DNA of 64,000 nucleotides from Polynucleobacter tropicus (GTDB taxonomy: Bacteria; Pseudomonadota; Gammaproteobacteria; Burkholderiales; Burkholderiaceae), in assembly GCF_013307225.1 (NCBI RefSeq), contig NZ_CP028942.1, positions 1,550,001 to 1,614,000 on the forward strand, in the 5' to 3' direction. Within the stretch, counting starts at the first letter, position 1; each line of letters starts with the position of its first letter. Positions 1 to 64,000 of the stretch are shown here, one piece after another. The notes under the pieces were generated by a model that had not been told where the DNA came from, did no database searches, and saw nothing but the letters and a program-made list of their open reading frames with translations. Made by a program: the position numbers and the translations under genes.

Positions 1-583
1 CCCAACTCTTTTTAAAGTGAGCCATCAATGGACCTACAGTAAGCGCTGGATCAGCAACGCGACCTGTCACCACAACTTGAGCACCAGCAGTTAACGCATC
101 CGAAATCTCTTTAGCACCAAGATATACGTTCGCACTAACTAGCTGACTATGCCCCAATAACTCTTGATCTGACTTAGCAAGATGCGCCTCAATCATTTTT
201 CGATAGCTGGATTCAGAAATATCATCACCCACAACAACTGCGATCTTTAATTCTGGTAAATTTTTTTCTTTTGCCAAGCGTGCAATAACTGCAGCAGCTG
301 CAAACGGATTGGCAGCGCCAAAATTACCAACAATTGGAATACCTGCCTGTACACAATCAGACAAAATGGGCTCGAGCATTTCTTCAAGCAAGGGCTCATA
401 CCCCAATTGATCATTTTGTCGACGCTCTAATTGCGCAAGAGCAAGCGTTCTCTCAGCTAGACTTTCAAAAATAAGGCATGCTGGCTCTCCATGCTTTATC
501 AAGGCATTAACCAGCGGCTTCGCCACCCCCAAGCGATCGCCTGAGAACCCTGCGGCACAAGCTACGCGATAAATGTCCGACAC
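1..583 (-). CDS. AtuA-family (DUF1446) protein, N-terminal part
   Basis: The reading frame starts with GTG at 583 (an in-frame stop lies three codons upstream) and runs off the left edge of the window, so only about 194 residues are visible. The N-terminus reads SDIYRVACAAGFSGDRLG, followed by LIFESLAERTLALAQL and IVGNFGAANPFAAAA. This is the pattern of the acyclic terpene utilisation AtuA / DUF1446 family. Family members occur in catabolic clusters for acyclic terpenes, leucine-type substrates or related acyl-CoAs; the exact reaction is not established. It follows the dioxygenase gene by 13 bases on the same strand. Family is clear; substrate is unknown. Confidence 0.85.
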   Translation of the reverse strand, partial: MSDIYRVACAAGFSGDRLGVAKPLVNALIKHGEPACLIFESLAERTLALAQLERRQNDQLGYEPLLEEMLEPILSDCVQAGIPIVGNFGAANPFAAAAVIARLAKEKNLPELKIAVVVGDDISESSYRKMIEAHLAKSDQELLGHSQLVSANVYLGAKEISDALTAGAQVVVTGRVADPALTVGPLMAHFKKSW

Positions 584-596
584 AATGGATTAAGGG

Positions 597-1352
597 TTAT
601 TGTTGACTGCGGTTAGGAGAATCTTGAAAACCGTTAGATCTAAATGTGAGAACCAAGGTATCACGATACCCATAGTCAGCAAGTGGCTGAATAGGTGTAG
701 ATTCATGAATCATTCGCTCGTCATTCATTAATAACAATGACCAAGGCTGAGTTAATGTGAAACGCAATCCTGCAGAACCTTTTGCATCAAAGATTCGAGT
801 TTCGCCGCCCTTAATACCCACGCGATCCAATAAAAACACTGCAACAAAATCCACTCCATCACGATGCGCGCCTTCAGGTGTTGGACGACCAATACCATCA
901 GTTGTATCAATTCGGAACTGATGGGCCTCAACAAACCATGTCTTTACCGGCTTTAATCCTCTTAAGAGATTGGCTAGACCAAGTAACACGCCTTGCCAAG
1001 CAGAATCATTCAAAACGGCAGGCAGAACAGACTCAAACCAACGCTCTATACCGCCATGCAAGGCGTTGTAGTCAAGCGATTGCCAATGAGCGCGATGCGG
1101 AACTAAATTTAACTTTTGGTTTTGAATCTCAAAACTGGCGTGACGACGAAACCGATATCGACCCCCATCTTTAAGATAAGGATCGCGCGGCAAACCTTCC
1201 CAATATTGAGAGAGGCTTTGCAAATTTGCTAGTGGTACACCGCTGATTTCAGCCACTGTGTCCGGTGAGGCCACCACAAAACCATCCTGGCTCAAGGCTT
1301 TAGCAAGCTCTTTTGCTGGAGTTAGCCTAGGCGAGAGAATGGCAGCAGTCAT
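597..1352 (-). CDS. 2OG-Fe(II) dioxygenase family protein
   Basis: About 251 residues, matching the bacterial 2OG-Fe dioxygenase family that includes amino-acid hydroxylases. The iron site is visible as HRD in PEGAHRDGVDFVAVFLLDR, with a distal His in MIHESTPIQP and the 2-oxoglutarate-binding Arg in YRDTLVLTFR. The predicted reaction is hydroxylation of a small substrate, probably a free amino acid, with 2-oxoglutarate and O2 (family inference). I chose ATG at 1352; an in-frame TTG at 1370 would add six residues, and neither start has a strong ribosome binding site. It sits between a Bug-type binding protein and the AtuA gene on the same strand, so an uptake-plus-catabolism role is possible but unproven. 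Confidence 0.82.
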   Translation of the reverse strand: MTAAILSPRLTPAKELAKALSQDGFVVASPDTVAEISGVPLANLQSLSQYWEGLPRDPYLKDGGRYRFRRHASFEIQNQKLNLVPHRAHWQSLDYNALHGGIERWFESVLPAVLNDSAWQGVLLGLANLLRGLKPVKTWFVEAHQFRIDTTDGIGRPTPEGAHRDGVDFVAVFLLDRVGIKGGETRIFDAKGSAGLRFTLTQPWSLLLMNDERMIHESTPIQPLADYGYRDTLVLTFRSNGFQDSPNRSQQ

Positions 1353-1378
1353 AGATTGATTGTAGGGCAAGCAAAGGC

Positions 1379-2347
1379 TTAATCAAGCTGTGCGCCAGAT
1401 GCCCTCACAATTTTCGCCCACTTAGCCAATTCATCTTTAAGTAATCCAGAGAGTTTTGCTGGTGGCACTGGATTTAAATCCAAGCCTTGGGCGATCAATT
1501 TTTCGCGTACATCTGGCTTGGCCATTAACTTATCCATTGCTAATTGGATTTTCTTCACAACATCAGGCGGCGTCCCATTTGGGGCAAATAAAGCAACCCA
1601 AACCTCGCCCACACAATCTGGGTAGGTCTCTGCAATTGTTGGTATCTCTGGTGCCGCACTAGAGCGCTTTGCTGAACTAATCGCAATTGCTTGAAGCTTC
1701 CCTGCTTTGATGTAATTTAATGCAGAAGGTAAGCTAGCAAATGCCAAGGGAACTTGTCCGCCAAGAACATCATTAATTGCAGGGGCTACACCCTTATAAG
1801 GGATGTGCTGCATATCCACTCCAGCGCTCGTATTTAACATGGCGCCTAAGAGGTGGCTGATCGTTCCATTACCAGCAGAGGCATAAGACAACTCGCCTGG
1901 CTTCTTTTTAGCAGCAGCAATCACATCAGCTAAGGTCTTGTATGGTGAACCTGGTGGTGAAACCAATACATATGGCGTTGCTCCAATGTAGTAGAGCGGA
2001 ACAAAATCGTTCACCGGATCAAATCCAGGGTTCTTATACAAAGCAGGATTAATCGCTTGAGCGCTATTGATAGTGAGAAGTAATGTGTAACCATCTTTAG
2101 TAGAACGAGCAACACTTTGAGTGCCAATATTGCCGCCAGCCCCCGGCCTATTCTCAACAACTACTGAGCCACCAATCGCATCTCCGAACGCAGGCGCAAT
2201 CAAGCGAGCCACAATGTCATTCGTTCCGCCTGCTGCCTGCGGAACCACCAAAGAAATTGGCTTATTAGGATAGGGCTGCGCAGCCAATACCAAGGAAAGA
2301 AAGGCGCCACTTAGAAGCGCAATTGTCTTAAAAATTACTTTATGCAT
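1379..2347 (-). CDS. Bug-family tripartite tricarboxylate transporter binding protein (TctC type)
   Basis: 322 residues with a signal peptide (residues 1 to about 22) and the classic Bug start YPNKPISLVVPQAAGGTNDI, then VVENRPGAGGNIG. These periplasmic proteins bind carboxylates or other small organic acids and feed a TctAB membrane transporter, though most Bug proteins in Burkholderiales are orphans. No TctA or TctB is present here. An AGGAG-type ribosome binding site precedes ATG 2347. It lies 26 bases upstream of the dioxygenase and may be cotranscribed with it. The ligand cannot be read from sequence. Confidence 0.92.
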   Translation of the reverse strand: MHKVIFKTIALLSGAFLSLVLAAQPYPNKPISLVVPQAAGGTNDIVARLIAPAFGDAIGGSVVVENRPGAGGNIGTQSVARSTKDGYTLLLTINSAQAINPALYKNPGFDPVNDFVPLYYIGATPYVLVSPPGSPYKTLADVIAAAKKKPGELSYASAGNGTISHLLGAMLNTSAGVDMQHIPYKGVAPAINDVLGGQVPLAFASLPSALNYIKAGKLQAIAISSAKRSSAAPEIPTIAETYPDCVGEVWVALFAPNGTPPDVVKKIQLAMDKLMAKPDVREKLIAQGLDLNPVPPAKLSGLLKDELAKWAKIVRASGAQLD

Positions 2348-2419
2348 TGCTTTGTCTCCTACTATTTTTGTATTGAAGTTTTTTCAAACGACTGCCTCCA
2401 TTGTTTTCGAGGCTGTCGC

Positions 2420-3724
2420 TCAAGAATACAAGTGCTTCAATCGTGCTCGCACATCCCCAACGTGACTCTTTAGGTCATATAACTCTTTAGAATCCATCAT
2501 TGAAACTTTAATATTATTGACGCGTCGCTCAATCTCATCTAGATCCATCCGTTTCCGATCTTTTTGATCCGGATCATAAGCGTTCTTTTCAAGCTCGCGC
2601 AGCTCTGCGTATACCTGAGCCAGCTTGAGTCTTAATAAAAAATTCTTTGCTGATGGAATATAAGTAAAGAGTGGAATAAAAATAACCAATAACGGAATCA
2701 CAATCTTTACAAAGCGGCCAACCCAAACTGCTGTCCAGAATGGTAGATGGCGATGCAAAAAAGAAGGGCCATCTTTTAAATAAATCTCTGCATCGGCATG
2801 CAAAGGAAAATCCATACCAACACTAGAGGGAAACTCTCCCGGCTTTTGTAGACGGGAATAGGATTTCAGGATGTCATAAGAGGCACTCAACATAAGTGAA
2901 ATCATCGCGGGGCTAACGTTGTCATGGGTCACCAAGGTAGCTGTTGGTGCAATAACCTGGATATCTTGCCTTGGAATATCGTACTCAATACTTAACAAGC
3001 CTCTTGGCACATTTACCTTGGATAAATACGGCAAATTACGCGTATAGGCATCTGCTTGATCAAAGTTCATCAAACGAATACCAGGCACTTCATAGAATTT
3101 CTTCAAAATTGGAGCCTCTGCTGCTGCCACAATAAACACCGCATCAAGCTCACCATTACTAAGCTTAGTCAAAGCCTGATCTGGCTTTAACTTTTCACCG
3201 TGGATCTCGTTTTCTTTAATGCCGCTAATTTTCATAAGGGCTGTACTTAAAGCAAGTGTGCCGCTACCCTCGTTACCGATCGCCACCCGCTTGCCTTTAA
3301 GTTGACTCAATACTTGCAAGCGCCCGCCCTCACTCTTAAATCCAGGCTCACGATACCAGACCCAAATTGGCTCATAAAACATTCCAGCAATAGAAACCAA
3401 ATTCGGATACTTGCTTACATCCGCAACGCCACCCTGCACCATCGCAAAATTCACACCAGATTTTGGATCATTCAATAAGCCCAGGTTATCAATTGTTCCG
3501 CCAGTTGCCTTAACCTCTAGGCTGACACCATCTTTGGCAACCTCTTCTTTGAGGCGCTCACCAAATTGGTAATAAAGACCAGTTGGGAACCCTGTGGCCA
3601 TCTCAATGACTTTTGGTGGTGGTGGCACCAAAATCCATAAGACTGCAAAAATAGCAACCAGCACCACACAGAAACCCACAGCAATAGCAAATGGGTTGTA
3701 TAGATATCTTTTATAAGTTGTCAT
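2420..3724 (-). CDS. TAXI-family TRAP transporter solute-binding protein, membrane-anchored
   Basis: 434 residues. A transmembrane segment at about residues 13-33 is followed by the TAXI binding fold, with the start VIEMATGFPTGLYYQFGERL and later GKRVAIGNEGSGTLALSTAL. A second membrane segment at about 340-360 is followed by a charged cytoplasmic tail rich in helix-forming residues. The tail makes it longer than the usual secreted TAXI protein of about 320 residues. TAXI proteins bind organic acids such as glutamate for TRAP transporters, but no TRAP permease is in the window. The two-membrane-segment layout suggests either an anchored receptor or a sensor-like use; that is inference. Confidence 0.85.
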   Translation of the reverse strand: MTTYKRYLYNPFAIAVGFCVVLVAIFAVLWILVPPPPKVIEMATGFPTGLYYQFGERLKEEVAKDGVSLEVKATGGTIDNLGLLNDPKSGVNFAMVQGGVADVSKYPNLVSIAGMFYEPIWVWYREPGFKSEGGRLQVLSQLKGKRVAIGNEGSGTLALSTALMKISGIKENEIHGEKLKPDQALTKLSNGELDAVFIVAAAEAPILKKFYEVPGIRLMNFDQADAYTRNLPYLSKVNVPRGLLSIEYDIPRQDIQVIAPTATLVTHDNVSPAMISLMLSASYDILKSYSRLQKPGEFPSSVGMDFPLHADAEIYLKDGPSFLHRHLPFWTAVWVGRFVKIVIPLLVIFIPLFTYIPSAKNFLLRLKLAQVYAELRELEKNAYDPDQKDRKRMDLDEIERRVNNIKVSMMDSKELYDLKSHVGDVRARLKHLYS

Positions 3725-3850
3725 ACGCTCTCTATTCGATCTTGCTAGGTCTTCAGAATAATAATAGAGAAACTATGGTGCGTCATTAATACTAATAAAC
3801 CCAACTTAGCAACCGCCATGGCGTTTAGCCAAAAATCGATATCTGACTAG

Positions 3851-4252
3851 CTATGACTTGACTAGGGTGACATTTAGAGCAAAACGCAGGTCAAATTCGA
3901 GAATGTGCTGCTCAAACCAATATCCTATATACCGAATCAAGCTATATAAATCACTGTTGTTTGAAGACATTTGATTAAGTGTTTTCGACACCACATCCAA
4001 TACCTTTAGGTGTGCGGTCTCATGATATGAGAAGTCGACTCCCGCTGCATGCGCTAATTGAGATTCGGTTTCAAAATGACTAACCAACATTTGATACAAA
4101 GTGTCGCGTTTTGATTGAGGGATATCTTGAGCCCCAAAGCAATACTCCTTGAACCCCTCTAAAAAAACAAATAATTCATTATGCTCAGAATCCACGACAC
4201 TAATATTTGTAAGTAGATTCTGAGGCAACATTAAGTATTGAGCGCTCGCCAT
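3851..4252 (-). CDS. Hemerythrin-domain protein
   Basis: A small protein with the di-iron hemerythrin pattern: VDSEHNELFVFLEGF, then HFETE, YHETAH and HILEFD. This supplies the five His and two acidic ligands expected of a bacteriohemerythrin. Such proteins bind O2 or NO reversibly and can deliver, store or sense O2. The open frame extends to 4306, but that start lies inside nrdJ. ATG 4252 sits just past the nrdJ stop and keeps the complete domain; ATG 4231 is also possible. It is the last gene of the nitronate monooxygenase-nrdJ operon, so I infer a role protecting or informing O2-sensitive metabolism. Confidence 0.8.
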   Translation of the reverse strand: MASAQYLMLPQNLLTNISVVDSEHNELFVFLEGFKEYCFGAQDIPQSKRDTLYQMLVSHFETESQLAHAAGVDFSYHETAHLKVLDVVSKTLNQMSSNNSDLYSLIRYIGYWFEQHILEFDLRFALNVTLVKS

Positions 4253-4256
4253 AACA

Positions 4257-6641
4257 TTACCCGCAACTTCCAATATGGCCGCACTGTGTGCAATAGTCAC
4301 ATCCATCCTTGCGGATCATGGCATGCGCACCACATTCACCACACTTCTTGCCAGCCATCACCGGTGGCGCAGAGGTACTTGGCACAGGAATTTCAGATAA
4401 GTCATTAATTGACATACCATTTCGTCTCTGAATAATGTTTTGAATGGCATATGCAATCGCAGCTACTTCAGAGTCATGCCACAAGGGCATTCTCGTGCCA
4501 TCAATTTTTTCAAATGTTCCCAACCTTACAGCACCCCTATCCCAGGCTACCTTACGCATATCACTCAACGCACGCTCTAAAAACCCTCCGCGCGCCGCTA
4601 ATGACAACAAACGCATGCTAGAAGTAATCCACTGCTGCGATTCACCATTCTGACCGACTGGCATAAAGAACTCAACCGCGCGCTCAACACCTTCAGCAAC
4701 ACCATCTTTGGGAATCGACATAAATGAAACTACTAAATACAGTGTTTTGTGCCCTTCCTGCGTCCAGTACTCTATTTTCTCAGCCACAGCTGGCAAGACT
4801 CCCTTCGGACGACTCTCAATCACCATCCGCATAGGATCAACATCAGGCAACTCAACACTCGTTTCTGAAGGCTTATCGACCGGGAGTTCCAATACTGATC
4901 CCAAAATACTATTTGGTCGATAGGTGGCTAAGCCCTTTAAGTTTGCGCGCCACGCTTGCTCATATAAATTCTTAAAGTCTTCATATGGATAGTCCGCTGG
5001 AACATTAACAGTTTTAGAAATTGCTGTATCAATAAATGGCTGAACCGCCTGCATCATTGCAATATGATCTGTAGCAGCCATTTCCAGTGCGGAAATAAAA
5101 TAAGACGGCAATTCATCGACATTGCCACCTAATTCACGATAGACCCGCCACGCATGATCCTCAACAGCGTACTCCGTAATGCTGCCATCTGACTCCCTTT
5201 TCTTGCGTCGATACATCCATGAAAAGGCTGGCTCGATTCCATTCGAGGCGTTATCAGCAAAAGCCAGGCTTACAGTACCGGTGGGTGCGATTGATAACAA
5301 ATGACTATTACGAATCCCATGTTGACGAATCTCGTCCTTTAACTTGCTATCTAGCCGACTAACAAACCCATTACCACCCAAATACTTCTCCACATCCAAA
5401 GCTGGGAAGGCACCTTTCTCCTTAGCTAGCTCAACCGAGGCCTCATAAGCCGCATCACGCATTACGCGAGCAATTTTTGCGGCAATAATTCGAGCGGACT
5501 CTTCGTTGTATGGCAGCTTCAACATTACTAATGCATCACCAAGCCCCGTAAACCCCACACCAATTCGACGCTTAGCTCGCGCCTCAGCGGCCTGTTCTGG
5601 CAAAGGCCAATACGTAACATCTAAAACGTTATCCAGCATTCGTACTTGCGTTTTAACCGACTCAGCAAAAGCCTCAAAGTCAAAACTAGGCTCAGCAGAA
5701 AAACCAAATGGATTTTTAACAAAACGTGGAAGAATAATTGGCCCAAGATCACAGCATCCATATGGCGGAAGAGGTTGTTCACCACATGGGTTTGTACTAG
5801 AGATGTTTTCGCAATAATTTAAGTTGTTTTCTCGATTAATGTTGTCTAAAAAAAGAATGCCTGGCTCCGCGAAATCATAGGCAGATTTCATGACGGTATC
5901 CCATACCTCTTTTGCGGCAACTTTCTTATAAACCCACAGTCCGTCTGCTCTTTGATGGGCACCCTCACTCAACAGAGATGCGCTTGGTTTGGCTTTGTGC
6001 ACCAATTCCCAAACTTGATCTTCATGAACAGCTTGCATAAAGAGATTTGACACACCCACTGAAACATTAAAGTTATTCCATCGTCCCGTGGTGCGCTTCG
6101 CAGTTATAAATTCAAATATATCTGGATGATCAATACGCAATACACCCATTTGCGCACCACGCCGTGCCCCCGCACTTTCAACAGTGGAGCAAGACTGATC
6201 AAACACATTGATATAGCTACATGGGCCAGAGGCGATTGATGCCGTGCCCTTGACTTCAGCACCCTTTGGTCGAATCCGGGAAAAATCGTAACCCACACCG
6301 CCACCACGACGCATCGTTTCAGCAGCCTGTTTTAGTGCCTCATAAATTCCGGGATATCCATCATCATCAAAGCCCTGTATGCAATCGCCTACCGGCTGAA
6401 CAAAGCAATTAATCAGCGTTGCCTGAATCTCAGTCCCAGCGGCGCTCATGATGCGCCCAGCACCAATAGCGCCATTGCGCATATTCTCCAGAAAACGATT
6501 CTCTATGGTCGATCTGATCGACTCATCCTCAACTACAGCTAAACCTTTGGCTACCCTCTTAAAGATTACATCTGGATCACGCTCGCCATCCTTTGCGTAT
6601 TTCTCAATAAGTACATCAATGCTAATGGGCTGGATGGACAT
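4257..6641 (-). CDS. nrdJ: Adenosylcobalamin-dependent ribonucleotide reductase (class II)
   Basis: 794 residues. It makes deoxyribonucleotides using a B12-derived thiyl radical, with no need for O2. Visible landmarks are [12 protein letters not shown] (one of the redox Cys), [18 protein letters not shown], the active-site loop [20 protein letters not shown], and [18 protein letters not shown]. The C-terminal zinc-ribbon-like tail has KCGECGA and [13 protein letters not shown]. Length and tail fit NrdJ. Its start overlaps the end of the upstream nitronate monooxygenase gene by 20 bases, so the two are probably translated from one message. A perfect FNR-type box ahead of the operon suggests induction at low O2. 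I saw no cobalamin riboswitch. Confidence 0.95.
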
Positions 6642-7845
6642 GAATAATTGGCTCCACAGTTTTTTCTAAAAGTTTATTAATGAGTTCGGCTACTGATTTG
6701 ATTTGGTCGCCAAAAGGTAAAGCGCCAGCTCCTCTGAAGAAAAGTCCTTTTTGAATATTCCCCATCAAAGCGCTTCCTAGAACCTTATCAATACAAAATT
6801 GCCCCCACTGAGCATTGCCATCACGCAAACCACACTGATGCAGACAATCAAATATCATCGTGCACCGCGGCTTCTTTCTAGCCACATCTTTTAAGCTAGG
6901 CAATACTTCCAAATACTTAGTTAGCCATGGAGTTTTAACTGCACGCGCAGGTAAACCTGCGACACTCAAAAAGTCAACGATATCTTCTGGTTTAGCTTGT
7001 GCAAGGATATTTTTAAATTCATCACTAGCATCACATTCTGTTGTAACTGCAAATGCCGTTCCCAACTGAACTCCGGACGCCCCCAGACTTTGTGCTTTTT
7101 TAATATCCTGAAAGCTATTGATGCCACCTGCAACAATTAATGGAATCTTCCCCTCTATACCCAAGGTTTTAAATAGGGCTAGAGTTTCAGGAACAACCGT
7201 TTCAAAATCAAACTTAGGATTGTGAATGTCCTCGACGCTCGAAGCGCCTACGTGACCCCCAGCCCAGCGCGGGTGCTCTATCACAATCGCGTTTGGCAAG
7301 CGCCCCTTCTTTTCCCACTTTTTCAACAAAAGTGAAATTCCTCGCACCTCAGAAAGAATTGGAATTAAAGCAACATCAGGAAAATCAGCCGCAAGATCAG
7401 GCAAATCTAATGGAAGCCCAGCTCCAACAACCAAGGCATCTGCACCACTTTCCAGCGAGCACCTCACATAAGACTCGTATTCGCTGACCGCGCGCATGAC
7501 ATTAACTGCAATCATGCCCCACCCCATGGAATCCTCACGGGCCATTTGAATTTCTCTTCTTAAGGCCTCAATATTCGCTTGATTAATTGTTTCTTTATTT
7601 TCAATCGATGGAGTCAAATATTTTGTACGGCCCATTAAATCGGGATGTAGGCGCCGCAGGTCAATAGACGAGATCGTACCCATTCCTCCACACCTTGCCA
7701 CCGCTCCAGCTAATTTATGAGCAGACACTCCAACACCCATGCCACCTTGAATGATGGGGAGTATTTGCTTGTTCATAATTTTCAGCGGGGTAAGACCGCT
7801 TTTCTGAAACGGCAACTCAAAACTGACTGGCACTCGAACATGCAT
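6622..7845 (-). CDS. Nitronate monooxygenase family flavoprotein
   Basis: About 407 residues. It has the FMN TIM-barrel pattern of nitronate monooxygenase / 2-nitropropane dioxygenase: [20 protein letters not shown] at the start, [11 protein letters not shown] in the middle, and [10 protein letters not shown] with [11 protein letters not shown] for phosphate binding. The C-terminal part carries [17 protein letters not shown] and FCIDKVL, a Cys-rich segment found in one subgroup. The open frame reaches 7887, but ATG 7845 has GAGGTGAGGTA directly ahead and lies just downstream of the predicted FNR-controlled promoter, so I use it. The enzyme detoxifies nitronates in studied members; its job beside a class II ribonucleotide reductase is unclear. 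Confidence 0.88.
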
Positions 7846-7878
7846 TACCTCACCTCGCGAAGAGAGACTCTTCAACGC

Positions 7879-7920
7879 ATAATGCAAGCACTTACTTAGA
7901 AGGGTTTTGATTCAAATCAA
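7879..7920 (-). promoter_or_regulatory. FNR-type box and -10 element for the NMO-nrdJ-hemerythrin operon
   Basis: TTGATTCAAATCAA at 7907-7920 is an exact match to the FNR/ANR consensus TTGAT-N4-ATCAA. On the minus strand a -10-like CATTAT lies at 7879-7884, centred 32 bases from the box centre. This is the spacing of a class II FNR-activated promoter (box at -41.5). The predicted transcript starts near 7872, shortly before the chosen start codon at 7845. Binding is inferred from sequence only. Confidence 0.7.
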
Positions 7921-8053
7921 GAAAGGAAATAGTATTTGGATCGAGAAATACGTCAAGGAAACGCAATAAAAATTCTATATAAATCAATGCATAAGAGTAG
8001 GATATCTCCTATGCCATATCGGCAAAGTCTTATCTGAATTTAAATGAGGTCCA

Positions 8054-8551
8054 TTACTCACATTTAAAAAAGGGGGATTGTTTTTGCCTGGTTGCCAAGA
8101 CCACACTATCCCTAATGTTAAACACGCCGTCCATGCTCTGATCTAGCAGATGCATTGTGCGTAAATCTTCGGAAAGCTGAATTAATGAGACCGTTAAATA
8201 ATTTGATTTATTTTGTAGATTCTCAGATTGGGCAGTAGTTTTATAGACTAAATTTGACTGATCAAACACTTCAATATTCTTAAACACGCTACGGCGAACA
8301 ACTTGTATTTGCCCATTTCCAGGTAGGCGTAATTCGTTTATTAATTTTCCGGTTTTATCGTAATAGTAAAAGATTCCTGCTCCAGAGAATTTTGGGTTAA
8401 CACACATATTTTGTGCATCAACGACCCATCTACCAATTAAATGGGACTCCAGTTTTTTAACGTCAACCTGAGCATGTATTTCTGGAGATGCAATTAAGGC
8501 AAGAGATATGCAAACAATTACATTTCTTAGCTTAAATTGCATATCAATCAT
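8054..8551 (-). CDS. Secreted protein of unknown function at the end of the ccm operon
   Basis: 165 residues with a signal peptide (cleavage likely after PEIHA, near residue 27). The mature part is about 138 residues and rich in beta-type segments. It has two Cys, in AQNMCVNPK and at the very end (FFKCE), that could form a disulfide. The motif LIGRWVVDAQNMC recalls small lipocalin-like or stress-type secreted proteins, but I do not recognise a family. Its ATG overlaps the stop of the ccmI TPR gene (TAATG), so it is translationally coupled to the cytochrome maturation operon. A link to periplasmic cytochrome assembly or use is inference from position alone. Confidence 0.65.
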   Translation of the reverse strand: MIDMQFKLRNVIVCISLALIASPEIHAQVDVKKLESHLIGRWVVDAQNMCVNPKFSGAGIFYYYDKTGKLINELRLPGNGQIQVVRRSVFKNIEVFDQSNLVYKTTAQSENLQNKSNYLTVSLIQLSEDLRTMHLLDQSMDGVFNIRDSVVLATRQKQSPFFKCE

Positions 8552-9486
8552 TATGGCCTTACCTGATCAACCACGAGCTTTAACTGGTTAGCGCCAACTT
8601 TCACCACAATTGGCGCTGAATATAGGTCACCAGAAACTGGCTTAGCTTGACCTGATTTTGATACCCTCACCTCAACTGAAACGGCATTTAAATTAGATAT
8701 AAGTGCATCTGGTGTCATCGCAAGCGCATCGTTTAATACAAAGCGCATTGGCAATTCGGATACTTTGCTACGCATAATCGCTACCGGCATACGCGCATCA
8801 GGCGCTTTTGCAATTACCATCACAATGTCATCTGGTTTAACTCTAGATTTAAGATCTGGACTAAGCTCAACAATGCCACCAACGCTTTTCCCTCCACTAA
8901 CGCTTGGTGTTATTGGTTTATCTTGCGCAACATTCTCAGGTGGTAGATTGGCTTTACCACGGGCCTCCATGATAGACCCCTGAATCATTCTGGCGTCATC
9001 CGAATCTGCTGGCAATAATTTACTCAAACGCGTCCAAACTTGAATGGCACTTCTGTAATTACCTTCGTTGTAATCAGCAGTTCCTTCAAGCCAAAGCGCC
9101 ATCATATTGTTCGGATCAGCTTTCAAAGCCCTCTTCAGAATTGCCCTAGGCTTACCCGCAAAGTTCCCATTGGCATTACTTGCGGCAACGTCAGCATAAT
9201 CAGCCAACAATTGCGCATCCCCATCTAAATATGAGCCTGCGCGATCATATGCCTTTTCAGCATCTTTTGGGCGACCCATCACCTTATAAGATCTGGCCAA
9301 CATAGCCCAGCCCTTCAAATTACTGGGATCTTGCTCCAATTTCGCGGCAAGGCCTTGAACCATTTTTTCAACATCTTGTTGAGCCACCTGTTGCTTTGCA
9401 CTGCCATCCGCAATTTGCTGCGCACTTCCAAGCCAGTAATAGATAAGCGCCGCCAGTGCAGGCACAAAGACTATTGCAGCAATCAT
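8551..9486 (-). CDS. ccmI: CcmI, C-terminal TPR part (split gene)
   Basis: 311 residues. It starts with a transmembrane segment (AAIVFVPALAALIYYWLGS), then TPR repeats (LKGWAMLARSYKVMGRPKDA, NNMMALWLEGTADYNEGNY). A C-terminal beta-rich domain follows, with DDIVMVIAKAPDARMPVAIM. This is the second membrane segment and periplasmic half of CcmI/CycH, the chaperone that holds apocytochrome c for heme attachment. The first membrane segment is encoded by the separate frame at 9494-9766. The ATG at 9486 has no clear ribosome binding site. Removing a single T at 9496 would fuse the two halves as GST-KKT-MIAA, so this is probably a recent one-base insertion or a sequence error. Confidence 0.85.
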   Translation of the reverse strand: MIAAIVFVPALAALIYYWLGSAQQIADGSAKQQVAQQDVEKMVQGLAAKLEQDPSNLKGWAMLARSYKVMGRPKDAEKAYDRAGSYLDGDAQLLADYADVAASNANGNFAGKPRAILKRALKADPNNMMALWLEGTADYNEGNYRSAIQVWTRLSKLLPADSDDARMIQGSIMEARGKANLPPENVAQDKPITPSVSGGKSVGGIVELSPDLKSRVKPDDIVMVIAKAPDARMPVAIMRSKVSELPMRFVLNDALAMTPDALISNLNAVSVEVRVSKSGQAKPVSGDLYSAPIVVKVGANQLKLVVDQVRP

Positions 9487-9493
9487 GGTTTTT

Positions 9494-9766
9494 TTAGGTA
9501 GAACCTAGAACCGCAACGCCATCCTCATCTTGGGTATCTTGAAACAATCGCTGACGAATTTCTGCATGGGCTATTTGATAGCTACGCTCATCAATTAAAC
9601 CATCAGCTCGCTCTTTCTCAATCTTAGCAAGCTCCTCTTTATATATGGCGGCATTTAACTGCTTACGAGAGGCGTGCTGATCATTAGCCCTCCAAACAAA
9701 TGGTCTAAATAGAAGCACCAAAACCAAAACTACCAACAAGAAGGCTGCAGCATAAAAAGTAATCAT
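9494..9766 (-). CDS. ccmI: CcmI, N-terminal membrane part (split gene)
   Basis: 90 residues: an N-terminal membrane helix (FYAAAFLLVVLVLVLLFRPF), then a soluble basic stretch with a leucine-zipper-like pattern (LNAAIYKEELAKIEKERADG, IAHAEIRQRLFQDTQ). These are the usual first helix and cytoplasmic loop of CcmI. CcmI is normally one protein of about 400 residues; here it stops at TAA 9494-9496, seven bases before the start of the TPR half. Its start overlaps the ccmH stop by four bases. Taken alone this fragment would lack the apocytochrome-binding part. Confidence 0.83.
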   Translation of the reverse strand: MITFYAAAFLLVVLVLVLLFRPFVWRANDQHASRKQLNAAIYKEELAKIEKERADGLIDERSYQIAHAEIRQRLFQDTQDEDGVAVLGST

Positions 9767-10227
9767 TGATCATCTCGCAAGAGCGCATCGACGCGTTTAT
9801 TGTCATCATCTGAGAGGGTAACGTTGACCACTTGGCTATTGCGTCGACGTAAATACATTAGCAAAGCTACCATACCTGCAATCATTAATACAAACGGGCC
9901 CGCCCAAAGTAGCCATGTTGTCGGTTTAACAGGTGGACGATATAAAACAAAGTCGCCATATCGATCAACCATAAAGGTTCTTATTTCAGCATCGGTTTTG
10001 CCTTGCTTAATCAAATCACGAATTTCTCGGCGCAAATCTTGGGCTAACTCCGAACGCGATCCCGATAAAGATTCATTCTGGCAAACCAAACAGCGCATTT
10101 CTTCGGAGATGGATATCAAGCGTTGCTCTACAACAGGATCCTCAGCCAGCGGGGCAGCTTCATCGGCATGCGCAAAGCTAAATAACACCACTAAACCAAA
10201 AGAGATAAATATTTTCTTAAGCATCAT
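9763..10227 (-). CDS. ccmH: Cytochrome c maturation protein CcmH
   Basis: 154 residues. A signal peptide is followed by the defining motif RCLVCQNESLSGS (redox LRCxxC type), then DLRREIRDLIKQGKTDAEI and FMVDRYGDFVLYRPP. A transmembrane segment (about residues 104-125) and a short cytoplasmic tail complete it. CcmH reduces or resolves the CxxCH cysteines of apocytochrome c before heme ligation, in the periplasm. It is the short CcmH form, with the TPR domain supplied by the separate ccmI. It lies directly downstream of ccmG with no gap. Confidence 0.95.
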   Translation of the reverse strand: MMLKKIFISFGLVVLFSFAHADEAAPLAEDPVVEQRLISISEEMRCLVCQNESLSGSRSELAQDLRREIRDLIKQGKTDAEIRTFMVDRYGDFVLYRPPVKPTTWLLWAGPFVLMIAGMVALLMYLRRRNSQVVNVTLSDDDNKRVDALLRDDQ

Positions 10228-10758
10228 TTACTCTTTTTTCAATTTTTCAATAAGCGGGTACATAGACTTTTCTAAAACATCCCGTGTAACAGGTCCAATT
10301 TGCTTAAAGCGAATAATCCCCGCTTTATCAATGATGTAAGTTTCTGGGACTCCGTATACGCCATAATTAATCCCCACTCGACCATCGTTATCCATTGCGG
10401 ATAAGACATAAGGGTTGCCTTGTCTAGCTAACATTTCTATAGCGTCGGCTCGCTTATCTTTATAGTCAAGCCCAATTAATGGGGCTATCTGCGATTTACC
10501 CAACTCAACCAACATAGGATGCTCTTCGCGACAAGCAACGCACCATGACGCCCAGACATTCAATATCCACACCTGGCCTTTCATATCTTCTGGCGAGAAT
10601 GTTTTGCTGGGCTCAGTTAGTTGTGGAACTCTAAATGCAGGCGCTGGCTTATTAATCAAAGGTGACGGAACCTCACGAGGATCGCGATTCAAACCAACCG
10701 CCAAAAACCCTACAAGCACTACAAACAGGAGTAGAGGGATGATAAATTTTGCTTTCAT
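10228..10758 (-). CDS. ccmG: Thiol:disulfide interchange protein CcmG/DsbE
   Basis: 176 residues. An N-terminal signal anchor (about 5-23) precedes a thioredoxin fold with the active site WASWCVACREEHPML (CxxC as CVAC) and the cis-Pro region GVYGVPETYIID. It carries reducing power to CcmH and apocytochrome c in the periplasm. Length and the GVYGVPETY signature fit CcmG rather than a general DsbA. It is followed immediately by ccmH and preceded by ccmF with an 7-base gap, inside the ccm operon. Confidence 0.95.
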   Translation of the reverse strand: MKAKFIIPLLLFVVLVGFLAVGLNRDPREVPSPLINKPAPAFRVPQLTEPSKTFSPEDMKGQVWILNVWASWCVACREEHPMLVELGKSQIAPLIGLDYKDKRADAIEMLARQGNPYVLSAMDNDGRVGINYGVYGVPETYIIDKAGIIRFKQIGPVTRDVLEKSMYPLIEKLKKE

Positions 10759-10765
10759 ATTCTTT

Positions 10766-12700
10766 TTATTCTTTTGAGTTCTTTTTGATTTTTAAGCGAT
10801 AACGCTTATCCAGAACCGCAAATAAGCCGCCAAGCGCCATCAACAAGCAACCACCCCAGATCCAATCAACAAATGGTTTGTAATACACCCTCACGGCCCA
10901 AGCATTTCTCTCAAGAGGTTCGCCCAGAGATACATAAATATCTCGCGTCAGACCAGCATCAATAGCCGCCTCAGTCATAGGCATCGCTGAAGAATCATAA
11001 TTACGCTTCTCTGGATAAAGCACCTCTTGAAGCTTACCGCGACGACTCAATTCAAAAGCACCGCGCATTGCTTGGTAATTTGGTCCTTGCGCGGGTTTCA
11101 CACTGATGAGCTCAATCTGATACCCGCCAACACTTACCGTATCACCCGGAGACATGCGGACATCTTTTTCCTCTTGATAGGCGCCTACCATGGTGACGCC
11201 AATCACAAATACCGCAATGCCAATATGACCTAACTGCATACCAATAAAGGATCTAGTAGGTTTACCTACCTTGTACTGCCTAATGATTTGCAAGGTGCTC
11301 GAGACAATAATCCAGAACGCCATCAAGAATCCCAATGCCGTCAGGATGGTGAACTCACCCATAAATAGTGGAATCACAATTGCGGCAATAAAAGCAATTA
11401 GAGCCGCAAGCCACAGACGTTGAATCAACTGCTTTAATTCAGCACTTTTCCAATTTGCCCATGGGCCTACTGCCATTAGGAACAATACGGGCACCATAAT
11501 CGGCACAAATACCGCATTAAAGTAGGGAGGACCAACAGAAATTTTTCCTAAATTTAATGCATCGATTAAGAGTGGGTATAAGGTTCCCAACAAAACTGAT
11601 CCTGCTGCGACAACTAAGAAAACGTTCCCCAACAATATAAGGGTCTCACGTGATATCAAGGAGAAAGCGCCACCCAATGTACTTTTAGGCGCTCTTAAGG
11701 CATACAAAAACAATGAAGACCCCACAACCAAGGAGAGCAACATCAAGATAAAAATGCCGCGACGTGGATCAGTAGCAAAGGCATGAACTGAAGTCAGAAC
11801 ACCAGAACGGACCAAGAAGGTTCCTAACAAGGACATTGAAAATGCGATGATCGCTAGCAATACTGTCCAGTTTTTAAATCCACCGCGCTTTTCAGTGACA
11901 GCTAAAGAATGCAACAAAGCCGTACCAATTAACCAGGGCATGAACGAGGCATTTTCTACTGGATCCCAGAACCACCAACCGCCCCAACCTAACTCGTAAT
12001 AAGCCCACCAAGAACCCAAAGCTATACCAAGGGTTAAGAAAATCCATGCAGTAGTGGTCCAAGGACGTGACCAACGTGCCCATGCTGCATCTAGCTTGCC
12101 AGAAAGCAATGATGCAATTGCAAAAGCAAAAGCCACTGAGAAACCAACATATCCCATGTAGAGCATCGGCGGATGAAATACTAAACCTGGGTCTTGCAAA
12201 AGTGGATTGAGCGAGCGCCCATCTTGAGCTGCTGGCAAGAGGCGCTCAAAAGGATTGGATGTCGTCAGCACAAAAAGTAAAAGTCCTGTTGCCACCAAAC
12301 CAAGTACAGCTAGCACTCGACCCACCATGAATTCATCTAAGGTTTTTGACAATTGCGCCACTGCAAATGCCCAACCCGTCAACAAGAAAATCCACAGCAA
12401 CAACGAACCTTCGTGCCCACCCCAAACCGCACCCAAACGATATACCGTTGGTAATTGAGAATTTGAGTGCTCTGCTACATATAAAACTGAAAAATCATTT
12501 ACATAGAAACACCATGCAAGCACACCAAAAGAGATTGCCAAAAGCAAAAATGAAATCTGTGTTGCAGGTCTAGCGAGTACTAGACATTCACGACGGCCTT
12601 GCTGCGCTCCAAGCAAAGGCAATACACCCTGAATAATAGAAACGCACAAAGCCAATATCAGCGCAAAATGTCCAATCTCTGGAATCATGGAATAGTTCAT
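10766..12700 (-). CDS. ccmF: Cytochrome c heme lyase CcmF
   Basis: 644 residues with about 15 membrane helices. The heme-handling WWD motif is visible as WGGWWFWDPVENASFMPWL, preceded by YELG. Other conserved stretches are GAVWGGHEGSLLLW and HPPMLYMGYVGF. CcmF, with CcmH and CcmI, attaches heme to the CxxCH motifs of cytochromes c at the outer face of the inner membrane. Its ATG overlaps the ccmE stop (TAATG), showing tight operon packing. The length is normal for the family. Confidence 0.97.
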   Translation of the reverse strand: MNYSMIPEIGHFALILALCVSIIQGVLPLLGAQQGRRECLVLARPATQISFLLLAISFGVLAWCFYVNDFSVLYVAEHSNSQLPTVYRLGAVWGGHEGSLLLWIFLLTGWAFAVAQLSKTLDEFMVGRVLAVLGLVATGLLLFVLTTSNPFERLLPAAQDGRSLNPLLQDPGLVFHPPMLYMGYVGFSVAFAFAIASLLSGKLDAAWARWSRPWTTTAWIFLTLGIALGSWWAYYELGWGGWWFWDPVENASFMPWLIGTALLHSLAVTEKRGGFKNWTVLLAIIAFSMSLLGTFLVRSGVLTSVHAFATDPRRGIFILMLLSLVVGSSLFLYALRAPKSTLGGAFSLISRETLILLGNVFLVVAAGSVLLGTLYPLLIDALNLGKISVGPPYFNAVFVPIMVPVLFLMAVGPWANWKSAELKQLIQRLWLAALIAFIAAIVIPLFMGEFTILTALGFLMAFWIIVSSTLQIIRQYKVGKPTRSFIGMQLGHIGIAVFVIGVTMVGAYQEEKDVRMSPGDTVSVGGYQIELISVKPAQGPNYQAMRGAFELSRRGKLQEVLYPEKRNYDSSAMPMTEAAIDAGLTRDIYVSLGEPLERNAWAVRVYYKPFVDWIWGGCLLMALGGLFAVLDKRYRLKIKKNSKE

Positions 12701-13131
12701 TATTTAGATCCATTCTTTTGCGCTTGCTCTAAAGCATGTTTAGCTTCAGGCGGCATATAGTTCTCATCGTGCTTGGCAAGAACTTCGCTTGCAACAAATT
12801 GGCCATTAGCATCAAGCTTGCCTTGCACTACGGCACCCTTACCTTCTTTAAATAAATCCGGAAGAATGCCCTTGTATGCAACTGGGATCTCTTTAACCAT
12901 ATCGGTGATGATGAAGTGCACAACTAAATCATCTCGTCTAAGCGAACCATCTTTTACCATTCCGCCTATCCTAAATGTTTGACCTTGAGGCGCTTTACCT
13001 GCAGCAACCTCGCTTGGGGTTACGTAGAGTGCAATATTGCTATTTAAAGCATTCAGGATCAGAACTGCGGCAATGGCCAATGTTGCTAGAGCGCCAACAA
13101 TAATGAGCGCACGTTTATGTCTCGGTTTCAC
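12700..13131 (-). CDS. ccmE: Heme chaperone CcmE
   Basis: 143 residues. An N-terminal membrane anchor (about 8-27) is followed by the OB-fold domain ([14 protein letters not shown]) and the heme-linking His in [13 protein letters not shown], the HxxxY form that binds heme covalently through His. It carries heme from CcmC to CcmF in the periplasm. It overlaps ccmD by four bases at its start and ccmF at its stop. Confidence 0.96.
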
Positions 13132-13322
13132 TTCATTCCTTCTTTATCAAATCTCTCAGCACGCACTTCACGGCGCAATCTAGAAACTACTGCAGCTCGT
13201 CTAGATCGAATCATTAGGGGTTCAATGATCAATACTAATAAACACAGTCCAAAACTAGCCCATACATAAAGGGCATAACCGCCCATAGCAAAAAATTCAA
13301 CTGGTGAGTTCCACATGCTCAT
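13128..13322 (-). CDS. ccmD: Heme exporter accessory protein CcmD
   Basis: 64 residues. It has the CcmD opening [20 protein letters not shown] with one membrane helix (to about residue 35) and a basic cytoplasmic tail ([20 protein letters not shown]). CcmD helps release holo-CcmE from the CcmABC complex. It sits between ccmC and ccmE, overlapping both by four bases, the normal position for this gene. Confidence 0.93.
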
Positions 13323-14086
13323 TTCACCCCCTCTAGAGATCTAACCCAATCTGAATGGGACTCGCGCTCCAAAATAATGACTCGCACCCTCATTAGTGCA
13401 ACTGCTATGGAATACATCCAAAAGCAAAGTGCCATCAACAACATACCCCATAGCATCGTATGCGCCATTGCAGGAGCCTTATTAATTGAAACAGATGCGC
13501 CTTGGTGCAAAGTGTTCCACCACTTCACAGAAAAATAAATAATCGGCACATTCACTACACCGACTAACGCTAATATTGCGCCAGCTTTGTCAGCACGACG
13601 TGGATCATCAATAGATGCTTGCAATGCCATAAAACCGAGGTACAAAAATAGTAGGATTAATTCTGATGTTAGGCGCGCATCCCAAACCCACCAAGCGCCC
13701 CACATCGGCTTACCCCAAAAGGCGCCGGTCCATAAAGATAAAAAAGCCATCAGAGCGCCAGTTGGAGCCAGAGCTTGCGCCATCATGGCTGATAAACGAG
13801 TATTAAATACTAGGCCTAAACCAGCCCATACCGCCATGACGATATAAATAAACATGGACATCCAAGAAGCAGGCACATGGACGAAGATAATACGGTAGCC
13901 TTGACCTTGAACGGCATCAACGGGCGCAACAAAAAAACTAATCCATAAACCCGCAATACCAAATATCACCGCGAGAGCCCAGAAAAATGGAATTAACTTG
14001 CCAGCTAATGGGTAAAACGTTGCTGGGCTTGAAAACCTAAACCAATTTACTAACGGATGGGCTTTGCTATTTTCTTTATCACTCAT
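13319..14086 (-). CDS. ccmC: Heme transporter subunit CcmC
   Basis: About 255 residues with six membrane helices. The tryptophan-rich heme site reads WGAWWVWDARLTSELILLFL, with conserved flanking His in IIFVHVPASWMSM and KWWNTLHQGASVS. CcmC loads heme onto CcmE. The open frame extends to 14122, but ATG 14086 overlaps the ccmB stop as ATGA and has AGGA ahead of it, so I take that start; the longer version would add 12 Cys-rich residues of no known role. Confidence 0.95.
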   Translation of the reverse strand: MSDKENSKAHPLVNWFRFSSPATFYPLAGKLIPFFWALAVIFGIAGLWISFFVAPVDAVQGQGYRIIFVHVPASWMSMFIYIVMAVWAGLGLVFNTRLSAMMAQALAPTGALMAFLSLWTGAFWGKPMWGAWWVWDARLTSELILLFLYLGFMALQASIDDPRRADKAGAILALVGVVNVPIIYFSVKWWNTLHQGASVSINKAPAMAHTMLWGMLLMALCFWMYSIAVALMRVRVIILERESHSDWVRSLEGVK

Positions 14087-14748
14087 TCGATTGCAATCCT
14101 TACAGCAGCAGTAGTTGCCCATGGAGCAAAAAATAATGCTAGTACTAGCAAAGCTCCCAATACAGAAAAATGCCCGCCAATATCAAGGCCGACGCTTTGT
14201 GCATAGACTGCACCTGCACCAAAAATTAATACGGGAATATATAGAGGCAATATCAATAAACTTAACAAAACACCGCCACCGCGAACCCCAAGAGTTAATG
14301 CTGCGCCAATTGCGCCAATCAGAGACAAAATAGGTGTTCCTAACAATAAGGCCAAAATAAAGACTCCTAATGTGCCCATATCCAAATCAAATTGAATACC
14401 AATGACTGGTGCCAACAACACTAATGGCAAACCACATACCAGCCAATGTGCAACAATTTTACCCCCCACAAGTAAGACTAATGGGGTAGGCGAGAGAGCC
14501 ATTTGCTCTAGAGTTCCATCTGCATAATCAGCAGCAAAAAGTCGCTGTAAACCTAACATCGTCGAGAGCAAAGCGGCTACCCATATCACTCCAGGCGCAA
14601 TCTTGCGCAATAAAGCAGTATCAGCGCCGATACCCAAAGGAAATAGACTGGTCACAATCACAAAAAAGAACAAAATAGTCAGAACTTCGCTCTTGCGACG
14701 CATCACTAGCAATAAATCTCGACGAATGACGGCTAAAAAAGCATTCAT
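14083..14748 (-). CDS. ccmB: Heme exporter permease CcmB
   Basis: 221 residues with six membrane helices. The opening FLAVIRRDLLLVMRRKSEVL and the segment GLQRLFAADYADGTLEQMAL are typical of CcmB. It forms the membrane part of the CcmAB ABC complex that drives release of holo-CcmE. It overlaps ccmA upstream and ccmC downstream by four bases each. Confidence 0.95.
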   Translation of the reverse strand: MNAFLAVIRRDLLLVMRRKSEVLTILFFFVIVTSLFPLGIGADTALLRKIAPGVIWVAALLSTMLGLQRLFAADYADGTLEQMALSPTPLVLLVGGKIVAHWLVCGLPLVLLAPVIGIQFDLDMGTLGVFILALLLGTPILSLIGAIGAALTLGVRGGGVLLSLLILPLYIPVLIFGAGAVYAQSVGLDIGGHFSVLGALLVLALFFAPWATTAAVRIAIE

Positions 14749-15368
14749 AACTGAACCACTCTTCCGCCTGCAATTGAAATAGTCTGATGGCTAGTCAAAA
14801 TAGCAATGCCATCATTGGCAATATGCTCAGCAATCAATTTCGAGAGCATCTCAACCGCATTAACATCTAATGCATTGAATGGCTCATCCAAAATCCACAA
14901 CTTGGCCTTACGTAAAAGCAATCTGGCCAGAAGCACTCTTCGCTTTTGGCCAGCAGACAAACAATTGACAGGCAATTCTTCGCGCCCTCGCAAACCAAAG
15001 CGATGCAATGATTGCAAAATCTCTTTATCGGAAACCGCAACCCCATCTAAAGCCGTAGCAATCGATAAATTTTCAAATGCAGTTAAGTCTTCCTTAAGAG
15101 AGTCGCGATGACCCAGAAATAGCAAATCGCGATGATATTGAGAAGGATCTTCAAAAATCGATTGGTTACCCCATAGAATCTCACCAGTAGCGGGTTTTGA
15201 TAAACCGGCCAAGATGCGGAGCAAGCTTGTTTTACCAATCCCATTCTCGCCACGAATGTGGAGCCACTCCCCACTAGTCACCTGCAGATCTAAGTTGGTA
15301 AAAAGGGTGCGTTCACCCCGCACGCAGGTTAAAGAACGGACACTTAATGAGAGTGAATGAATCGCCAA
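14745..15368 (-). CDS. ccmA: Heme exporter ATP-binding protein CcmA
   Basis: 207 residues, an ABC ATPase: Walker A GENGIGKTSLLRIL, signature LSAGQKRRVLLARLLL, Walker B LWILDEPFNALD, and the switch His in ILTSHQT. With CcmB it powers the CcmE heme-delivery cycle. The frame begins with TTG at 15368; I see no in-frame ATG that keeps the N-terminal beta strands. It is the first gene of the ccm operon and follows a strong terminator that closes the mto operon, so it probably has its own weak promoter or depends on readthrough. Confidence 0.95.
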   Translation of the reverse strand: MAIHSLSLSVRSLTCVRGERTLFTNLDLQVTSGEWLHIRGENGIGKTSLLRILAGLSKPATGEILWGNQSIFEDPSQYHRDLLFLGHRDSLKEDLTAFENLSIATALDGVAVSDKEILQSLHRFGLRGREELPVNCLSAGQKRRVLLARLLLRKAKLWILDEPFNALDVNAVEMLSKLIAEHIANDGIAILTSHQTISIAGGRVVQL

Positions 15369-15395
15369 ATGCTAACTCTTATAAATTGACAAAAA

Positions 15396-15423
15396 AATGG
15401 CTGAGAAATCTATCTCAGCCATT
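15396..15423 (-). terminator. Rho-independent terminator after the cymA-like gene
   Basis: A 10-bp stem (AATGGCTGAG pairing with CTCAGCCATT) with an 8-base loop, followed on the minus strand by seven T residues. It lies between the tetraheme cytochrome stop (15465) and the ccmA start (15368), so it separates the electron-transfer operon from the maturation operon. Confidence 0.85.
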
Positions 15424-15464
15424 GTCCAAGAGCCTTGAGGGGCTGTCAAACCCTTATTTGCACA

Positions 15465-16061
15465 TCAGTCATCATCAGGCTCCTCATACTCTTTTGGCAA
15501 GTGGTGCGCAATACCTTTATGACAATCAATACATGTTTTGCCAGCCTCTTTAGCCTTCATGTGCTTCTTGTAAGGCGTTTGCTTCTGCAGCTCTGGGCTC
15601 ATTGCATCAAAGTCATGGCAATTACGGCACTCACGAGAGTTACTCTCCTTCATGCGCTTCCATTCATGACCAGCCAGTTCCATACGCTTAGCTTCAAACT
15701 TCTCAGGCGTATCAATTGAGCCAGTGATTTTTCCCCAAACCTCAAAGCTAGCTTTGGATTTGCGAATCATCTTGTGTACCCAGTCCTTAGGTACGTGGCA
15801 ATCAGAACAAATTGCTCGAACGCCAGAACGATTGCTGTAGTGAATAGTCTCTTTGTACTCTTGATATACCGTATCACGCATCTCATGACAGGTTGTACAG
15901 AAAGCCAAAGTATTTGTCGCCTCCATCCCGGTATTGAAAGCACCCCAAAACAAGATGCCAGCAATAAATCCCGTTACAGAAATTGCCAGTATCGAATACT
16001 TTGCACTGGGTTTTTTCAGGAAAGCCCACAGCTTCTTTAATGCCCCTGGTTCTCTATTCAT
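15465..16061 (-). CDS. NapC/NirT-family tetraheme cytochrome c (CymA / MtoC-like quinol-linked)
   Basis: About 198 residues. One N-terminal membrane helix (about 23-42) anchors a periplasmic domain with exactly four CxxCH motifs, at about residues 55 (CTTCH), 85 (CSDCH), 145 (CRNCH) and 177 (CIDCH). This is the CymA/NapC/NirT layout, which exchanges electrons between the quinone pool and periplasmic cytochromes. ATG 16061 has GGAGAA ahead at good spacing; the frame could extend to 16082. It follows the outer-membrane porin gene by 27 bases. In an Mto-type system it would pass electrons from outside into the quinone pool; direction is inference from context. Confidence 0.93.
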   Translation of the reverse strand: MNREPGALKKLWAFLKKPSAKYSILAISVTGFIAGILFWGAFNTGMEATNTLAFCTTCHEMRDTVYQEYKETIHYSNRSGVRAICSDCHVPKDWVHKMIRKSKASFEVWGKITGSIDTPEKFEAKRMELAGHEWKRMKESNSRECRNCHDFDAMSPELQKQTPYKKHMKAKEAGKTCIDCHKGIAHHLPKEYEEPDDD

Positions 16062-16088
16062 AAATATTCTCCGATAAGGCATTAAAGG

Positions 16089-18455
16089 TTAATCAAAGGT
16101 GTAGGTGTAGTTAACCATCACAGCATTAACAGCATAGCTTGGCGCAGTCTGATTGGTGGGCATAATTCCTGATACGCCTCCTGAACTAACGCTATATGCG
16201 TTATAAAAATAATCGCTGCTATATAAACGCTGATACCAATATTGCATTCCTAGTTTGGAATTTTTATCTAGTTGGTAATTACCGCCTAGCTTTAATATCG
16301 CTAAATTATTTTGAATTCCAGGTGCGCTTCCACAATATCCAGCATTTGCAGTTGCACAAACTCCTGGCGTAGATGTTGTGTTGTAAATTGAATTAGCAAG
16401 AGATAAAGTAGCATCCGCATTTAATGTTACCTTGCCATTTAGCAGTCCACCCTGCTTAAGACCCAAGCCTATAGTGGTAGCGTTGGTTTGTAGCTGATTA
16501 AAATATACGCCAACAGTTGATTGATCGCTCAATACCCGCTGCATACTCTGCTGAGTAACGTAAGCGTTTATGGTTCCAGCCTCGGCATAAGCGTATGTGC
16601 TATCTAAATTTAAACTCCAAGAATAGCCATTCTGAACACCATACACTGAATTAGGATAAGTATCGCTGGTATATTTTCCACCAAGGGTAAAAGATAGTTG
16701 CTCTGTTGTTTGCCAATCTACGCTACCTTTACCCGAATACTGTCTGCGAGAAGCCTCAAAAAATGGATAAAACCCAGGATAATTAATGTTCCAATTTGAT
16801 GGACTTGAATTTCCGCTAATAGCCATCATTGAATTGGTATTATCCCAAGTGGTTTGCCGGTTGCTATAGCCCGCACCCAATTTAACATTAACTCCATCGA
16901 CCACTTTAACCTTATAAAGTGCATTCGCACTATTTTGCACACTGGCATTCGCTGGCATACAGCCTGAACTATTGTAAAAAGTTGATCCGGTTGCGATGGT
17001 TGCAGATGAATAGTATGTTGCAGGCGTCTGACCAGGTGTGCCGTACTGATTACACCAACGGTTAACATTAGAATTCTCAAGTGTAAGACTTACCCTCTGG
17101 GCATTAGTAATACGATAATCCGCCCCCAACAATATTTGCGCCTGCTTAATACTCTCTGGTGTATTGGGAATATTGGACATGTGAGGAGTATTTCGTGTAC
17201 TAGAAGTGCCATCTACCGCAAAAAAGTTATACATATTAGATTGCGTTAAATTATCACGCTGATCAAATTTTCCAGCCGCAGTTAAAGTTAAATCCTTAAC
17301 AGATTGATCGGTAACCTTTAAGTCTGCATGGGTTGTGTTAACAACCCCATTTAAAGATCCATAAGGCGCAGCTTGTGCCATCATCCCGTTATTGGCGCTA
17401 CTGGTCGTAACGCCGGGATCATAACTTCCCGAAAATCCTTGATTTTGCGTATTTTGACTAATTGAGAAATTTCCAGTCAATTTAGTTTTTGAGGAAAAAT
17501 CGTAACCACCAGCTAAATTCAGCTGATTTAAAAAATTGCTAGGGGCCGTGCTTATTGTTTGAATTGGATTGCCATTTCCGGAGCCAGATGTAGCGCCAGT
17601 AGTATTAAAGGCTTGCCACTGAAATCCTTTATAGCCATTTTCAAAATATGAGCCAAAATATGAGGCTGTAAAGTGTGAATTATCACCTTTCCAGTTTGCC
17701 GCCAAATTAAATGTATTCGTTTGATAGTTCGTCGGCATTGGCAAAATTGCAATTGTCTGGGAGGTACCAGCATTCCCCCCAGCCGCAACCGCTCCAGCAA
17801 CAGCCTGCAACTTTGCACCTGTTTGCACTAAATTATTAAATTCAAAAGAAATGTTAAAGTCTTTATCTATTATTTTGCTTGCAGATAGGCTAGTGTTATA
17901 TCTAGTGCTCGATACGCCCATGTTACTTAAATCACCAATCACAGTCGAAGACGTCGCTGGATTGGTACCTGTCGAAGCTCCACCAGTCAAATTACTTGGC
18001 AATACATAATAATTCCCACCCATCGAACCACGATATGGCGTATTGTATGTATTGCTAATATTGTGTTGCAACTGATCAAAGCCAACGCCAACACTCCAAT
18101 TCCCCTGATCCTCATATGACGCACTAGCTGAACGGGAGGTCAAACCTAAGTTATCGCCAACAACCGACCAGCGAGTAGTATCACCACTCTCGTTATTTTT
18201 ATAAGCACCTCCACCACGAATGTTCAAAGCACCATTCGGATAAATTCCAGAGGGATTTCCATAGAGGCCGTTGTATTCACCAAATTTTGCAGAATTTTGA
18301 TCAACACCAATTACCTCAACTTGAACGGTACTTTTGGGCTGTGTCAAATCCCTAATCTCATCCGAGTCCGCTATTGCAGTATTGGTGAAAAAGACTGTCG
18401 TAACTGCCATTGCAATAGCAGTTTTTTTGAAACTAAATATTTTTGCATTTTTCAT
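16089..18455 (-). CDS. mtoB: MtrB/PioB/MtoB-family outer-membrane beta-barrel porin
   Basis: 788 residues. A signal peptide (cleavage near residue 29, NTAIA) precedes a long barrel of alternating strands with aromatic girdles and Gly/Asn/Ser-rich loops, ending NYTYTFD. It lies directly downstream of the decaheme gene, as in all known MtrAB, PioAB and MtoAB pairs, where the barrel sheathes the decaheme cytochrome through the outer membrane. Its length is nearer PioB than Shewanella MtrB (about 700). The N-terminal CxxC pair seen in gammaproteobacterial MtrB is absent; the only Cys occur in later loops. Family call is strong from architecture and context. Confidence 0.9.
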   Translation of the reverse strand: MKNAKIFSFKKTAIAMAVTTVFFTNTAIADSDEIRDLTQPKSTVQVEVIGVDQNSAKFGEYNGLYGNPSGIYPNGALNIRGGGAYKNNESGDTTRWSVVGDNLGLTSRSASASYEDQGNWSVGVGFDQLQHNISNTYNTPYRGSMGGNYYVLPSNLTGGASTGTNPATSSTVIGDLSNMGVSSTRYNTSLSASKIIDKDFNISFEFNNLVQTGAKLQAVAGAVAAGGNAGTSQTIAILPMPTNYQTNTFNLAANWKGDNSHFTASYFGSYFENGYKGFQWQAFNTTGATSGSGNGNPIQTISTAPSNFLNQLNLAGGYDFSSKTKLTGNFSISQNTQNQGFSGSYDPGVTTSSANNGMMAQAAPYGSLNGVVNTTHADLKVTDQSVKDLTLTAAGKFDQRDNLTQSNMYNFFAVDGTSSTRNTPHMSNIPNTPESIKQAQILLGADYRITNAQRVSLTLENSNVNRWCNQYGTPGQTPATYYSSATIATGSTFYNSSGCMPANASVQNSANALYKVKVVDGVNVKLGAGYSNRQTTWDNTNSMMAISGNSSPSNWNINYPGFYPFFEASRRQYSGKGSVDWQTTEQLSFTLGGKYTSDTYPNSVYGVQNGYSWSLNLDSTYAYAEAGTINAYVTQQSMQRVLSDQSTVGVYFNQLQTNATTIGLGLKQGGLLNGKVTLNADATLSLANSIYNTTSTPGVCATANAGYCGSAPGIQNNLAILKLGGNYQLDKNSKLGMQYWYQRLYSSDYFYNAYSVSSGGVSGIMPTNQTAPSYAVNAVMVNYTYTFD

Positions 18456-18486
18456 TTCATGCTCTCTGAATTAATTTCATTAAATA

Positions 18487-19458
18487 TCAACGCTGCAAAT
18501 ATCCGCCGGCTGGGCTATTGGAGCCATGCACCATCGTGTGGCAGTTCATACAAGCACGCCCCATCAAACTAGAACTTGGAGATGTAGTAAATGGCTTGCC
18601 GGCAACATTGGGGCCAGGCAACTTACCACTATCATGCGGCTTATCATGACAGTCGTCACACAAGAATGGAGGACGATCTTTTAATAGCGGTGTGATATTT
18701 GAACCATGCGGGGTGTGGCAATTTGCGCAGTTCTCCACCACAGGCTGATGCTCGAACAATACTGGACCGCGTTTCTCTGCATGGCAAAGGAAGCAGGTTT
18801 CATTGAGCGTATTTTTCTTGAGCAGTTGTGGACCTGCAGAACCGTGTGGGTTATGACAATCAGAGCAAACTACTTTTCCAACCTCAATTGGGTGAGTAGA
18901 TGTTTTATAACTATCTGCACGCTGCTCTTTGTGGCAGGTGTAGCAAACTTGAGTTTGGGTTTTCTTGACACGTACTTTGTCAACTGGATTGTGGACAACG
19001 TGACAATCATTGCAAGCAACGTCATTTACTTGGTGCTGCGAACCATTCCAGTTAGTGCGCTTTTCACCTTTGTGGCAATTCTGACACTGACCCATGCGCT
19101 CTTGACTTGGGCTCTTATCGTAAACACCCTTCTTAAATACAAAATCAGGTGATGGGCGACCTTTGCCATCCTTATCACCGGCCAAGTGTTTATCACTTTG
19201 GCCATGGCAGGAAGTACAAGATGGTGTTCTGGAATCACCTTTTACACCGTGCTTAGTTTGATAGATAGAAAGGATTGGAGCATTTTCACTCTCATCGTGG
19301 CACTTGGTGCACTTGGCATCTTCTTTAAAAGCGGCCTTTGCAACATCTGCTTTGGTAGGAGTTAAATCTGGCAGATTATTTTGTGCAAATGCAAAGGGTG
19401 CCACACCAATGGCACCCAACACCGCGCTAATTACTAGAAGTTTTTTGAAGATCTTCAT
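18487..19458 (-). CDS. mtoA: Decaheme c-type cytochrome, MtrA/MtoA/PioA family
   Basis: About 323 residues with a signal peptide (to about residue 25). Ten CxxCH motifs begin at about residues 50, 81, 125, 149, 172, 198, 222, 244, 267 and 303: CTKCH, CTSCH, CQNCH, CNDCH, CYTCH, CSDCH, CFLCH, CANCH, CDDCH and CMNCH. Ten hemes in about 300 mature residues matches MtrA/MtoA; the long N-terminal extension of PioA is missing. It should form the heme wire inside the MtoB barrel. Two ATGs are close; the second (19458) has GAGGA at proper spacing, so I use it. No MtrC/OmcA-type surface cytochrome is nearby, which favours the electron-uptake (Mto/Pio) type. Confidence 0.95.
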   Translation of the reverse strand: MKIFKKLLVISAVLGAIGVAPFAFAQNNLPDLTPTKADVAKAAFKEDAKCTKCHDESENAPILSIYQTKHGVKGDSRTPSCTSCHGQSDKHLAGDKDGKGRPSPDFVFKKGVYDKSPSQERMGQCQNCHKGEKRTNWNGSQHQVNDVACNDCHVVHNPVDKVRVKKTQTQVCYTCHKEQRADSYKTSTHPIEVGKVVCSDCHNPHGSAGPQLLKKNTLNETCFLCHAEKRGPVLFEHQPVVENCANCHTPHGSNITPLLKDRPPFLCDDCHDKPHDSGKLPGPNVAGKPFTTSPSSSLMGRACMNCHTMVHGSNSPAGGYLQR

Positions 19459-19527
19459 TTGCATTCCTCGTGACTACGATTTCGAGTTTTTATTTCTATT
19501 TCTTTTTTTAATTTCAGCTTTTAATTC

Positions 19528-19884
19528 TTACTGAGCCAAAATCCACTGCACCAAGTTCTTCACTTGATCCATATCTTTTGGTGGGGAGGTTTTTACAACC
19601 TTGTGCTCTTCTTCATGACCATCTGGGAACTTTGCTTTTTCACCAGAAGTTAAATGGTTCACTAATTTCGCTTCAGCATTTGGTTTGCCTTTGTATTTTT
19701 CGGCAACACTGTGATATGAAGGACCATCTTTATCTTTATCAATAGCGTGGCACTTGAAACAATTATTTTGTTTGGCCAATGCTTTAGCAGCTTCTGCATC
19801 TGGTGCAGCGCTTGCTACTGATGAGAATGCCAAGGCTGCAAAACCGATAACTGCAGCACTGAAGATTTGTTTAGCTTGTGTCAT
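19528..19884 (-). CDS. mtoD: Periplasmic monoheme class I cytochrome c (MtoD-like)
   Basis: 118 residues. A signal peptide (to about residue 26, SVASA) is followed by one heme site, NNCFKCHAID at 42-46, and the class I C-terminal helix KNLVQWILAQ. The usual Met-Pro-Pro ligand loop reads KTSPPKDM here: Ser replaces Met before PP, leaving Met105 or His90/His94 as possible sixth ligands. It is the first gene of the operon, matching the mtoD-mtoA-mtoB-cymA order of Fe(II)-oxidising betaproteobacteria. The likely role is a soluble shuttle between the outer-membrane MtoAB conduit and inner-membrane or oxidase partners. AAGGAG precedes the ATG but can be paired in a leader hairpin. Confidence 0.85.
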   Translation of the reverse strand: MTQAKQIFSAAVIGFAALAFSSVASAAPDAEAAKALAKQNNCFKCHAIDKDKDGPSYHSVAEKYKGKPNAEAKLVNHLTSGEKAKFPDGHEEEHKVVKTSPPKDMDQVKNLVQWILAQ

Positions 19885-19886
19885 TT

Positions 19887-19942
19887 AATTCTCCTTGTGG
19901 GTGCCTTGGAAATACCCAAGACACAATTACTTAAGGAGAATT
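19887..19942 (-). promoter_or_regulatory. Structured mtoD leader that can sequester the ribosome binding site
   Basis: AATTCTCCTT (minus strand, 19942-19933) is exactly complementary to AAGGAGAATT (19896-19887), which contains the mtoD ribosome binding site. Inside the 36-base loop, TTGTG/CACAA and CTTGG/CCAAG can stack as further stems. The message could therefore fold with its AAGGAG buried. This is visible in the bases; regulation by temperature, an sRNA, a protein or translation coupling is inference. Confidence 0.55.
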
Positions 19943-19964
19943 CTATTTTTTAGGCTAGTTATTA

Positions 19965-20018
19965 GATATAGGATTGCTTAGGTAAATATCCATAGGAATA
20001 TTCCTATAGGAGATAGGA
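19965..20018 (-). promoter_or_regulatory. Candidate operator and promoter of the mtoDAB-cymA operon
   Basis: ATAGGAATATTCCTAT at 19992-20007 is a perfect 16-bp palindrome. ATAGGA also occurs at 19968, 20006 and 20013 on the plus strand. On the minus strand a -10-like TATATC lies at 19965-19970, predicting a start near 19958. The palindrome would then be centred at about -41.5, an activator position. The adjacent NarL-type regulator (20028-20672) is the obvious candidate to bind it. Confidence 0.55.
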
Positions 20019-20027
20019 CTAATCTGC

Positions 20028-20672
20028 TTATTTATCTAAATCTAACAATTTATGCTCAATGGCATACCGAATGAGGTCTGCCTGATTGGAAAGTCCAAGC
20101 TTTGAAAGAATGTGGGTTTTGTGGGTGCTAATTGTCTTAATGCTCAAGGAAAACTCGTCTGCAATATCAGTCAGACTTACCCCCTTCACAATGCGAACCA
20201 GAACCTCGTGTTCACGATCTGAGAGTGCACTATGAAGATGGTTATTGGCACCAGGCGCTACATCTGTAGCTAATAGTTCAGCTACTTTTTGACTAATAAA
20301 CATACCTCCAGTAGCAACCTTTCGTATCGCAGGAACGAAATGATCACTGTCCTCTTCTTTTGAAAGGTAACCTGATGCGCCGGCGCGAATTGCTCTCACC
20401 GCATATTGCTCTTCAGGGTGCATACTGAAAATCAATATGGGTAATTTGGGGCTTTCAGCTTTAATAAGCTTAATAAGCTCAATGCCATTTCTGCCGGGCA
20501 TAGATAAATCCAATACCACCATACTCCAGTCGCGCTCACGGACTCTCTCTAAGACTTGATTACCGTTAGCAGCCTCGCCAGCAACAACAAGATCATCCGT
20601 ATCGGCCAAAATTTTTCTAAGGCCATCCCGAATAATTGCGTGGTCATCTGCTACCAACACCTCAAGCTTCAT
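20028..20672 (-). CDS. NarL/FixJ-family response regulator
   Basis: 214 residues. The receiver domain (about 1-120) has the acidic pair in VADDH, phospho-acceptor Asp55 in VVLDLSMPG, and Lys105 in GYLSKEE. A LuxR-type helix-turn-helix (about 148-205) reads LSDREHEVLVRIVKGVSLTD and KTISTHKTHILSKLGLSNQA. It should be phosphorylated by the kinase encoded immediately upstream (four-base overlap) and bind DNA as a dimer. Its stop is 143 bases before mtoD, and a 16-bp palindrome lies in that gap, so control of the cytochrome operon is the simplest reading. The signal is unknown. Confidence 0.93.
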   Translation of the reverse strand: MKLEVLVADDHAIIRDGLRKILADTDDLVVAGEAANGNQVLERVRERDWSMVVLDLSMPGRNGIELIKLIKAESPKLPILIFSMHPEEQYAVRAIRAGASGYLSKEEDSDHFVPAIRKVATGGMFISQKVAELLATDVAPGANNHLHSALSDREHEVLVRIVKGVSLTDIADEFSLSIKTISTHKTHILSKLGLSNQADLIRYAIEHKLLDLDK

Positions 20673-22699
20673 GCATTAACCTCAGAAAAGATTGGGGAAT
20701 CCAAGTCAAACTCAACCCGAATGACAACTCCAGACAGTCTACCATTTGCCATGGTGAACTTAGCACCCAATGCATTCGCTCGCTCGCGCATGCTAACTAA
20801 TCCAAATCCGCCAGACTGCATTTCCGCTGGCAAACCAATGCCATTATCAGAAATTGTTAGAGTTAAATAATGCTCATCTTTGTCTAAAGTAATTTGCACT
20901 AAAGTTGCCTGTGCATGTCGAGCAATATTGGTTAATGATTCCTGCACAATTCTGAAAAGTGCAGTTGCCAATTCAGAATTGCTCACACATACTTCCGCAT
21001 TCAAATTCAGCTCTACAGGCACATGAGTACGTTTTGTAAATTCGCCTATAAGCCATTTAACCGCCTCGGCAAATCCGAGATCATCCAATATGATGGGGCG
21101 TAATTCAGTGGAGATTCTGCGCACCGAAGCAATTGCCCCATCAAGCTGCTGCTTCATTTCTAAAATGCGATCTTCCGGAGGTAAACGCCCCTCTTTAATA
21201 CGGCCATTAAGCCAAGTTAATTCCAACTTTAAGCCCGTCAGCTGCTGACCCAAATCATCATGCAACTCTCTTGCGATACGCGCCCTTTCCTCTTCGCGAA
21301 TATTCTCTAAAGCTTCAGATAACCCCCTCAATTGACGGTTCATTTCGCGCAATTCAATTTCCGACTTACGTCTTTCAGTTACATCCCGCAGCACCGCAGT
21401 TAATTGCTTTTTGCCATTAATGATCGTTTGAGAAATAGTCGACTCAATTGGAAACTCGACACCATCAGAACGAAGCCCAACAATACCGAGCTGAGGGCCC
21501 ATGGCCCGAGATCCCACTTCTGAACTGCCAAATTTTTTCACATGAGAATGATGGGCATCACGAAATCGTTCAGGCAATAACATCGCCAATGGTTGCCCCA
21601 GCACATCCTTAGCCTCCAAACCAAACATACGCTCTGCCGAGGGGTTAAATAAAATGATATTTTTATCCTCATCAACTGCAATAATCGCATCCATTACTGA
21701 CTCAATGGTATGTCGATATCGATCATGAACCATACCCAATTCGTCGGCCAACTTTTGTTGACGCATTGCTTCACGAATCAGCAATCCGGCGGCCACTATG
21801 ATAAAAAGACTGACCAAAGTTGAACTCATGACGATAGGAATGGCAGTCTCACGCCAAGAAGCCAAAGCCTCTTCCTCATCATTAGTCACTGCAATGAATA
21901 ATGGAAACTTGGGTACGGCACCTAAAACTAAATCCTCGTTTTCTCCGATATTTTTTAGGTGTGGCAAAAACAGTAATTTTCCATAATCCAACCTGGGCAA
22001 TTCCAAACCCAACTCAGGACCTCTTTCACCGATCATATTGTCTCGATGCGGAAAGCTTGCAAGCAAAATACCATCATCCCTATATAGGGATACTGGACGC
22101 GGATAATCCAGCTTCATCAGTTTGTATACATCCTCAAAATGCGCGATATCGATGGTGGCAACAATCAGCCCTCTAAACACACCATCTTCACTGATAATTT
22201 TTCTTGCCAAATATATAATCCATGACTTTGTTTGTGCATCATGAATGGGCTTACTAATAAAAAGATTTTTACCTCCTTGGCTTAAGAAGGTCTTGTAGTA
22301 CTCATGGCTACCAACATCAATCCTTTTCTTAGGTTGCTCAACCGATGAATTAATTACATAGCCATTTGGGTCAATTAAGAATAGGGAATCCATTTGGCGC
22401 ATACCCAAAACTCTGGTAGCTAGTAGTAAATGGATTTCAAAACTATCCAATGACAATTGCGCAGCATAAGGAGCGGCTAAACGATTTTGCACGCCCCGCA
22501 ATACCAAGTCTGCACTTTCAAAACTACGCTCGGTCTGCTCAACAAAAATTTTGGTAATGCCCACCGTCTCTGCGCGAGTATGAGCAAGTTCACGCTTACG
22601 TAAATCCCAAAGCAAAAAGGTCGTGGACAAAGCCACTATAACAATAGTTACAGTGGCAAAAAAGCCAATGGGGTAGGCTGGGCGCCCATGAAAATTCAT
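20669..22699 (-). CDS. Membrane sensor histidine kinase with periplasmic Cache-like and PAS domains
   Basis: 676 residues. Membrane helices at about 11-30 and 286-308 flank a periplasmic domain of about 255 residues resembling double Cache sensors (IIYLARKIISEDGVFRGLIV, ASFPHRDNMIG). A PAS domain follows (about 325-445, SVMDAIIAVDEDKNIILFNP), then the NarX/DesK-type dimerisation region with His480 in ARELHDDLGQQL. The ATPase domain has Asn591 (QESLTNIARHA) and DNGIGLP near 618. The partner is the regulator overlapping its stop. The periplasmic sensor faces the compartment of the Mto cytochromes. An FNR-type box lies 28 bases upstream of the start. No heme-binding or redox motif is obvious in the sensor domain. 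Confidence 0.92.
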   Translation of the reverse strand: MNFHGRPAYPIGFFATVTIVIVALSTTFLLWDLRKRELAHTRAETVGITKIFVEQTERSFESADLVLRGVQNRLAAPYAAQLSLDSFEIHLLLATRVLGMRQMDSLFLIDPNGYVINSSVEQPKKRIDVGSHEYYKTFLSQGGKNLFISKPIHDAQTKSWIIYLARKIISEDGVFRGLIVATIDIAHFEDVYKLMKLDYPRPVSLYRDDGILLASFPHRDNMIGERGPELGLELPRLDYGKLLFLPHLKNIGENEDLVLGAVPKFPLFIAVTNDEEEALASWRETAIPIVMSSTLVSLFIIVAAGLLIREAMRQQKLADELGMVHDRYRHTIESVMDAIIAVDEDKNIILFNPSAERMFGLEAKDVLGQPLAMLLPERFRDAHHSHVKKFGSSEVGSRAMGPQLGIVGLRSDGVEFPIESTISQTIINGKKQLTAVLRDVTERRKSEIELREMNRQLRGLSEALENIREEERARIARELHDDLGQQLTGLKLELTWLNGRIKEGRLPPEDRILEMKQQLDGAIASVRRISTELRPIILDDLGFAEAVKWLIGEFTKRTHVPVELNLNAEVCVSNSELATALFRIVQESLTNIARHAQATLVQITLDKDEHYLTLTISDNGIGLPAEMQSGGFGLVSMRERANALGAKFTMANGRLSGVVIRVEFDLDSPIFSEVNA

Positions 22700-22726
22700 G
22701 GATGCATATTACCCGATTAGATACAT

Positions 22727-22740
22727 TTGATCCATATCAA
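22727..22740. promoter_or_regulatory. Perfect FNR-type box between the kinase and the Cys-rich small protein
   Basis: TTGATCCATATCAA matches TTGAT-N4-ATCAA exactly. It lies in the 129-base divergent region. For the rightward gene, a good -10 (TATACT, 22791-22796) would put the box near -70. For the kinase it overlaps the likely promoter, where it could repress. Oxygen-dependent control of one or both is inferred. Confidence 0.65.
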
Positions 22741-22828
22741 CAAACCATTGGGATTTTCAGAATTCATACCAATTGCAATCTAGATCTGCCTATACTGAAT
22801 CAACCTTAATTAGCAGAGGAGACTCAAG

Positions 22829-23029
22829 ATGAAAACCATGAGATGCCCCCGAGTAAACGAAGATGTTCGTGTTGACATTACTGAGGCCAATTGCATTTCT
22901 GTACATGGATGCTTTGATGATGACTCTTGCCCGTTAGATGGTTGCTTTTCGAAACAAAAAATGGGCAAGCGTGACAATGAAAGTTACAACATTTCTGAAA
23001 GTAATTGTAAATTTGGCGATATGGCTTAA
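22829..23029 (+). CDS. Small Cys-rich protein of unknown function
   Basis: 66 residues with six Cys, at positions 6, 22, 28, 34, 39 and 60, and no signal peptide. The pattern CISVHGCFDDDSCPLDGCF, with one His between Cys residues, looks like a metal site (iron or zinc) or a redox-active thiol cluster. A strong ribosome binding site (GAGGAG) precedes the ATG at good distance and a TATACT -10 lies upstream, so the gene is very likely real. It is transcribed divergently from the sensor kinase of the cytochrome operon and shares an FNR-type box with it. I do not recognise a named family; a small metal-binding or redox accessory protein is the most I can infer. Confidence 0.75.
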   Translation: MKTMRCPRVNEDVRVDITEANCISVHGCFDDDSCPLDGCFSKQKMGKRDNESYNISESNCKFGDMA

Positions 23030-23601
23030 TTTAGAGAGCTCGCAAGCCCAATCCCCCTCTTAAGAATTCTTGGGCATGAATCCAAGTCTTTGCGTATTTC
23101 TTGGGTTTTTTTCTCAATAAATTGATCTACAAGCTTTAAGTTCATTTCTTGAACTTTTGTTAATTCTTTAATCTCAGCTTCAGAAAAGGGGCTATGCTTC
23201 AGCCTTTCCTCTACTACAAATTTAGGAAGAGCAAATAGTCTTCGACTTCCCTCAACCTTAATCAAACGATCATAAGATAAAGCTAATGTTAATAATTCAT
23301 TCTTTCTGATGGATCCGGACACACACCCCAGATAGCCATCACCAAAGTGCTGAATTAATAAATGGTCTGACTCAATTTCTCTTGGCAAGGCCAGCATAAT
23401 TGCCGACTGTTGAAATTGCTGTATCCAGCAGAATTTTAATAACTCTAATGTATTGAAATTTTTAATGGACTTGCGCGAGCAAAAAGCATTGTCACAAAAA
23501 TAGTGGGGAACAGCTTGCACTGGCAATCCATAAAGCGATAGCACCTCACTTTCAACACGGTGCTTGCGATACTCTAGTTCTGCTTGAAAAAATAGGTACA
23601 T
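23026..23601 (-). CDS. Unrecognised 191-residue cytoplasmic protein
   Basis: No signal peptide or membrane helix. The N-terminal part has a Cys cluster (HYFCDNAFCSRKS) and FCWIQQFQQSAIML. The C-terminal third is charged and helical (FSEAEIKELTKVQEMNLKLV). No family is recognised. GGGGGTG precedes the ATG at short spacing. The start codon and ribosome binding region sit within a perfect 12-bp inverted repeat, and a near-consensus FNR box lies 50 bases upstream, so expression seems tightly controlled. Its stop overlaps the stop of the convergent Cys-rich protein gene by four bases. Confidence 0.65.
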   Translation of the reverse strand: MYLFFQAELEYRKHRVESEVLSLYGLPVQAVPHYFCDNAFCSRKSIKNFNTLELLKFCWIQQFQQSAIMLALPREIESDHLLIQHFGDGYLGCVSGSIRKNELLTLALSYDRLIKVEGSRRLFALPKFVVEERLKHSPFSEAEIKELTKVQEMNLKLVDQFIEKKTQEIRKDLDSCPRILKRGIGLASSLN

Positions 23602-23630
23602 TTACACCCCCGCTAGTCGTGTAAATGTAC
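23596..23630. promoter_or_regulatory. 12-bp perfect inverted repeat over a start codon
   Basis: GTACATTTACAC at 23596-23607 and GTGTAAATGTAC at 23619-23630 are exact reverse complements, 11 bases apart. The left arm contains the ATG (23601-23599) of the unknown gene. The repeat could be a repressor operator, or an RNA hairpin that hides the start codon. Confidence 0.6.
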
Positions 23631-23650
23631 TCCTTGCAACTGCCTAGATA

Positions 23651-23664
23651 TTGATATAGCTCAA
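23651..23664 (-). promoter_or_regulatory. Near-consensus FNR-type box
   Basis: TTGATATAGCTCAA differs from TTGAT-N4-ATCAA at one base. On the minus strand a TACATT element at 23624-23629 is centred about 31 bases away, close to class II spacing. It would serve the unknown 191-residue gene. Evidence is weaker than for the two perfect boxes. Confidence 0.4.
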
Positions 23665-23686
23665 ACTTATTGGGAAATGTTTGGCT

Positions 23687-24145
23687 TTATTGCTGAGCCT
23701 TGACTGAGGCATCCTCTATCAAAACGCTATAACTGTAGCCATGTCCAAAATCTTTATTGGTTCGGACAATCCCTTTAACAATAACTACCGAACCTACTTT
23801 TGCCTGGTCTTTACTGGTAACAACCAAATCATTATTTTTATTTGCCACCGAACCAGAACCATCGCGTAAATGAATCCAATTCTTACTCATTATTTCTGGA
23901 CTGAATTTGACAACCTTAGCCCTCACTACAACAGGCTTATCTTTTAGGGCTGAGGCTTGATCAACAACTTCAGCCACAGTGTATGCATTTTGGCCGGGTG
24001 CCTTGCCTACATTAATATCACCCAAATCTACTGTACTCATTACAGACCCATGCGGGGAACTCCCATGGGGATTCGCTGTAGTGGCATCAACAGCATAGGA
24101 TAAGCCAAAAAATCCTAGCAAGATCGCAAAAAGTAGTGTTTTCAT
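23687..24145 (-). CDS. Periplasmic OB-fold-like protein
   Basis: 152 residues with a signal peptide (to about residue 18). The mature part starts with a His/Gly/Ser-rich stretch (NPHGSSPHGS), then an OB-fold-type beta region: YTVAEVVDQASALKDKPVVV, WIHLRDGSGSVANKNNDLVV and VGSVVIVKGIVRTNKDFGHG. Similar small secreted OB-fold proteins are annotated as nucleotide- or DNA-binding-like, with no proven function. It stands alone on the minus strand with its own short leader. The call is based on fold-like patterns, not on catalytic residues. Confidence 0.6.
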   Translation of the reverse strand: MKTLLFAILLGFFGLSYAVDATTANPHGSSPHGSVMSTVDLGDINVGKAPGQNAYTVAEVVDQASALKDKPVVVRAKVVKFSPEIMSKNWIHLRDGSGSVANKNNDLVVTSKDQAKVGSVVIVKGIVRTNKDFGHGYSYSVLIEDASVKAQQ

Positions 24146-24228
24146 ATTGATTTATAGATTAATAAGGTTTGAATTTTCTTATATTAATCTTTTTATTCAA
24201 TCAATAGAATTATTCATAGGCAAAAAGC

Positions 24229-24256
24229 AATTAAGCCACCCGAAGGTAGCTTAATT
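24229..24256 (-). terminator. Terminator after the first YceI-like gene
   Basis: AATTAAGC and GCTTAATT arms continue through one mismatch into ACC/GGT around a CGAA loop. TTTTT follows a few bases later on the minus strand. It lies 52 bases beyond the YceI gene ending at 24308. Confidence 0.6.
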
Positions 24257-24307
24257 AACTTAGGGCAAATAACTGCACCCTCAGCCTGAAAGGCTTATCA
24301 CTTTTTC

Positions 24308-24883
24308 TTACTCTTTCTTTGCGGCTTCAATTGCGATCAAGATCGTTACATCATCACCGACGTAAGGCGCATACTTGCCCATATTAAATTCGGTACGCTT
24401 TACTTTTGTCTCAGCATTAGCACCGCAATAATCAACGCCAGTCATAGGGTGCTTTTTGCAATCAAGGTTGGTAATCTTCAGCGTTACAGGCTTGCTAACA
24501 CCCTTTAAAGTCAAAGTACCTTTGAGGGCCACAGGCTTATTACCCTTAAAAATCATGTCATTCGATTGAAAAGTGGCTGTTGGGAATTCGGTTGTTGACA
24601 AAAAGTCTTCGCCTTGAATATGACCGTTGAACAGAGTAGACCCAGTATCAACTGACTTAGCGTCAATCGTAATATCAGCACTTCCTTTTTTAGCGGCTTG
24701 GTCAATCGTCACAGTTCCTGTAACTGTATTAAAACGGCTTGTCTGATTTGAAAAGCCTAAGTGGTTGTACTCAAACTGAGCAAATGTGTGATTTGCATCC
24801 GCCGTGTAAGTAGCTGGCGCTGCAACAGCCGCAGTAACTACACCAATAGTTGCAAATAATGCGATTAGTAATTTTGATTTCAT
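24308..24883 (-). CDS. YceI-family periplasmic protein (copy 1)
   Basis: 191 residues. A signal peptide (to about residue 21, AVAA) is followed by the YceI lipocalin-like fold: YTADANHTFAQFEYNHLGFS, VTIDAKSVDTGSTLFNGHIQ and LKGTLTLKGVSKPVTLKITN. YceI proteins bind long isoprenoid or fatty chains such as polyprenyl quinones in the periplasm. Two Cys (CKKH, YCGA) near the C-terminus may pair. It lies 108 bases after a second yceI gene that is coupled to cytochrome b561. Confidence 0.92.
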   Translation of the reverse strand: MKSKLLIALFATIGVVTAAVAAPATYTADANHTFAQFEYNHLGFSNQTSRFNTVTGTVTIDQAAKKGSADITIDAKSVDTGSTLFNGHIQGEDFLSTTEFPTATFQSNDMIFKGNKPVALKGTLTLKGVSKPVTLKITNLDCKKHPMTGVDYCGANAETKVKRTEFNMGKYAPYVGDDVTILIAIEAAKKE

Positions 24884-24991
24884 ATATTTCTCCGTGATAA
24901 AAAATGATTTAACTAAAAATTGCTGAATACTACTTAATAACTTCCTTAATAACTTGTTTCGCTATTCCTTGTTATTTCTTGCCATTCCTTG

Positions 24992-25567
24992 CTATTTTTG
25001 ATTGAGCACCAAATGCACGGTGACAGGAACTTCGTTGGCTACAGCTGACGTATCTGACCAATTTCCAGAGCCAAGTCCGAAGTCAAGTCGTAGCAACTGA
25101 AAACTAGCATCGAATACAGCCTGCTTACCCTGCACCTGATACTTAGCGGATATCACCAATGGCACTGCCTTACCCTTCATCGCCAAGGAACCACGTATTT
25201 CAAGGTTATTTGGACTGATCACTTTGACTGAATCAGCGACAAAATTAGCAGTTGGAAAGACCTTGGTATTAAACCAATCCTTGCCTTTCGCCTCTCTCTG
25301 CAGTTCCTCTCCACCAGCGTTAAAACTTGCAAGATCAATTACGAGATTTGCTTTAGATTTTTCGGGTTCATCGGAGTTGAATGATATTTTTCCCGAGAAT
25401 TTACCGAAGCCACCAGATAACTTAGAACCCATTAGCTTGCTGGTAAAGGCAATTTTACTTTTAGCAACATCAATTCCTGAGTACTCGGCGGCGCTCAATG
25501 AACTAGATAAAGCTATTGTTGCCGCGAATACGACGCCATTGATCAATATTAACAATTTATTTTTCAT
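24992..25567 (-). CDS. YceI-family periplasmic protein (copy 2), coupled to cytochrome b561
   Basis: About 191 residues from ATG 25567, which overlaps the end of the b561 gene by 11 bases and has GGTGG ahead. A signal peptide (to about residue 26) precedes YceI strands: YSGIDVAKSKIAFTSKLMGS, WFNTKVFPTANFVADSVKVI and LEIRGSLAMKGKAVPLVISA. It is clearly diverged from the neighbouring copy. The b561-yceI pairing is common in Proteobacteria and suggests that YceI binds the quinone that b561 oxidises or reduces. Confidence 0.9.
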   Translation of the reverse strand: MKNKLLILINGVVFAATIALSSSLSAAEYSGIDVAKSKIAFTSKLMGSKLSGGFGKFSGKISFNSDEPEKSKANLVIDLASFNAGGEELQREAKGKDWFNTKVFPTANFVADSVKVISPNNLEIRGSLAMKGKAVPLVISAKYQVQGKQAVFDASFQLLRLDFGLGSGNWSDTSAVANEVPVTVHLVLNQK

Positions 25568-26111
25568 TTTTTGAACCACCAAATAACATGCGACTCAATA
25601 AGCCATCCTTATCAATCCATTGATGCTTTAATGCAGCCGCAATATGCAATCCAACCAACAGCATCAAACCATTTGCTAAAAACTCATGAATTTCTTTTAG
25701 AAGATGTCCAAGCGCCTTATCTTTTTCAACAAGATCAGGCAATTCAAATAAGCCAAAATAATTCACGGTATAACCCTTGGCAGAGCTCATTAACCACCCA
25801 ACAACTGGAACGATCAGCATCAATACATATAGACCCCAATGCGTTAAATGCATTCCCTTTTCCTGCCATACTGGCATTTTGATTGCCAAGGGCGGCACAG
25901 GGTGGGTGGCTCGCCAAACCAGCCGCACCAATACCAAGAAGAAAACGGTTACTCCCAGCCATTTATGCCAACTCAGTCCTGTAATACGAGTTGGACTAAG
26001 CGGCATATCATCAATTGCTATTGCGATAGACCAAGCAAGGAATATGAGCAAGGCCATCACCCAATGCAAAATGATCGCGACACTAGAGTACCGTTTTTGC
26101 ATCTTAGCCAC
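25557..26111 (-). CDS. Cytochrome b561 family protein
   Basis: 184 residues with four membrane helices. Heme-ligand His are seen in YSSVAIILHWVMALLIFLAW, GLSWHKWLGVTVFFLVLVRL, HLTHWGLYVLMLIVPVVGWL and LLKEIHEFLANGLMLLVGLH. These proteins move electrons between the quinone pool and periplasmic acceptors; the E. coli member CybB oxidises superoxide with quinone. ATG 26111 overlaps the flavodoxin-like gene; ATG 26102 is an equally good start. It is central to a marR-wrbA-b561-yceI unit. Confidence 0.92.
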   Translation of the reverse strand: MAKMQKRYSSVAIILHWVMALLIFLAWSIAIAIDDMPLSPTRITGLSWHKWLGVTVFFLVLVRLVWRATHPVPPLAIKMPVWQEKGMHLTHWGLYVLMLIVPVVGWLMSSAKGYTVNYFGLFELPDLVEKDKALGHLLKEIHEFLANGLMLLVGLHIAAALKHQWIDKDGLLSRMLFGGSKNEK

Positions 26112-26658
26112 GCAGTTGCTGGGTTATTTTTGCAATACGTTCACCATACAAACGAGCAGTTTCTAAATCACCAGCATTCACTTCATCCGCACCTGCATCC
26201 GACGGTGTTTGCATCATGGCGCCCGCGAATGAACCAACGTAGTTCACATCATCACGCTTCGCTGCTTTTGAGTTTGATGGCATTAAACCAGTGCCAACCC
26301 ACAAACCAGAATGTTGCATCGCCAAGGTGAAGAAATAGTGCAAAGTTGAATGCTTATCGCCATTCATGGTTGCAGAGTTTGTGAAACCACCAAATACCTT
26401 ATCCTTCCATTGCTGTGAGAACCATGGCTTAGAAGTTGCATCGGCGAATTTTTTGAACTGCCAACTGACCGTTCCCATATAAGTAGGCGAACCAAACACA
26501 ATTGCATCAGCCTCATTTAATTCAGCCCACTGCGCTTCGGAAATATTTCCATCCGCATCAATTGCCACCAATGAGCCATTCGCTCCCTTGGCAATAGCCT
26601 CTGCCTGCTTAACAGTATGGCCATATCCACTGTGGAACACCACAACGACTTTACTCAT
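26104..26658 (-). CDS. WrbA-like flavodoxin-fold NAD(P)H:quinone oxidoreductase
   Basis: 184 residues. The FMN phosphate loop is seen in VVFHSGYGHTVKQAEAIAKG, with other flavodoxin landmarks DAIVFGSPTYMGTVSWQFKK and KVFGGFTNSATMNGDKHSTL. The protein reduces quinones by two electrons in family members, preventing semiquinone and superoxide formation. It lies 35 bases after a MarR regulator, a usual partner, and overlaps cytochrome b561. ATG 26658 has a GGAGAT-type ribosome binding site. Confidence 0.88.
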   Translation of the reverse strand: MSKVVVVFHSGYGHTVKQAEAIAKGANGSLVAIDADGNISEAQWAELNEADAIVFGSPTYMGTVSWQFKKFADATSKPWFSQQWKDKVFGGFTNSATMNGDKHSTLHYFFTLAMQHSGLWVGTGLMPSNSKAAKRDDVNYVGSFAGAMMQTPSDAGADEVNAGDLETARLYGERIAKITQQLRG

Positions 26659-26693
26659 CTTGATCTCCTTCTTCCTTTGTTTGATTAAATAAA

Positions 26694-27113
26694 TTAAAAA
26701 ATCTCTTCTAACGATTTAAGTGATGCCCGTAAAGATTCCAACTTCTCGACATTCAACTTCCGAAATGCGCCTTCTAGATGCTTTAAATGCGCAGGAAATA
26801 CTTGCTCAAATAATTTCTGACCTTCTATAGTTAATCCAATCATCTGACTACGAGCATCTTCTGGATTTAACTTGCGCTCCAAAATACCCTTTGATTCCAG
26901 CCTTTCCAAAACACCTGTTAGAGTTCCCTTAGTAACCAAGGTTTTTTCTCCTAACTCTTTACAAGTCATTGGCGGTTGATTGCCCAATGTCGCAATCACA
27001 TCAAACTGGGTCATGGTTAAGCCCATAGATCGAAGATCTGGCGCTGAATACCGCTCAAAAGCTTGATAGGCAGATACCAAATTTCTCAAAACGGGCAAAA
27101 AGTTCGTTTGCAT
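26694..27113 (-). CDS. MarR-family transcriptional regulator
   Basis: 139 residues. The winged helix is visible as MTQFDVIATLGNQPPMTCKE, GEKTLVTKGTLTGVLERLES and the wing KGILERKLNPEDARSQMIGL. No conserved redox Cys pair is present, except one Cys in MTCKELG. It probably represses its own operon (wrbA-like, b561, yceI) through the tandem 21-bp repeats at 27130-27171 and responds to a quinone-like or phenolic ligand. The ligand is inference from the downstream genes. Confidence 0.92.
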   Translation of the reverse strand: MQTNFLPVLRNLVSAYQAFERYSAPDLRSMGLTMTQFDVIATLGNQPPMTCKELGEKTLVTKGTLTGVLERLESKGILERKLNPEDARSQMIGLTIEGQKLFEQVFPAHLKHLEGAFRKLNVEKLESLRASLKSLEEIF

Positions 27114-27129
27114 TGGATAAACATTAAAA

Positions 27130-27171
27130 AGTACTAACTAGGACTAGTTTAGTACTAATTAGAACTAATTG
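27130..27171. repeat. Tandem 21-bp repeats, probable MarR operator
   Basis: 27130-27150 and 27151-27171 are two imperfect direct repeats, both starting AGTACTAA and differing at about four positions. The first is itself dyad-symmetric (ACTAACTAG facing CTAGTTTAGT). Twenty-one bases is two helical turns, so two dimers could bind on one face. They lie 17 bases upstream of the marR start. Confidence 0.65.
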
Positions 27172-27197
27172 CAATACCCCCCTATTCCCAAATAAAA

Positions 27198-27220
27198 AAC
27201 CCCACAATTTATGTGGGGTT
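27198..27220 (-). terminator. Terminator of the metal-dependent hydrolase gene
   Basis: A 9-bp perfect stem (AACCCCACA with TGTGGGGTT) and a 5-base loop, followed on the minus strand by a T-rich run. It is 24 bases past the hydrolase stop at 27244. Confidence 0.88.
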
Positions 27221-27243
27221 AGAGGTTTTGGGCATATAAAGCA

Positions 27244-28095
27244 TCAAAACTGGACTGTTTCTCCCTCGATCATGGGAATGATTTTGATGTTACTTCCCTT
27301 CATCGCAGCCTGGAACTCAGCCAAGGTACCTTTTGCAATTGGATTGGAGTTGTAGTGCATTGGGATCACCATTTTTGGCTTCACCCAAGTTTTTAAAGCA
27401 TAGGCTGCATCATCTGGGGCCATTGTGAAATTACCGCCAATCGGAATCAATACCAAGTCTGGTTTGTAATGTTCGCTGATAAATTTCATATCGCTAAATA
27501 AGCCGGTATCACCCATGTGCCAAATCTTGAATCCATTTTCCAATTCAATGATGTAGCCTACTGGCTCGCCAGCAGGGTGGGATTCCAATTTGTCAGTGGC
27601 TGGATTTTTCCAAACCAATAAAGAAGAATGTTCAGCTTGCACTGCGGTTACTTTTACACCCGGTAATGGAGTAACACGTCCAGTCTTATTAAAGCGCCAA
27701 CCCAAATCCGCAGGGAGTATTCCTAAAGTAATGAGTGGTGTCACCATATCAGCTGGGCCATATAGTTTGACGTTATTCGATTTCGCAACAGCTGGTGCAT
27801 CGCCAATATGATCCACGTGCGCATGCGTTACCAACACCGCATCTATCGGCCCAATTGCAGCAAGATCATTCTTATACTGCGGCGGTGTTTTTGGTCCGCC
27901 AGTAATCCATGGGTCAATCAAGATCATCTTGCCCTCAGGGGTTTTAATCCGAAAGCCTGCTTGACCAAACCATAACAGCTCTGTTTTGCCTTGTGCGCTA
28001 GGAGCACTCTGAGCAATTGCAGATTGTCCAGCGTTTAACAACAAAGGCATTGCTAAAGCAGCAGCAAAGAGTTTTTTAAGTGAATGCATTCCCAT
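27244..28095 (-). CDS. Secreted metallo-beta-lactamase-fold hydrolase
   Basis: About 283 residues. The metal-binding motif is HAHVDHIGD in DAVLVTHAHVDHIGDAPAVA, with further ligands in WHMGDTGLFSDM and VIPMHYNSNP. This pattern is close to the UPF0173 metal-dependent hydrolases. Unlike most of that family it has a signal peptide (ending near SAIAQ), so it acts in the periplasm. ATG 28095 is preceded by GGGAGA at good spacing; the frame can open at TTG 28110. The substrate is unknown. It is a single-gene unit with its own terminator. Confidence 0.85.
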   Translation of the reverse strand: MGMHSLKKLFAAALAMPLLLNAGQSAIAQSAPSAQGKTELLWFGQAGFRIKTPEGKMILIDPWITGGPKTPPQYKNDLAAIGPIDAVLVTHAHVDHIGDAPAVAKSNNVKLYGPADMVTPLITLGILPADLGWRFNKTGRVTPLPGVKVTAVQAEHSSLLVWKNPATDKLESHPAGEPVGYIIELENGFKIWHMGDTGLFSDMKFISEHYKPDLVLIPIGGNFTMAPDDAAYALKTWVKPKMVIPMHYNSNPIAKGTLAEFQAAMKGSNIKIIPMIEGETVQF

Positions 28096-28220
28096 CAACT
28101 TGTCTCCCAATCTATTTATGAATAAGAAAACTATATCTCATATCAGAGATATCAGTTTGATGGATTTGTACGGCACCGCAACAATATTGAAATACTTTAT
28201 CCAATCAGTGCCGCATTGAT

Positions 28221-28631
28221 TTATTTCCAAAAAATATTGAGCTTTTGAGAAGAGCCCGCTTTTACTGCCAAAGCGCGCTTTTGCTCTACGCCCTGATAAG
28301 TTGCAAGAATTTGATAATCGCCTGGAGTGAGATTAATCAACATATATGGGCCGTCTGCTTGCGCATTAAATATCACTTTTTGCTGCTCATTGATTAGCTT
28401 AATTTGCACCCCAAATATCCACACTCCCCTACCATTCTCAAGTTGAGAAAGCTCTAGTAATACAGGCCACTGCTTTGCCTCAGCCAATATGGCTTCACTT
28501 TCACCATCGCCAACACCACCGCTAATGAAGGCAATCCCTTCGGAATGCTGAGTATCTGGAATTTGCGCAAAGACAAAACCAGAAACAATAAGAAAGAGGC
28601 CGGCAATTGCGTGCTTAAGAAATGTATTCAT
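28221..28631 (-). CDS. Small secreted protein with carboxypeptidase-regulatory-like beta fold
   Basis: 136 residues with a signal peptide (to about residue 22, FVFA). The mature part has GVWIFGVQIKLINEQQKVIF, then DGPYMLINLTPGDYQILATY and QGVEQKRALAVKAG. The strand pattern LTPGDYQI resembles transthyretin-like carboxypeptidase regulatory domains that sit on surface proteins. No catalytic residues are visible. Function unknown; it lies alone on the minus strand, downstream of a terminator. Confidence 0.65.
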   Translation of the reverse strand: MNTFLKHAIAGLFLIVSGFVFAQIPDTQHSEGIAFISGGVGDGESEAILAEAKQWPVLLELSQLENGRGVWIFGVQIKLINEQQKVIFNAQADGPYMLINLTPGDYQILATYQGVEQKRALAVKAGSSQKLNIFWK

Positions 28632-28664
28632 TTTTTAATGTTACCGCTAGCCCACAAAATAAAA

Positions 28665-28685
28665 AAGCCCTGCTAGGCAGGGCTT
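28665..28685 (-). terminator. Terminator of the quinone oxidoreductase gene
   Basis: AAGCCCTGC pairs with GCAGGGCTT around a 3-base loop, with six T residues following on the minus strand. It is 22 bases past the stop at 28708. Confidence 0.9.
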
Positions 28686-28707
28686 GAATTTAAGAACATC
28701 AATACAC

Positions 28708-29688
28708 TTAAGGGATCATCACGATTGCACCAAACACTTTTCTACCCTCAGCGGCACGGTGCGCATCCGCAGCCTGCTCCAGAGGGAATTTCGCACCAAT
28801 TTGAACTTTGACGTGTCCTTTAGAAATCGCATCAAATACTGCCTTCGCATTTTCTTGAAGCAAAGCATGCGTTGCATTGTGCGGAAAAACAGACGGTCTA
28901 GTTAAGAACAAACAACCCTTCTTATTCAAAATCTCTGGCTGAATTTCAGGAGCGGGACCAGAGGCCGCACCAAAGAGTGCAACAGTACCAAAAGGCGCAG
29001 CGCATTCTAAAGAACCCAAGAATGTATCTTTAGCAACAGAGTCATAAACCACATTAGCCTTCTTGCCGCCCGTTGCCTTTATAACTTCCTCAACCCAGTT
29101 TGGATTGGAGTAATCCACCACCGCATCGCAACCCGCAGCTTTTGCTGCCGCCACTTTTGCTTGCGAACCAACCGTACCAACCACAAAAGCGCCCAATGCT
29201 TTTGCCCAACCCGCCAATATTTGACCAACACCGCCAGCAGCTGCATGCACCAAAACAATATCGCCGGCCTTTACTTTGTAAGTCTTTTGCACCAAATATT
29301 GCGCTGTCATTGCCTTAAAGAAAACTGCAGCAGCAACTTCATCGGAAATATTGCTAGGTACAGGCACCACCTTATCGGCCGCAACATTGCGTGCACTTGC
29401 ATATGCGCCGATACCAGCGTTCATATACATAACGCGATCACCTACTTTGAGACCGGTCACACCATCGCCCAATGCTTCTACTACGCCCACAGCCTCATGA
29501 CCCAAGCCTGTTGGCAAATCCAATGGGTAAACCCCTGATCGTTGATAGACATCGATGAAGTTAAAGCCAATCGCTGTTTGTCGCAATTGCACTTCACCTT
29601 TAGCTGGCGGAGGCAATTCTTTATCAATCAATTTGATTACGTCTGCACTGCCTAGCTTATCTAAGCTCACTACTCGCGCTTTGGTCAC
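28708..29688 (-). CDS. NADPH:quinone oxidoreductase, MDR superfamily (QorA-like)
   Basis: 326 residues. The opening ARVVSLDKLGSADVIKLIDK and the catalytic domain GFNFIDVYQRSGVYPLDLPT fit zeta-crystallin-type quinone reductases. The nucleotide-binding site is VHAAAGGVGQILAGWAKALG. No structural zinc Cys cluster is present, as expected for this class. It reduces quinones or enals with NADPH in the cytoplasm. It is a single-gene transcription unit bounded by a terminator. Confidence 0.92.
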   Translation of the reverse strand: MTKARVVSLDKLGSADVIKLIDKELPPPAKGEVQLRQTAIGFNFIDVYQRSGVYPLDLPTGLGHEAVGVVEALGDGVTGLKVGDRVMYMNAGIGAYASARNVAADKVVPVPSNISDEVAAAVFFKAMTAQYLVQKTYKVKAGDIVLVHAAAGGVGQILAGWAKALGAFVVGTVGSQAKVAAAKAAGCDAVVDYSNPNWVEEVIKATGGKKANVVYDSVAKDTFLGSLECAAPFGTVALFGAASGPAPEIQPEILNKKGCLFLTRPSVFPHNATHALLQENAKAVFDAISKGHVKVQIGAKFPLEQAADAHRAAEGRKVFGAIVMIP

Positions 29689-29799
29689 GTGTCACCTATT
29701 TATATTTGTTATGAGAAAAAATATCATACCCCAAAAGACGTTCTTGAGCAGGGGCCGCAAAGCACCGCTAGAATGAATCAAACCCTCGACTGACAACCT

Positions 29800-30699
29800 T
29801 TGAAAGCTTATTACTCTGACCACTTTGTTTTACCTCTTCCGCCGGGGCATCGCTTCCCGATGGAAAAATATTCTCGCTTGCGTGATTTGGTTGGTGAACT
29901 ACCCAATCTTTTTCTAATCGAAGCTCCCGCTGCAAGCGATACGCAATTACTTTACGCCCATGACCCAAGCTATCTATTAAGGGTAGTAAATGGGAGTTTG
30001 AGCGAAGCCGAGCAAAAAGAAATTGGTTTCCCGTGGAGTGAAAAAATGGTGGAGCGCTCTAGACGTTCCGCAGGCGCAACTATTGCCGCGGCAAAAACAG
30101 CCATGCAAGAAGGGATCTCAGGAAATCTTGCTGGCGGCACACATCATGCTTATCGCAATCGTGGCAGCGGGTTCTGCGTTTTTAATGATGCGGCGGTTGC
30201 TGCACGCACCCTCCAGAAAGAAATCAACTCCAAACTTAAGATTGCAATTATTGATCTCGATGTTCATCAAGGCAATGGGACTGCATCGATACTTCAACAT
30301 GATTCCTCAATATTCACTTTGTCTATGCATGGGGAAAATAACTTCCCATTCCAAAAAGAAGTAAGTGATTTAGATTACGGTCTTCAAGATGGCTGTGATG
30401 ACCAAACTTATTTGCAGACTCTCAACGAATGTCTTGATCAATTAGATAGTCGATTTAAACCTGACTTTGTCATTTACCTTGCAGGCGCTGATCCTCATGA
30501 GGATGACCGCCTCGGTAGACTAAAAATCACTAAAGAAGGAATGCGATTAAGGGATGAGACCGTATTTCAATATGGCCTTGACCAAAACATCCCCATCGCA
30601 TTTTCAATGGCAGGTGGTTATGGCAAAGAAATTGCCTCTACCGTCGAGATTCACTTTCAAACCATTCAAACCGCCCTGCAGTTTCAGATGCGGTATTGA
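29800..30699 (+). CDS. Histone deacetylase family protein (acetylpolyamine amidohydrolase-like)
   Basis: 299 residues starting with TTG 29800 (MKAYYSDHFVLPLPPGHRFP). Catalytic and zinc residues are visible: tandem His in LAGGTHHAYRNRGSGFCVFN, Asp and His in AIIDLDVHQGNG, and Asp in YLAGADPHEDDRLGRL. The family removes acetyl groups from lysine side chains or polyamines using zinc. The bacterial form is often about 300 residues, as here. It is transcribed divergently from the quinone oxidoreductase. Substrate is not readable from sequence. Confidence 0.93.
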   Translation: MKAYYSDHFVLPLPPGHRFPMEKYSRLRDLVGELPNLFLIEAPAASDTQLLYAHDPSYLLRVVNGSLSEAEQKEIGFPWSEKMVERSRRSAGATIAAAKTAMQEGISGNLAGGTHHAYRNRGSGFCVFNDAAVAARTLQKEINSKLKIAIIDLDVHQGNGTASILQHDSSIFTLSMHGENNFPFQKEVSDLDYGLQDGCDDQTYLQTLNECLDQLDSRFKPDFVIYLAGADPHEDDRLGRLKITKEGMRLRDETVFQYGLDQNIPIAFSMAGGYGKEIASTVEIHFQTIQTALQFQMRY

Positions 30700-30707
30700 T
30701 GCCAACC

Positions 30708-31241
30708 TTAATCTTTACTCTGCTTCTTCTTTGAAGAACCTTTAGGGGCAGATAAGTTAGTTACGCTCTCGACACTTTTTTCAAAATTAGCAAAAGAGTC
30801 TGCCATTGCAGCTCGCACTAATTCAAAGTTTTGTAGCGCATTATTAAAAGAGGTCTTAAAGACTGAAACATAAGCCTCGCTCCCAGCGGGTGCGTTATTG
30901 GTAGCATCATTTACAAAGTGAATAAGATCAGCCTTTGAATCCTGAATCATCTCTTCAGCGATTTCAGACAACTCTTTATTCCCGCTTCTAAGGACATCCA
31001 GTAGCTGCTGATGATAGTGAGCCACTTCTTTGGCAGCATCTTGCAAAACCTCGGCATGAACATAATCAAATGCCGTTTTTGGGTCTTGCGTTTTCATCAG
31101 ATCAGAAACACGCTTTTGAATTAACTCTGCGAATTCTTGGGCTGCCTTTTGATTGATACTGGCAATTGCTTGCGCACTTTCCATGGCAACACGGCTAACC
31201 GCCTTGCTTGCATCAATTGCCTTTTGTGGACTTTTACTCAT
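30708..31241 (-). CDS. Phasin family protein
   Basis: About 177 residues, all helical and rich in Ala, Gln and Glu, with the phasin pattern SAQAIASINQKAAQEFAELI and NFELVRAAMADSFANFEKSV. A Lys/Ser-rich C-terminal tail follows. Phasins coat polyhydroxyalkanoate granules or associate with membranes. ATG 31241 has GGAGGGG just upstream; the frame can extend to 31274, but that would include the ribosome binding site. A TTGGTA-N2-TACCAA dyad at 31261-31274 lies ahead of it. No PHA synthase is in the window. Confidence 0.85.
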   Translation of the reverse strand: MSKSPQKAIDASKAVSRVAMESAQAIASINQKAAQEFAELIQKRVSDLMKTQDPKTAFDYVHAEVLQDAAKEVAHYHQQLLDVLRSGNKELSEIAEEMIQDSKADLIHFVNDATNNAPAGSEAYVSVFKTSFNNALQNFELVRAAMADSFANFEKSVESVTNLSAPKGSSKKKQSKD

Positions 31242-31260
31242 GACCCCTCCATTAGAGATA

Positions 31261-31274
31261 TTGGTAAATACCAA
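31261..31274. promoter_or_regulatory. Small dyad upstream of the phasin gene
   Basis: TTGGTAAATACCAA has 6-bp arms (TTGGTA and TACCAA) around two bases. It lies 20 bases ahead of the phasin start, where a regulator such as PhaR could bind. Such short dyads can occur by chance. Confidence 0.35.
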
Positions 31275-31353
31275 TCTACTCCGGTTTTAGGGTGTTGCTA
31301 TAGAGGAATACCAGTAGAGCCCAGATTCACCAGGCTCCATCTGCGTTAAACAC

Positions 31354-32016
31354 CTATTTTGATGTTGTAGAACCTGATGCTGCTTTCTTGGGCATGCTGT
31401 TGAGTGTAGCAGCGTCGTTCAATTGTTGATCTACTAAATAAAGCGCACCACCGTAGTTCGCCTGCAAGTCGTAGCCAGATAAGCCCACTGTATAAATAGT
31501 GATATTGGGATTAAATGAGCGAATTGTTCCACCAGATCCTGCGGAGAAATTGGCATCTACATCAATTCCGCCTTGTTGACCATCTATCGTGGACAGCAAG
31601 AATTGGTCAATAGCCGAAGCTGTTTTGAAAATGACAATTTGATATTGTTTTTGGTATCCAGCACCCAAGCCTTCGCCTGTTTTAACGTCTTGCATAAACA
31701 CAGGCTCTTTGCGGCGCTTGTCATATAGAACGCCTTCACCACGCGCCACAACTACTAAAACAATATTGATATTTGTGGCATTGAAAACTGCATAACCAGC
31801 CGCCGCATCAATCTCTTTCTTGGCTGCTGGATTTTGCTTAAGCAGAGCATCTAAACCCGTTTGCGCCATCTTCAAGGTTGCTTCTCGCTTCTGCATGATC
31901 TCTTGTTGAGTCAGAGGTTTGCCATCTTGACCCGTGGATTGGCAGCCCGAAAGAATCAAGGCAGCAACTGCGATTAAGGAAATTGGCTTTAGTAGCTTGT
32001 GAAATAGGATGCGCAT
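31354..32016 (-). CDS. SYLF/YSC84-domain lipoprotein
   Basis: 220 residues. A lipoprotein signal (LILSGC, Cys near residue 25) precedes a SYLF-type domain: AAGYAVFNATNINIVLVVVA, GEGLGAGYQKQYQIVIFKTA and GLSGYDLQANYGGALYLVDQ. Eukaryotic SYLF domains bind phosphoinositide-containing membranes; bacterial members are outer-membrane lipoproteins of unclear role. The Ser/Lys tail is likely unstructured. It is divergent from ahpC, separated by about 220 bases. Confidence 0.82.
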   Translation of the reverse strand: MRILFHKLLKPISLIAVAALILSGCQSTGQDGKPLTQQEIMQKREATLKMAQTGLDALLKQNPAAKKEIDAAAGYAVFNATNINIVLVVVARGEGVLYDKRRKEPVFMQDVKTGEGLGAGYQKQYQIVIFKTASAIDQFLLSTIDGQQGGIDVDANFSAGSGGTIRSFNPNITIYTVGLSGYDLQANYGGALYLVDQQLNDAATLNSMPKKAASGSTTSK

Positions 32017-32235
32017 ATTCAGATTCGGGTCGTAATTAAGGAAATTGGGCTTTGCCGCAATTATCCACTCTTTTAGAGGCCTATTTGAGCTATCTCCTAG
32101 GGCTTTTCTATTATCTAATAAATCGATTATTTATATCAATATTATTCATTATACAAATATCAAGATAGTGCCTAGAATGGACTCCGTTGTCATAGTTTTC
32201 ACGAATCATTTAGTTAAAAAAGGAAAAGGAGCACC

Positions 32236-32799
32236 ATGTCTATTATCAATACAGCCGTACAACCATTTAAAACCGAAGCATTCCACAATGGCAAGTTTGT
32301 AACTATTACTGACGAGACCCTCAAGGGTAAGTGGTCAGTTCTCATTTTCATGCCAGCAGCATTTACATTTAACTGCCCAACTGAAATTGAAGACGCAGCT
32401 GAGAACTATGCTGAGTTCCAAAAATTAGGCGCTGAAGTGTATATCGTTACAACTGATACTCACTTCTCACACAAAGTTTGGCACGAGACATCTCCTGCTG
32501 TTGGCAAAGCGAAGTTCCCGCTCGTTGGTGACCCAACACATACATTGACAAATGCTTTTGGCGTACACATTCCTGAAGCAGGTTTGGCATTGCGTGGCAC
32601 ATTCATCATCAACCCAGAAGGCGTGATCAAGACAGCTGAGATTCACTCTAATGAAATCGCTCGCGATGTTTCTGAAACATTGCGTAAGCTCAAAGCTGCT
32701 CAATACACAGCCGCCCACCCAGGTGAAGTATGCCCAGCTAAATGGAAAGAAGGCGCAGCTACTTTGACTCCTTCTTTGGACCTCGTAGGCAAGATCTAA
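32236..32799 (+). CDS. ahpC: Alkyl hydroperoxide reductase peroxiredoxin subunit
   Basis: 187 residues, a typical 2-Cys peroxiredoxin. The peroxidatic Cys47 is in AAFTFNCPTE and the resolving Cys166 in GEVCPAKW, with the catalytic Thr two residues after Cys47. It reduces H2O2, organic peroxides and peroxynitrite, and is reduced by AhpF encoded 100 bases downstream. AAAGGAG precedes the ATG. The 219 bases upstream are AT-rich and contain a near-dyad around AATCGATT (near 32124-32131) that could be a redox-regulator site, but I cannot assign OxyR confidently. Confidence 0.96.
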   Translation: MSIINTAVQPFKTEAFHNGKFVTITDETLKGKWSVLIFMPAAFTFNCPTEIEDAAENYAEFQKLGAEVYIVTTDTHFSHKVWHETSPAVGKAKFPLVGDPTHTLTNAFGVHIPEAGLALRGTFIINPEGVIKTAEIHSNEIARDVSETLRKLKAAQYTAAHPGEVCPAKWKEGAATLTPSLDLVGKI

Positions 32800-32819
32800 T
32801 TAATCATCCCTAGCCAATC

Positions 32820-32839
32820 AGACTCTCACCGGAGAGTCT
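32820..32839 (+). other. Stem-loop between ahpC and ahpF
   Basis: AGACTCTC pairs with GAGAGTCT around ACCG (8-bp stem, 4-base loop). There is no T run after it, so it is more likely an RNA-stability or attenuation hairpin that favours ahpC over ahpF than a full terminator. Confidence 0.6.
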
Positions 32840-32899
32840 ATTGGAGAGGACAAGATCCTGCCCAATGGACTCACTGAAATTTATACAAAGGATGTCACC

Positions 32900-34480
32900 A
32901 TGTTAGATAACAACATTAAGACCCAATTAAAAGCTTATTTTGAAAAGATTGTTTCACCAATCACGCTAACTGCATCTCTTGATGACGGCGAAACTTCCGC
33001 TCAAATGCGCGAGCTATTAAATGAAGTGGCTGAGCAATCAGACAAGATCACCGTTGAAACCAATGGTAGTGATAAACACGTACCTAGCTTTACCGTAAGC
33101 AAAACTGGCGAAGAAGCTCGTATTCGTTTTGCAGGCCTACCAATGGGTCATGAAATGACATCATTTATTTTGGCGATCTTGCAAGCCAGCGGTTACCCAC
33201 CAAAAGTTGAAGAAGATATATTGGTTCGCATTCGCAAATTGGATGGCAAGTTCCGTTTCCAAACATTTATCTCTTTGTCATGCCATAACTGCCCGGACGT
33301 AGTTCAGGCACTCAATTTGATGGCTGCGCTCAACCCCAATATCGAACATGAAATGATCGATGGCGCCCTCTTCCAGCCATTGGTTGATCAATATCAAATC
33401 ATGGCTGTTCCAACCGTAATCTTGAATGGCGAAGTATTTGGTCAAGGCCGCATGGGTGCGGAAGAGATCATTGCCAAACTCGATACTGGTAGCGCCGAAG
33501 AAGAAGCAGCCAAACTCAATGCCAAGGGTGATTTTGATGTTTTAGTTATTGGCGGTGGCCCCGCTGGATCGGCAGCGGCAATTTATGCCGCCCGCAAAGG
33601 TATCCGCACTGGTATTGTTGCTGAGCGTTTTGGCGGCCAAGTGATGGATACCTTGGGTATTGAGAACTTCATTTCCGTTTCTCATACAGAAGGCCCAAAG
33701 CTCGTTCAAGCTTTAGAGCAACACGTCAAAGACTACGAAGTAGATATCATGAATCTGCAGCGCGCTAATGCTTTACGCAAAACCAATGCAGGCATTGAAG
33801 TGGAAATGGCCAACGGTGCAGTTCTGAAAAGCAAGTCCGTCATCATCAGCACGGGCGCACGTTGGAGGGAAATGAATGTTCCAGGCGAGCAAGAGTATCG
33901 CAATAAAGGCGTAGCTTACTGCCCTCACTGCGATGGTCCTTTATTTAAAGGTAAGCGTGTTGCCGTCATTGGCGGCGGCAATTCAGGGGTGGAGGCTGCA
34001 ATTGACTTAGCAGGTATCGTAAGTCACGTTACCTTGATTGAGTTTGATAGTCAATTACGAGCTGATGCCGTATTGCAAACCAAATTGTTCAGCCTGCCTA
34101 ATGTGACTGTGATTAAGAGTGCTCTGACCAAAGAGGTATTAGGTGATGGCAGCAAGGTTAACGGCTTGCGTTATCAAGATCGCACCAACAATGCAGAACA
34201 TACGATTGAGCTAGAAGGCATCTTTGTGCAAATTGGTTTACTACCAAATACCGAATGGCTCAAAGGCACGATAGATCTATCCCCACGCGGAGAGATTATT
34301 GTGGATGCCAAAGGTGAAACTTCCGTGCCCGGAATATTTGCTGCAGGAGATTGCACTACTGTTCCATACAAGCAAATCATCATTGCCATGGGCGAAGGTG
34401 CAAAAGCTTCACTAGGTGCGTTTGATTACCTCATTCGTCACTCAGTCAGCAAAGAGGAGCCAGCCCTGGTTGCAGCTTAA
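32900..34480 (+). CDS. ahpF: Alkyl hydroperoxide reductase flavoprotein subunit
   Basis: 526 residues. The N-terminal tandem thioredoxin-fold domain has the redox pair in SCHNCPDVV (Cys128, Cys131). The thioredoxin-reductase-like part has FAD-binding [19 protein letters not shown], the catalytic pair CPHCDGP, NAD-binding [17 protein letters not shown], and GIFAAGDCT. It moves electrons from NADH to AhpC. The length is normal for AhpF. It follows ahpC with a stem-loop in the gap and is closed by a strong bidirectional terminator. Confidence 0.97.
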
Positions 34481-34496
34481 TAAGGGTTGGGCAAAT

Positions 34497-34527
34497 AAAA
34501 ATCCCCAGAGTAATTTCTGGGGATTTT
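34497..34527. terminator. Bidirectional terminator after ahpF
   Basis: A 13-bp stem, AAAAATCCCCAGA with TCTGGGGATTTTT, around a 5-base loop. T-rich tracts occur on both strands, so it can stop ahpF and the converging DUF3833 gene. Confidence 0.9.
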
Positions 34528-34552
34528 TATTTTTTACATTGAAATGTAACTA

Positions 34553-35101
34553 TTAGCGCTTATAAAAGCTTAGGGTGACCTCACCCAATTCAATGCCAAA
34601 TTTACTCATCTTGGCTTTATTGATCATTACCTTTGAGTTCATGAGATACATCCAGTCATCGAACTGAACATGATAGATCGTGCCATCTACTGGTAATGCC
34701 AGCGTATAAGCCCAATTGAGTGCATTGCCAGCCGCAACGCCATTGGCATCACCCACCACATCATCAGCCCTACCAACATACTTGCCTGGTGAAACTTCAG
34801 TAATTACCCAAATACGCTTTTGTTTAGTGCCATCTGAGTATTCAAAACTCTCATCTAAAGTGCCTACTTTTTTACCATCTGCTACTTTCCAGCTAGCCTG
34901 CATTAGCACAGTAAAACGCTTGACCACTTCGCCACTTCGATTCGTGAAGATGCCATATGCATCAATGGTGCCATTGAAATACTCACTTAAATCAAGGGTC
35001 GGCTTTTCATTGGCATATTGTGAAACCTGTGGGCCTGCGCAACCTAACAAAAAAAGCGTAGATAAGGTAATAGCTAAAAATCTTTTTGCTAAATTTTTCA
35101 T
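34553..35101 (-). CDS. DUF3833 lipoprotein
   Basis: 182 residues. A lipoprotein signal (LFLLGC, Cys near residue 21) precedes the DUF3833 pattern: LDLSEYFNGTIDAYGIFTNR, TLDESFEYSDGTKQKRIW and HVQFDDWMYLMNSKVM. The function is unknown; homologues are found in photolyase-associated, light-responsive gene groups. Its ATG overlaps the stop of the chalcone-isomerase-like gene by four bases. Confidence 0.88.
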   Translation of the reverse strand: MKNLAKRFLAITLSTLFLLGCAGPQVSQYANEKPTLDLSEYFNGTIDAYGIFTNRSGEVVKRFTVLMQASWKVADGKKVGTLDESFEYSDGTKQKRIWVITEVSPGKYVGRADDVVGDANGVAAGNALNWAYTLALPVDGTIYHVQFDDWMYLMNSKVMINKAKMSKFGIELGEVTLSFYKR

Positions 35102-35661
35102 TGCTTACAGGTTTCCTCTAATAAAGGTGGTGGGCAATGTTGGCCCAATAATTGATCGCGTAATTTTGGCGCAGTAGTTTTTGAATCCAGCCATATACCA
35201 AAGAATGCCTTTGAAAAATCCGCACCAGCAATTTGCGCAAGTGGCTTGCCATCAAAATAAAAAGTGGTTCCCTGTTTGGGGTTATAGATTGCGGTCAAAC
35301 TTTGGCCTGGCTCTACGTTTGGCAAAAATGTCGCTAATTGCTTTCCCCAAATCTGGGCTTGGGTATCAGGTACACCTAACTTCTTCATCTCCTCCGCAGA
35401 ACGATTCGCAATCGCTAATCCACTTAATGACTTGTGATATTGAAGATCTAAGGCAAATTCAGATGAATTAAAAGAGCCTGCTCGATAAAAGTTTGCATCG
35501 TAAATATGTAAGCCCCACCAAGTTAGCTTGCCACTACCCTGAAGTTTTGCTGGATTGAGTGCTTGGTCAATGTAAACCAAATCACGAGCGAAACTTATGG
35601 GGGCAGTTCCATAAACTATAAGCAGTAATGTAGCTAAAAATAACTTTGCAAAATATCTCAT
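35098..35661 (-). CDS. Chalcone-isomerase-like secreted protein
   Basis: 187 residues with a signal peptide (to about residue 25). The mature part fits the bacterial chalcone isomerase-like family: LQGSGKLTWWGLHIYDANFY, LDLQYHKSLSGLAIANRSAE and YNPKQGTTFYFDGKPLAQIA. Members bind fatty-acid-like ligands or act as isomerase homologues; bacterial roles are unproven. Its ATG overlaps the DUF393 stop (TAATG), and DUF3833 follows, making a three-gene unit. Confidence 0.88.
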   Translation of the reverse strand: MRYFAKLFLATLLLIVYGTAPISFARDLVYIDQALNPAKLQGSGKLTWWGLHIYDANFYRAGSFNSSEFALDLQYHKSLSGLAIANRSAEEMKKLGVPDTQAQIWGKQLATFLPNVEPGQSLTAIYNPKQGTTFYFDGKPLAQIAGADFSKAFFGIWLDSKTTAPKLRDQLLGQHCPPPLLEETCKQ

Positions 35662-36056
35662 TATTTTTTCTGCACCAAACGTAAAGCAAAAGGTCCAATA
35701 GCATTGGAAATCGCATGCCGATTTTTGGCAAAGACTTGATAAGAAAATCTCAGAAGTGGCTGCAGAGCTTTTCGGGAGAAAAGCCAGGCTAAAAAAAGAA
35801 GATTGGCTCTTCTGTAAGCCTCGGGAAATACCGCTGCACTATGAATCAAAGAGCCATCAGCATACTGCGCATACATTGCTGCTAAAGCTTGCTCACAAGA
35901 AATTCCCAGTTTGGCAGCATCATACTTTTCAGAGTTGACATCTACAAAATCAAGCAGACCCTGCTGATTACGCCTTGATAGAAATAAGATTTCCGCCTGA
36001 CACAAAGGACATGTGCCATCGTAAAACAAGGTAAGTTTTTGTAAATTGCTGACCAT
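35661..36056 (-). CDS. DCC-family thiol-disulfide oxidoreductase (DUF393)
   Basis: 131 residues. The signature LFYDGTCPLCQAEILFLSRR carries the DCC motif and a CPLC redox pair. Later stretches are LLDFVDVNSEKYDAAKLGIS and MYAQYADGSLIHSAAVFPEA. Predicted as a thioredoxin-like protein of unknown partner. It is the first gene of the DCC-chalcone-isomerase-like-DUF3833 unit and is divergent from the SDR gene at 36116. Confidence 0.88.
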   Translation of the reverse strand: MVSNLQKLTLFYDGTCPLCQAEILFLSRRNQQGLLDFVDVNSEKYDAAKLGISCEQALAAMYAQYADGSLIHSAAVFPEAYRRANLLFLAWLFSRKALQPLLRFSYQVFAKNRHAISNAIGPFALRLVQKK

Positions 36057-36115
36057 TGAGCAAGTGTAAGACTTATTGAATAAACTGGCAGAGCATCAAT
36101 TTATTTAATAAAACT

Positions 36116-36811
36116 TTGCAAATTCTATCCAAACCCTTTCGCGCATTAGTCATCGGCTCCTCCGGAACCATTGGATCGGCATTTGTTGATCTTCTGCAAA
36201 ATAACCCCTCTTGTATAGGGGTTGCAGGCATTCACCGTAAATCTATACCTGCCATTGATTACCTTGATCCCAGCACTATTCAAACTTGCACAAGCGCACT
36301 GACCCAACAAGGACCTTATCAACTCATTATTAATACGATCGGGGTTTTACATACAGACCACTGGATGCCTGAAAAACGTTTGGATGATCTCAATTCTGAA
36401 CAGCTCATTGAGCTAATGCAAATAAACGCTATTGGGCCCGGATTAACCATTCGTCATTTCCTACCCCTACTAGATCCAACAGGGAGTTTGATGGTGACGC
36501 TTTCCGCAAAAGTGGGCAGCATTGAAGATAACCGTCTTGGAGGTTGGTATAGCTATCGCAGCTCTAAAGCAGCATTGAATATGCTCATCAAGACAACTTC
36601 GATTGAGCTTGCAAGAACTAAACCTAACATCACCCTTATCGCGATGCATCCTGGCACTGTGAACTCTAGGTTATCCAAACCTTTTAAAGGGCAACAAATC
36701 GGTAGGCCTGCAATTGATGCTTGCACCGATATGCTCAATGTCATGAAAACCATTGAGCCGAAAGATTCTGGCAGCTTTATTTCTTATTCCGGAGAAAGAT
36801 TACCCTGGTAA
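36116..36811 (+). CDS. Short-chain dehydrogenase/reductase in the photolyase group
   Basis: 231 residues beginning with TTG 36116. It has the cofactor loop VIGSSGTIGSAF, then LIINTIGVLHT, and the catalytic Ser/Tyr/Lys region LSAKVGSIEDNRLGGWYSYR with SSKAAL. This form (C-factor/CsgA-like) is often beside cryptochrome/photolyase genes. The substrate is unknown. Its stop lies 7 bases from the stop of the converging DUF2256 gene. The start is uncertain because no good ribosome binding site is seen before the TTG. Confidence 0.85.
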   Translation: MQILSKPFRALVIGSSGTIGSAFVDLLQNNPSCIGVAGIHRKSIPAIDYLDPSTIQTCTSALTQQGPYQLIINTIGVLHTDHWMPEKRLDDLNSEQLIELMQINAIGPGLTIRHFLPLLDPTGSLMVTLSAKVGSIEDNRLGGWYSYRSSKAALNMLIKTTSIELARTKPNITLIAMHPGTVNSRLSKPFKGQQIGRPAIDACTDMLNVMKTIEPKDSGSFISYSGERLPW

Positions 36812-36818
36812 TAGCAAT

Positions 36819-36980
36819 CTAGGTTTGAGTTTTACCAGAGCGCCTGCGACAGGCATCTGAGCAGTATTTAATTGACTCCCAATTTTTCTCCCATGACTTT
36901 CGCCAAGTCATTTCTCTTTTGCAAATAACACAAATCTTGCTTGGCAAAAAGGATTTATTTCCTTTGAAAGAGGATTTCAT
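36819..36980 (-). CDS. DUF2256 small zinc-ribbon-like protein
   Basis: 53 residues, a short frame easy to miss. It contains LPSKICVICKREMTWRKSWE and SIKYCSDACRRRSG. The two CxxC/CxxxC pairs (Cys17, Cys20, Cys40, Cys44) and the W-R-K pattern match DUF2256, a family almost always next to cryptochrome/photolyase genes. It probably binds zinc; the function is unknown. It starts five bases after the photolyase stop, so it is cotranscribed with it. Confidence 0.88.
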   Translation of the reverse strand: MKSSFKGNKSFLPSKICVICKREMTWRKSWEKNWESIKYCSDACRRRSGKTQT

Positions 36981-36985
36981 AGCTC

Positions 36986-38521
36986 TTACAAATTATTGAG
37001 ATTGTTTAATACCTGTTGGGCATGCTGGACTATCGCAGCTTGATCATCATCGCTAATCTTCTTTAGATTTGCAGTCATTAATCTTGTGCGCGGATTACTG
37101 TCAAATTGCTGACGATGTTTAATTAAGAAATTCCAGTACAAAGTTGTTACAGGACATGCATTCTCGCCAAATCGTACATCTGATTTGTATTGGCAACCAC
37201 CGCAATAGTTACTCATCCTCTTAATGTAGGCTCCGCTAGCAATATAGGGCTTGCTGGTAAAACGGCCGCCATTGGCAAATAGGGCCATGCCAGCAGTATT
37301 AGGCAATTCAACCCATTCAATCGCATCTACATAAACCGCTAAGTACCAATCGCATACGGCTGAAGGTAATATTTCTGCCAAAAGCGCAAAGTTACCAGTC
37401 ACCATTAAGCGCTGAATGTGGTGAGCATATCCATATTTAAGTGTCTGACCCACGGCATCTTGCATACAACGCATTTTGGTTTTGCCAGTCCAATACCAGT
37501 CGGGCAAAGCGCGTTGATGATCATAGAAATTGTCTGTAGCCATCTTTGGCATATCGAGGTAATACATTCCCCGAACAAATTCACGCCAGCCTAATATTTG
37601 ACGAATAAATCCTTCGATTGTCGATAAATCAAGCGAATATTTTTTCCATGCATCTAAGACAGCAGAAATAACCTCGCGTGGATTTAATAACTTTAGATTT
37701 AATGAGCTAGACAAAATGGAATGCCATCCATACGGCGTATCTGTCCACATAGCATCTTGATAAATACCAAAGTTTCTCAAGCGGTAATCCACAAAATACT
37801 GCAGAGCCTCCAATGCTTCATCCCTAGTCACCGGCCAGCGAAAATGCCCCAGTGAGCCAGGGTACCCGGAGTAATGACTCTGGACAAATTGAAGCACCTC
37901 TTGGGTTATCGCATCAGGCTCAAACAAAATAGGTGTTTCAATAATTCCAGGCCCTGATTTTGGGTATGGTTTGCGGTTGTCTTGGTCAAAATTCCATTGG
38001 CCGCCTTCTGGATTTCCATCCTTATCCAACAGAATATTGTGAGTTTTCCGCATTAATCGATAGAAAAACTCGAGTCGCAATTCTTTCTTATTAGCGGCCC
38101 AGTCCCTAAACTCTTGATGACTGCAATAGAAGTGACTATCTTCGCGCATATCAAGTTGCACTTTTGAGTCTTTTGCAAGCTTTTCTATAGCCAGCTTTAA
38201 GCGCCACTCGCCAGGCTCAATACAAACAAGATGCCTAATGCCCTTCTCAAGCAATATCTCTTTAAGAGAATCTACTATTGATAATTTGGATTCTTGAACA
38301 TAGTGCACCGGATAGCCATCAGCTTTTAGTTCTTCTGAAAAATGGCGCATTGCCGATAGAAATAAAGCAATCTTTGCTTTATGTGACCAAACCACTTGAG
38401 CCTCAGGAATAGATTCAATCATGATGACTTCATCATTCTGGAAATCAAAATCCCTTAGGGCGGGACTTTGCCTATCCAGTTGATCGCCCAGAATGAGGAC
38501 TAGTCGTTTAGGCTTACTCAT
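36986..38521 (-). CDS. Iron-sulfur bacterial photolyase/cryptochrome (PhrB type)
   Basis: 511 residues. The N-terminal domain reads PKRLVLILGDQLDRQSPALR. The C-terminal FAD domain includes FIRQILGWREFVRGMYYLDM and GRFTSKPYIASGAYIKRMSN. Cluster Cys are visible in AVCDWYLAV, YCGGCQYKS and ENACPVTTLYW, giving the four ligands of the Fe-S class of prokaryotic (6-4) photolyases and cryptochromes. It should repair UV (6-4) photoproducts or sense blue light. Its ATG overlaps the stop of the restored TIGR03643 frame (ATGA), and DUF2256 follows. Confidence 0.93.
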   Translation of the reverse strand: MSKPKRLVLILGDQLDRQSPALRDFDFQNDEVIMIESIPEAQVVWSHKAKIALFLSAMRHFSEELKADGYPVHYVQESKLSIVDSLKEILLEKGIRHLVCIEPGEWRLKLAIEKLAKDSKVQLDMREDSHFYCSHQEFRDWAANKKELRLEFFYRLMRKTHNILLDKDGNPEGGQWNFDQDNRKPYPKSGPGIIETPILFEPDAITQEVLQFVQSHYSGYPGSLGHFRWPVTRDEALEALQYFVDYRLRNFGIYQDAMWTDTPYGWHSILSSSLNLKLLNPREVISAVLDAWKKYSLDLSTIEGFIRQILGWREFVRGMYYLDMPKMATDNFYDHQRALPDWYWTGKTKMRCMQDAVGQTLKYGYAHHIQRLMVTGNFALLAEILPSAVCDWYLAVYVDAIEWVELPNTAGMALFANGGRFTSKPYIASGAYIKRMSNYCGGCQYKSDVRFGENACPVTTLYWNFLIKHRQQFDSNPRTRLMTANLKKISDDDQAAIVQHAQQVLNNLNNL

Positions 38522-38786
38522 TTATTTTTATATTGAGTTGAGCAATAAGCGCGTTGAACCAATTTACTGCGTAGTGCCACATGCTTTGTGACTCTGCCAG
38601 AGACTCGCTCTCTCCATAAATTAAATGAACTTCTCTTAAGTTCTCGACGCATTAATTGAATCACTTGAGGCTCTGCAAATCCAAATGTTGCTCAATAGCT
38701 TCAAATGGCGTTCTGTCCTCCCAAGCCATCTCAATGAGGCGAGACAATTCGTCCTTGGAAAGGGCTTTAGGCAGAGCTTTTGGCAT
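38518..38786 (-). pseudogene. TIGR03643-family gene broken by a one-base deletion
   Basis: From ATG 38786 the frame reads LSRLIEMAWEDRTPFEAIEQ, then ends in LDLQSLK and a stop. In the next frame the family continues as FGFAEPQVIQLMRRELKRSS, then FNLWRERVSGRVTKH, to a TGA that overlaps the photolyase ATG. Adding one base near 38685-38690 (CAA-CA-TTT read as CAA-CAG-TTT) restores the expected EQQFGFAEP sequence. The family is small, of unknown function, and a regular photolyase partner. This is either a real frameshift or a sequence error. It fills most of the 325 bases between the photolyase and HNH genes. Confidence 0.85.
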
Positions 38787-38846
38787 CCTGCAAGTTTAAG
38801 ACTTATTCACTAAACTTGTACTGACCCATTAATTCTGCAATTCAAG

Positions 38847-39191
38847 ATGATTGGCAAAATTCGTCAAAAATTGATTTCGCAAGCCCCTCGAGTAATTTCA
38901 AATACTCAGGCAATCATCTGCCCAATATGCGATCGATCAATTCCAGCATCTCAAAAAGATGCTCACCACCTCATCCCGAAATCTAAGGGAGGTAGAACTA
39001 CAGAATTTCTGCATCGCATCTGCCACAGACAAATACATGCCCTCTTTACAGAAACTGAACTAGCCAACCAATTCAATAATGCGACTGCTTTACAGGACCA
39101 TCCAGAGATGCAACGATTTATTCAATGGGTAAAAACAAAGCCAGATGCGTTTTATGAGAGAGTTCGCAAAAGTACCCGCATCAAAAACTAA
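38847..39191 (+). CDS. HNH endonuclease family protein
   Basis: 114 residues. The HNH core is ICPICDRSIPAS, then DAHHLIPKSKGG and LHRICHRQIHALF, with two CxxC-type pairs for a structural zinc and the catalytic His. Stand-alone HNH proteins of this size occur in many betaproteobacteria with no defence partner known. Nothing around it suggests a restriction or mobile context. Confidence 0.85.
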   Translation: MIGKIRQKLISQAPRVISNTQAIICPICDRSIPASQKDAHHLIPKSKGGRTTEFLHRICHRQIHALFTETELANQFNNATALQDHPEMQRFIQWVKTKPDAFYERVRKSTRIKN

Positions 39192-39266
39192 GACGTATTG
39201 CGTATTTAGCGTAGACTGGCACAAATTTAATAAAAACTTATATCGAGGCAAATCCAGAAAGACATC

Positions 39267-40028
39267 ATGACTCAATCAAATAATAAAGTTGCCTTAGTTA
39301 CTGGTGCAGGAGCTGGAATTGGTAGAGCTGCCGCCAAAGCTTTGTTGCAAGGCGGTTACCAAGTCGTACTGACAGGGCGTAATTTAGAAAAGCTACAGAA
39401 GGCTATCAGCGATATTGGTGGCAATGAGAATAATTGCTTAGCAGTTGCTTGCGATGTAGGAAATCCTGAGCAAGTAAAAAATTTATTTGCAGCAACCAAA
39501 GCAAAGTTTGGTCGCATTGATGTTCTATTTAATAATGCAGGGCTTGGTGCCCCCGCCATTCCTATGGAAGACTTAACATACGAGCAATGGATGAATGTAG
39601 TCAACACCAATCTTTGCGGCGCCTTCCTTTGCTCCCAAGAGGCGATTCGCATGATGAAAGCGCAATCACCCCAAGGCGGTAGAATTATTAATAACGGCTC
39701 TATTTCTGCGCATGCGCCAAGACCAATGTCGGCCCCTTATACCGCCACGAAGCATGCCATCAGCGGACTTACAAAAACAATCGCTTTAGATGGTCGCCCT
39801 TTTAATATTGCATGCGGACAAATCGATATTGGCAACGCTGCCACTGAAATGACTGAGCGCATGGCTGCAGGCATCATACAAGCGGATCAATCCATCAAGG
39901 TAGAGCCTCGCATGGATGTAGATCATGTGGGTCAAGCGGTACTCCATATGGCACAACTTCCCTTGGAGTCCAACATCCTCAATATGACCATCATGGCTAC
40001 AAAAATGCCGTTTGTTGGTCGAGGCTAA
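39267..40028 (+). CDS. SDR family oxidoreductase
   Basis: 253 residues, classical short-chain dehydrogenase: cofactor loop [26 protein letters not shown], catalytic Ser in [20 protein letters not shown], then the Tyr/Lys [20 protein letters not shown]. It likely oxidises or reduces a small alcohol or ketone with NAD(P). It overlaps the convergent VOC gene by four bases. Substrate unknown. Confidence 0.93.
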
Positions 40029-40423
40029 GGTTTAAATAACTCGCTAATCTCTATAAGGTTCAGATCGGGGTCACGTACATAGACTGAATTAATCTTTGAT
40101 ATCGCACCTGTCCGTATAACTGGGCCTTCAATAATGGGCCAGTTCTCTTTTGCTAAATGATTGATTACCTCAGTTAGAGGTCGATCTGCTATGAAACACA
40201 AATCTAGTGAACCAGGGGTTGGAATATTTGCTTTTGGCTCAAATTCTTTACCCTTGATATGCAAATTAATTTTCTGATTACCAAAGGTAAATGCTTTGCG
40301 CTCCACCGGCGGAGTTCCACCTACGAAGGAGTCCAACTTCATACCGAGCACTCGAGTATAAAAATCAATACATGCTGACTCATTAGCAGTAGTTAATACT
40401 AAGTGGTCTAAGTGATCAATCAT
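40025..40423 (-). CDS. VOC family protein (glyoxalase/dioxygenase fold)
   Basis: 132 residues. The pattern [20 protein letters not shown] and YTRVLGM is the standard VOC start, and the C-terminus [13 protein letters not shown] gives a Glu metal ligand; INLHIKG holds another. Family members include glyoxalases, extradiol dioxygenases and resistance proteins; this short form is often called a biphenyl dioxygenase-like VOC. It lies 42 bases after the HMG-CoA-lyase-like gene and may be cotranscribed. Confidence 0.88.
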
Positions 40424-40465
40424 TTAAGCCCTTTATTTTTTGCCATTGCATTTATTGTTTTTAAC

Positions 40466-41392
40466 TTATTTAAGATCATGAATATATTCAGGCGCAGGAT
40501 GTAAATCACAACTACGCCCCGCTTTGGCAACTTGCCCTGGAACTGAGTGACCCACTATCTGAGGCAACTCTCTTGCAAGATCTAATAATTTAGGAATATT
40601 CATGCCTGTGTCATATCCCATAGCATCCAACATATGAATGGCGTCTTCACTAGAGATATTGCCGCTAGCACCAGGCGCATATGGGCAACCACCCAAACCA
40701 CCCAGAGACCCATCAAACCGAACGATGCCACTCTGCACTGCCGCCAGCACATTGGCCAAACCCATGCCTCTCGTGTTATGAAAGTGCATAGTCAGTTGCA
40801 ATTGCGGAAATTTCTTCTGCAAAGACTCTGACATTTTTGTAACTTGTGCTGGGTTTGCCATGCCAGTCGTATCACATATTGTTAGACCGCGAACCCCTAG
40901 ATCCGCAAAGCGTTGGCAGAATTGCTCAACCACCTCTTGTGGAACATCGCCCTCCATAGGGCAGCCAAACGCAGTCGATAAAGAAATATTGATTGGCGTT
41001 TTTCCATCCACGTATTTAATTACCTCGGCCAATCCCGCAAAACTTTTCTCACGGGTCATGCGCAAATTTGCGAGATTGTGTGTTTCGGATGTGGACATCA
41101 CTAGATTAAATTCATCCGCACGGGATTCTAGAGCGCGTTCTGCGCCGCGAAGATTGGGCACCAGCACCGTATATTCAACACCAGGAACTCTGTGTATCTT
41201 CCCCATCACCTCTTCGGCATCTCTTAGCATTGGAATGGCTTTAGGAGATGTAAAGGAGGTCACTTCGATTTTTGCGAAACCGCACTGACTCATGGCATCA
41301 ATTAAGCGCACCTTATCTTCCGTTGGAATAAAGTTCGGCTCAATCTGAAATCCGTCTCTAGTTACTACGTCATTGAAATATATTCTGGTCAT
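40466..41392 (-). CDS. Hydroxymethylglutaryl-CoA lyase-like enzyme
   Basis: 308 residues. A TIM barrel of the HMGL family: VVTRDGFQIEPNFIPTEDKV, CGFAKIEVTSFTSPKAIPML, metal-binding HFHNTRGMG, and the active-site loop GGLGGCPYAPGASGN with catalytic Cys. It cleaves HMG-CoA or a related 3-hydroxy-3-methyl acyl-CoA to an acetyl-CoA and a keto acid. It follows a CaiB-type CoA-transferase by 25 bases, so the pair probably activates and then cleaves one organic acid, such as a 3-hydroxy-3-methylglutarate- or citramalate-type compound. That pairing is inference. Confidence 0.93.
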   Translation of the reverse strand: MTRIYFNDVVTRDGFQIEPNFIPTEDKVRLIDAMSQCGFAKIEVTSFTSPKAIPMLRDAEEVMGKIHRVPGVEYTVLVPNLRGAERALESRADEFNLVMSTSETHNLANLRMTREKSFAGLAEVIKYVDGKTPINISLSTAFGCPMEGDVPQEVVEQFCQRFADLGVRGLTICDTTGMANPAQVTKMSESLQKKFPQLQLTMHFHNTRGMGLANVLAAVQSGIVRFDGSLGGLGGCPYAPGASGNISSEDAIHMLDAMGYDTGMNIPKLLDLARELPQIVGHSVPGQVAKAGRSCDLHPAPEYIHDLK

Positions 41393-41417
41393 GATCTTCT
41401 TTTTGTCTTATTGAGTC

Positions 41418-42611
41418 TTATTGTGTAAAGGCAACGCCACGTTCTTTTAGGGAGGAAATTTGAGAGTCATTCAAACCGATTTCTTTTAGGATTTCATCGG
41501 TATTTTGGCCAATTGTTGGCGCAAGCGTCTTAATTGATCCTGGCGTACGTGACAGCTTTGGCAATACGCCAGGCACTTCTAGATTGCTACCGTCCTGCAT
41601 TTGAATCGTTTGAATATTTTCTCGCGCCCGGTAATGAGGATCATTGGCAATATCCGCAACTGTGTAGATACGTCCTGCGGGGACGGCTGCTGAATCAAGT
41701 AATTCAAGTGCCTTATCAGTAGCAATCGCTTTTGCCCACATTCCAATAGCTTGGTCTAGCTCTTGCACTCGCTTTACACGACCATCATTATTTTCTAACT
41801 CAGGATCATTACCCAAATCATCGCGCCCAATGAGTTTCATCAAGCGCTTAAAAATACTATCGCCATTACCAGCAACTAAGACATAGCCACCATCGGCGCA
41901 CTGATATGCATTTGATGGAGCAATACCGGGTAATGCGCTACCAGCTGCCTGTCTAACTTCACCAAAAGCGCTGTACTCAGGCAGCAAGCTTTCCATGCAA
42001 TTAAATACCGCTTCATATAAAGCCACATCAATCACTTGACCTTTACCACTACGGTGACGCTCTTGCAATGCCAATAAGATTCCGATTACGCCATGCAAAG
42101 ATGCCAAGGTATCGCCAATGCTAACGCCTACGCGGACCGGAACCCGTCCAGGTTCTGCGGTTAAATGGCGCAAACCACCCATGGCTTCTGCAACAACACC
42201 AAAACCAGGCTTGTCTTTATAAGGACCTGTCTGACCATACCCACTGATTCGCAGAATGATGAGTTTTGGATTTAGCTCAAGTAATTTTTCTGGAGCAAGG
42301 CCCCAGCCTTCTAATGTTCCAGGACGAAAGTTCTCAATCAAGATATCCGCTTCTGTGGCGAGCTTTCTAACAATGTCTTGCGCATCCGTTTGTCGTAAAT
42401 CCAATGAGAGCGAACGTTTATTTCTGGATTGCACTTGCCACCAAACAGAAGTGCCATCTTTCAATAGGCGCCATTTACGCAATGCATCACCTACCTTTGG
42501 AGGCTCAATCTTTACTACATCCGCACCAAAATCTGCCAACGTCTTTGCGGCAAATGGACCGGCAATCAACTGACCCATCTCAATCACTTTTAACCCTGCA
42601 AGCGGCTCCAT
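41418..42611 (-). CDS. CaiB/BaiF family III CoA-transferase
   Basis: 397 residues. The start EPLAGLKVIEMGQLIAGPFA and TLADFGADVVKIEPPKVGDA, then LIENFRPGTLEGWGL, fit family III CoA-transferases. The catalytic Asp is expected in the region GVSIGDTLASLHGVIGILLA. It transfers CoA between organic acids. It is upstream of the HMG-CoA-lyase-like gene and divergent from a LysR regulator that probably controls both. Confidence 0.94.
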   Translation of the reverse strand: MEPLAGLKVIEMGQLIAGPFAAKTLADFGADVVKIEPPKVGDALRKWRLLKDGTSVWWQVQSRNKRSLSLDLRQTDAQDIVRKLATEADILIENFRPGTLEGWGLAPEKLLELNPKLIILRISGYGQTGPYKDKPGFGVVAEAMGGLRHLTAEPGRVPVRVGVSIGDTLASLHGVIGILLALQERHRSGKGQVIDVALYEAVFNCMESLLPEYSAFGEVRQAAGSALPGIAPSNAYQCADGGYVLVAGNGDSIFKRLMKLIGRDDLGNDPELENNDGRVKRVQELDQAIGMWAKAIATDKALELLDSAAVPAGRIYTVADIANDPHYRARENIQTIQMQDGSNLEVPGVLPKLSRTPGSIKTLAPTIGQNTDEILKEIGLNDSQISSLKERGVAFTQ

Positions 42612-42693
42612 GCGAGCTCCCTTTGTCTCTTTATTTTTTCAATAGTAGAAAAATAACTCCACTGAGCCCACCTTGGGAATTGCTATGTCTTAC

Positions 42694-42722
42694 GCAAGCC
42701 TTCTCATTTTGCGAAGGCTTGC
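42694..42722. promoter_or_regulatory. Inverted repeat between CoA-transferase and LysR genes
   Basis: GCAAGCCTTC (42694-42703) and GAAGGCTTGC (42713-42722) are exact reverse complements, nine bases apart. They lie 14 bases before the LysR start, in the shared divergent region. A LysR-type operator is the likely use; there is no T run to make it a terminator. Confidence 0.65.
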
Positions 42723-42735
42723 TAGAATATCCCCC

Positions 42736-43650
42736 ATGAAACCCCAAATTAACCCCGCCAGGATCGACTTTGTCACCCTGAAGCTGTTTTGCGCCATTGC
42801 CCAATCTGGCAGCATTACCAAAGGGGCCAATGAATGCAGCCTCGCGCTCTCAGCAGCCAGCCGCAGAATTTCTGAGCTAGAAGAGACGGTTGGACTGACA
42901 CTTCTTGATCGATCAGCAAAGGGCGTCACTCTGACTCAGGCTGGCCATGCAGTGATGCAACACGCCTTACGTCTTTTCCAAGGCTTTGAGCAATTTAGCA
43001 ATGAGCTTGGTGAGTACGCTAAAGGCATCAAAGGGCATGTCCGCCTATGGGCCAATATGTCTGCGCTGACTGAGTTTTTGCCAACTTCTCTTGCTGGATT
43101 CTTAAAAGCACATCCCGACATTCAGGTAGAAGTAGAAGAACAAATCAGTGGCGATATTGTCAAAGCACTGCTTGATGGCATTGCGGATATTGGCGTGTTT
43201 GCAGACGGCACTCCAACAGCTGGATTGGAAACCCACATCATTGGTCAAGACGAATTAGTTGTAGTTTGCAGTAAATCTCACGCAATCAAGAATCGCAAAA
43301 GCATCTCATTTGAAGAATGTCTGGACTATGACTTTGTTGGACTCAATCGTGGCAGCTCATTACTTGAGCTCACCTCAAGACAGGCTGAGCGACTAAGCAA
43401 ACAAATGCGCCTACGAATTCAGGTTCGAAGTTACGATGCGATGTGCCAAATGATCGGGGTAAATTTAGGTGTAGGCATATTGCCGCTACAAGCCTGTGCC
43501 CCACAGATCAAGGCCATGGATCTCAAAGTGGTGCGCCTTGAGGATACTTGGGCAAAGCGCAATCTACTTCTGGCCACCAAGGAGCATGGCCGCCAATCTC
43601 CGGCCTGCATATTACTCATTGAGCACCTCCTTCAAAAATCAAGAAGTTAA
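42736..43650 (+). CDS. LysR-family transcriptional regulator
   Basis: About 304 residues. The N-terminal winged helix reads LKLFCAIAQSGSITKGANEC and AASRRISELEETVGLTLLDR. The effector domain follows (GHVRLWANMSALTEFLPTSL). I use ATG 42736; the frame reaches 42673, but the extension would cover the 10-bp inverted repeat. It probably controls the divergent CoA-transferase and lyase genes in response to their substrate. Confidence 0.93.
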   Translation: MKPQINPARIDFVTLKLFCAIAQSGSITKGANECSLALSAASRRISELEETVGLTLLDRSAKGVTLTQAGHAVMQHALRLFQGFEQFSNELGEYAKGIKGHVRLWANMSALTEFLPTSLAGFLKAHPDIQVEVEEQISGDIVKALLDGIADIGVFADGTPTAGLETHIIGQDELVVVCSKSHAIKNRKSISFEECLDYDFVGLNRGSSLLELTSRQAERLSKQMRLRIQVRSYDAMCQMIGVNLGVGILPLQACAPQIKAMDLKVVRLEDTWAKRNLLLATKEHGRQSPACILLIEHLLQKSRS

Positions 43651-43704
43651 GCTACCATCTATCAATCCACAAACTCACAATAACAAAAGTACATAAGGAA
43701 AAAT

Positions 43705-44340
43705 ATGAGTCTTTTAGATAAACTGAAATGGCGCTATGCCACCAAGAAAATGGATCCTAGCAAAGAGGTTCCAGCGGAAAAAGTAGAGCAAATTCTAGAA
43801 GCCATCAGATTGACGGCAAGTTCTAGCGGCTTACAGCCCTATGAACTCATAGTGATTACTAATAAAGATTTACGTGAAAAGATTAAAGCGATTGCCAACA
43901 ATCAATCTCAAATTACTGACTGCTCTCATCTAGTAGTTTTTGCAGCGTGGGATCACTACACAGAACAGCGTATTAATGATGCGTTTGATATGACAGAACA
44001 AGTTCGCAACTTTAAAAATGATGCAGGTATTGCTTATCGACAAATGCTCCTAAAAAATTACCCAGCAAGAGATCCGGAAGTCAATTTCACGCACACAGCC
44101 AAGCAGGCATACATTGGTCTTGGAACTGCTTTGATTGCCGCAGCAGAGGCGGAAGTAGATGCCACTCCGATGGAAGGCTTTGATCCTAAAGCCCTAGATG
44201 AGATCCTTGGTCTAAAAGAAAAAGGGTTGCGTAGCGTCGTTATGCTTCCATTGGGCTACCGCAAATCTGATGAAGATTGGTTGCTAAATCTCAAGAAGGT
44301 AAGACGTCCTGCTGAGCAATTTGTGAGTTGGATTAAGTAA
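43705..44340 (+). CDS. NfsB-like NAD(P)H nitroreductase family protein
   Basis: 211 residues. LDKLKWRYATKKMDPSKEVP and RLTASSSGLQPYELIVITNK give the FMN-binding start, and GLRSVVMLPLGYRKSDEDWL the C-terminal part of the NfsB type. It reduces nitroaromatics, quinones or flavins with two electrons from NAD(P)H. AAGGA precedes the ATG. It lies 54 bases past the LysR gene on the same strand and might be part of its unit. Confidence 0.9.
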   Translation: MSLLDKLKWRYATKKMDPSKEVPAEKVEQILEAIRLTASSSGLQPYELIVITNKDLREKIKAIANNQSQITDCSHLVVFAAWDHYTEQRINDAFDMTEQVRNFKNDAGIAYRQMLLKNYPARDPEVNFTHTAKQAYIGLGTALIAAAEAEVDATPMEGFDPKALDEILGLKEKGLRSVVMLPLGYRKSDEDWLLNLKKVRRPAEQFVSWIK

Positions 44341-44412
44341 ATAATCAATTCAGCATCACTTGGAAAGAATGGGCTAGCCGTAGAGCTAGCTCATCTCATA
44401 TTGAGATATCTC

Positions 44413-45225
44413 ATGAAGGCGAATGCCGCTTTAATAACTATCTTAGTAATGCTTCATGCTTCTGCTTTTGGCGCAGAGGATGAGGCTAAATTTTCCGCTG
44501 AATTTCAAAATGTATCCAAGGAATATTCTCGCAGCCGAATATTAGAGTTCTGGGGATACCATGAATACCATGGCAACCAAAATTACGCGGACACTCTTAA
44601 GCTTCGTTACTACCAGCCATTGGATATCGGGAGTTTTCAAGGCACTATAAGATTGGATACGTCCTATGTGTCTAGTTATGGCCCAAGTTATCCTGCGCAA
44701 TCAACAGGACAATACAGTGCTGGCAACACGATGTTGACTGCTTGGGGAAATCATCCGCACTTCTTTCCAGAATGGGGAGGCAATTTAGGTGCGCGAGTTA
44801 TTTTTCCATTTGGAAATAATGGTCAATGGGCCATCGGACCACAGGTTGGGGCAAGTTTTAGGCCGAAGGAAAATGCTTTTCTTAATCTAGCTGACTTCTC
44901 ACCCTTAGCTCGGTATATGTATGGCTTTGATACCAAGAACAATTCGTTCCAAGTTAATCCTAGCCAACCACCCCTGGTGAGAAACTTACAGCTCTTCCCT
45001 ACCCTGGGATTTCAAATTAATCCATCTACACAAATCCGCTTTTGGGATGAAAACGGGGTCATTTATAACTCCGCCGGTGGCGGCTGGTTTGTACCACTAG
45101 ATGCCATGGTGACTCATAGACTCACTAAGAACTTTTTATTTGCAATTGGCGCTAGCAAACAAGTTGTGCAAACCTACAACCAATATGACTGGTCTATCTA
45201 CGGGAAACTATCATTTAATTTCTAA
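44413..45225 (+). CDS. Outer-membrane beta-barrel protein of unknown function
   Basis: About 270 residues. A signal peptide (to about residue 20, SAFG) is followed by alternating strands rich in aromatic residues (ADTLKLRYYQPLDIGSFQGT, QLFPTLGFQINPSTQIRFWD), ending in the aromatic terminal strand SIYGKLSFNF that the barrel assembly machine recognises. This indicates an outer-membrane barrel of about 12 strands; no named family is clear. ATG 44413 is preferred; TTG 44401 would add four residues. It is a single gene closed by a terminator. Confidence 0.75.
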   Translation: MKANAALITILVMLHASAFGAEDEAKFSAEFQNVSKEYSRSRILEFWGYHEYHGNQNYADTLKLRYYQPLDIGSFQGTIRLDTSYVSSYGPSYPAQSTGQYSAGNTMLTAWGNHPHFFPEWGGNLGARVIFPFGNNGQWAIGPQVGASFRPKENAFLNLADFSPLARYMYGFDTKNNSFQVNPSQPPLVRNLQLFPTLGFQINPSTQIRFWDENGVIYNSAGGGWFVPLDAMVTHRLTKNFLFAIGASKQVVQTYNQYDWSIYGKLSFNF

Positions 45226-45260
45226 GCCCTCAATATTGTTGCAACTGTTAACTGAAATAA

Positions 45261-45286
45261 AAATGCCAACCCTCCGGTTGGCATTT
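45261..45286. terminator. Bidirectional terminator between barrel gene and htpG
   Basis: An 11-bp stem (AAATGCCAACC with GGTTGGCATTT) around a 4-base loop. It lies between two converging genes, 36 bases after one stop and 20 after the other. Confidence 0.88.
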
Positions 45287-45305
45287 CATCTTAGGGCTCA
45301 ACCAA

Positions 45306-47207
45306 TTACTTAAGCAGCAATTGATTCATTCGTTTCACAAAGCTTGCTGGATCATTTAATTGACCACCTTCTGCCAACAGCGCCTGATCGAACAATAAAT
45401 TAGCCCAATCATCAAATTGCTGATCATTACCCTTAAGCTTTAATAGCAATGGGTGCTCTGGATTAATTTCCAAAATCGGCTTCATGTCGGGTGCCTGCTG
45501 TCCTGCAGCCTTAAGCATTCGCAACAGATTGCCAGAAAGCTCATTCTCATCAGCAATTAAACATGCTGGAGAATCCGTTAAACGGAAGGTAACCCGAACA
45601 TCCTTAGCTTTATCTTCAAGGACTTTTTTCATGCGATCAATTAAGTCCTTGAATTGCTTTTCAGTTTCCTCGTGCTCTTTTTTCTCTTTTTCATCGCTCA
45701 GACTACCCAGATCTAAGCCTCCCTTAGCAACAGACGCCAATTGCTTGCCATCGAACTCAGTGATGAATGAAAGCATCCACTCATCCACCCGATCTGAAAG
45801 CAAGAGAACCTCAACACCTTTCTTGCGGAAGATTTCTAAATGGGGGCTATTCTTGGCAGCATTGAAAGTTTCGCCAGTAACGTAATAAATCTTGTCCTGA
45901 CCCTCTTTCATACGAGCCACATACTCAGCTAATGAGACTGTCTGCTCAGAGGAATCGGTATGGGTGCTCGCAAAACGCAAGAGCTTTAGGATGCGCTCTT
46001 GGTTGGCTTGATCTTCGCCAACACCTTCTTTTAAGACCTGACCAAACTGAGCCCAGAAGGTGCGATATTTTTCCTTCTTCGCTTCATCATCGCTGTTGGC
46101 AAGCTCCTCCAGCATGCTCAAGACACGCTTGGTAGAACTTTCACGAATCACTTTAATGTCACGTGACTCTTGCAAGATTTCACGTGACACATTCAATGGC
46201 AAATCAGCAGAATCAATCACGCCAGTTACAAAACGCAAGTACATCGGCATGAGCTTTTCAGCGTCGTCCATAATGAAGATGCGCTTCACATACAACTTAA
46301 TGCCGCCACGCTTATTGCGATCCCATAGATCAAATGGTGCACGAGATGGCACAAAGAGTAATTGTGTAAATTCGTTTCTGCCCTCAACTCGATTTAAGGA
46401 GTAGCAAAGCGGATTCTCATAATCATGTGAGAGATGCTTATAAAACTCGTTGTATTGCTCTTCTGTGATTTCAGATTTGTTGCGCGCCCAAAGAGCTGAG
46501 GACTGATTGATGCTTTCCAGCTCATCTTTGATGACTTGCTCTTTCTTCTCCTCATCCCACTCTTCCTTGCGCATCTGAATTGGCAGAGAAATGTGATCGG
46601 AGTATTTGCGAATAATCGATTTCAGCTTATAGCTGTTGAGGAAATCATCTTCCCCCTCACGTAAATGCAAGGTAATCGTTGTTCCACGCTGTGGACGATC
46701 AATGCTCTCAATTGTGAATTCGCCAGAGCCATCTGACTCCCAGCGAACGCCATCTGCCGCAGGTAATCCAGCGCGACGGGTTTCAACTGTGATGCGATCC
46801 GCAATAATGAAGGCGGAGTAAAAGCCAACACCGAACTGACCAATCAGCGCAGCATCCTTTTGCTGATCACCAGACAGTTTCGAAAAGAATTCTTTTGTGC
46901 CAGAGCGGGCAATCGTTCCCAGGTTGTTGATTACTTCCTCACGGCTCATGCCAATACCATTATCGGAAATAGAAATGGTTCTAGCAGCTTTATCAAAGTC
47001 AACCCTAATTTTGAGCTCAGGATCGTCACCATACCAATCGGGATGTGCGATGCCCTCAAACCGCAATTTATCCGCAGCATCTGATGCGTTGGAAATCAAT
47101 TCACGGAGAAATATCTCCTTATTGGAATACAAAGAGTGAATCATCAACTGCAGAAGCTGTTTTACCTCTGCTTGGAACCCCATCGTTTCTTTACTTGCAA
47201 CTGTCAT
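45306..47207 (-). CDS. htpG: Molecular chaperone HtpG (Hsp90)
   Basis: 633 residues. The ATPase domain reads [40 protein letters not shown] and [16 protein letters not shown]. The middle domain has [18 protein letters not shown], and the C-terminal dimerisation domain follows. HtpG folds and stabilises proteins under heat or redox stress in the cytoplasm. Length and domain order are normal. It is a single gene bounded by a terminator. Confidence 0.98.
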
Positions 47208-47285
47208 TTCAGCATCCTATAAAAAATCCAATAACTCCCTGTATATAAGGGCTATTTTTCAAATTTCAAGGGTCAAAATTGGGGG

Positions 47286-48242
47286 TCAGGACGCCAATTT
47301 GGCAATGTAAATATAGAGCGGTATGCCCAAAATAATATTAAATGGGAAGGTAATGCCTAGCGACATGCCCATATATAGAGCAGGGTTGACTTCAGGTAAG
47401 GCGTGCCGCAAGACGGCTGGCACCGCAATATATGAGGCACTTGCAGCAAGCACCATCAAAAGAACTGTGTCGCCTAGCGGTAGACCCAATAATTTGCAAA
47501 GTCCAAGAGCTATCGTTGCGTGTAGCAAAGGGGCAAGAATGGCATAGAGCAAAGTAATGGGCGGCTTACCTTTTAAGCCTTCAAAGTTCTTTGCCGCCAT
47601 TAATCCCATATCCAATAAGAAGAATGCGAGCATCCCCTTAAATAAGTCGATGGAGAATGGCGCCATCAATTTTTGACCTGCATCTCCGCTAACAAGACCT
47701 ACTACCATCGAACCTAACAATAGAAGCTGTGCACCGTCGGTAAATGATTCATGAAGAATATTTGATAAGCCCAGGGATTGTTTATTTTGAGTCGACTCAG
47801 CACGCGCTTTGTTTGCCAATAAGATGGCCAGAATAATCGCCGGGGATTCCATCAATGCCATTGCCGCAGCCATGTGACCGCCATACTCAATACTGTATTG
47901 ACCTAATACTTGTGTGGCGGTTATGAAGGTCACTGCACTAACCGAACCATAAGTGGCGGCAATCGCTGCAGCATCAAAACTGTTGAGCCTACTTCTGAGA
48001 ATCAGATAGCCCATCAGAGGAACAAGAATCGCCAGAAATATCGCTAGACCAAGAGCTAAAGCAATCTCGATGGTGAAGCCGGATTTATGAAGAGCAAAGC
48101 CCCCTTTTAAACCCAGTGCCATTAATAAGTAGAGTGACAAAAACCGAGCAATTGGTTGCGGTATCTCTAAATTGGATTTCACCAACCCCGCAAAAACACC
48201 AAATATGAAAAATAGTATTGCCGGATCTAGGAAGTTGGTCAT
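47286..48242 (-). CDS. Sodium-dependent bicarbonate permease, SbtA family
   Basis: 318 residues with about ten membrane helices. The start LDPAILFFIFGVFAGLVKSN and GLKGGFALHKSG match SbtA/DUF897, and TYGSVSAVTFITA with GGHMAAAMALMESPAIILAI are conserved. SbtA takes up bicarbonate with sodium in cyanobacteria; in heterotrophic proteobacteria it may feed anaplerotic carboxylases. No SbtB PII-like partner is adjacent. It is divergent from the MltF-like gene. Confidence 0.9.
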   Translation of the reverse strand: MTNFLDPAILFFIFGVFAGLVKSNLEIPQPIARFLSLYLLMALGLKGGFALHKSGFTIEIALALGLAIFLAILVPLMGYLILRSRLNSFDAAAIAATYGSVSAVTFITATQVLGQYSIEYGGHMAAAMALMESPAIILAILLANKARAESTQNKQSLGLSNILHESFTDGAQLLLLGSMVVGLVSGDAGQKLMAPFSIDLFKGMLAFFLLDMGLMAAKNFEGLKGKPPITLLYAILAPLLHATIALGLCKLLGLPLGDTVLLMVLAASASYIAVPAVLRHALPEVNPALYMGMSLGITFPFNIILGIPLYIYIAKLAS

Positions 48243-48417
48243 GTTTCTATATTAGGTAAGTTCTCAATTTTCTGCATTAGCCATTCAAATTGTGGGCTTA
48301 ATAGCACCCCAGCCCTATAAGCAGGCATTTGCTGGCACTCGCAACCCGTCAATAAAAAAGCAGTATTTGTAGAACCAGAGTCCAAAGTTACTTAAATTTC
48401 AGTTGATAATTCAGGCT

Positions 48418-49830
48418 ATGAATCGCATTCTCACCACTTTCATCACCACCCTGTGGATGGGAATGGCTTCCTTCGCCTCTTTCGCGGCAGAAAGCCAAGC
48501 TCAGACGCAACGCAGTTATGCGCAAATGCTCGAACTTGGCGAAATCCGCATGGCAGTTCCTTATGAGCGAACTATCTACGTTGAGTCCAAGAAACAAATA
48601 CTGGGTGATGCTCCAGAGATCGCTAAATATCTTGGTCTTTACCTAAGCAAAAAATATCAGAAGCCAATTAAGGTGACATTGGTGCCAAGTACACCAGGAA
48701 ACCTTATAAATGCGCTCGAAGAAGGCAAAGCAGACTTTGTATTAATTTACTCTAGCGAATACGATAAGCAACTGAAAGCCGGAAAGTATTTACGATACAC
48801 AAGACCTCATTTCGAAGAAAGTCTCATTGTTTCTAAGTCTGGGACAGATCCAATCAATAGCCTGCTAGATTTATCAGGCCAAGATGTTTGCGTAAGTCGC
48901 TTCAAAGATATCAAAGCGTTGTTAGATGCCAATCAAACTTTGATCAAGTCTGGCAGAAAACCCATCAATATCTACCAAGATAAACATGCTCTTGATGATG
49001 AAGATTTTCTGCAGATGTTAAATGCAGGCCTCATATCCAACACTTTTGTAGCCAGTTGGAAAGCTCAACTCTGGAAGCCTTACTTTACAAATCTCCAGCT
49101 AAATGAACAAACCATTAGCCCAGGAGGATCTCCGGGAGATCTTGTTGTCAGCGCCGGAGATAAGAACCTAGCCGATGATGTTCTGAGCTTTGCCTCAAGC
49201 CCTGATATAGAAGATGCCCTGAAGATCTATCGCAAGAATCAATTTAATCAACGAAAAGATGCTCTGAAAAGTCCAGTTACACCTGAAGAGTGGAGTCGTT
49301 TTGAAAGCATGATTAACTTTTTCAGGTTATATGGACATCAAAATCAGCTAGACCCACTCTTTCTTGCTAGCTTGGGTTTCCAAGAATCCATGCTCAATCA
49401 AAGTGCAGTTAGTCCAACTGGTGCAATCGGGGTGATGCAATTACTTCCCTCAACCGGTGATTCCCTGGGCGTCGGGAATATTCATCTCTTAGAGCCTAAT
49501 ATCCATGCTGGAGCCAAATATATGAGCTCCCTACTTTATGCACTCTCCATTGAGGGTGATTTATCAGACATGGAGCGCAATTTCTTTGGCGTTGCTGCTT
49601 ATAACGCAGGCCCAAATAACATTCGCAAAGCCCGCGCACTTGCAAAAACGATGGGTTTTGATCCAAACAAGTGGTTTGATAATGTAGAAATGGCTACCGC
49701 CAAGCTATTTGGCATTGAAACATTCTTGTATGTTCGTAGCGTCTACAAGTACTACGTTGTATATGACATACGACAGAGAAATATTCCCATTACTCAGGAG
49801 AATTTAATTCCTGATCGATTGATTAAATAG
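48418..49830 (+). CDS. MltF-type membrane-bound lytic transglycosylase
   Basis: About 470 residues. After a signal peptide come two parts: an amino-acid-binding-protein-like domain (about 40-270, MLELGEIRMAVPYERTIYVE, ADFVLIYSSE) and a lytic transglycosylase domain (about 310-450). The catalytic Glu is in LGFQESMLNQSAVSPTGAIG, followed by VMQLLPSTG and NAGPNNIRKAR. This is the MltF layout; it cuts peptidoglycan to anhydromuropeptides in the periplasm. ATG 48418 is chosen over TTG 48403. It is tail-to-tail with ppk2, 7 bases apart. Confidence 0.9.
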   Translation: MNRILTTFITTLWMGMASFASFAAESQAQTQRSYAQMLELGEIRMAVPYERTIYVESKKQILGDAPEIAKYLGLYLSKKYQKPIKVTLVPSTPGNLINALEEGKADFVLIYSSEYDKQLKAGKYLRYTRPHFEESLIVSKSGTDPINSLLDLSGQDVCVSRFKDIKALLDANQTLIKSGRKPINIYQDKHALDDEDFLQMLNAGLISNTFVASWKAQLWKPYFTNLQLNEQTISPGGSPGDLVVSAGDKNLADDVLSFASSPDIEDALKIYRKNQFNQRKDALKSPVTPEEWSRFESMINFFRLYGHQNQLDPLFLASLGFQESMLNQSAVSPTGAIGVMQLLPSTGDSLGVGNIHLLEPNIHAGAKYMSSLLYALSIEGDLSDMERNFFGVAAYNAGPNNIRKARALAKTMGFDPNKWFDNVEMATAKLFGIETFLYVRSVYKYYVVYDIRQRNIPITQENLIPDRLIK

Positions 49831-49837
49831 ATCCTAG

Positions 49838-50743
49838 TTAAAAAATCTCCGGTACGTACATTTCTGGTGGAACAGGACCCCTGAGGTAATCCGGATTGTG
49901 CACACGGGCAGGAAGCTTAATTTCAGGGTGATCAATTTCTTGATACGGTATCTGTGAAAGCAAGTGGCTAATACAATTTAAGCGGGCTTTTTTCTTATCA
50001 TTGGCTGCTACAACCCACCAAGGCGCTTCAGGTATATGCGTCTTTTCTAACATTGTCTCTTTTGCCTTGGTATATGCCTCCCAAAGACGACGTGCTTCTA
50101 AATCCATGGGGCTGAGTTTCCACTGCTTCAGTGGATCATGAATGCGCATCATAAAACGGTTGTACTGCTCATCGTCAGAGATTGAGAACCAATACTTAAT
50201 TAAGATAATTCCGGAGCGAATCATCATTCGCTCAAGATCGGGAACCGTATGAAGAAACTCATCATATTCTTTTTTGGTACAGAATCCCATTACCTTTTCA
50301 ACGCCCGCACGGTTATACCAACTACGATCGAAAAGGGCTATCTCACCACCTGCCGGCAAATGCGAAATATATCTTTGAAAATACCACTGCGTTTTTTCAC
50401 GCTCATTCGGTGCCGGTAAAGCTACAACTTTACAAACCCGTGGATTTAGTCGCTGAGTAATGCGCTTGATTGCCCCACCCTTACCAGCAGAGTCCCTGCC
50501 TTCAAATAAAACAGCAACCTTAACCTTGTTGGCAACCACCCAATCTTGTAGCTTTACAAGTTCGCCCTGTAGGCGAAATAATTCTTTGAAGTACAGATTT
50601 CGGGGAATTTGGGATTTACTATCACCATCCGGCGATAAACGATCATCATCAAGCTCCATTTCAAGCTCTTCATCCATGCTATCCAGAATTTCTTCTTGAG
50701 CACGGCGATACCACTCTGCCATTTCAATGCGTTTTGATGTCAT
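49838..50743 (-). CDS. ppk2: Polyphosphate kinase 2
   Basis: 301 residues. Walker A is VLFEGRDSAGKGGAIKRITQ, and the lid and Walker B region read PREREKTQ-like PNEREKTQWYFQRY and IALFDRSWYNRAGVEKVM. PPK2 uses polyphosphate to phosphorylate nucleoside diphosphates or monophosphates, or makes polyphosphate from GTP. The single-domain length suggests a class I enzyme. A PhoB-type promoter directly precedes it, so it belongs to the phosphate-starvation response of this region. Confidence 0.95.
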   Translation of the reverse strand: MTSKRIEMAEWYRRAQEEILDSMDEELEMELDDDRLSPDGDSKSQIPRNLYFKELFRLQGELVKLQDWVVANKVKVAVLFEGRDSAGKGGAIKRITQRLNPRVCKVVALPAPNEREKTQWYFQRYISHLPAGGEIALFDRSWYNRAGVEKVMGFCTKKEYDEFLHTVPDLERMMIRSGIILIKYWFSISDDEQYNRFMMRIHDPLKQWKLSPMDLEARRLWEAYTKAKETMLEKTHIPEAPWWVVAANDKKKARLNCISHLLSQIPYQEIDHPEIKLPARVHNPDYLRGPVPPEMYVPEIF

Positions 50744-50763
50744 TTCCCTTTGCTCCTACAGTA

Positions 50764-50797
50764 CTTATAAAGGGTAAAAGTGACACTTTTATTACAT
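50764..50797 (-). promoter_or_regulatory. PhoB box and -10 element of ppk2
   Basis: On the minus strand ATGTAAT (50797-50791), AAAA, then GTGTCAC (50786-50780) form two 7-mers in 11-base register, resembling CTGTCAT-N4-CTGTCAT. Ten bases later comes -10 TATAAG (50769-50764). The pstS box has the same 10-base distance to its -10. The predicted start is 14 bases before the ppk2 ATG. Confidence 0.7.
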
Positions 50798-51586
50798 GGG
50801 TACTTTACCGCTACGGAGGTGACGTTGGATTGCCTCTTGACTATGCAAGGCTAGCCATTTGCGATCATTAGGGGAATCTTGACTAGAGCCAGATGGCGGC
50901 AAAAATACTAAATTAACAGACAAATGTCGATGCTTCAGAATATTAGCAATAGACTCAAGCAAACTCATATCGCCAACAAAGGCGGGAATATCTGTTCTCT
51001 GATTTGTAATAGCTGATTCATAAAAAATTGCCAATGAAAACACGGGGACCTTAGATAAAACTGCCGACTCGAATAAGTTAGGCTTAAAGGGTAGAACGCT
51101 TGCACCTGATGTTGAGGTGCCCTCCGGAAAAATACAGATTGATTCATGCTGTAGCACCTTACTTAATTCTTCGGCAACATGCTTCCCGTGCCGAGAGCTA
51201 TCGCGGCGTATAAACACTGTGCCTATTTGTCTTGCCATCCAGCCAAATATTGGCCAATTAGCAACCTCTGATTTAGCTACGAAGCGAATAGCCTTAAATG
51301 CACTAATCGCATGAATATCCATCCAAGAAACATGATTTGCTGCAAGCAAAAATGGAGATGAAGGCAATATGTCCTGATTGTGAACACTAAGCCTCACTCC
51401 AAATATTGACAGTAATACTGAAGACCATGACTGAATATATTCATTCTTAGCGCCTTGCTGAATAAATGGAAAACGTATGGATAACAACAGAATCCCGTAA
51501 ACCACATGAATAGCAATACGAATCCAACACCAAGCCTGAATAATGAATGGTGTTTTAGGTTGCGTAGCGTTATTCGAATCAGACAT
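50792..51586 (-). CDS. 1-acyl-glycerol-3-phosphate acyltransferase family protein (PlsC/OlsA-like)
   Basis: About 264 residues. An N-terminal membrane helix (about 15-38) is followed by the HX4D motif NHVSWMDIHAI, then the acceptor loop FVRR-like TVFIRRDSSRHGKHV and FPEGTSTSG. It transfers an acyl chain to a lysolipid. Beside an OlsB-like gene and a PlcP-like operon, the acceptor may be lyso-ornithine lipid (OlsA role), though ordinary lysophosphatidate is equally possible from motifs. ATG 51586 is chosen over TTG 51592. It is divergent from the lipid operon, sharing a 103-base region with a PhoB box. Confidence 0.88.
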   Translation of the reverse strand: MSDSNNATQPKTPFIIQAWCWIRIAIHVVYGILLLSIRFPFIQQGAKNEYIQSWSSVLLSIFGVRLSVHNQDILPSSPFLLAANHVSWMDIHAISAFKAIRFVAKSEVANWPIFGWMARQIGTVFIRRDSSRHGKHVAEELSKVLQHESICIFPEGTSTSGASVLPFKPNLFESAVLSKVPVFSLAIFYESAITNQRTDIPAFVGDMSLLESIANILKHRHLSVNLVFLPPSGSSQDSPNDRKWLALHSQEAIQRHLRSGKVPM

Positions 51587-51625
51587 AAACAATCTGAATA
51601 TAAATCATTTATTGAAGCGGGCTTA

Positions 51626-51654
51626 ATGTCATCAAATTGACTTCAAATTGTCAT
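51626..51654 (+). promoter_or_regulatory. Triple PhoB half-site ahead of the lipid-remodelling operon
   Basis: ATGTCAT, TTGACTT and TTGTCAT occur in exact 11-base register, each separated by CAAA, matching the CTGTCAT-N4 pattern of PhoB boxes three times over. They point toward the PlcP-like gene starting at 51690. The -10 element downstream is not obvious (TAATAC at 51678-51683 is one candidate). Confidence 0.75.
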
Positions 51655-51689
51655 GCTAGCTTCACACTGGCTTGGCCTAATACGATTTC

Positions 51690-52499
51690 ATGATGCATTA
51701 CAAAGCCATCTGGATTTCGGACGTACACCTTGGAACTTCTGGGTGTCAGGCAAATTACCTTCTGGATTTTCTCAAACATAATGAAGCCGATAAGTTCTAT
51801 TTAGTAGGCGACATTATTGATGGCTGGAGACTAAAGAAATCTTTTTACTGGCCTCAATCACATAATGACGTGGTTCAAAAGTTACTTCGTAAGGCTCGTA
51901 AGGGGACTGAAGTTATATATGTGCCAGGTAATCACGATGAGAGCGCTAGACAATTTTTTGGACTCTCATTTGGAGATGTCAAAGTTGTTGAAGAGGTAAT
52001 ACACACCACCGCCAATGGCAAAAGGCTATGGGTAACTCATGGCGATCAATTCGACGGGGTAATGCAATACGCTAAATGGCTTGCTTACGTTGGCGATACC
52101 CTTTATTCATTCATCTTGCATGTGAACCGGTATTTCAACATGCTGCGCGTCAAGATGGGACTGCAGTATTGGTCTCTATCGCAATACCTTAAACACCAAG
52201 TCAAAAATGCAGTCAGCTATATCGCCGACTTTGAGCACATTATGGCCAGAGAAGCGCGTCTCCGAGGTTGCGACGGCGTAGTTTGTGGCCATATCCATAA
52301 GGCCGAGATTCGTGAAATTGACGGACTGCTCTATTGCAATGATGGCGATTGGGTTGAAAGCCTTACCGCCCTAGTCGAAACACAAACTGGCGAACTAAAA
52401 ATCATTCACTGGACTCAAATTAAAGGCGAGCCCATTGTTACTTCTGCGGCTGACCTTGAGCCAGCCATCCAATCACTCATTGAAGAGGCGACACTATGA
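51690..52499 (+). CDS. Metallophosphoesterase, PlcP-like phospholipase C (LpxH superfamily)
   Basis: 269 residues. Calcineurin-type metal motifs are clear: ISDVHLG, VGDIIDGW, PGNHDE, THGDQFD and CGHIHKAE. General annotation would be UDP-2,3-diacylglucosamine diphosphatase. However, it overlaps a GT4 glycosyltransferase by four bases and is followed by diacylglycerol kinase and an OlsB-like gene, with a PhoB box upstream. This is the context of PlcP, which removes phosphate head groups from phospholipids during phosphorus starvation to leave diacylglycerol. That assignment is contextual; motifs alone do not separate PlcP from LpxH. Confidence 0.88.
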   Translation: MMHYKAIWISDVHLGTSGCQANYLLDFLKHNEADKFYLVGDIIDGWRLKKSFYWPQSHNDVVQKLLRKARKGTEVIYVPGNHDESARQFFGLSFGDVKVVEEVIHTTANGKRLWVTHGDQFDGVMQYAKWLAYVGDTLYSFILHVNRYFNMLRVKMGLQYWSLSQYLKHQVKNAVSYIADFEHIMAREARLRGCDGVVCGHIHKAEIREIDGLLYCNDGDWVESLTALVETQTGELKIIHWTQIKGEPIVTSAADLEPAIQSLIEEATL

Positions 52500-53524
52500 A
52501 AATAATGATTATTACCGATGCATGGGATCCACAGGTAAATGGAGTTGTACGCACTCTTAAACAAACTCGCGCCGAGTTAATTGCCATGGGCAATCAAGTC
52601 GAGTTAATTACTCCAACTGGATTTAAATCTATTCCATGCCCCACTTATCCCGATATTGCTTTATCACTCTTCCCTGGAAAAGAAGTCGCTCGTCGCATCA
52701 AAGAATTTGCTCCAGATGCAATGCATATTGCAACCGAAGGACCATTAGGACTATCAGCACGTGCTTATGCAGTTAAAAATGGCCTTCCGTTCTCAACGGC
52801 ATATCACACCAGATTTCCAGAATATGTAAAAGCTCGCACGGGCATACCCCTAACGCTCACCTATACATTTATTCGCTGGTTTCACAAACCTTCGATGGCA
52901 GTAATGGCCCCAACAACAATAGTTAAGGACGATCTTGAAAAGTATGGTCTTAATAACGTCGTACTGTGGTCAAGAGGTGTCGACCTAGATATTTTTAAAG
53001 TTCAAGAATCCAAAGCACTAAATACCTCACATCCAATTTTTTTATATGTTGGCCGTGTCGCTATTGAGAAGAACATTAATGCATTTTTAGAAATTGACCT
53101 ACCGGGTTCCAAGTGGGTGGTAGGAGACGGTCCAGCAATGGCTAGCATAAAAGAAAAGTACCCAGAGGTGAATTATCTAGGAGTACTGCAGCAACATGAG
53201 CTTGCTAAGGTATACGCAGCGGCAGATGTATTTGTATTTCCAAGCAAGACTGATACGTTTGGCTTGGTTCTGCTTGAAGCAATGGCATGCGGAACTCCAG
53301 TCGCAGCCTACCCAGTTACTGGCCCAATAGATGTCTTAGGAAACTCTAAAGCAGGAGCCATGAATGATGACCTGCGTGAGGCTTGCTTACAAGCACTAAA
53401 AATTCCGCGTGAAGTTGCTCGGGCACATGCTGAAAAGTTTTCATGGAAAGCTGCTTCAGAGCAATTTGCTCTGCATCTAAAACCTGTTCCATCGCCTGAA
53501 GTCCACATTACTGCACTTGCTTAA
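52496..53524 (+). CDS. GT4-family glycosyltransferase, Agt-like glycolipid synthase candidate
   Basis: 342 residues, GT-B fold. The start IITDAWDPQVNGVVRTLKQT, middle FSTAYHTRFPEYVKAR, FLYVGRVAIEKNI and the nucleotide-sugar site VFPSKTDTFGLVLLEAMACG (with the EX7E pattern) fit GT4 enzymes such as SqdX or MgtA-type diacylglycerol glycosyltransferases. It probably glycosylates the diacylglycerol made by the preceding PlcP-like enzyme, giving a phosphorus-free membrane lipid. The four-base overlap with that gene supports a joint pathway. The sugar donor cannot be read. Confidence 0.88.
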   Translation: MKIMIITDAWDPQVNGVVRTLKQTRAELIAMGNQVELITPTGFKSIPCPTYPDIALSLFPGKEVARRIKEFAPDAMHIATEGPLGLSARAYAVKNGLPFSTAYHTRFPEYVKARTGIPLTLTYTFIRWFHKPSMAVMAPTTIVKDDLEKYGLNNVVLWSRGVDLDIFKVQESKALNTSHPIFLYVGRVAIEKNINAFLEIDLPGSKWVVGDGPAMASIKEKYPEVNYLGVLQQHELAKVYAAADVFVFPSKTDTFGLVLLEAMACGTPVAAYPVTGPIDVLGNSKAGAMNDDLREACLQALKIPREVARAHAEKFSWKAASEQFALHLKPVPSPEVHITALA

Positions 53525-53536
53525 GAGCATCTCATT

Positions 53537-53944
53537 GTGAGCCACCCGTACCACATTGACCAAAATCCCCATAAGGGCAACCGTGGCTTTGCAAGGGCCA
53601 TACATGCAGCCAAGAACTCATGGTGCGGTCTAGTTTACGCATTTCAAGAAGAAAGTGCCTTCAGGCAAGAGTTAACACTGATCACTTTGTTAACCCCAGC
53701 AGCAGTTCTTATGCCAATTTCCTTATTAGAAAAATCACTGCTGATTTCCTCCTTAATACTCGTTCTTGTCATTGAGCTTTTGAACTCGAGCGTAGAGGCT
53801 GCCATTGATCGAATTTCCTTTGAGCATCACGACCTTTCCAAAAGGGCAAAGGACTTTGGTAGCGCCGCAGTCATGCTAGCTCTTTTGATTGCATTGCTGA
53901 TCTGGCTTGCCATTTGTATACCCGCTTTTTTACAAAGCCAGTAA
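53537..53944 (+). CDS. dgkA: Diacylglycerol kinase
   Basis: 135 residues from GTG 53537. Three membrane helices follow a short amphipathic N-terminus. The DgkA signature is EESAFRQELTLITLLTP with ELLNSSVEAAIDRISFEHHD and RAKDFGSAAVML. It phosphorylates diacylglycerol to phosphatidic acid with ATP at the inner membrane. Here it could recycle diacylglycerol released by the PlcP-like enzyme. It lies 12 bases after the glycosyltransferase. Confidence 0.94.
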   Translation: MSHPYHIDQNPHKGNRGFARAIHAAKNSWCGLVYAFQEESAFRQELTLITLLTPAAVLMPISLLEKSLLISSLILVLVIELLNSSVEAAIDRISFEHHDLSKRAKDFGSAAVMLALLIALLIWLAICIPAFLQSQ

Positions 53945-53976
53945 ACCCACTATTTAATTTACACGAAAGAGAGTTT

Positions 53977-54903
53977 ATGTCTGATATCCCAAACCCAATT
54001 GGCGCGTTTGAAATTTTTATAAGAAAACAAGTTAAGGCACCAAAATCCAAAAAAGTACACCCACTTGAAAAGTTATCTAAAAAATTGGCAAAAAAACTAT
54101 TTGGTAAAAAATATGCTACTAAAACACGCGTAGAGTTAGCTGCGACTTTCGAAGTTCCTCCAGTCTCGCAGATTGGAAAAGTAAAAAAGCCCGCATTTCA
54201 AATTGAATGGGCTAGCAGTGCCAGCGAGGTAAAAGAGGCTCAACGCCTTCGTTACAAAGTATTTGCTGAAGAGATGGGCGCCAACCTCCCTAAAAACGCA
54301 GAAGGTCTGGATATTGATGATTTCGATGTCCATTGTGATCACCTGTTAATTCGCGACAAAGACAACCTTAAAGTAGTTGGCACATATCGAGTTTTACCAC
54401 CTCATAAAGCAAAAGAAATTGGAAGACTGTATTCTGATTCCGAGTTTGACTTGTCTCGCCTTAATCATCTTCGGCCTAAATTGGTAGAACTAGGGAGATC
54501 ATGTGTCCATCAAGACTATCGATCTGGGGCTGTGATTATGGCTCTATGGAGCGGTCTTGCTCAATATATGCAAAAGAATAGTTACGAGATAATGCTTGGT
54601 TGTGCCAGCATTCCTATGGCTGATGGCGGCCACTTTGCAGCAAGCCTTTACAACTCATTAGATAAGAGTCACCTAGCGCCAACAGAGTTTCATGCATTTC
54701 CGAAGCTACCATTACCATTAGAGAAGTTAAATGGGGGATTGGATGTACAGCCACCGCCGCTTATCAAAGGTTATTTGAAATTAGGCGCCAAAATTTGTAG
54801 CGCACCTGCCTGGGATCCTGACTTTAATACTGCAGATGTATTAACCATGTTGCGTCTTTCGGAAATTAATCCTCGCTACGCAAAACATTTCCTAGGTCTT
54901 TAA
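53977..54903 (+). CDS. OlsB-like GNAT N-acyltransferase
   Basis: About 308 residues. A basic N-terminal region (KSKKVHPLEKLSKKLAKK) is followed by the OlsB-type acyltransferase domain: EAQRLRYKVFAEEMGANLPK, HCDHLLIRD, VGTYRVLPP, LVELGRSCVHQDYRSGAVIM and LLGCASIPM-like IMLGCASIPMADGG. OlsB acylates ornithine with a 3-hydroxyacyl-ACP to make lyso-ornithine lipid, a phosphorus-free lipid precursor. I use ATG 53977 with GAAAGAGAG ahead; the frame reaches 53914 but would overlap dgkA. Its stop abuts the ppx stop. Ornithine specificity is inference. Confidence 0.86.
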   Translation: MSDIPNPIGAFEIFIRKQVKAPKSKKVHPLEKLSKKLAKKLFGKKYATKTRVELAATFEVPPVSQIGKVKKPAFQIEWASSASEVKEAQRLRYKVFAEEMGANLPKNAEGLDIDDFDVHCDHLLIRDKDNLKVVGTYRVLPPHKAKEIGRLYSDSEFDLSRLNHLRPKLVELGRSCVHQDYRSGAVIMALWSGLAQYMQKNSYEIMLGCASIPMADGGHFAASLYNSLDKSHLAPTEFHAFPKLPLPLEKLNGGLDVQPPPLIKGYLKLGAKICSAPAWDPDFNTADVLTMLRLSEINPRYAKHFLGL

Positions 54904-56457
54904 CTACTTTAGGGCAATCTTAAATGATCGGCCGACACGCTCCCACTCGGCCGCCTCCTTTTGCAGACTAAACTCCGTCAGAGGATGGCTTTTAGCCCAC
55001 TCCTTAGGTAGCTCAATTGCAAATGAGCCCTTGCTCTCAGATACCTTAACCTGAGGTTGACTCAAATCACTCCTGCCCCGACTTAAAACATGGGCTAAAC
55101 GCAAACAAAAAAGCATGCGCCAGTCATTAAATGCTAAATTATTTGCAAGTTTTCCCAGTTTTCCAGTGTGTCCCAGCAATAAAGTCGCTAGGCGAGCCTG
55201 ATCATTTTTAGAAAACCCCGGCATATCAGCATACCCAGCAATATATGCCGAATGTTTGTGATACCCATTGTGAGAAATTGAGAGACCTATCTCGTGTAAA
55301 TTAGCCGCCCATTGCAATAAAGCAATATTGTCAGACCTACTCTCTGCATTTGATTCAGGTAGTTGTGATAAAAATTCAGCAGACAACTTGCTGACCCTTC
55401 CAGCCTGCTCACGATCTACCGCATAGCGCTGCATAAACTGCTCAACCGTTACATAGCGCATATCATGATGCTGCGAACGACCCAATAAATCATAGAGCAC
55501 ACCAAGCCTTAGGGCGGCATCAGTTACCTCCATGCTATCAATATTCAATTCATCAAATACCGCTAACATAATTGCCAAACCGCCTGGCCAAACTGATCTT
55601 CGATCATCCTTTAAGCCAATTAATTCGACTTCATTCACATGCTCGTACCTGAGCAAATACTTCTTCAAGTTTTTTAATCCTTCGCGCGTAATCAAACCAC
55701 TTGCACCATTGATACGACCCATACTTAGACTATCGCCATACCCACCAAGCTGATTGTCGGCAATCAACTCGGCAAGTGCACGAGCTGTTCCCGAGGATCC
55801 TATAACTTGATCCCAACCACTTTTCAAATATGCGCCTGAAATAACTTGTATCTCGCGGCGAGCTGCTAACTCTGCCTCTTTGAATGCATGGGCATCAATA
55901 TTGCCTTTGGGGAAGAACCGCATGCTATGAGATACACAGCCGATATAAAGGCTCTCCATTTGCTTTGGCTCATATCCCTTGCCAATAACAAGCTCGGTTG
56001 ATCCGCCACCAATATCCACAACCAATCTATTACCTGGCACAGACTGCACTTCATGTACAGCTCCTATATAAATTAGACGCGCTTCTTCAACGCCCGCAAT
56101 AACTTCTATTGGAAAACCCAAAACTTTTTCGGCATCTGCTACAAACTGAGCCGCATTTTTTGCAACCCTCAAAGTATTGGTCGCAACAGCTCTAACATTG
56201 GCGGGATTGAATCCACGAATACGCTCGCCAAATCTACGAATTGCTACTAACCCTCTTTGATACGCATCATTCCCAAGAATTTTTTCCTCCGTCAAGCCTG
56301 CAGCTAGACGAACTGTTTCCCGTAAAGTATCAATCGGCCTTAATTGAGTACCAGAGGGTGTATCAATAACTTGTGCAACTAAAAGGCGCAAACTATTAGA
56401 TCCAAGATCAACTGCGGCAACAAGCTCTTGCTCTTGATTAACGACTGATGAATTCAC
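54904..56457 (-). CDS. ppx: Exopolyphosphatase (Ppx/GppA family)
   Basis: 517 residues. Actin-like ATPase fold motifs are AAVDLGSNSLRLLVAQV, VRAVATNTLRVAKNA, VVDIGGGSTELVIGKG and VIGSSGTARALAELI. An HD-type C-terminal region (ANLHEIGLSISHNGYHKHSA) follows. It releases phosphate from polyphosphate ends or hydrolyses pppGpp. It is the last gene of the pst-pho-ppx series and converges on the OlsB-like gene. Together with ppk2 it implies an active polyphosphate store. Confidence 0.95.
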   Translation of the reverse strand: MNSSVVNQEQELVAAVDLGSNSLRLLVAQVIDTPSGTQLRPIDTLRETVRLAAGLTEEKILGNDAYQRGLVAIRRFGERIRGFNPANVRAVATNTLRVAKNAAQFVADAEKVLGFPIEVIAGVEEARLIYIGAVHEVQSVPGNRLVVDIGGGSTELVIGKGYEPKQMESLYIGCVSHSMRFFPKGNIDAHAFKEAELAARREIQVISGAYLKSGWDQVIGSSGTARALAELIADNQLGGYGDSLSMGRINGASGLITREGLKNLKKYLLRYEHVNEVELIGLKDDRRSVWPGGLAIMLAVFDELNIDSMEVTDAALRLGVLYDLLGRSQHHDMRYVTVEQFMQRYAVDREQAGRVSKLSAEFLSQLPESNAESRSDNIALLQWAANLHEIGLSISHNGYHKHSAYIAGYADMPGFSKNDQARLATLLLGHTGKLGKLANNLAFNDWRMLFCLRLAHVLSRGRSDLSQPQVKVSESKGSFAIELPKEWAKSHPLTEFSLQKEAAEWERVGRSFKIALK

Positions 56458-56468
56458 TATGGAAGGCT

Positions 56469-57770
56469 TTATGAAGAGGTAAGTCTATCCGCAGGGAAGA
56501 CGAGCTTAAAAGTGCTACCGCTACCCGAAAGACTTTCTATTAATAGCTGCGCTTGGTGACGATTCGCAATATGCTTGACAATTGCTAAACCAAGCCCCGT
56601 ACCACCAGTCTCACGAGAACGACTACGATCAACCCGATAAAAACGTTCGGTTAATCTTGGCAAATGCTCGGGTGGAATACCTGGCCCGCTATCAGAAACT
56701 GAAAAGACTCCTTGCCCATGTTCTGTTACAGACCAACTGACATCGATTTTTCCACTCTCTGGGGTATATCGGACAGCATTTGATACTAAGTTACCAAATG
56801 CAGACAACAGCTCACGCTCATCACCCAAAATATTGACTTGATCATCAGCATGAAAATTTAAAGAATGCTTAGACTGCGACAAAGCTTCGGCATCGTTTTT
56901 CAACAAGGCAAAAATGGTGCTCATCTGCACCTTTTGATTCGAGGCTGGCAAGGTATTGGCTTCTAAATTTGCCAATGTCAACAAGTCCTCTACGAGGTTC
57001 TTCATACGCCTTGCCTGAGTCATCATCATCTCAAGATATTGCTCTTTTTGAGGCTCTTCCAAATCTAAAGTCTGAACGGTTTCTAAAAAACCCATCATGA
57101 CGGTAAGCGGAGTTCTCATCTCATGAGACACATTGGCGACGAAGTCTCGTCGCATTGCCTCTGCTTTACGTAAATCTGTAACGTCCTGCACAAGCAACAA
57201 ACGTCGGTTTTCAGCAAATGGAAATGCCTGCAACATTAAGGAAAGATTGGCTGATGGCCCCATTTGCTCTATTAAAAGTGGCTCATCAAACAACCGATCA
57301 TTTAAGTAACGAATGAACTCTGGTCTTCTAATTAAGTAATTTACTTTTTGTAAGGCGTCACTTTTGAAATTAAGGCCAAAGAAATATTCGGCAATTGAGT
57401 TGCACCACTCAATCTGGTCTTGATCATCAAGCATGATGATCCCGTTAGGAGACGCCTGAAATGCCTGTATGAAGCGCTCATGCTGCTTCTCTATATTTCG
57501 CACTTGGCCTTTCATATTGCGCACGAGTCTTTCAAGGCGAGAAAAGACTTCTCCCCATAGACCACTTGCAGCAGGTAATGCCTCGACCCTATTTAATAGA
57601 ATAAATTTCTGAAGTCTTGCCAGATTAAAGTAGGCATATATAAGGGGCACTGATAAAACAGTAAGCCCAGCCACAAAGGCGGCATATTGCCCCCAAAAAC
57701 CATTGGCAAGCCATGCGAATACGATCGCAACAGCCAAAATAGTTAGAAATCGAGTAATTACAGCCAACAT
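56469..57770 (-). CDS. phoR: Phosphate regulon sensor kinase PhoR
   Basis: 433 residues. Two close N-terminal membrane helices (about 5-47) have almost no periplasmic loop, as in PhoR. A PAS domain (about 100-200, FQASPNGIIMLDDQDQIEWC) is followed by the HisKA domain with His216 in FVANVSHEMRTPLTVM. ATPase boxes are FGNLVSNAVRYTP and DSGPGIPPEHLPRLTERFYR with GGTGLGLAIVKHI. It phosphorylates PhoB when PstSCAB-PhoU signals low phosphate. It lies 26 bases after phoB. Confidence 0.95.
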   Translation of the reverse strand: MLAVITRFLTILAVAIVFAWLANGFWGQYAAFVAGLTVLSVPLIYAYFNLARLQKFILLNRVEALPAASGLWGEVFSRLERLVRNMKGQVRNIEKQHERFIQAFQASPNGIIMLDDQDQIEWCNSIAEYFFGLNFKSDALQKVNYLIRRPEFIRYLNDRLFDEPLLIEQMGPSANLSLMLQAFPFAENRRLLLVQDVTDLRKAEAMRRDFVANVSHEMRTPLTVMMGFLETVQTLDLEEPQKEQYLEMMMTQARRMKNLVEDLLTLANLEANTLPASNQKVQMSTIFALLKNDAEALSQSKHSLNFHADDQVNILGDERELLSAFGNLVSNAVRYTPESGKIDVSWSVTEHGQGVFSVSDSGPGIPPEHLPRLTERFYRVDRSRSRETGGTGLGLAIVKHIANRHQAQLLIESLSGSGSTFKLVFPADRLTSS

Positions 57771-57796
57771 GCCATCATCTTAGAGCATGAGGGGCT

Positions 57797-58510
57797 TTAT
57801 TGGGAAAGTGGTGTTTTGGTAATACGGTATCCACTACCCCTGACAGTTTCAATAAACTGATCACAGCCAAATGGCGCCAATGCCGCCCTGAGTCTTTTTA
57901 CATGAACATCGACAGTTCGCTCCTCGATGTATGCCTCATTACCCCAGACATGATCAAGTAAATTGGCTCTTGAATGAACCCTCTCAGGATTAGCCATCAG
58001 AAAATTTAGAAGCCTAAATTCTGTAGGACCCAAAGAAAGATTCTTCATCTCTTGATCTGGCCAATTCACAGAAATTCGATGAGTCACTGCATCGAGACTC
58101 ATGGGCCCCACTACCAAGGGCCCCTCTTCTGGAGTTGCTGAATATCTTCTTAATAAGGCCTTTACTCGGGCAATTAGCTCTTTTGGCGAGAAGGGCTTGG
58201 TAACATAATCGTCTGCGCCAGCATCTAGGCCAGCCACCTTATCAGCCTCTTCCCCTTTGGCAGTTAACATCAAGATTGGAATACCGCTGTAATTTTCGTT
58301 GGCCCTTAACTCTTTAGCAAGTTGAACGCCAGACTTACCAGGCAACATCCAGTCGAGCACGATTAGATCAGGCACTTGGGTAGCAAGCATAGATATTGCT
58401 TCATCAGATTGCATAGCCCTGCTAACAATATAGCCTGCATGCGTCAAATTCACCGCAATCAGTTCAGCGATTGATGGTTCGTCTTCAACAATGAGTATTT
58501 GCTGTGCCAA
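57797..58510 (-). CDS. phoB: Phosphate regulon response regulator PhoB
   Basis: 237 residues. The receiver has EDEPS, Asp53 in LIVLDWMLPGKSG and the conserved Lys in VTKPFSPKEL. The OmpR-type winged helix reads LSLGPTEFRLLNFLMANPER, HVWGNEAYIEERTVDVHVKR and VRGSGYRIT. It should bind the CTGTCAT-type boxes found upstream of pstS, ppk2 and the lipid operon. Placed between phoU and phoR on one strand. Confidence 0.96.
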   Translation of the reverse strand: MAQQILIVEDEPSIAELIAVNLTHAGYIVSRAMQSDEAISMLATQVPDLIVLDWMLPGKSGVQLAKELRANENYSGIPILMLTAKGEEADKVAGLDAGADDYVTKPFSPKELIARVKALLRRYSATPEEGPLVVGPMSLDAVTHRISVNWPDQEMKNLSLGPTEFRLLNFLMANPERVHSRANLLDHVWGNEAYIEERTVDVHVKRLRAALAPFGCDQFIETVRGSGYRITKTPLSQ

Positions 58511-58524
58511 CTGACTCTTAAATC

Positions 58525-59229
58525 CTATTTACTTGCCTCACGAATAAGATCTTCATGCGGCATATGACGCACGTCAGAGCCTTTAGCCACATAGATGACA
58601 AATTCAGCAATGTTTTTTGCATGATCGCCAATACGCTCAATAGCCTTTGCTATGGTGAGCATATCCAGACCTGTTGAAATTGTATGGGGGTCTTCCATCA
58701 TATAGGTTATTAGTTTACGCACAAATGCACGGAACTCTTCATCAATTTGACGATCTTCTTGAACCACCTCAGCAGCCGCAACCGTATCGAGTCGCGCAAA
58801 TGCATCCAAACTACGCCTCAGGAGTGAAATTGCCATTTGACCAGACAGGCGAATTTCAGCCACGTTGATTTTGCTGTTAACCCCGGATTCAATCAGTCGT
58901 TTGGTTCTTTTAGCCACTCGCTCAGCCTCATCACCAGCTCTTTCTAAATTGGTAATTGCTTTAGAAACCGCCATTACTAAACGCAAATCTCTTGCAGTCG
59001 GCTGTCTACGGGCAATTAATTCAGTGCAAGCCAAGTCGATCTGAATTTCAAGATCATTTACTAGCTTTTCATTTTCAATAACCACGTTGCAAGTATCTAC
59101 ATCCATTTGAGTAAATGCTCGCATCGCAGTAGCGATTTGAGACTCTACCAATCCGCCCATTTCCAAGAGGCGGCTAGACAAGGAATTTAAATCGGCATCA
59201 AATTGTGAGGATAAGTGTTTATCTGGCAT
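58525..59229 (-). CDS. phoU: Phosphate signalling complex protein PhoU
   Basis: 234 residues, all helical, with two PhoU repeats. Metal-binding motifs are CTELIARRQPTARDLRLVMA and TNLERAGDEAERVAKR in the first half, and AKAIERIGDHAKNIAEFVIY in the second. It couples the Pst transporter to PhoR and keeps the regulon off when phosphate is plentiful. It lies 12 bases after pstB. Confidence 0.96.
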   Translation of the reverse strand: MPDKHLSSQFDADLNSLSSRLLEMGGLVESQIATAMRAFTQMDVDTCNVVIENEKLVNDLEIQIDLACTELIARRQPTARDLRLVMAVSKAITNLERAGDEAERVAKRTKRLIESGVNSKINVAEIRLSGQMAISLLRRSLDAFARLDTVAAAEVVQEDRQIDEEFRAFVRKLITYMMEDPHTISTGLDMLTIAKAIERIGDHAKNIAEFVIYVAKGSDVRHMPHEDLIREASK

Positions 59230-59241
59230 AGCAGTCTCCTA

Positions 59242-60087
59242 TTAACCGAATCGACCGGTAATGTAATCTTCAGTTTCTTTGCGCTTTGGCTTGATGAAGA
59301 TTTCATCAGTCTTACCATATTCAATCAGGCTTCCTAAATACATATACGCCGTATAGTCCGATACGCGTGCCGCTTGCTGCATATTATGAGTAACGATTGC
59401 AATAGTGTATTCATTTTTTAGCTCATGAATAAGCTCCTCAACCTTGCCAGTAGATATAGGGTCAAGCGCTGAAGTTGGCTCATCAAGCAATATCACCGAA
59501 GGCTTAACGGCTACGCCCCTAGCAATACATAAACGCTGCTGCTGACCACCAGATAAAGATAAACCACTTTGATTTAGCTTATCTTTAACCTCAGACCAGA
59601 GGGCAGCCTTGTTCAACGCCCATTCCACTCGCTCATCCATCTCTGAGCGACTAAGCTTTTCATAGAGTCGAACTCCAAAAGCAATGTTTTCATAAATTGA
59701 CATTGGGAAAGGTGTTGGCTTTTGGAAAACCATACCAATCCTAGAACGCAATAAATTTAAATCTAAACCAGGCTCAAGGATATTTTGACCATAAAAATTA
59801 ATCTCTCCTTCAGCACGCTGCCCTGGATAAAGGTCATACATTCGATTTAAGGTTCTGAGAAGAGTAGATTTACCGCAGCCGGATGGTCCAATAAATGCAG
59901 TTACCTTGCCTTGCTCAATATCAAGGTTTATTTTCTTTAAGCCTTGAAATGAGCCATAGAAGAAATTTAAATTTCTAACCTCAATCGCATTAACGGCCGA
60001 ATTCTGCGGCTCTTGAATACCAGTGTTCATTCCAGCTCCTTGACCATCAATCTGATTTAAGTCAAACATTGTTCTCATATCACTCAT
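59242..60087 (-). CDS. pstB: Phosphate ABC transporter ATP-binding protein
   Basis: 281 residues. Walker A is [20 protein letters not shown], the signature [20 protein letters not shown], Walker [17 protein letters not shown] and the switch [20 protein letters not shown]. The start includes a 35-residue leader that may be shorter if translation begins at an internal ATG. It powers high-affinity phosphate import. Its start coincides with the pstA stop. Confidence 0.97.
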
Positions 60088-60953
60088 TACGCTTTAACCT
60101 TGTCTCGAAAAACCACACGAGCCAAGATATTTAATCCAAGTACGGCGAATGTAATCAACAGCGCCCCACCCCATGCCAAACTTACCCAATTGTCATATGG
60201 ACTCATTGCAAACTGAAATATCACCACTGGCAAGTTCGCCATTGGCGCATTCATATTTGTTGAGAAAAATTGGTTATTAAGCGCTGTAAATAGAAGTGGT
60301 GCAGTTTCGCCGCTTACACGAGCAAGTGCCAGCAAAATTCCAGTCATAACTCCACTTTGCGCAGCTCTCAAGGTGATCATAAAAGCAACCTTCCACTTTG
60401 GGGCGCCCAAAGCATAGGCCGCCTCACGCAAGCTACCAGGCACTAAACGCAGCATATTCTCTGTTGTTCTCACAACTACTGGTATTGCAATTAATGCCAA
60501 TGCGATCGTCCCGGCCCAACCAGAAAAGTGTTTCACCTGGGCCACGACAAAGGCATAAACAAACAATCCAATCACGATCGATGGCGCCGAGAGCATGATG
60601 TCAGTAACAAATCTCGTGGTAGCCGCAACTTTACTTCGATCGCCATACTCAGAAAGATAAACTCCAGCCAAAACTCCAATCGGAGTGCTAATTAAAGTAC
60701 AGCAGCCAATAATCATGAGGCTACCAACAATCGCATTGGCAAGACCGCCGCCATCAGAACCTGGCGCTGGAGTGCTATGAGTAAATAGGGAAAAATCGAT
60801 AGAAGAAAATCCTTTAATTACCAGCACACCCAAAATCCAAAACAAGAAAACCATTCCCAAGCCCATGGCACTCATTGATAGAGCTAGCCCAATCTTGTTT
60901 GCCCTCTTACGACGAGCAAACACCGCAGGATTGATATTGGTAGCCTTGTTCAT
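60087..60953 (-). CDS. pstA: Phosphate ABC transporter permease PstA
   Basis: 288 residues with six membrane helices. The conserved inner-membrane loop is [20 protein letters not shown], and [20 protein letters not shown] is typical. It pairs with PstC to form the phosphate channel. It overlaps pstC by four bases and pstB by one. Confidence 0.96.
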
Positions 60954-61939
60954 GATTTAAGGCCTTGTTTCTTTTCCATATTGTTTAGCATCCATTTAGC
61001 ACATGCCAAAACAATGAAAGTGATAATGAAAAGTGCCAGCCCTAATGCAAATAGTGAGGACAAATGATTGCCGGCCTCAGCTTCGCCAAACTCATTAGCA
61101 AGTGTTGAGGCAATTGAGGTTCCTGGGGCAAATAATGATGCAGATAGACGTTGCGAATTTCCAATTACAAATGTAACCGCCATTGTTTCGCCAAGGGCCC
61201 TACCCAAACCAAGCATCACACCACCAATAACGCCAGCCTTTGTATAAGGTAGCACAACGTTTTTAACCACTTCCCACGTAGTACATCCTATTCCATATGC
61301 AGACTCTTTAAGCACTGGGGGGACAATTTCAAATACATCGCGCATTACCGATGAAATGAAAGGCAGAATCATCATTGCAAGAATTAATCCGGCACATAAG
61401 ACGCCAATTCCATTGAAAGCGCCGGAAAATAAAATGCCTAAACCAGGAATTTTTCCAAGTGTTGCAGCTAATGCAGGCTCAATGTATTCAGCAAATAAAG
61501 GAGCAAAGATGAAAAGTCCAAACATGCCATAAATAATGGAAGGCACAGCAGCTAGAAGCTCCACAGCTGTTCCCAAAGGCCTGCGTAATGGACCGGGACA
61601 CAACTCTGTTAAGAAAACAGCAATTCCGAAACTCAGTGGAACAGCAATTAATAGCGCAATCAGAGAGGTTACAAGGGTGCCATAAATAGCAATTAAGCCG
61701 CCGAATTCACCATTCACAATATCCCACTCTTGGGTGAAGAAAAATGCGGGGCCAAAGGTATGCAGAGCCGGCCAGGCATTAATTACTAATGAAATAATGA
61801 TCCCTAGCAAAGCGATTAGGACGCTACATGCAAAAAACTGGGTGACGCGGTGAAACAGAAAATCCTGAATCCTTTGGATTCTGGCGATTTTCAGCGCCTG
61901 TGCAGTAGGTGCAGAATGTTGCCGGGCGCTATCGTTCAT
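60950..61939 (-). CDS. pstC: Phosphate ABC transporter permease PstC
   Basis: 329 residues with six membrane helices. Landmarks are [57 protein letters not shown] and [20 protein letters not shown]. It forms the channel with PstA. It lies 78 bases after pstS, a gap that often holds a processing or attenuation site to keep PstS abundant; I see no clear hairpin here. Confidence 0.96.
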
Positions 61940-62017
61940 ATTGATTGGGGCTTATTGATCTAGCGACCCCACCTCAGTAGAGTCGCCTTATTTGATCAAA
62001 TAGACATAAGTTCAAAA

Positions 62018-63040
62018 TTACTTTGTTGCGATCTTTGTGAATACATTCTTGCGAATGAAATCTGTTGTTTTATCAGGCATAGGAACGTAGTCCAAATCTT
62101 CAGCCATCTTCTTTCCCTCCTTGAAAGCAAAATCAAAGAACTTAATGACCTCAGCGACATTAGTCTTGTTTTCAGGATTTTTGTAGATCAAGATAAATGA
62201 GGCTCCCGTAATTGGCCATGACTTTGCGCCTGGGGCATTTGTGATGAAAGTTCCCATGCCTGGAACAGCTGACCAATCTGTACTTGCAGCTGCAGCAGAG
62301 AATGTTAAGTCATCCGGAGCTACAAATTGACCATCTTTATTCTTTAGAGAAATAAAGGTCATCTTATTTTTCTTGGCATATGCATACTCAACATAACCAA
62401 TTGCATTTTTTACTCTGGTCACATTTGCAGCAACACCTTCATTACCTTTGCCACCGACCGTGGAAGCTGCAGGCCACTTTACTGATGCGCCAGAGCCAAC
62501 AGAATCCTTAAATAATGAACTTGTTTTTGCTAGATAGTCTGTAAAGATTGCTGTAGTTCCAGAGCCATCAGCTCGCACCACAACAGTAATAGGGCCAGAT
62601 GGAATCTTGACGCCTGGATTCATAATGGCAATACGCTTATCACCCCAATCTGAGATTACACCCTGGAAAATATCTGCCAAAGTAGGGCCATCTAATTTGA
62701 TTTCTCCAGGCTTTACCCCATCGACGTTAATCACAGGGACAACACCACCAATAATGGCTGGGAACTGAACTAGGCCATCAGCCTCTAGATCAGAAAACTT
62801 CACAGGATTGTCTGTTGCGCCAAAGTCCACCGTCTTGGCTTTGATCTGCTTAATACCACCTGATGAACCAATCGATTGGTAATTTAAATTTGAACCGGTT
62901 TTTGCTTTAAATGCTTCTGCCCACTTAGCATATATTGGGTACGGGAAGGTAGCGCCTGCACCAGTCATATCGACTGCGAAAGCTGCTGGAGCAAGTGAAA
63001 TAGCGCCTATTGCAAGGGCTTTTTTCAAGAAAGATTTCAT
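62018..63040 (-). CDS. pstS: Phosphate ABC transporter substrate-binding protein PstS
   Basis: 340 residues. A signal peptide (to about residue 22, PAAFA) is followed by VDMTGAGATFPYPIYAKWAE, QSIGSSGGIKQIKAKTVDFG and VVRADGSGTTAIFTDYLA, the phosphate-binding loops of PstS. It captures phosphate in the periplasm. It is the first gene of a pstSCAB-phoU-phoB-phoR-ppx series and has a perfect PhoB box and -10 upstream. Confidence 0.97.
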   Translation of the reverse strand: MKSFLKKALAIGAISLAPAAFAVDMTGAGATFPYPIYAKWAEAFKAKTGSNLNYQSIGSSGGIKQIKAKTVDFGATDNPVKFSDLEADGLVQFPAIIGGVVPVINVDGVKPGEIKLDGPTLADIFQGVISDWGDKRIAIMNPGVKIPSGPITVVVRADGSGTTAIFTDYLAKTSSLFKDSVGSGASVKWPAASTVGGKGNEGVAANVTRVKNAIGYVEYAYAKKNKMTFISLKNKDGQFVAPDDLTFSAAAASTDWSAVPGMGTFITNAPGAKSWPITGASFILIYKNPENKTNVAEVIKFFDFAFKEGKKMAEDLDYVPMPDKTTDFIRKNVFTKIATK

Positions 63041-63081
63041 TAAACCGGTCCTTAAAATATGCGCGTTAGCGCGATATCAGA

Positions 63082-63115
63082 ACGATAAAACTCCAATATG
63101 ACAGTTTTATGACAT
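63082..63115 (-). promoter_or_regulatory. PhoB box and -10 element of pstS
   Basis: On the minus strand ATGTCAT (63115-63109), AAAA, then CTGTCAT (63104-63098) is an almost perfect PhoB box. Ten bases later is -10 TATCGT (63087-63082). The transcript would start near 63075, giving a leader of about 35 bases with AAGGA before the ATG. Confidence 0.85.
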
Positions 63116-63180
63116 CCCAAATACGGGGCTCTAGACCCTATAAATTCGTATTTGCGACCTACATTTGAGCTGGTCAATAA

Positions 63181-63202
63181 AAAACCACCCGAAGGTGGTT
63201 TT
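63181..63202 (-). terminator. Terminator of the C-N hydrolase gene
   Basis: AAAACCACC pairs with GGTGGTTTT around CGAA. On the minus strand the stem is followed by further T residues. It lies 25 bases past the stop at 63227 and insulates pstS from the upstream gene. Confidence 0.88.
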
Positions 63203-63226
63203 CAAATTACTGCCTTTCCCCTGGAA

Positions 63227-64000
63227 TTAGTTTGTGGGAATGGTTAGTAATGGTTGATTCAATTTGGTGTATTTGATGTCTTTGGCATTCACATCCATTT
63301 TTTTGAAGTCAAATACATAGACGTTGGTGTTCTCATACATCTTAACCATATAGGTCATATTTTTATTATTTGCCGTGACACTCCATTCCGTTACCTCAAA
63401 CCCACCGATACCACCTCCATAGGGATTTGTTGCTGGCAAAGTGACAGAGCCAGGTGGAATATCAAAACTACCTAAGATATGCCAAGCTGCCGCGTTCATT
63501 TGAGCGGTGCTGTAGTTAGTTGGTACTGAATTTGCTAAGAACAGCGCACGAATAAATCGACTTGGACTCAAATAATCCCCGGGAAGGCCATGTAAGCCAG
63601 AGCCCGAGCTTGGGGCAGTGAATTTTGCTCCATTAATAACCAGTGGTGGTTTTTCTACTTTAGAAAGGTTTAGATAATTACCGACACTATTAAGGTGATC
63701 TTGAAACGGAGGATCGTTAGTCATCACACCAATAGGGTTATCGGTAATTTGTAACTCACCTTTGATGTACTCAACCGCAATACTTTTGCCGTTGGCATCA
63801 TGAAAGGTGTAGTGAACCAATGGCGTGTTGTTGCCATACTGAGCGATCTTTGCGCCATTAACTTTAATTTTTCTTAGACCCGCCTTCACCTCGTCAACTG
63901 TTGCGAAATTTGTTAAGGCATAAGTAAGTACCTGCAAAGAGCTAATGCTTTCCGCGGAATTTGCTGCAGTTACCGCTTGATATTCCGAGCTATTAGGCAG
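63227..64000 (-). CDS. Choloylglycine hydrolase / linear amide C-N hydrolase family, C-terminal part
   Basis: The frame is open to the right edge, so the N-terminal Cys nucleophile is outside the window; about 257 residues are visible. The pattern VTAANSAESISSLQVLTYAL, IAVEYIKGELQITDNPIGVM and TNDPPFQDHLNSVGNYLN matches this Ntn-hydrolase family, including the conserved Asn in TNDPPF. LPGDYLSPSRFIRALFL has the conserved Arg. Family members hydrolyse bile salts, penicillin V or acyl-homoserine lactones. In a freshwater bacterium, a quorum-quenching or peptide-amide role is possible, but the substrate is unknown. Confidence 0.85.
   Translation of the reverse strand: MPNSSEYQAVTAANSAESISSLQVLTYALTNFATVDEVKAGLRKIKVNGAKIAQYGNNTPLVHYTFHDANGKSIAVEYIKGELQITDNPIGVMTNDPPFQDHLNSVGNYLNLSKVEKPPLVINGAKFTAPSSGSGLHGLPGDYLSPSRFIRALFLANSVPTNYSTAQMNAAAWHILGSFDIPPGSVTLPATNPYGGGIGGFEVTEWSVTANNKNMTYMVKMYENTNVYVFDFKKMDVNAKDIKYTKLNQPLLTIPTN

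Follow-up and report, generated by a model that had tools for sequence, protein, structure and literature searches.

A possible promoter-embedded anti-Shine-Dalgarno strand upstream of mtoD in Polynucleobacter tropicus and other Burkholderiales

We propose that the promoter of the mto electron-uptake operon carries an embedded anti-Shine-Dalgarno strand, so that RNA reading through from upstream would fold shut while the mRNA of the operon's own promoter would be translated. We give this reading a probability of about 0.5. The computed results behind it are the fold, a conserved promoter, covariation between one arm of the fold and the Shine-Dalgarno (SD) sequence, and covariation within an inner hairpin. 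Slightly less probable in our estimate is its general form, in which the mto operon of Burkholderiales would be read-through-proof through such a strand, would be expressed strictly from a two-component-activated start, and would have its strand kept SD-complementary by compensatory evolution in promoter DNA.

The mto locus

The window, that is, the whole stretch of 64,000 nt analysed here, comprises positions 1,550,001-1,614,000 of contig NZ_CP028942.1 of Polynucleobacter tropicus (assembly GCF_013307225.1). An upstream operon on its minus strand encodes a sensor histidine kinase (20669-22699; dCache, PAS, HisKA_3 and HATPase_c by Pfam/NCBIfam) and a LuxR/NarL-type response regulator (20028-20672; Pfam and synteny), the gene of the latter being located co-directionally and directly upstream of mtoD. 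On the same strand, mtoD (19528-19884, ATG at 19884) encodes a monohaem cytochrome c of 118 aa whose best solved match, 4XXL (E 4e-42), is the MtoD of Sideroxydans (PMC4412085). The next gene (18487-19464, minus strand) encodes an mtoA-like decahaem cytochrome of the DmsE family (NCBIfam TIGR03508), and the order after mtoD is mtoA-, mtoB- and NapC/CymA-like genes. In most of the MtoD loci fetched, mtoD is likewise flanked by this regulator gene on its upstream side and by a decahaem gene on the other. Only ~21 bp separate the stop codon of the regulator gene from the operator described below, and a search of the sequence from the kinase-regulator operon up to mtoD revealed no minus-strand terminator. 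With so short a gap and no terminator, read-through from the kinase-regulator operon would enter mtoD. The MtoD literature searched mentions no promoter, and a literature search returned nothing on mto promoters or on mtoD of Polynucleobacter.

A conserved operator and promoter upstream of mtoD

We fetched 80 MtoD loci and used a conserved palindrome as the anchor for aligning 47 non-redundant upstream regions. In these 47 Burkholderiales loci, conserved blocks recur at fixed spacing: TAGGA-N4-TCCTA is followed 23 bp on by TTTCATC-N5-CC[G/T]ATA, then by a spacer of ~21 bases that is constant in length but poorly conserved in sequence, and then by NANAAT. In the window, the first block is represented by the palindrome TAGGAATATTCCTA (operator site 1; 19993-20006, minus strand), a predicted regulator site conserved at fixed spacing. 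It is centred near position -67 relative to the predicted start; in most other lineages the centre lies near -65. The exact sequence occurs once in the genome, at this site only. Operator site 2 (19967-19985, minus strand) is imperfect, lies 23-24 bp downstream of site 1 near -42 and ends in CCTATA, corresponding to the conserved block TTTCATC-N5-CC[G/T]ATA of other lineages and overlapping the -35 zone. The adjacent LuxR-type response regulator likely binds this two-site operator, which mto promoters across Burkholderiales have in common. The location of CC[G/T]ATA in the -35 zone fits an activator-dependent promoter, and we infer that the mto promoter is activated by the two-component regulator. 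The other perfect match to TAGGANNNTTCCTA (TAGGAAGATTCCTA; L122, genome position about 1780646) lies in a chaperonin (groEL-like)-looking region and is probably not a target of the regulator.

In the -10 box of bacterial sigma-70 promoters, conservation is highest for A at position 2 and T at position 6. At a fixed offset from the operator, both are present in 48/48 loci, with the runner-up offset scoring roughly half as high. The corresponding -10 box in the window is TAGAAT (19940-19945, minus strand). Counting a discriminator of the usual 7 nt from it places the predicted transcription start at the A at 19932 (minus strand; +/- 1-2 nt). An alternative assignment of CCTATA as the -10 box, with a start 11 nt later, was rejected: the A2/T6 pattern is missing from CC[G/T]ATA, and 27 nt further on A.AAT is present in every lineage. 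When SD accessibility was computed over all homologues with the leader length given by this rejected start, the signal was weak.

Folding of the segment upstream of mtoD

The first-pass annotation had described a perfect 10-bp inverted repeat with AAGGAG in its 3' arm, and this is exact. The arms AATTCTCCTT (19942-19933) and AAGGAGAATT (19896-19887) lie 36 nt apart on the minus strand, the 3' arm holding the mtoD SD, AAGGAG. The 5' arm, whose complementarity to the SD arm is seen in the sequence and in its covariation with the SD across 28 lineages, is made up of the final three bases of the -10 box (19945-19940) together with the discriminator, the promoter itself being a prediction. It would thus be absent from RNA initiated at the predicted mto promoter.

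An 81-nt segment folds with -25.3 kcal/mol (z = -4.41), and none of 200 shuffled sequences was equally stable. Inverted repeats of 10 bp begin at 24 start positions in the window versus 6.2 in shuffles, many of them terminator-like, so that such a repeat is by itself no rarity here; only two distinct repeats in the window reach the SD zone of an ORF of at least 80 aa. A long perfect inverted repeat with a 17-bp stem at 34493-34532 is likewise terminator-like. The fold is kept in seven other leaders of the Polynucleobacter clade and in a ninth, more divergent leader (L061), in which a U-A pair of the outer stem is changed to C-G in a compensatory manner. Taken singly, only 7/44 leaders surpassed their shuffles at p 0.05. 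An alternative pairing of UUGUGUC/GACACAA involving mtoD codons 1-4 was rejected, as it occurs in the window only.

The predicted mRNA and its inner hairpin

The mRNA of the predicted mto promoter has a 48-nt leader consisting of 8 nt, an inner hairpin and then an open SD. In computed folds, the SD is unpaired with a probability of 0.72 in this primary mRNA versus 0.06 in the longer, read-through RNA. The earlier proposal that the mtoD leader folds to hide its SD is therefore borne out in part: the segment can adopt this fold and the fold is conserved, but the 5' arm lies outside the transcript of the predicted promoter, in which the SD is open.

The nested stem reported by the annotation is present and stronger than noted, with 10 pairs, GUGUCUUGGG-UAUU-UCCAAGGCAC (19901-19924, minus strand). 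Evidence for this hairpin comes from folding, shuffles, chimera tests and pair counts in Comamonadaceae. A hairpin close to the 5' end is general in the leaders of other lineages as well: leader hairpin energy across 48 loci gave a mean z of -1.57, compared to -0.36 and -0.11 for coding controls. Exchanging hairpin halves between species made the hairpin weaker: in Polynucleobacter, 58/362,880 permutations matched the native set; across 44 loci, the native mean was -10.4 versus -7.8 for the best of 20,000 permutations, both statistics being calculated without regard to the relatedness of the loci. In a Comamonadaceae group, every pair of the inner hairpin is retained, and two double changes are seen. 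Covariation supports this hairpin, which is larger in a divergent relative (L040 / L061).

The predicted mRNA 5' end and the hairpin are 8 nt apart in the window and a median of 3 nt apart in the 48 loci, although the distance in shuffles is similar (mean 4.6) and position alone is weak evidence. Counted from the predicted starts, it falls within the ~10 nt of the 5' end expected of a 5'-terminal stabilising stem-loop. Such stem-loops, located a few nt from the mRNA 5' end in ompA and papA, hinder RppH and RNase E (PMC3997798). The mto hairpin resembles them in its 5'-end position, its distance resting on predicted starts, and by this analogy its simplest function is probably that of a 5' mRNA stabiliser of the ompA/papA kind.

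Covariation between the promoter arm and the SD

For 28 lineages, grouped by similarity and partly split by hand, we slid an 11-nt segment along the upstream region and compared its pairing energy with the SD of its own lineage to that with the SDs of other lineages. A clear peak was obtained only at +33..+43, from the discriminator to the start (p = 1.25e-4; scan-corrected p 0.0056). The worst leave-one-out p was 0.0014, and removal of Polynucleobacter left a p of about 0.001. With 22 automatic groups, p was 0.005-0.009 for the main test windows and 0.04-0.06 without Polynucleobacter. In lineage permutations, the transcribed stretch just past the predicted start displayed no excess of SD pairing and, if anything, less than permuted sequences. 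Lineages with differing SDs possess matching arms: CTCCTT/AAGGAG, CCCC/GGGG (L129), GACCC/GGGTC (L090), CTTCAC/GTGAAG (L080) and TTCACCTC/GAGGTGAA (L069). A matching arm is absent in several lineages (L054, L107, L087 and L059). The relation of complementarity to an upstream co-directional regulator gene was unstable, with p ranging from 0.008 to 0.26 depending on the test window chosen.

The compensatory changes in homologous leaders that the first-pass annotation had proposed to look for thus occur, both in L061 and across the 28 lineages. By the 28-lineage permutation, the SD-hiding helix is maintained in a compensatory manner, as would be expected of T4 gene e-type control. Evolution appears to have preserved the match between arm and SD even though the arm, as predicted, is left out of the transcript of its own promoter. 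Covariation across lineages makes a function of the SD-hiding pairing probable, and the simplest one would be to act on read-through RNA. The mto promoter, activated by the regulator, would start just downstream of the 5' arm and leave the SD free in the mRNA. RNA entering from the kinase-regulator operon would carry both arms, form the long hairpin and bury the SD. Leaky read-through would then not be translated into MtoD, and the gene would stay silent until its own promoter fires. Both the existence of the read-through and the translational block are parts of the model that we infer.

Alternative explanations

The sequences of arm and SD might match by chance. The arm would then be a -10 box followed by a pyrimidine-rich discriminator, complementary to a purine-rich SD by accident and inherited functionless within Polynucleobacter, the inner hairpin alone being functional as a 5' stabiliser. 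This is in keeping with the -10 signature found at every locus and with the small number of leaders that individually surpass their shuffles. Moreover, the SD-pairing part of the arm varies within Polynucleobacter in 5/7 columns versus 1/6 in the -10 box, and L061 is the one clear compensatory case. Against such an origin stands the cross-lineage covariation, which peaks exactly at the discriminator and is not seen when other offsets in these sequences are taken, and we regard a chance match as rather unlikely.

The stable fold, its conservation in the Polynucleobacter clade and the arm/SD covariation would be expected if the promoter were located further upstream and the whole hairpin were part of an mtoD leader that is opened by a ligand, an sRNA, a protein or temperature. 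A switch by an sRNA, a metabolite, temperature or a protein had been suggested by the annotation, and we obtained no evidence for it. This explanation leaves the invariant A/T signature at a fixed distance from the operator unaccounted for, and the conserved A.AAT bases are mostly unpaired outside Polynucleobacter. The annotation had recognised no known riboswitch class, in agreement with an Rfam scan of the window in which nothing reached the gathering score. Across lineages there is no conserved loop or aptamer-like core; the segment matches no described riboswitch class, and strong conservation downstream of the operators is confined to the -10 box. An RNA thermometer of the ROSE or fourU type is likewise disfavoured by the lack of an Rfam match, by 10 perfect pairs at -25 kcal/mol and by a 5' strand that lies outside the predicted mRNA. 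Overall, a leader switch seems improbable. Still less credible, to the point of being very improbable, is a role of the inverted repeat at the DNA level, for instance as a second regulator site over the -10 box and the SD. A perfect 10-bp repeat with one arm in the promoter would suit such a site, but the arm spacing varies between lineages, the sequence changes along with the SD, and G-U pairs are tolerated.

Comparison with known systems

An anti-SD strand embedded in the promoter has close parallels in phage T4. Long upstream transcripts of gene e (lysozyme), soc, gene 49 and I-TevI are closed, while transcripts from close promoters lack the 5' strand and are translated; in gene e, the stretch that codes for the 5' strand of the SD-hiding helix also contains the late promoters (PMC3014915). 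As in gene e, the proximal mto promoter, as predicted here, overlaps the 5' strand of the SD-hiding helix. The T4 cases involve phage late promoters and timing, whereas in mto the promoter would belong to a cellular electron-uptake operon and be activated by a two-component system; mto also has an extra inner hairpin and is a computational prediction. In IS10 and IS50, an inverted repeat in read-through RNA closes over the start of the transposase gene, and transcription from the promoter of the element itself begins within the repeat. These are ends of mobile elements, in contrast to the chromosomal metabolic operon mto. Riboswitches and RNA thermometers share the sequestration of the SD, but mto has no Rfam match, no ligand core and a sequestering strand located outside the predicted mRNA.

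If the proposal is correct, a cellular operon for multihaem electron uptake would be guarded by an insulation device in the style of phages and transposons, and the promoter bases that separate the -10 box from the start could be under selection for RNA pairing. SD-hiding hairpins derived from folding need to be checked against the start site. For mto operons, the analysis also yields a concrete operator of the regulator and a start site, both predicted.

Distribution of the hairpin

A covariance model of the whole hairpin matched only mtoD leaders, in 9/186 genomes of the genus, and in a family sample of 398 it matched the window's own genome alone. The whole hairpin was therefore rejected as a dispersed RNA family, its matches being confined to mtoD leaders. 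The mto cluster itself (15465-19884) is patchy in the genus, as seen from the same leader matches, which suggests loss or transfer. In most Polynucleobacter carriers, mtoD codons 1-6 (19884-19867, ATGACACAAGCTAAACAA) are near-invariant at the DNA level, and the remaining signal peptide is variable.
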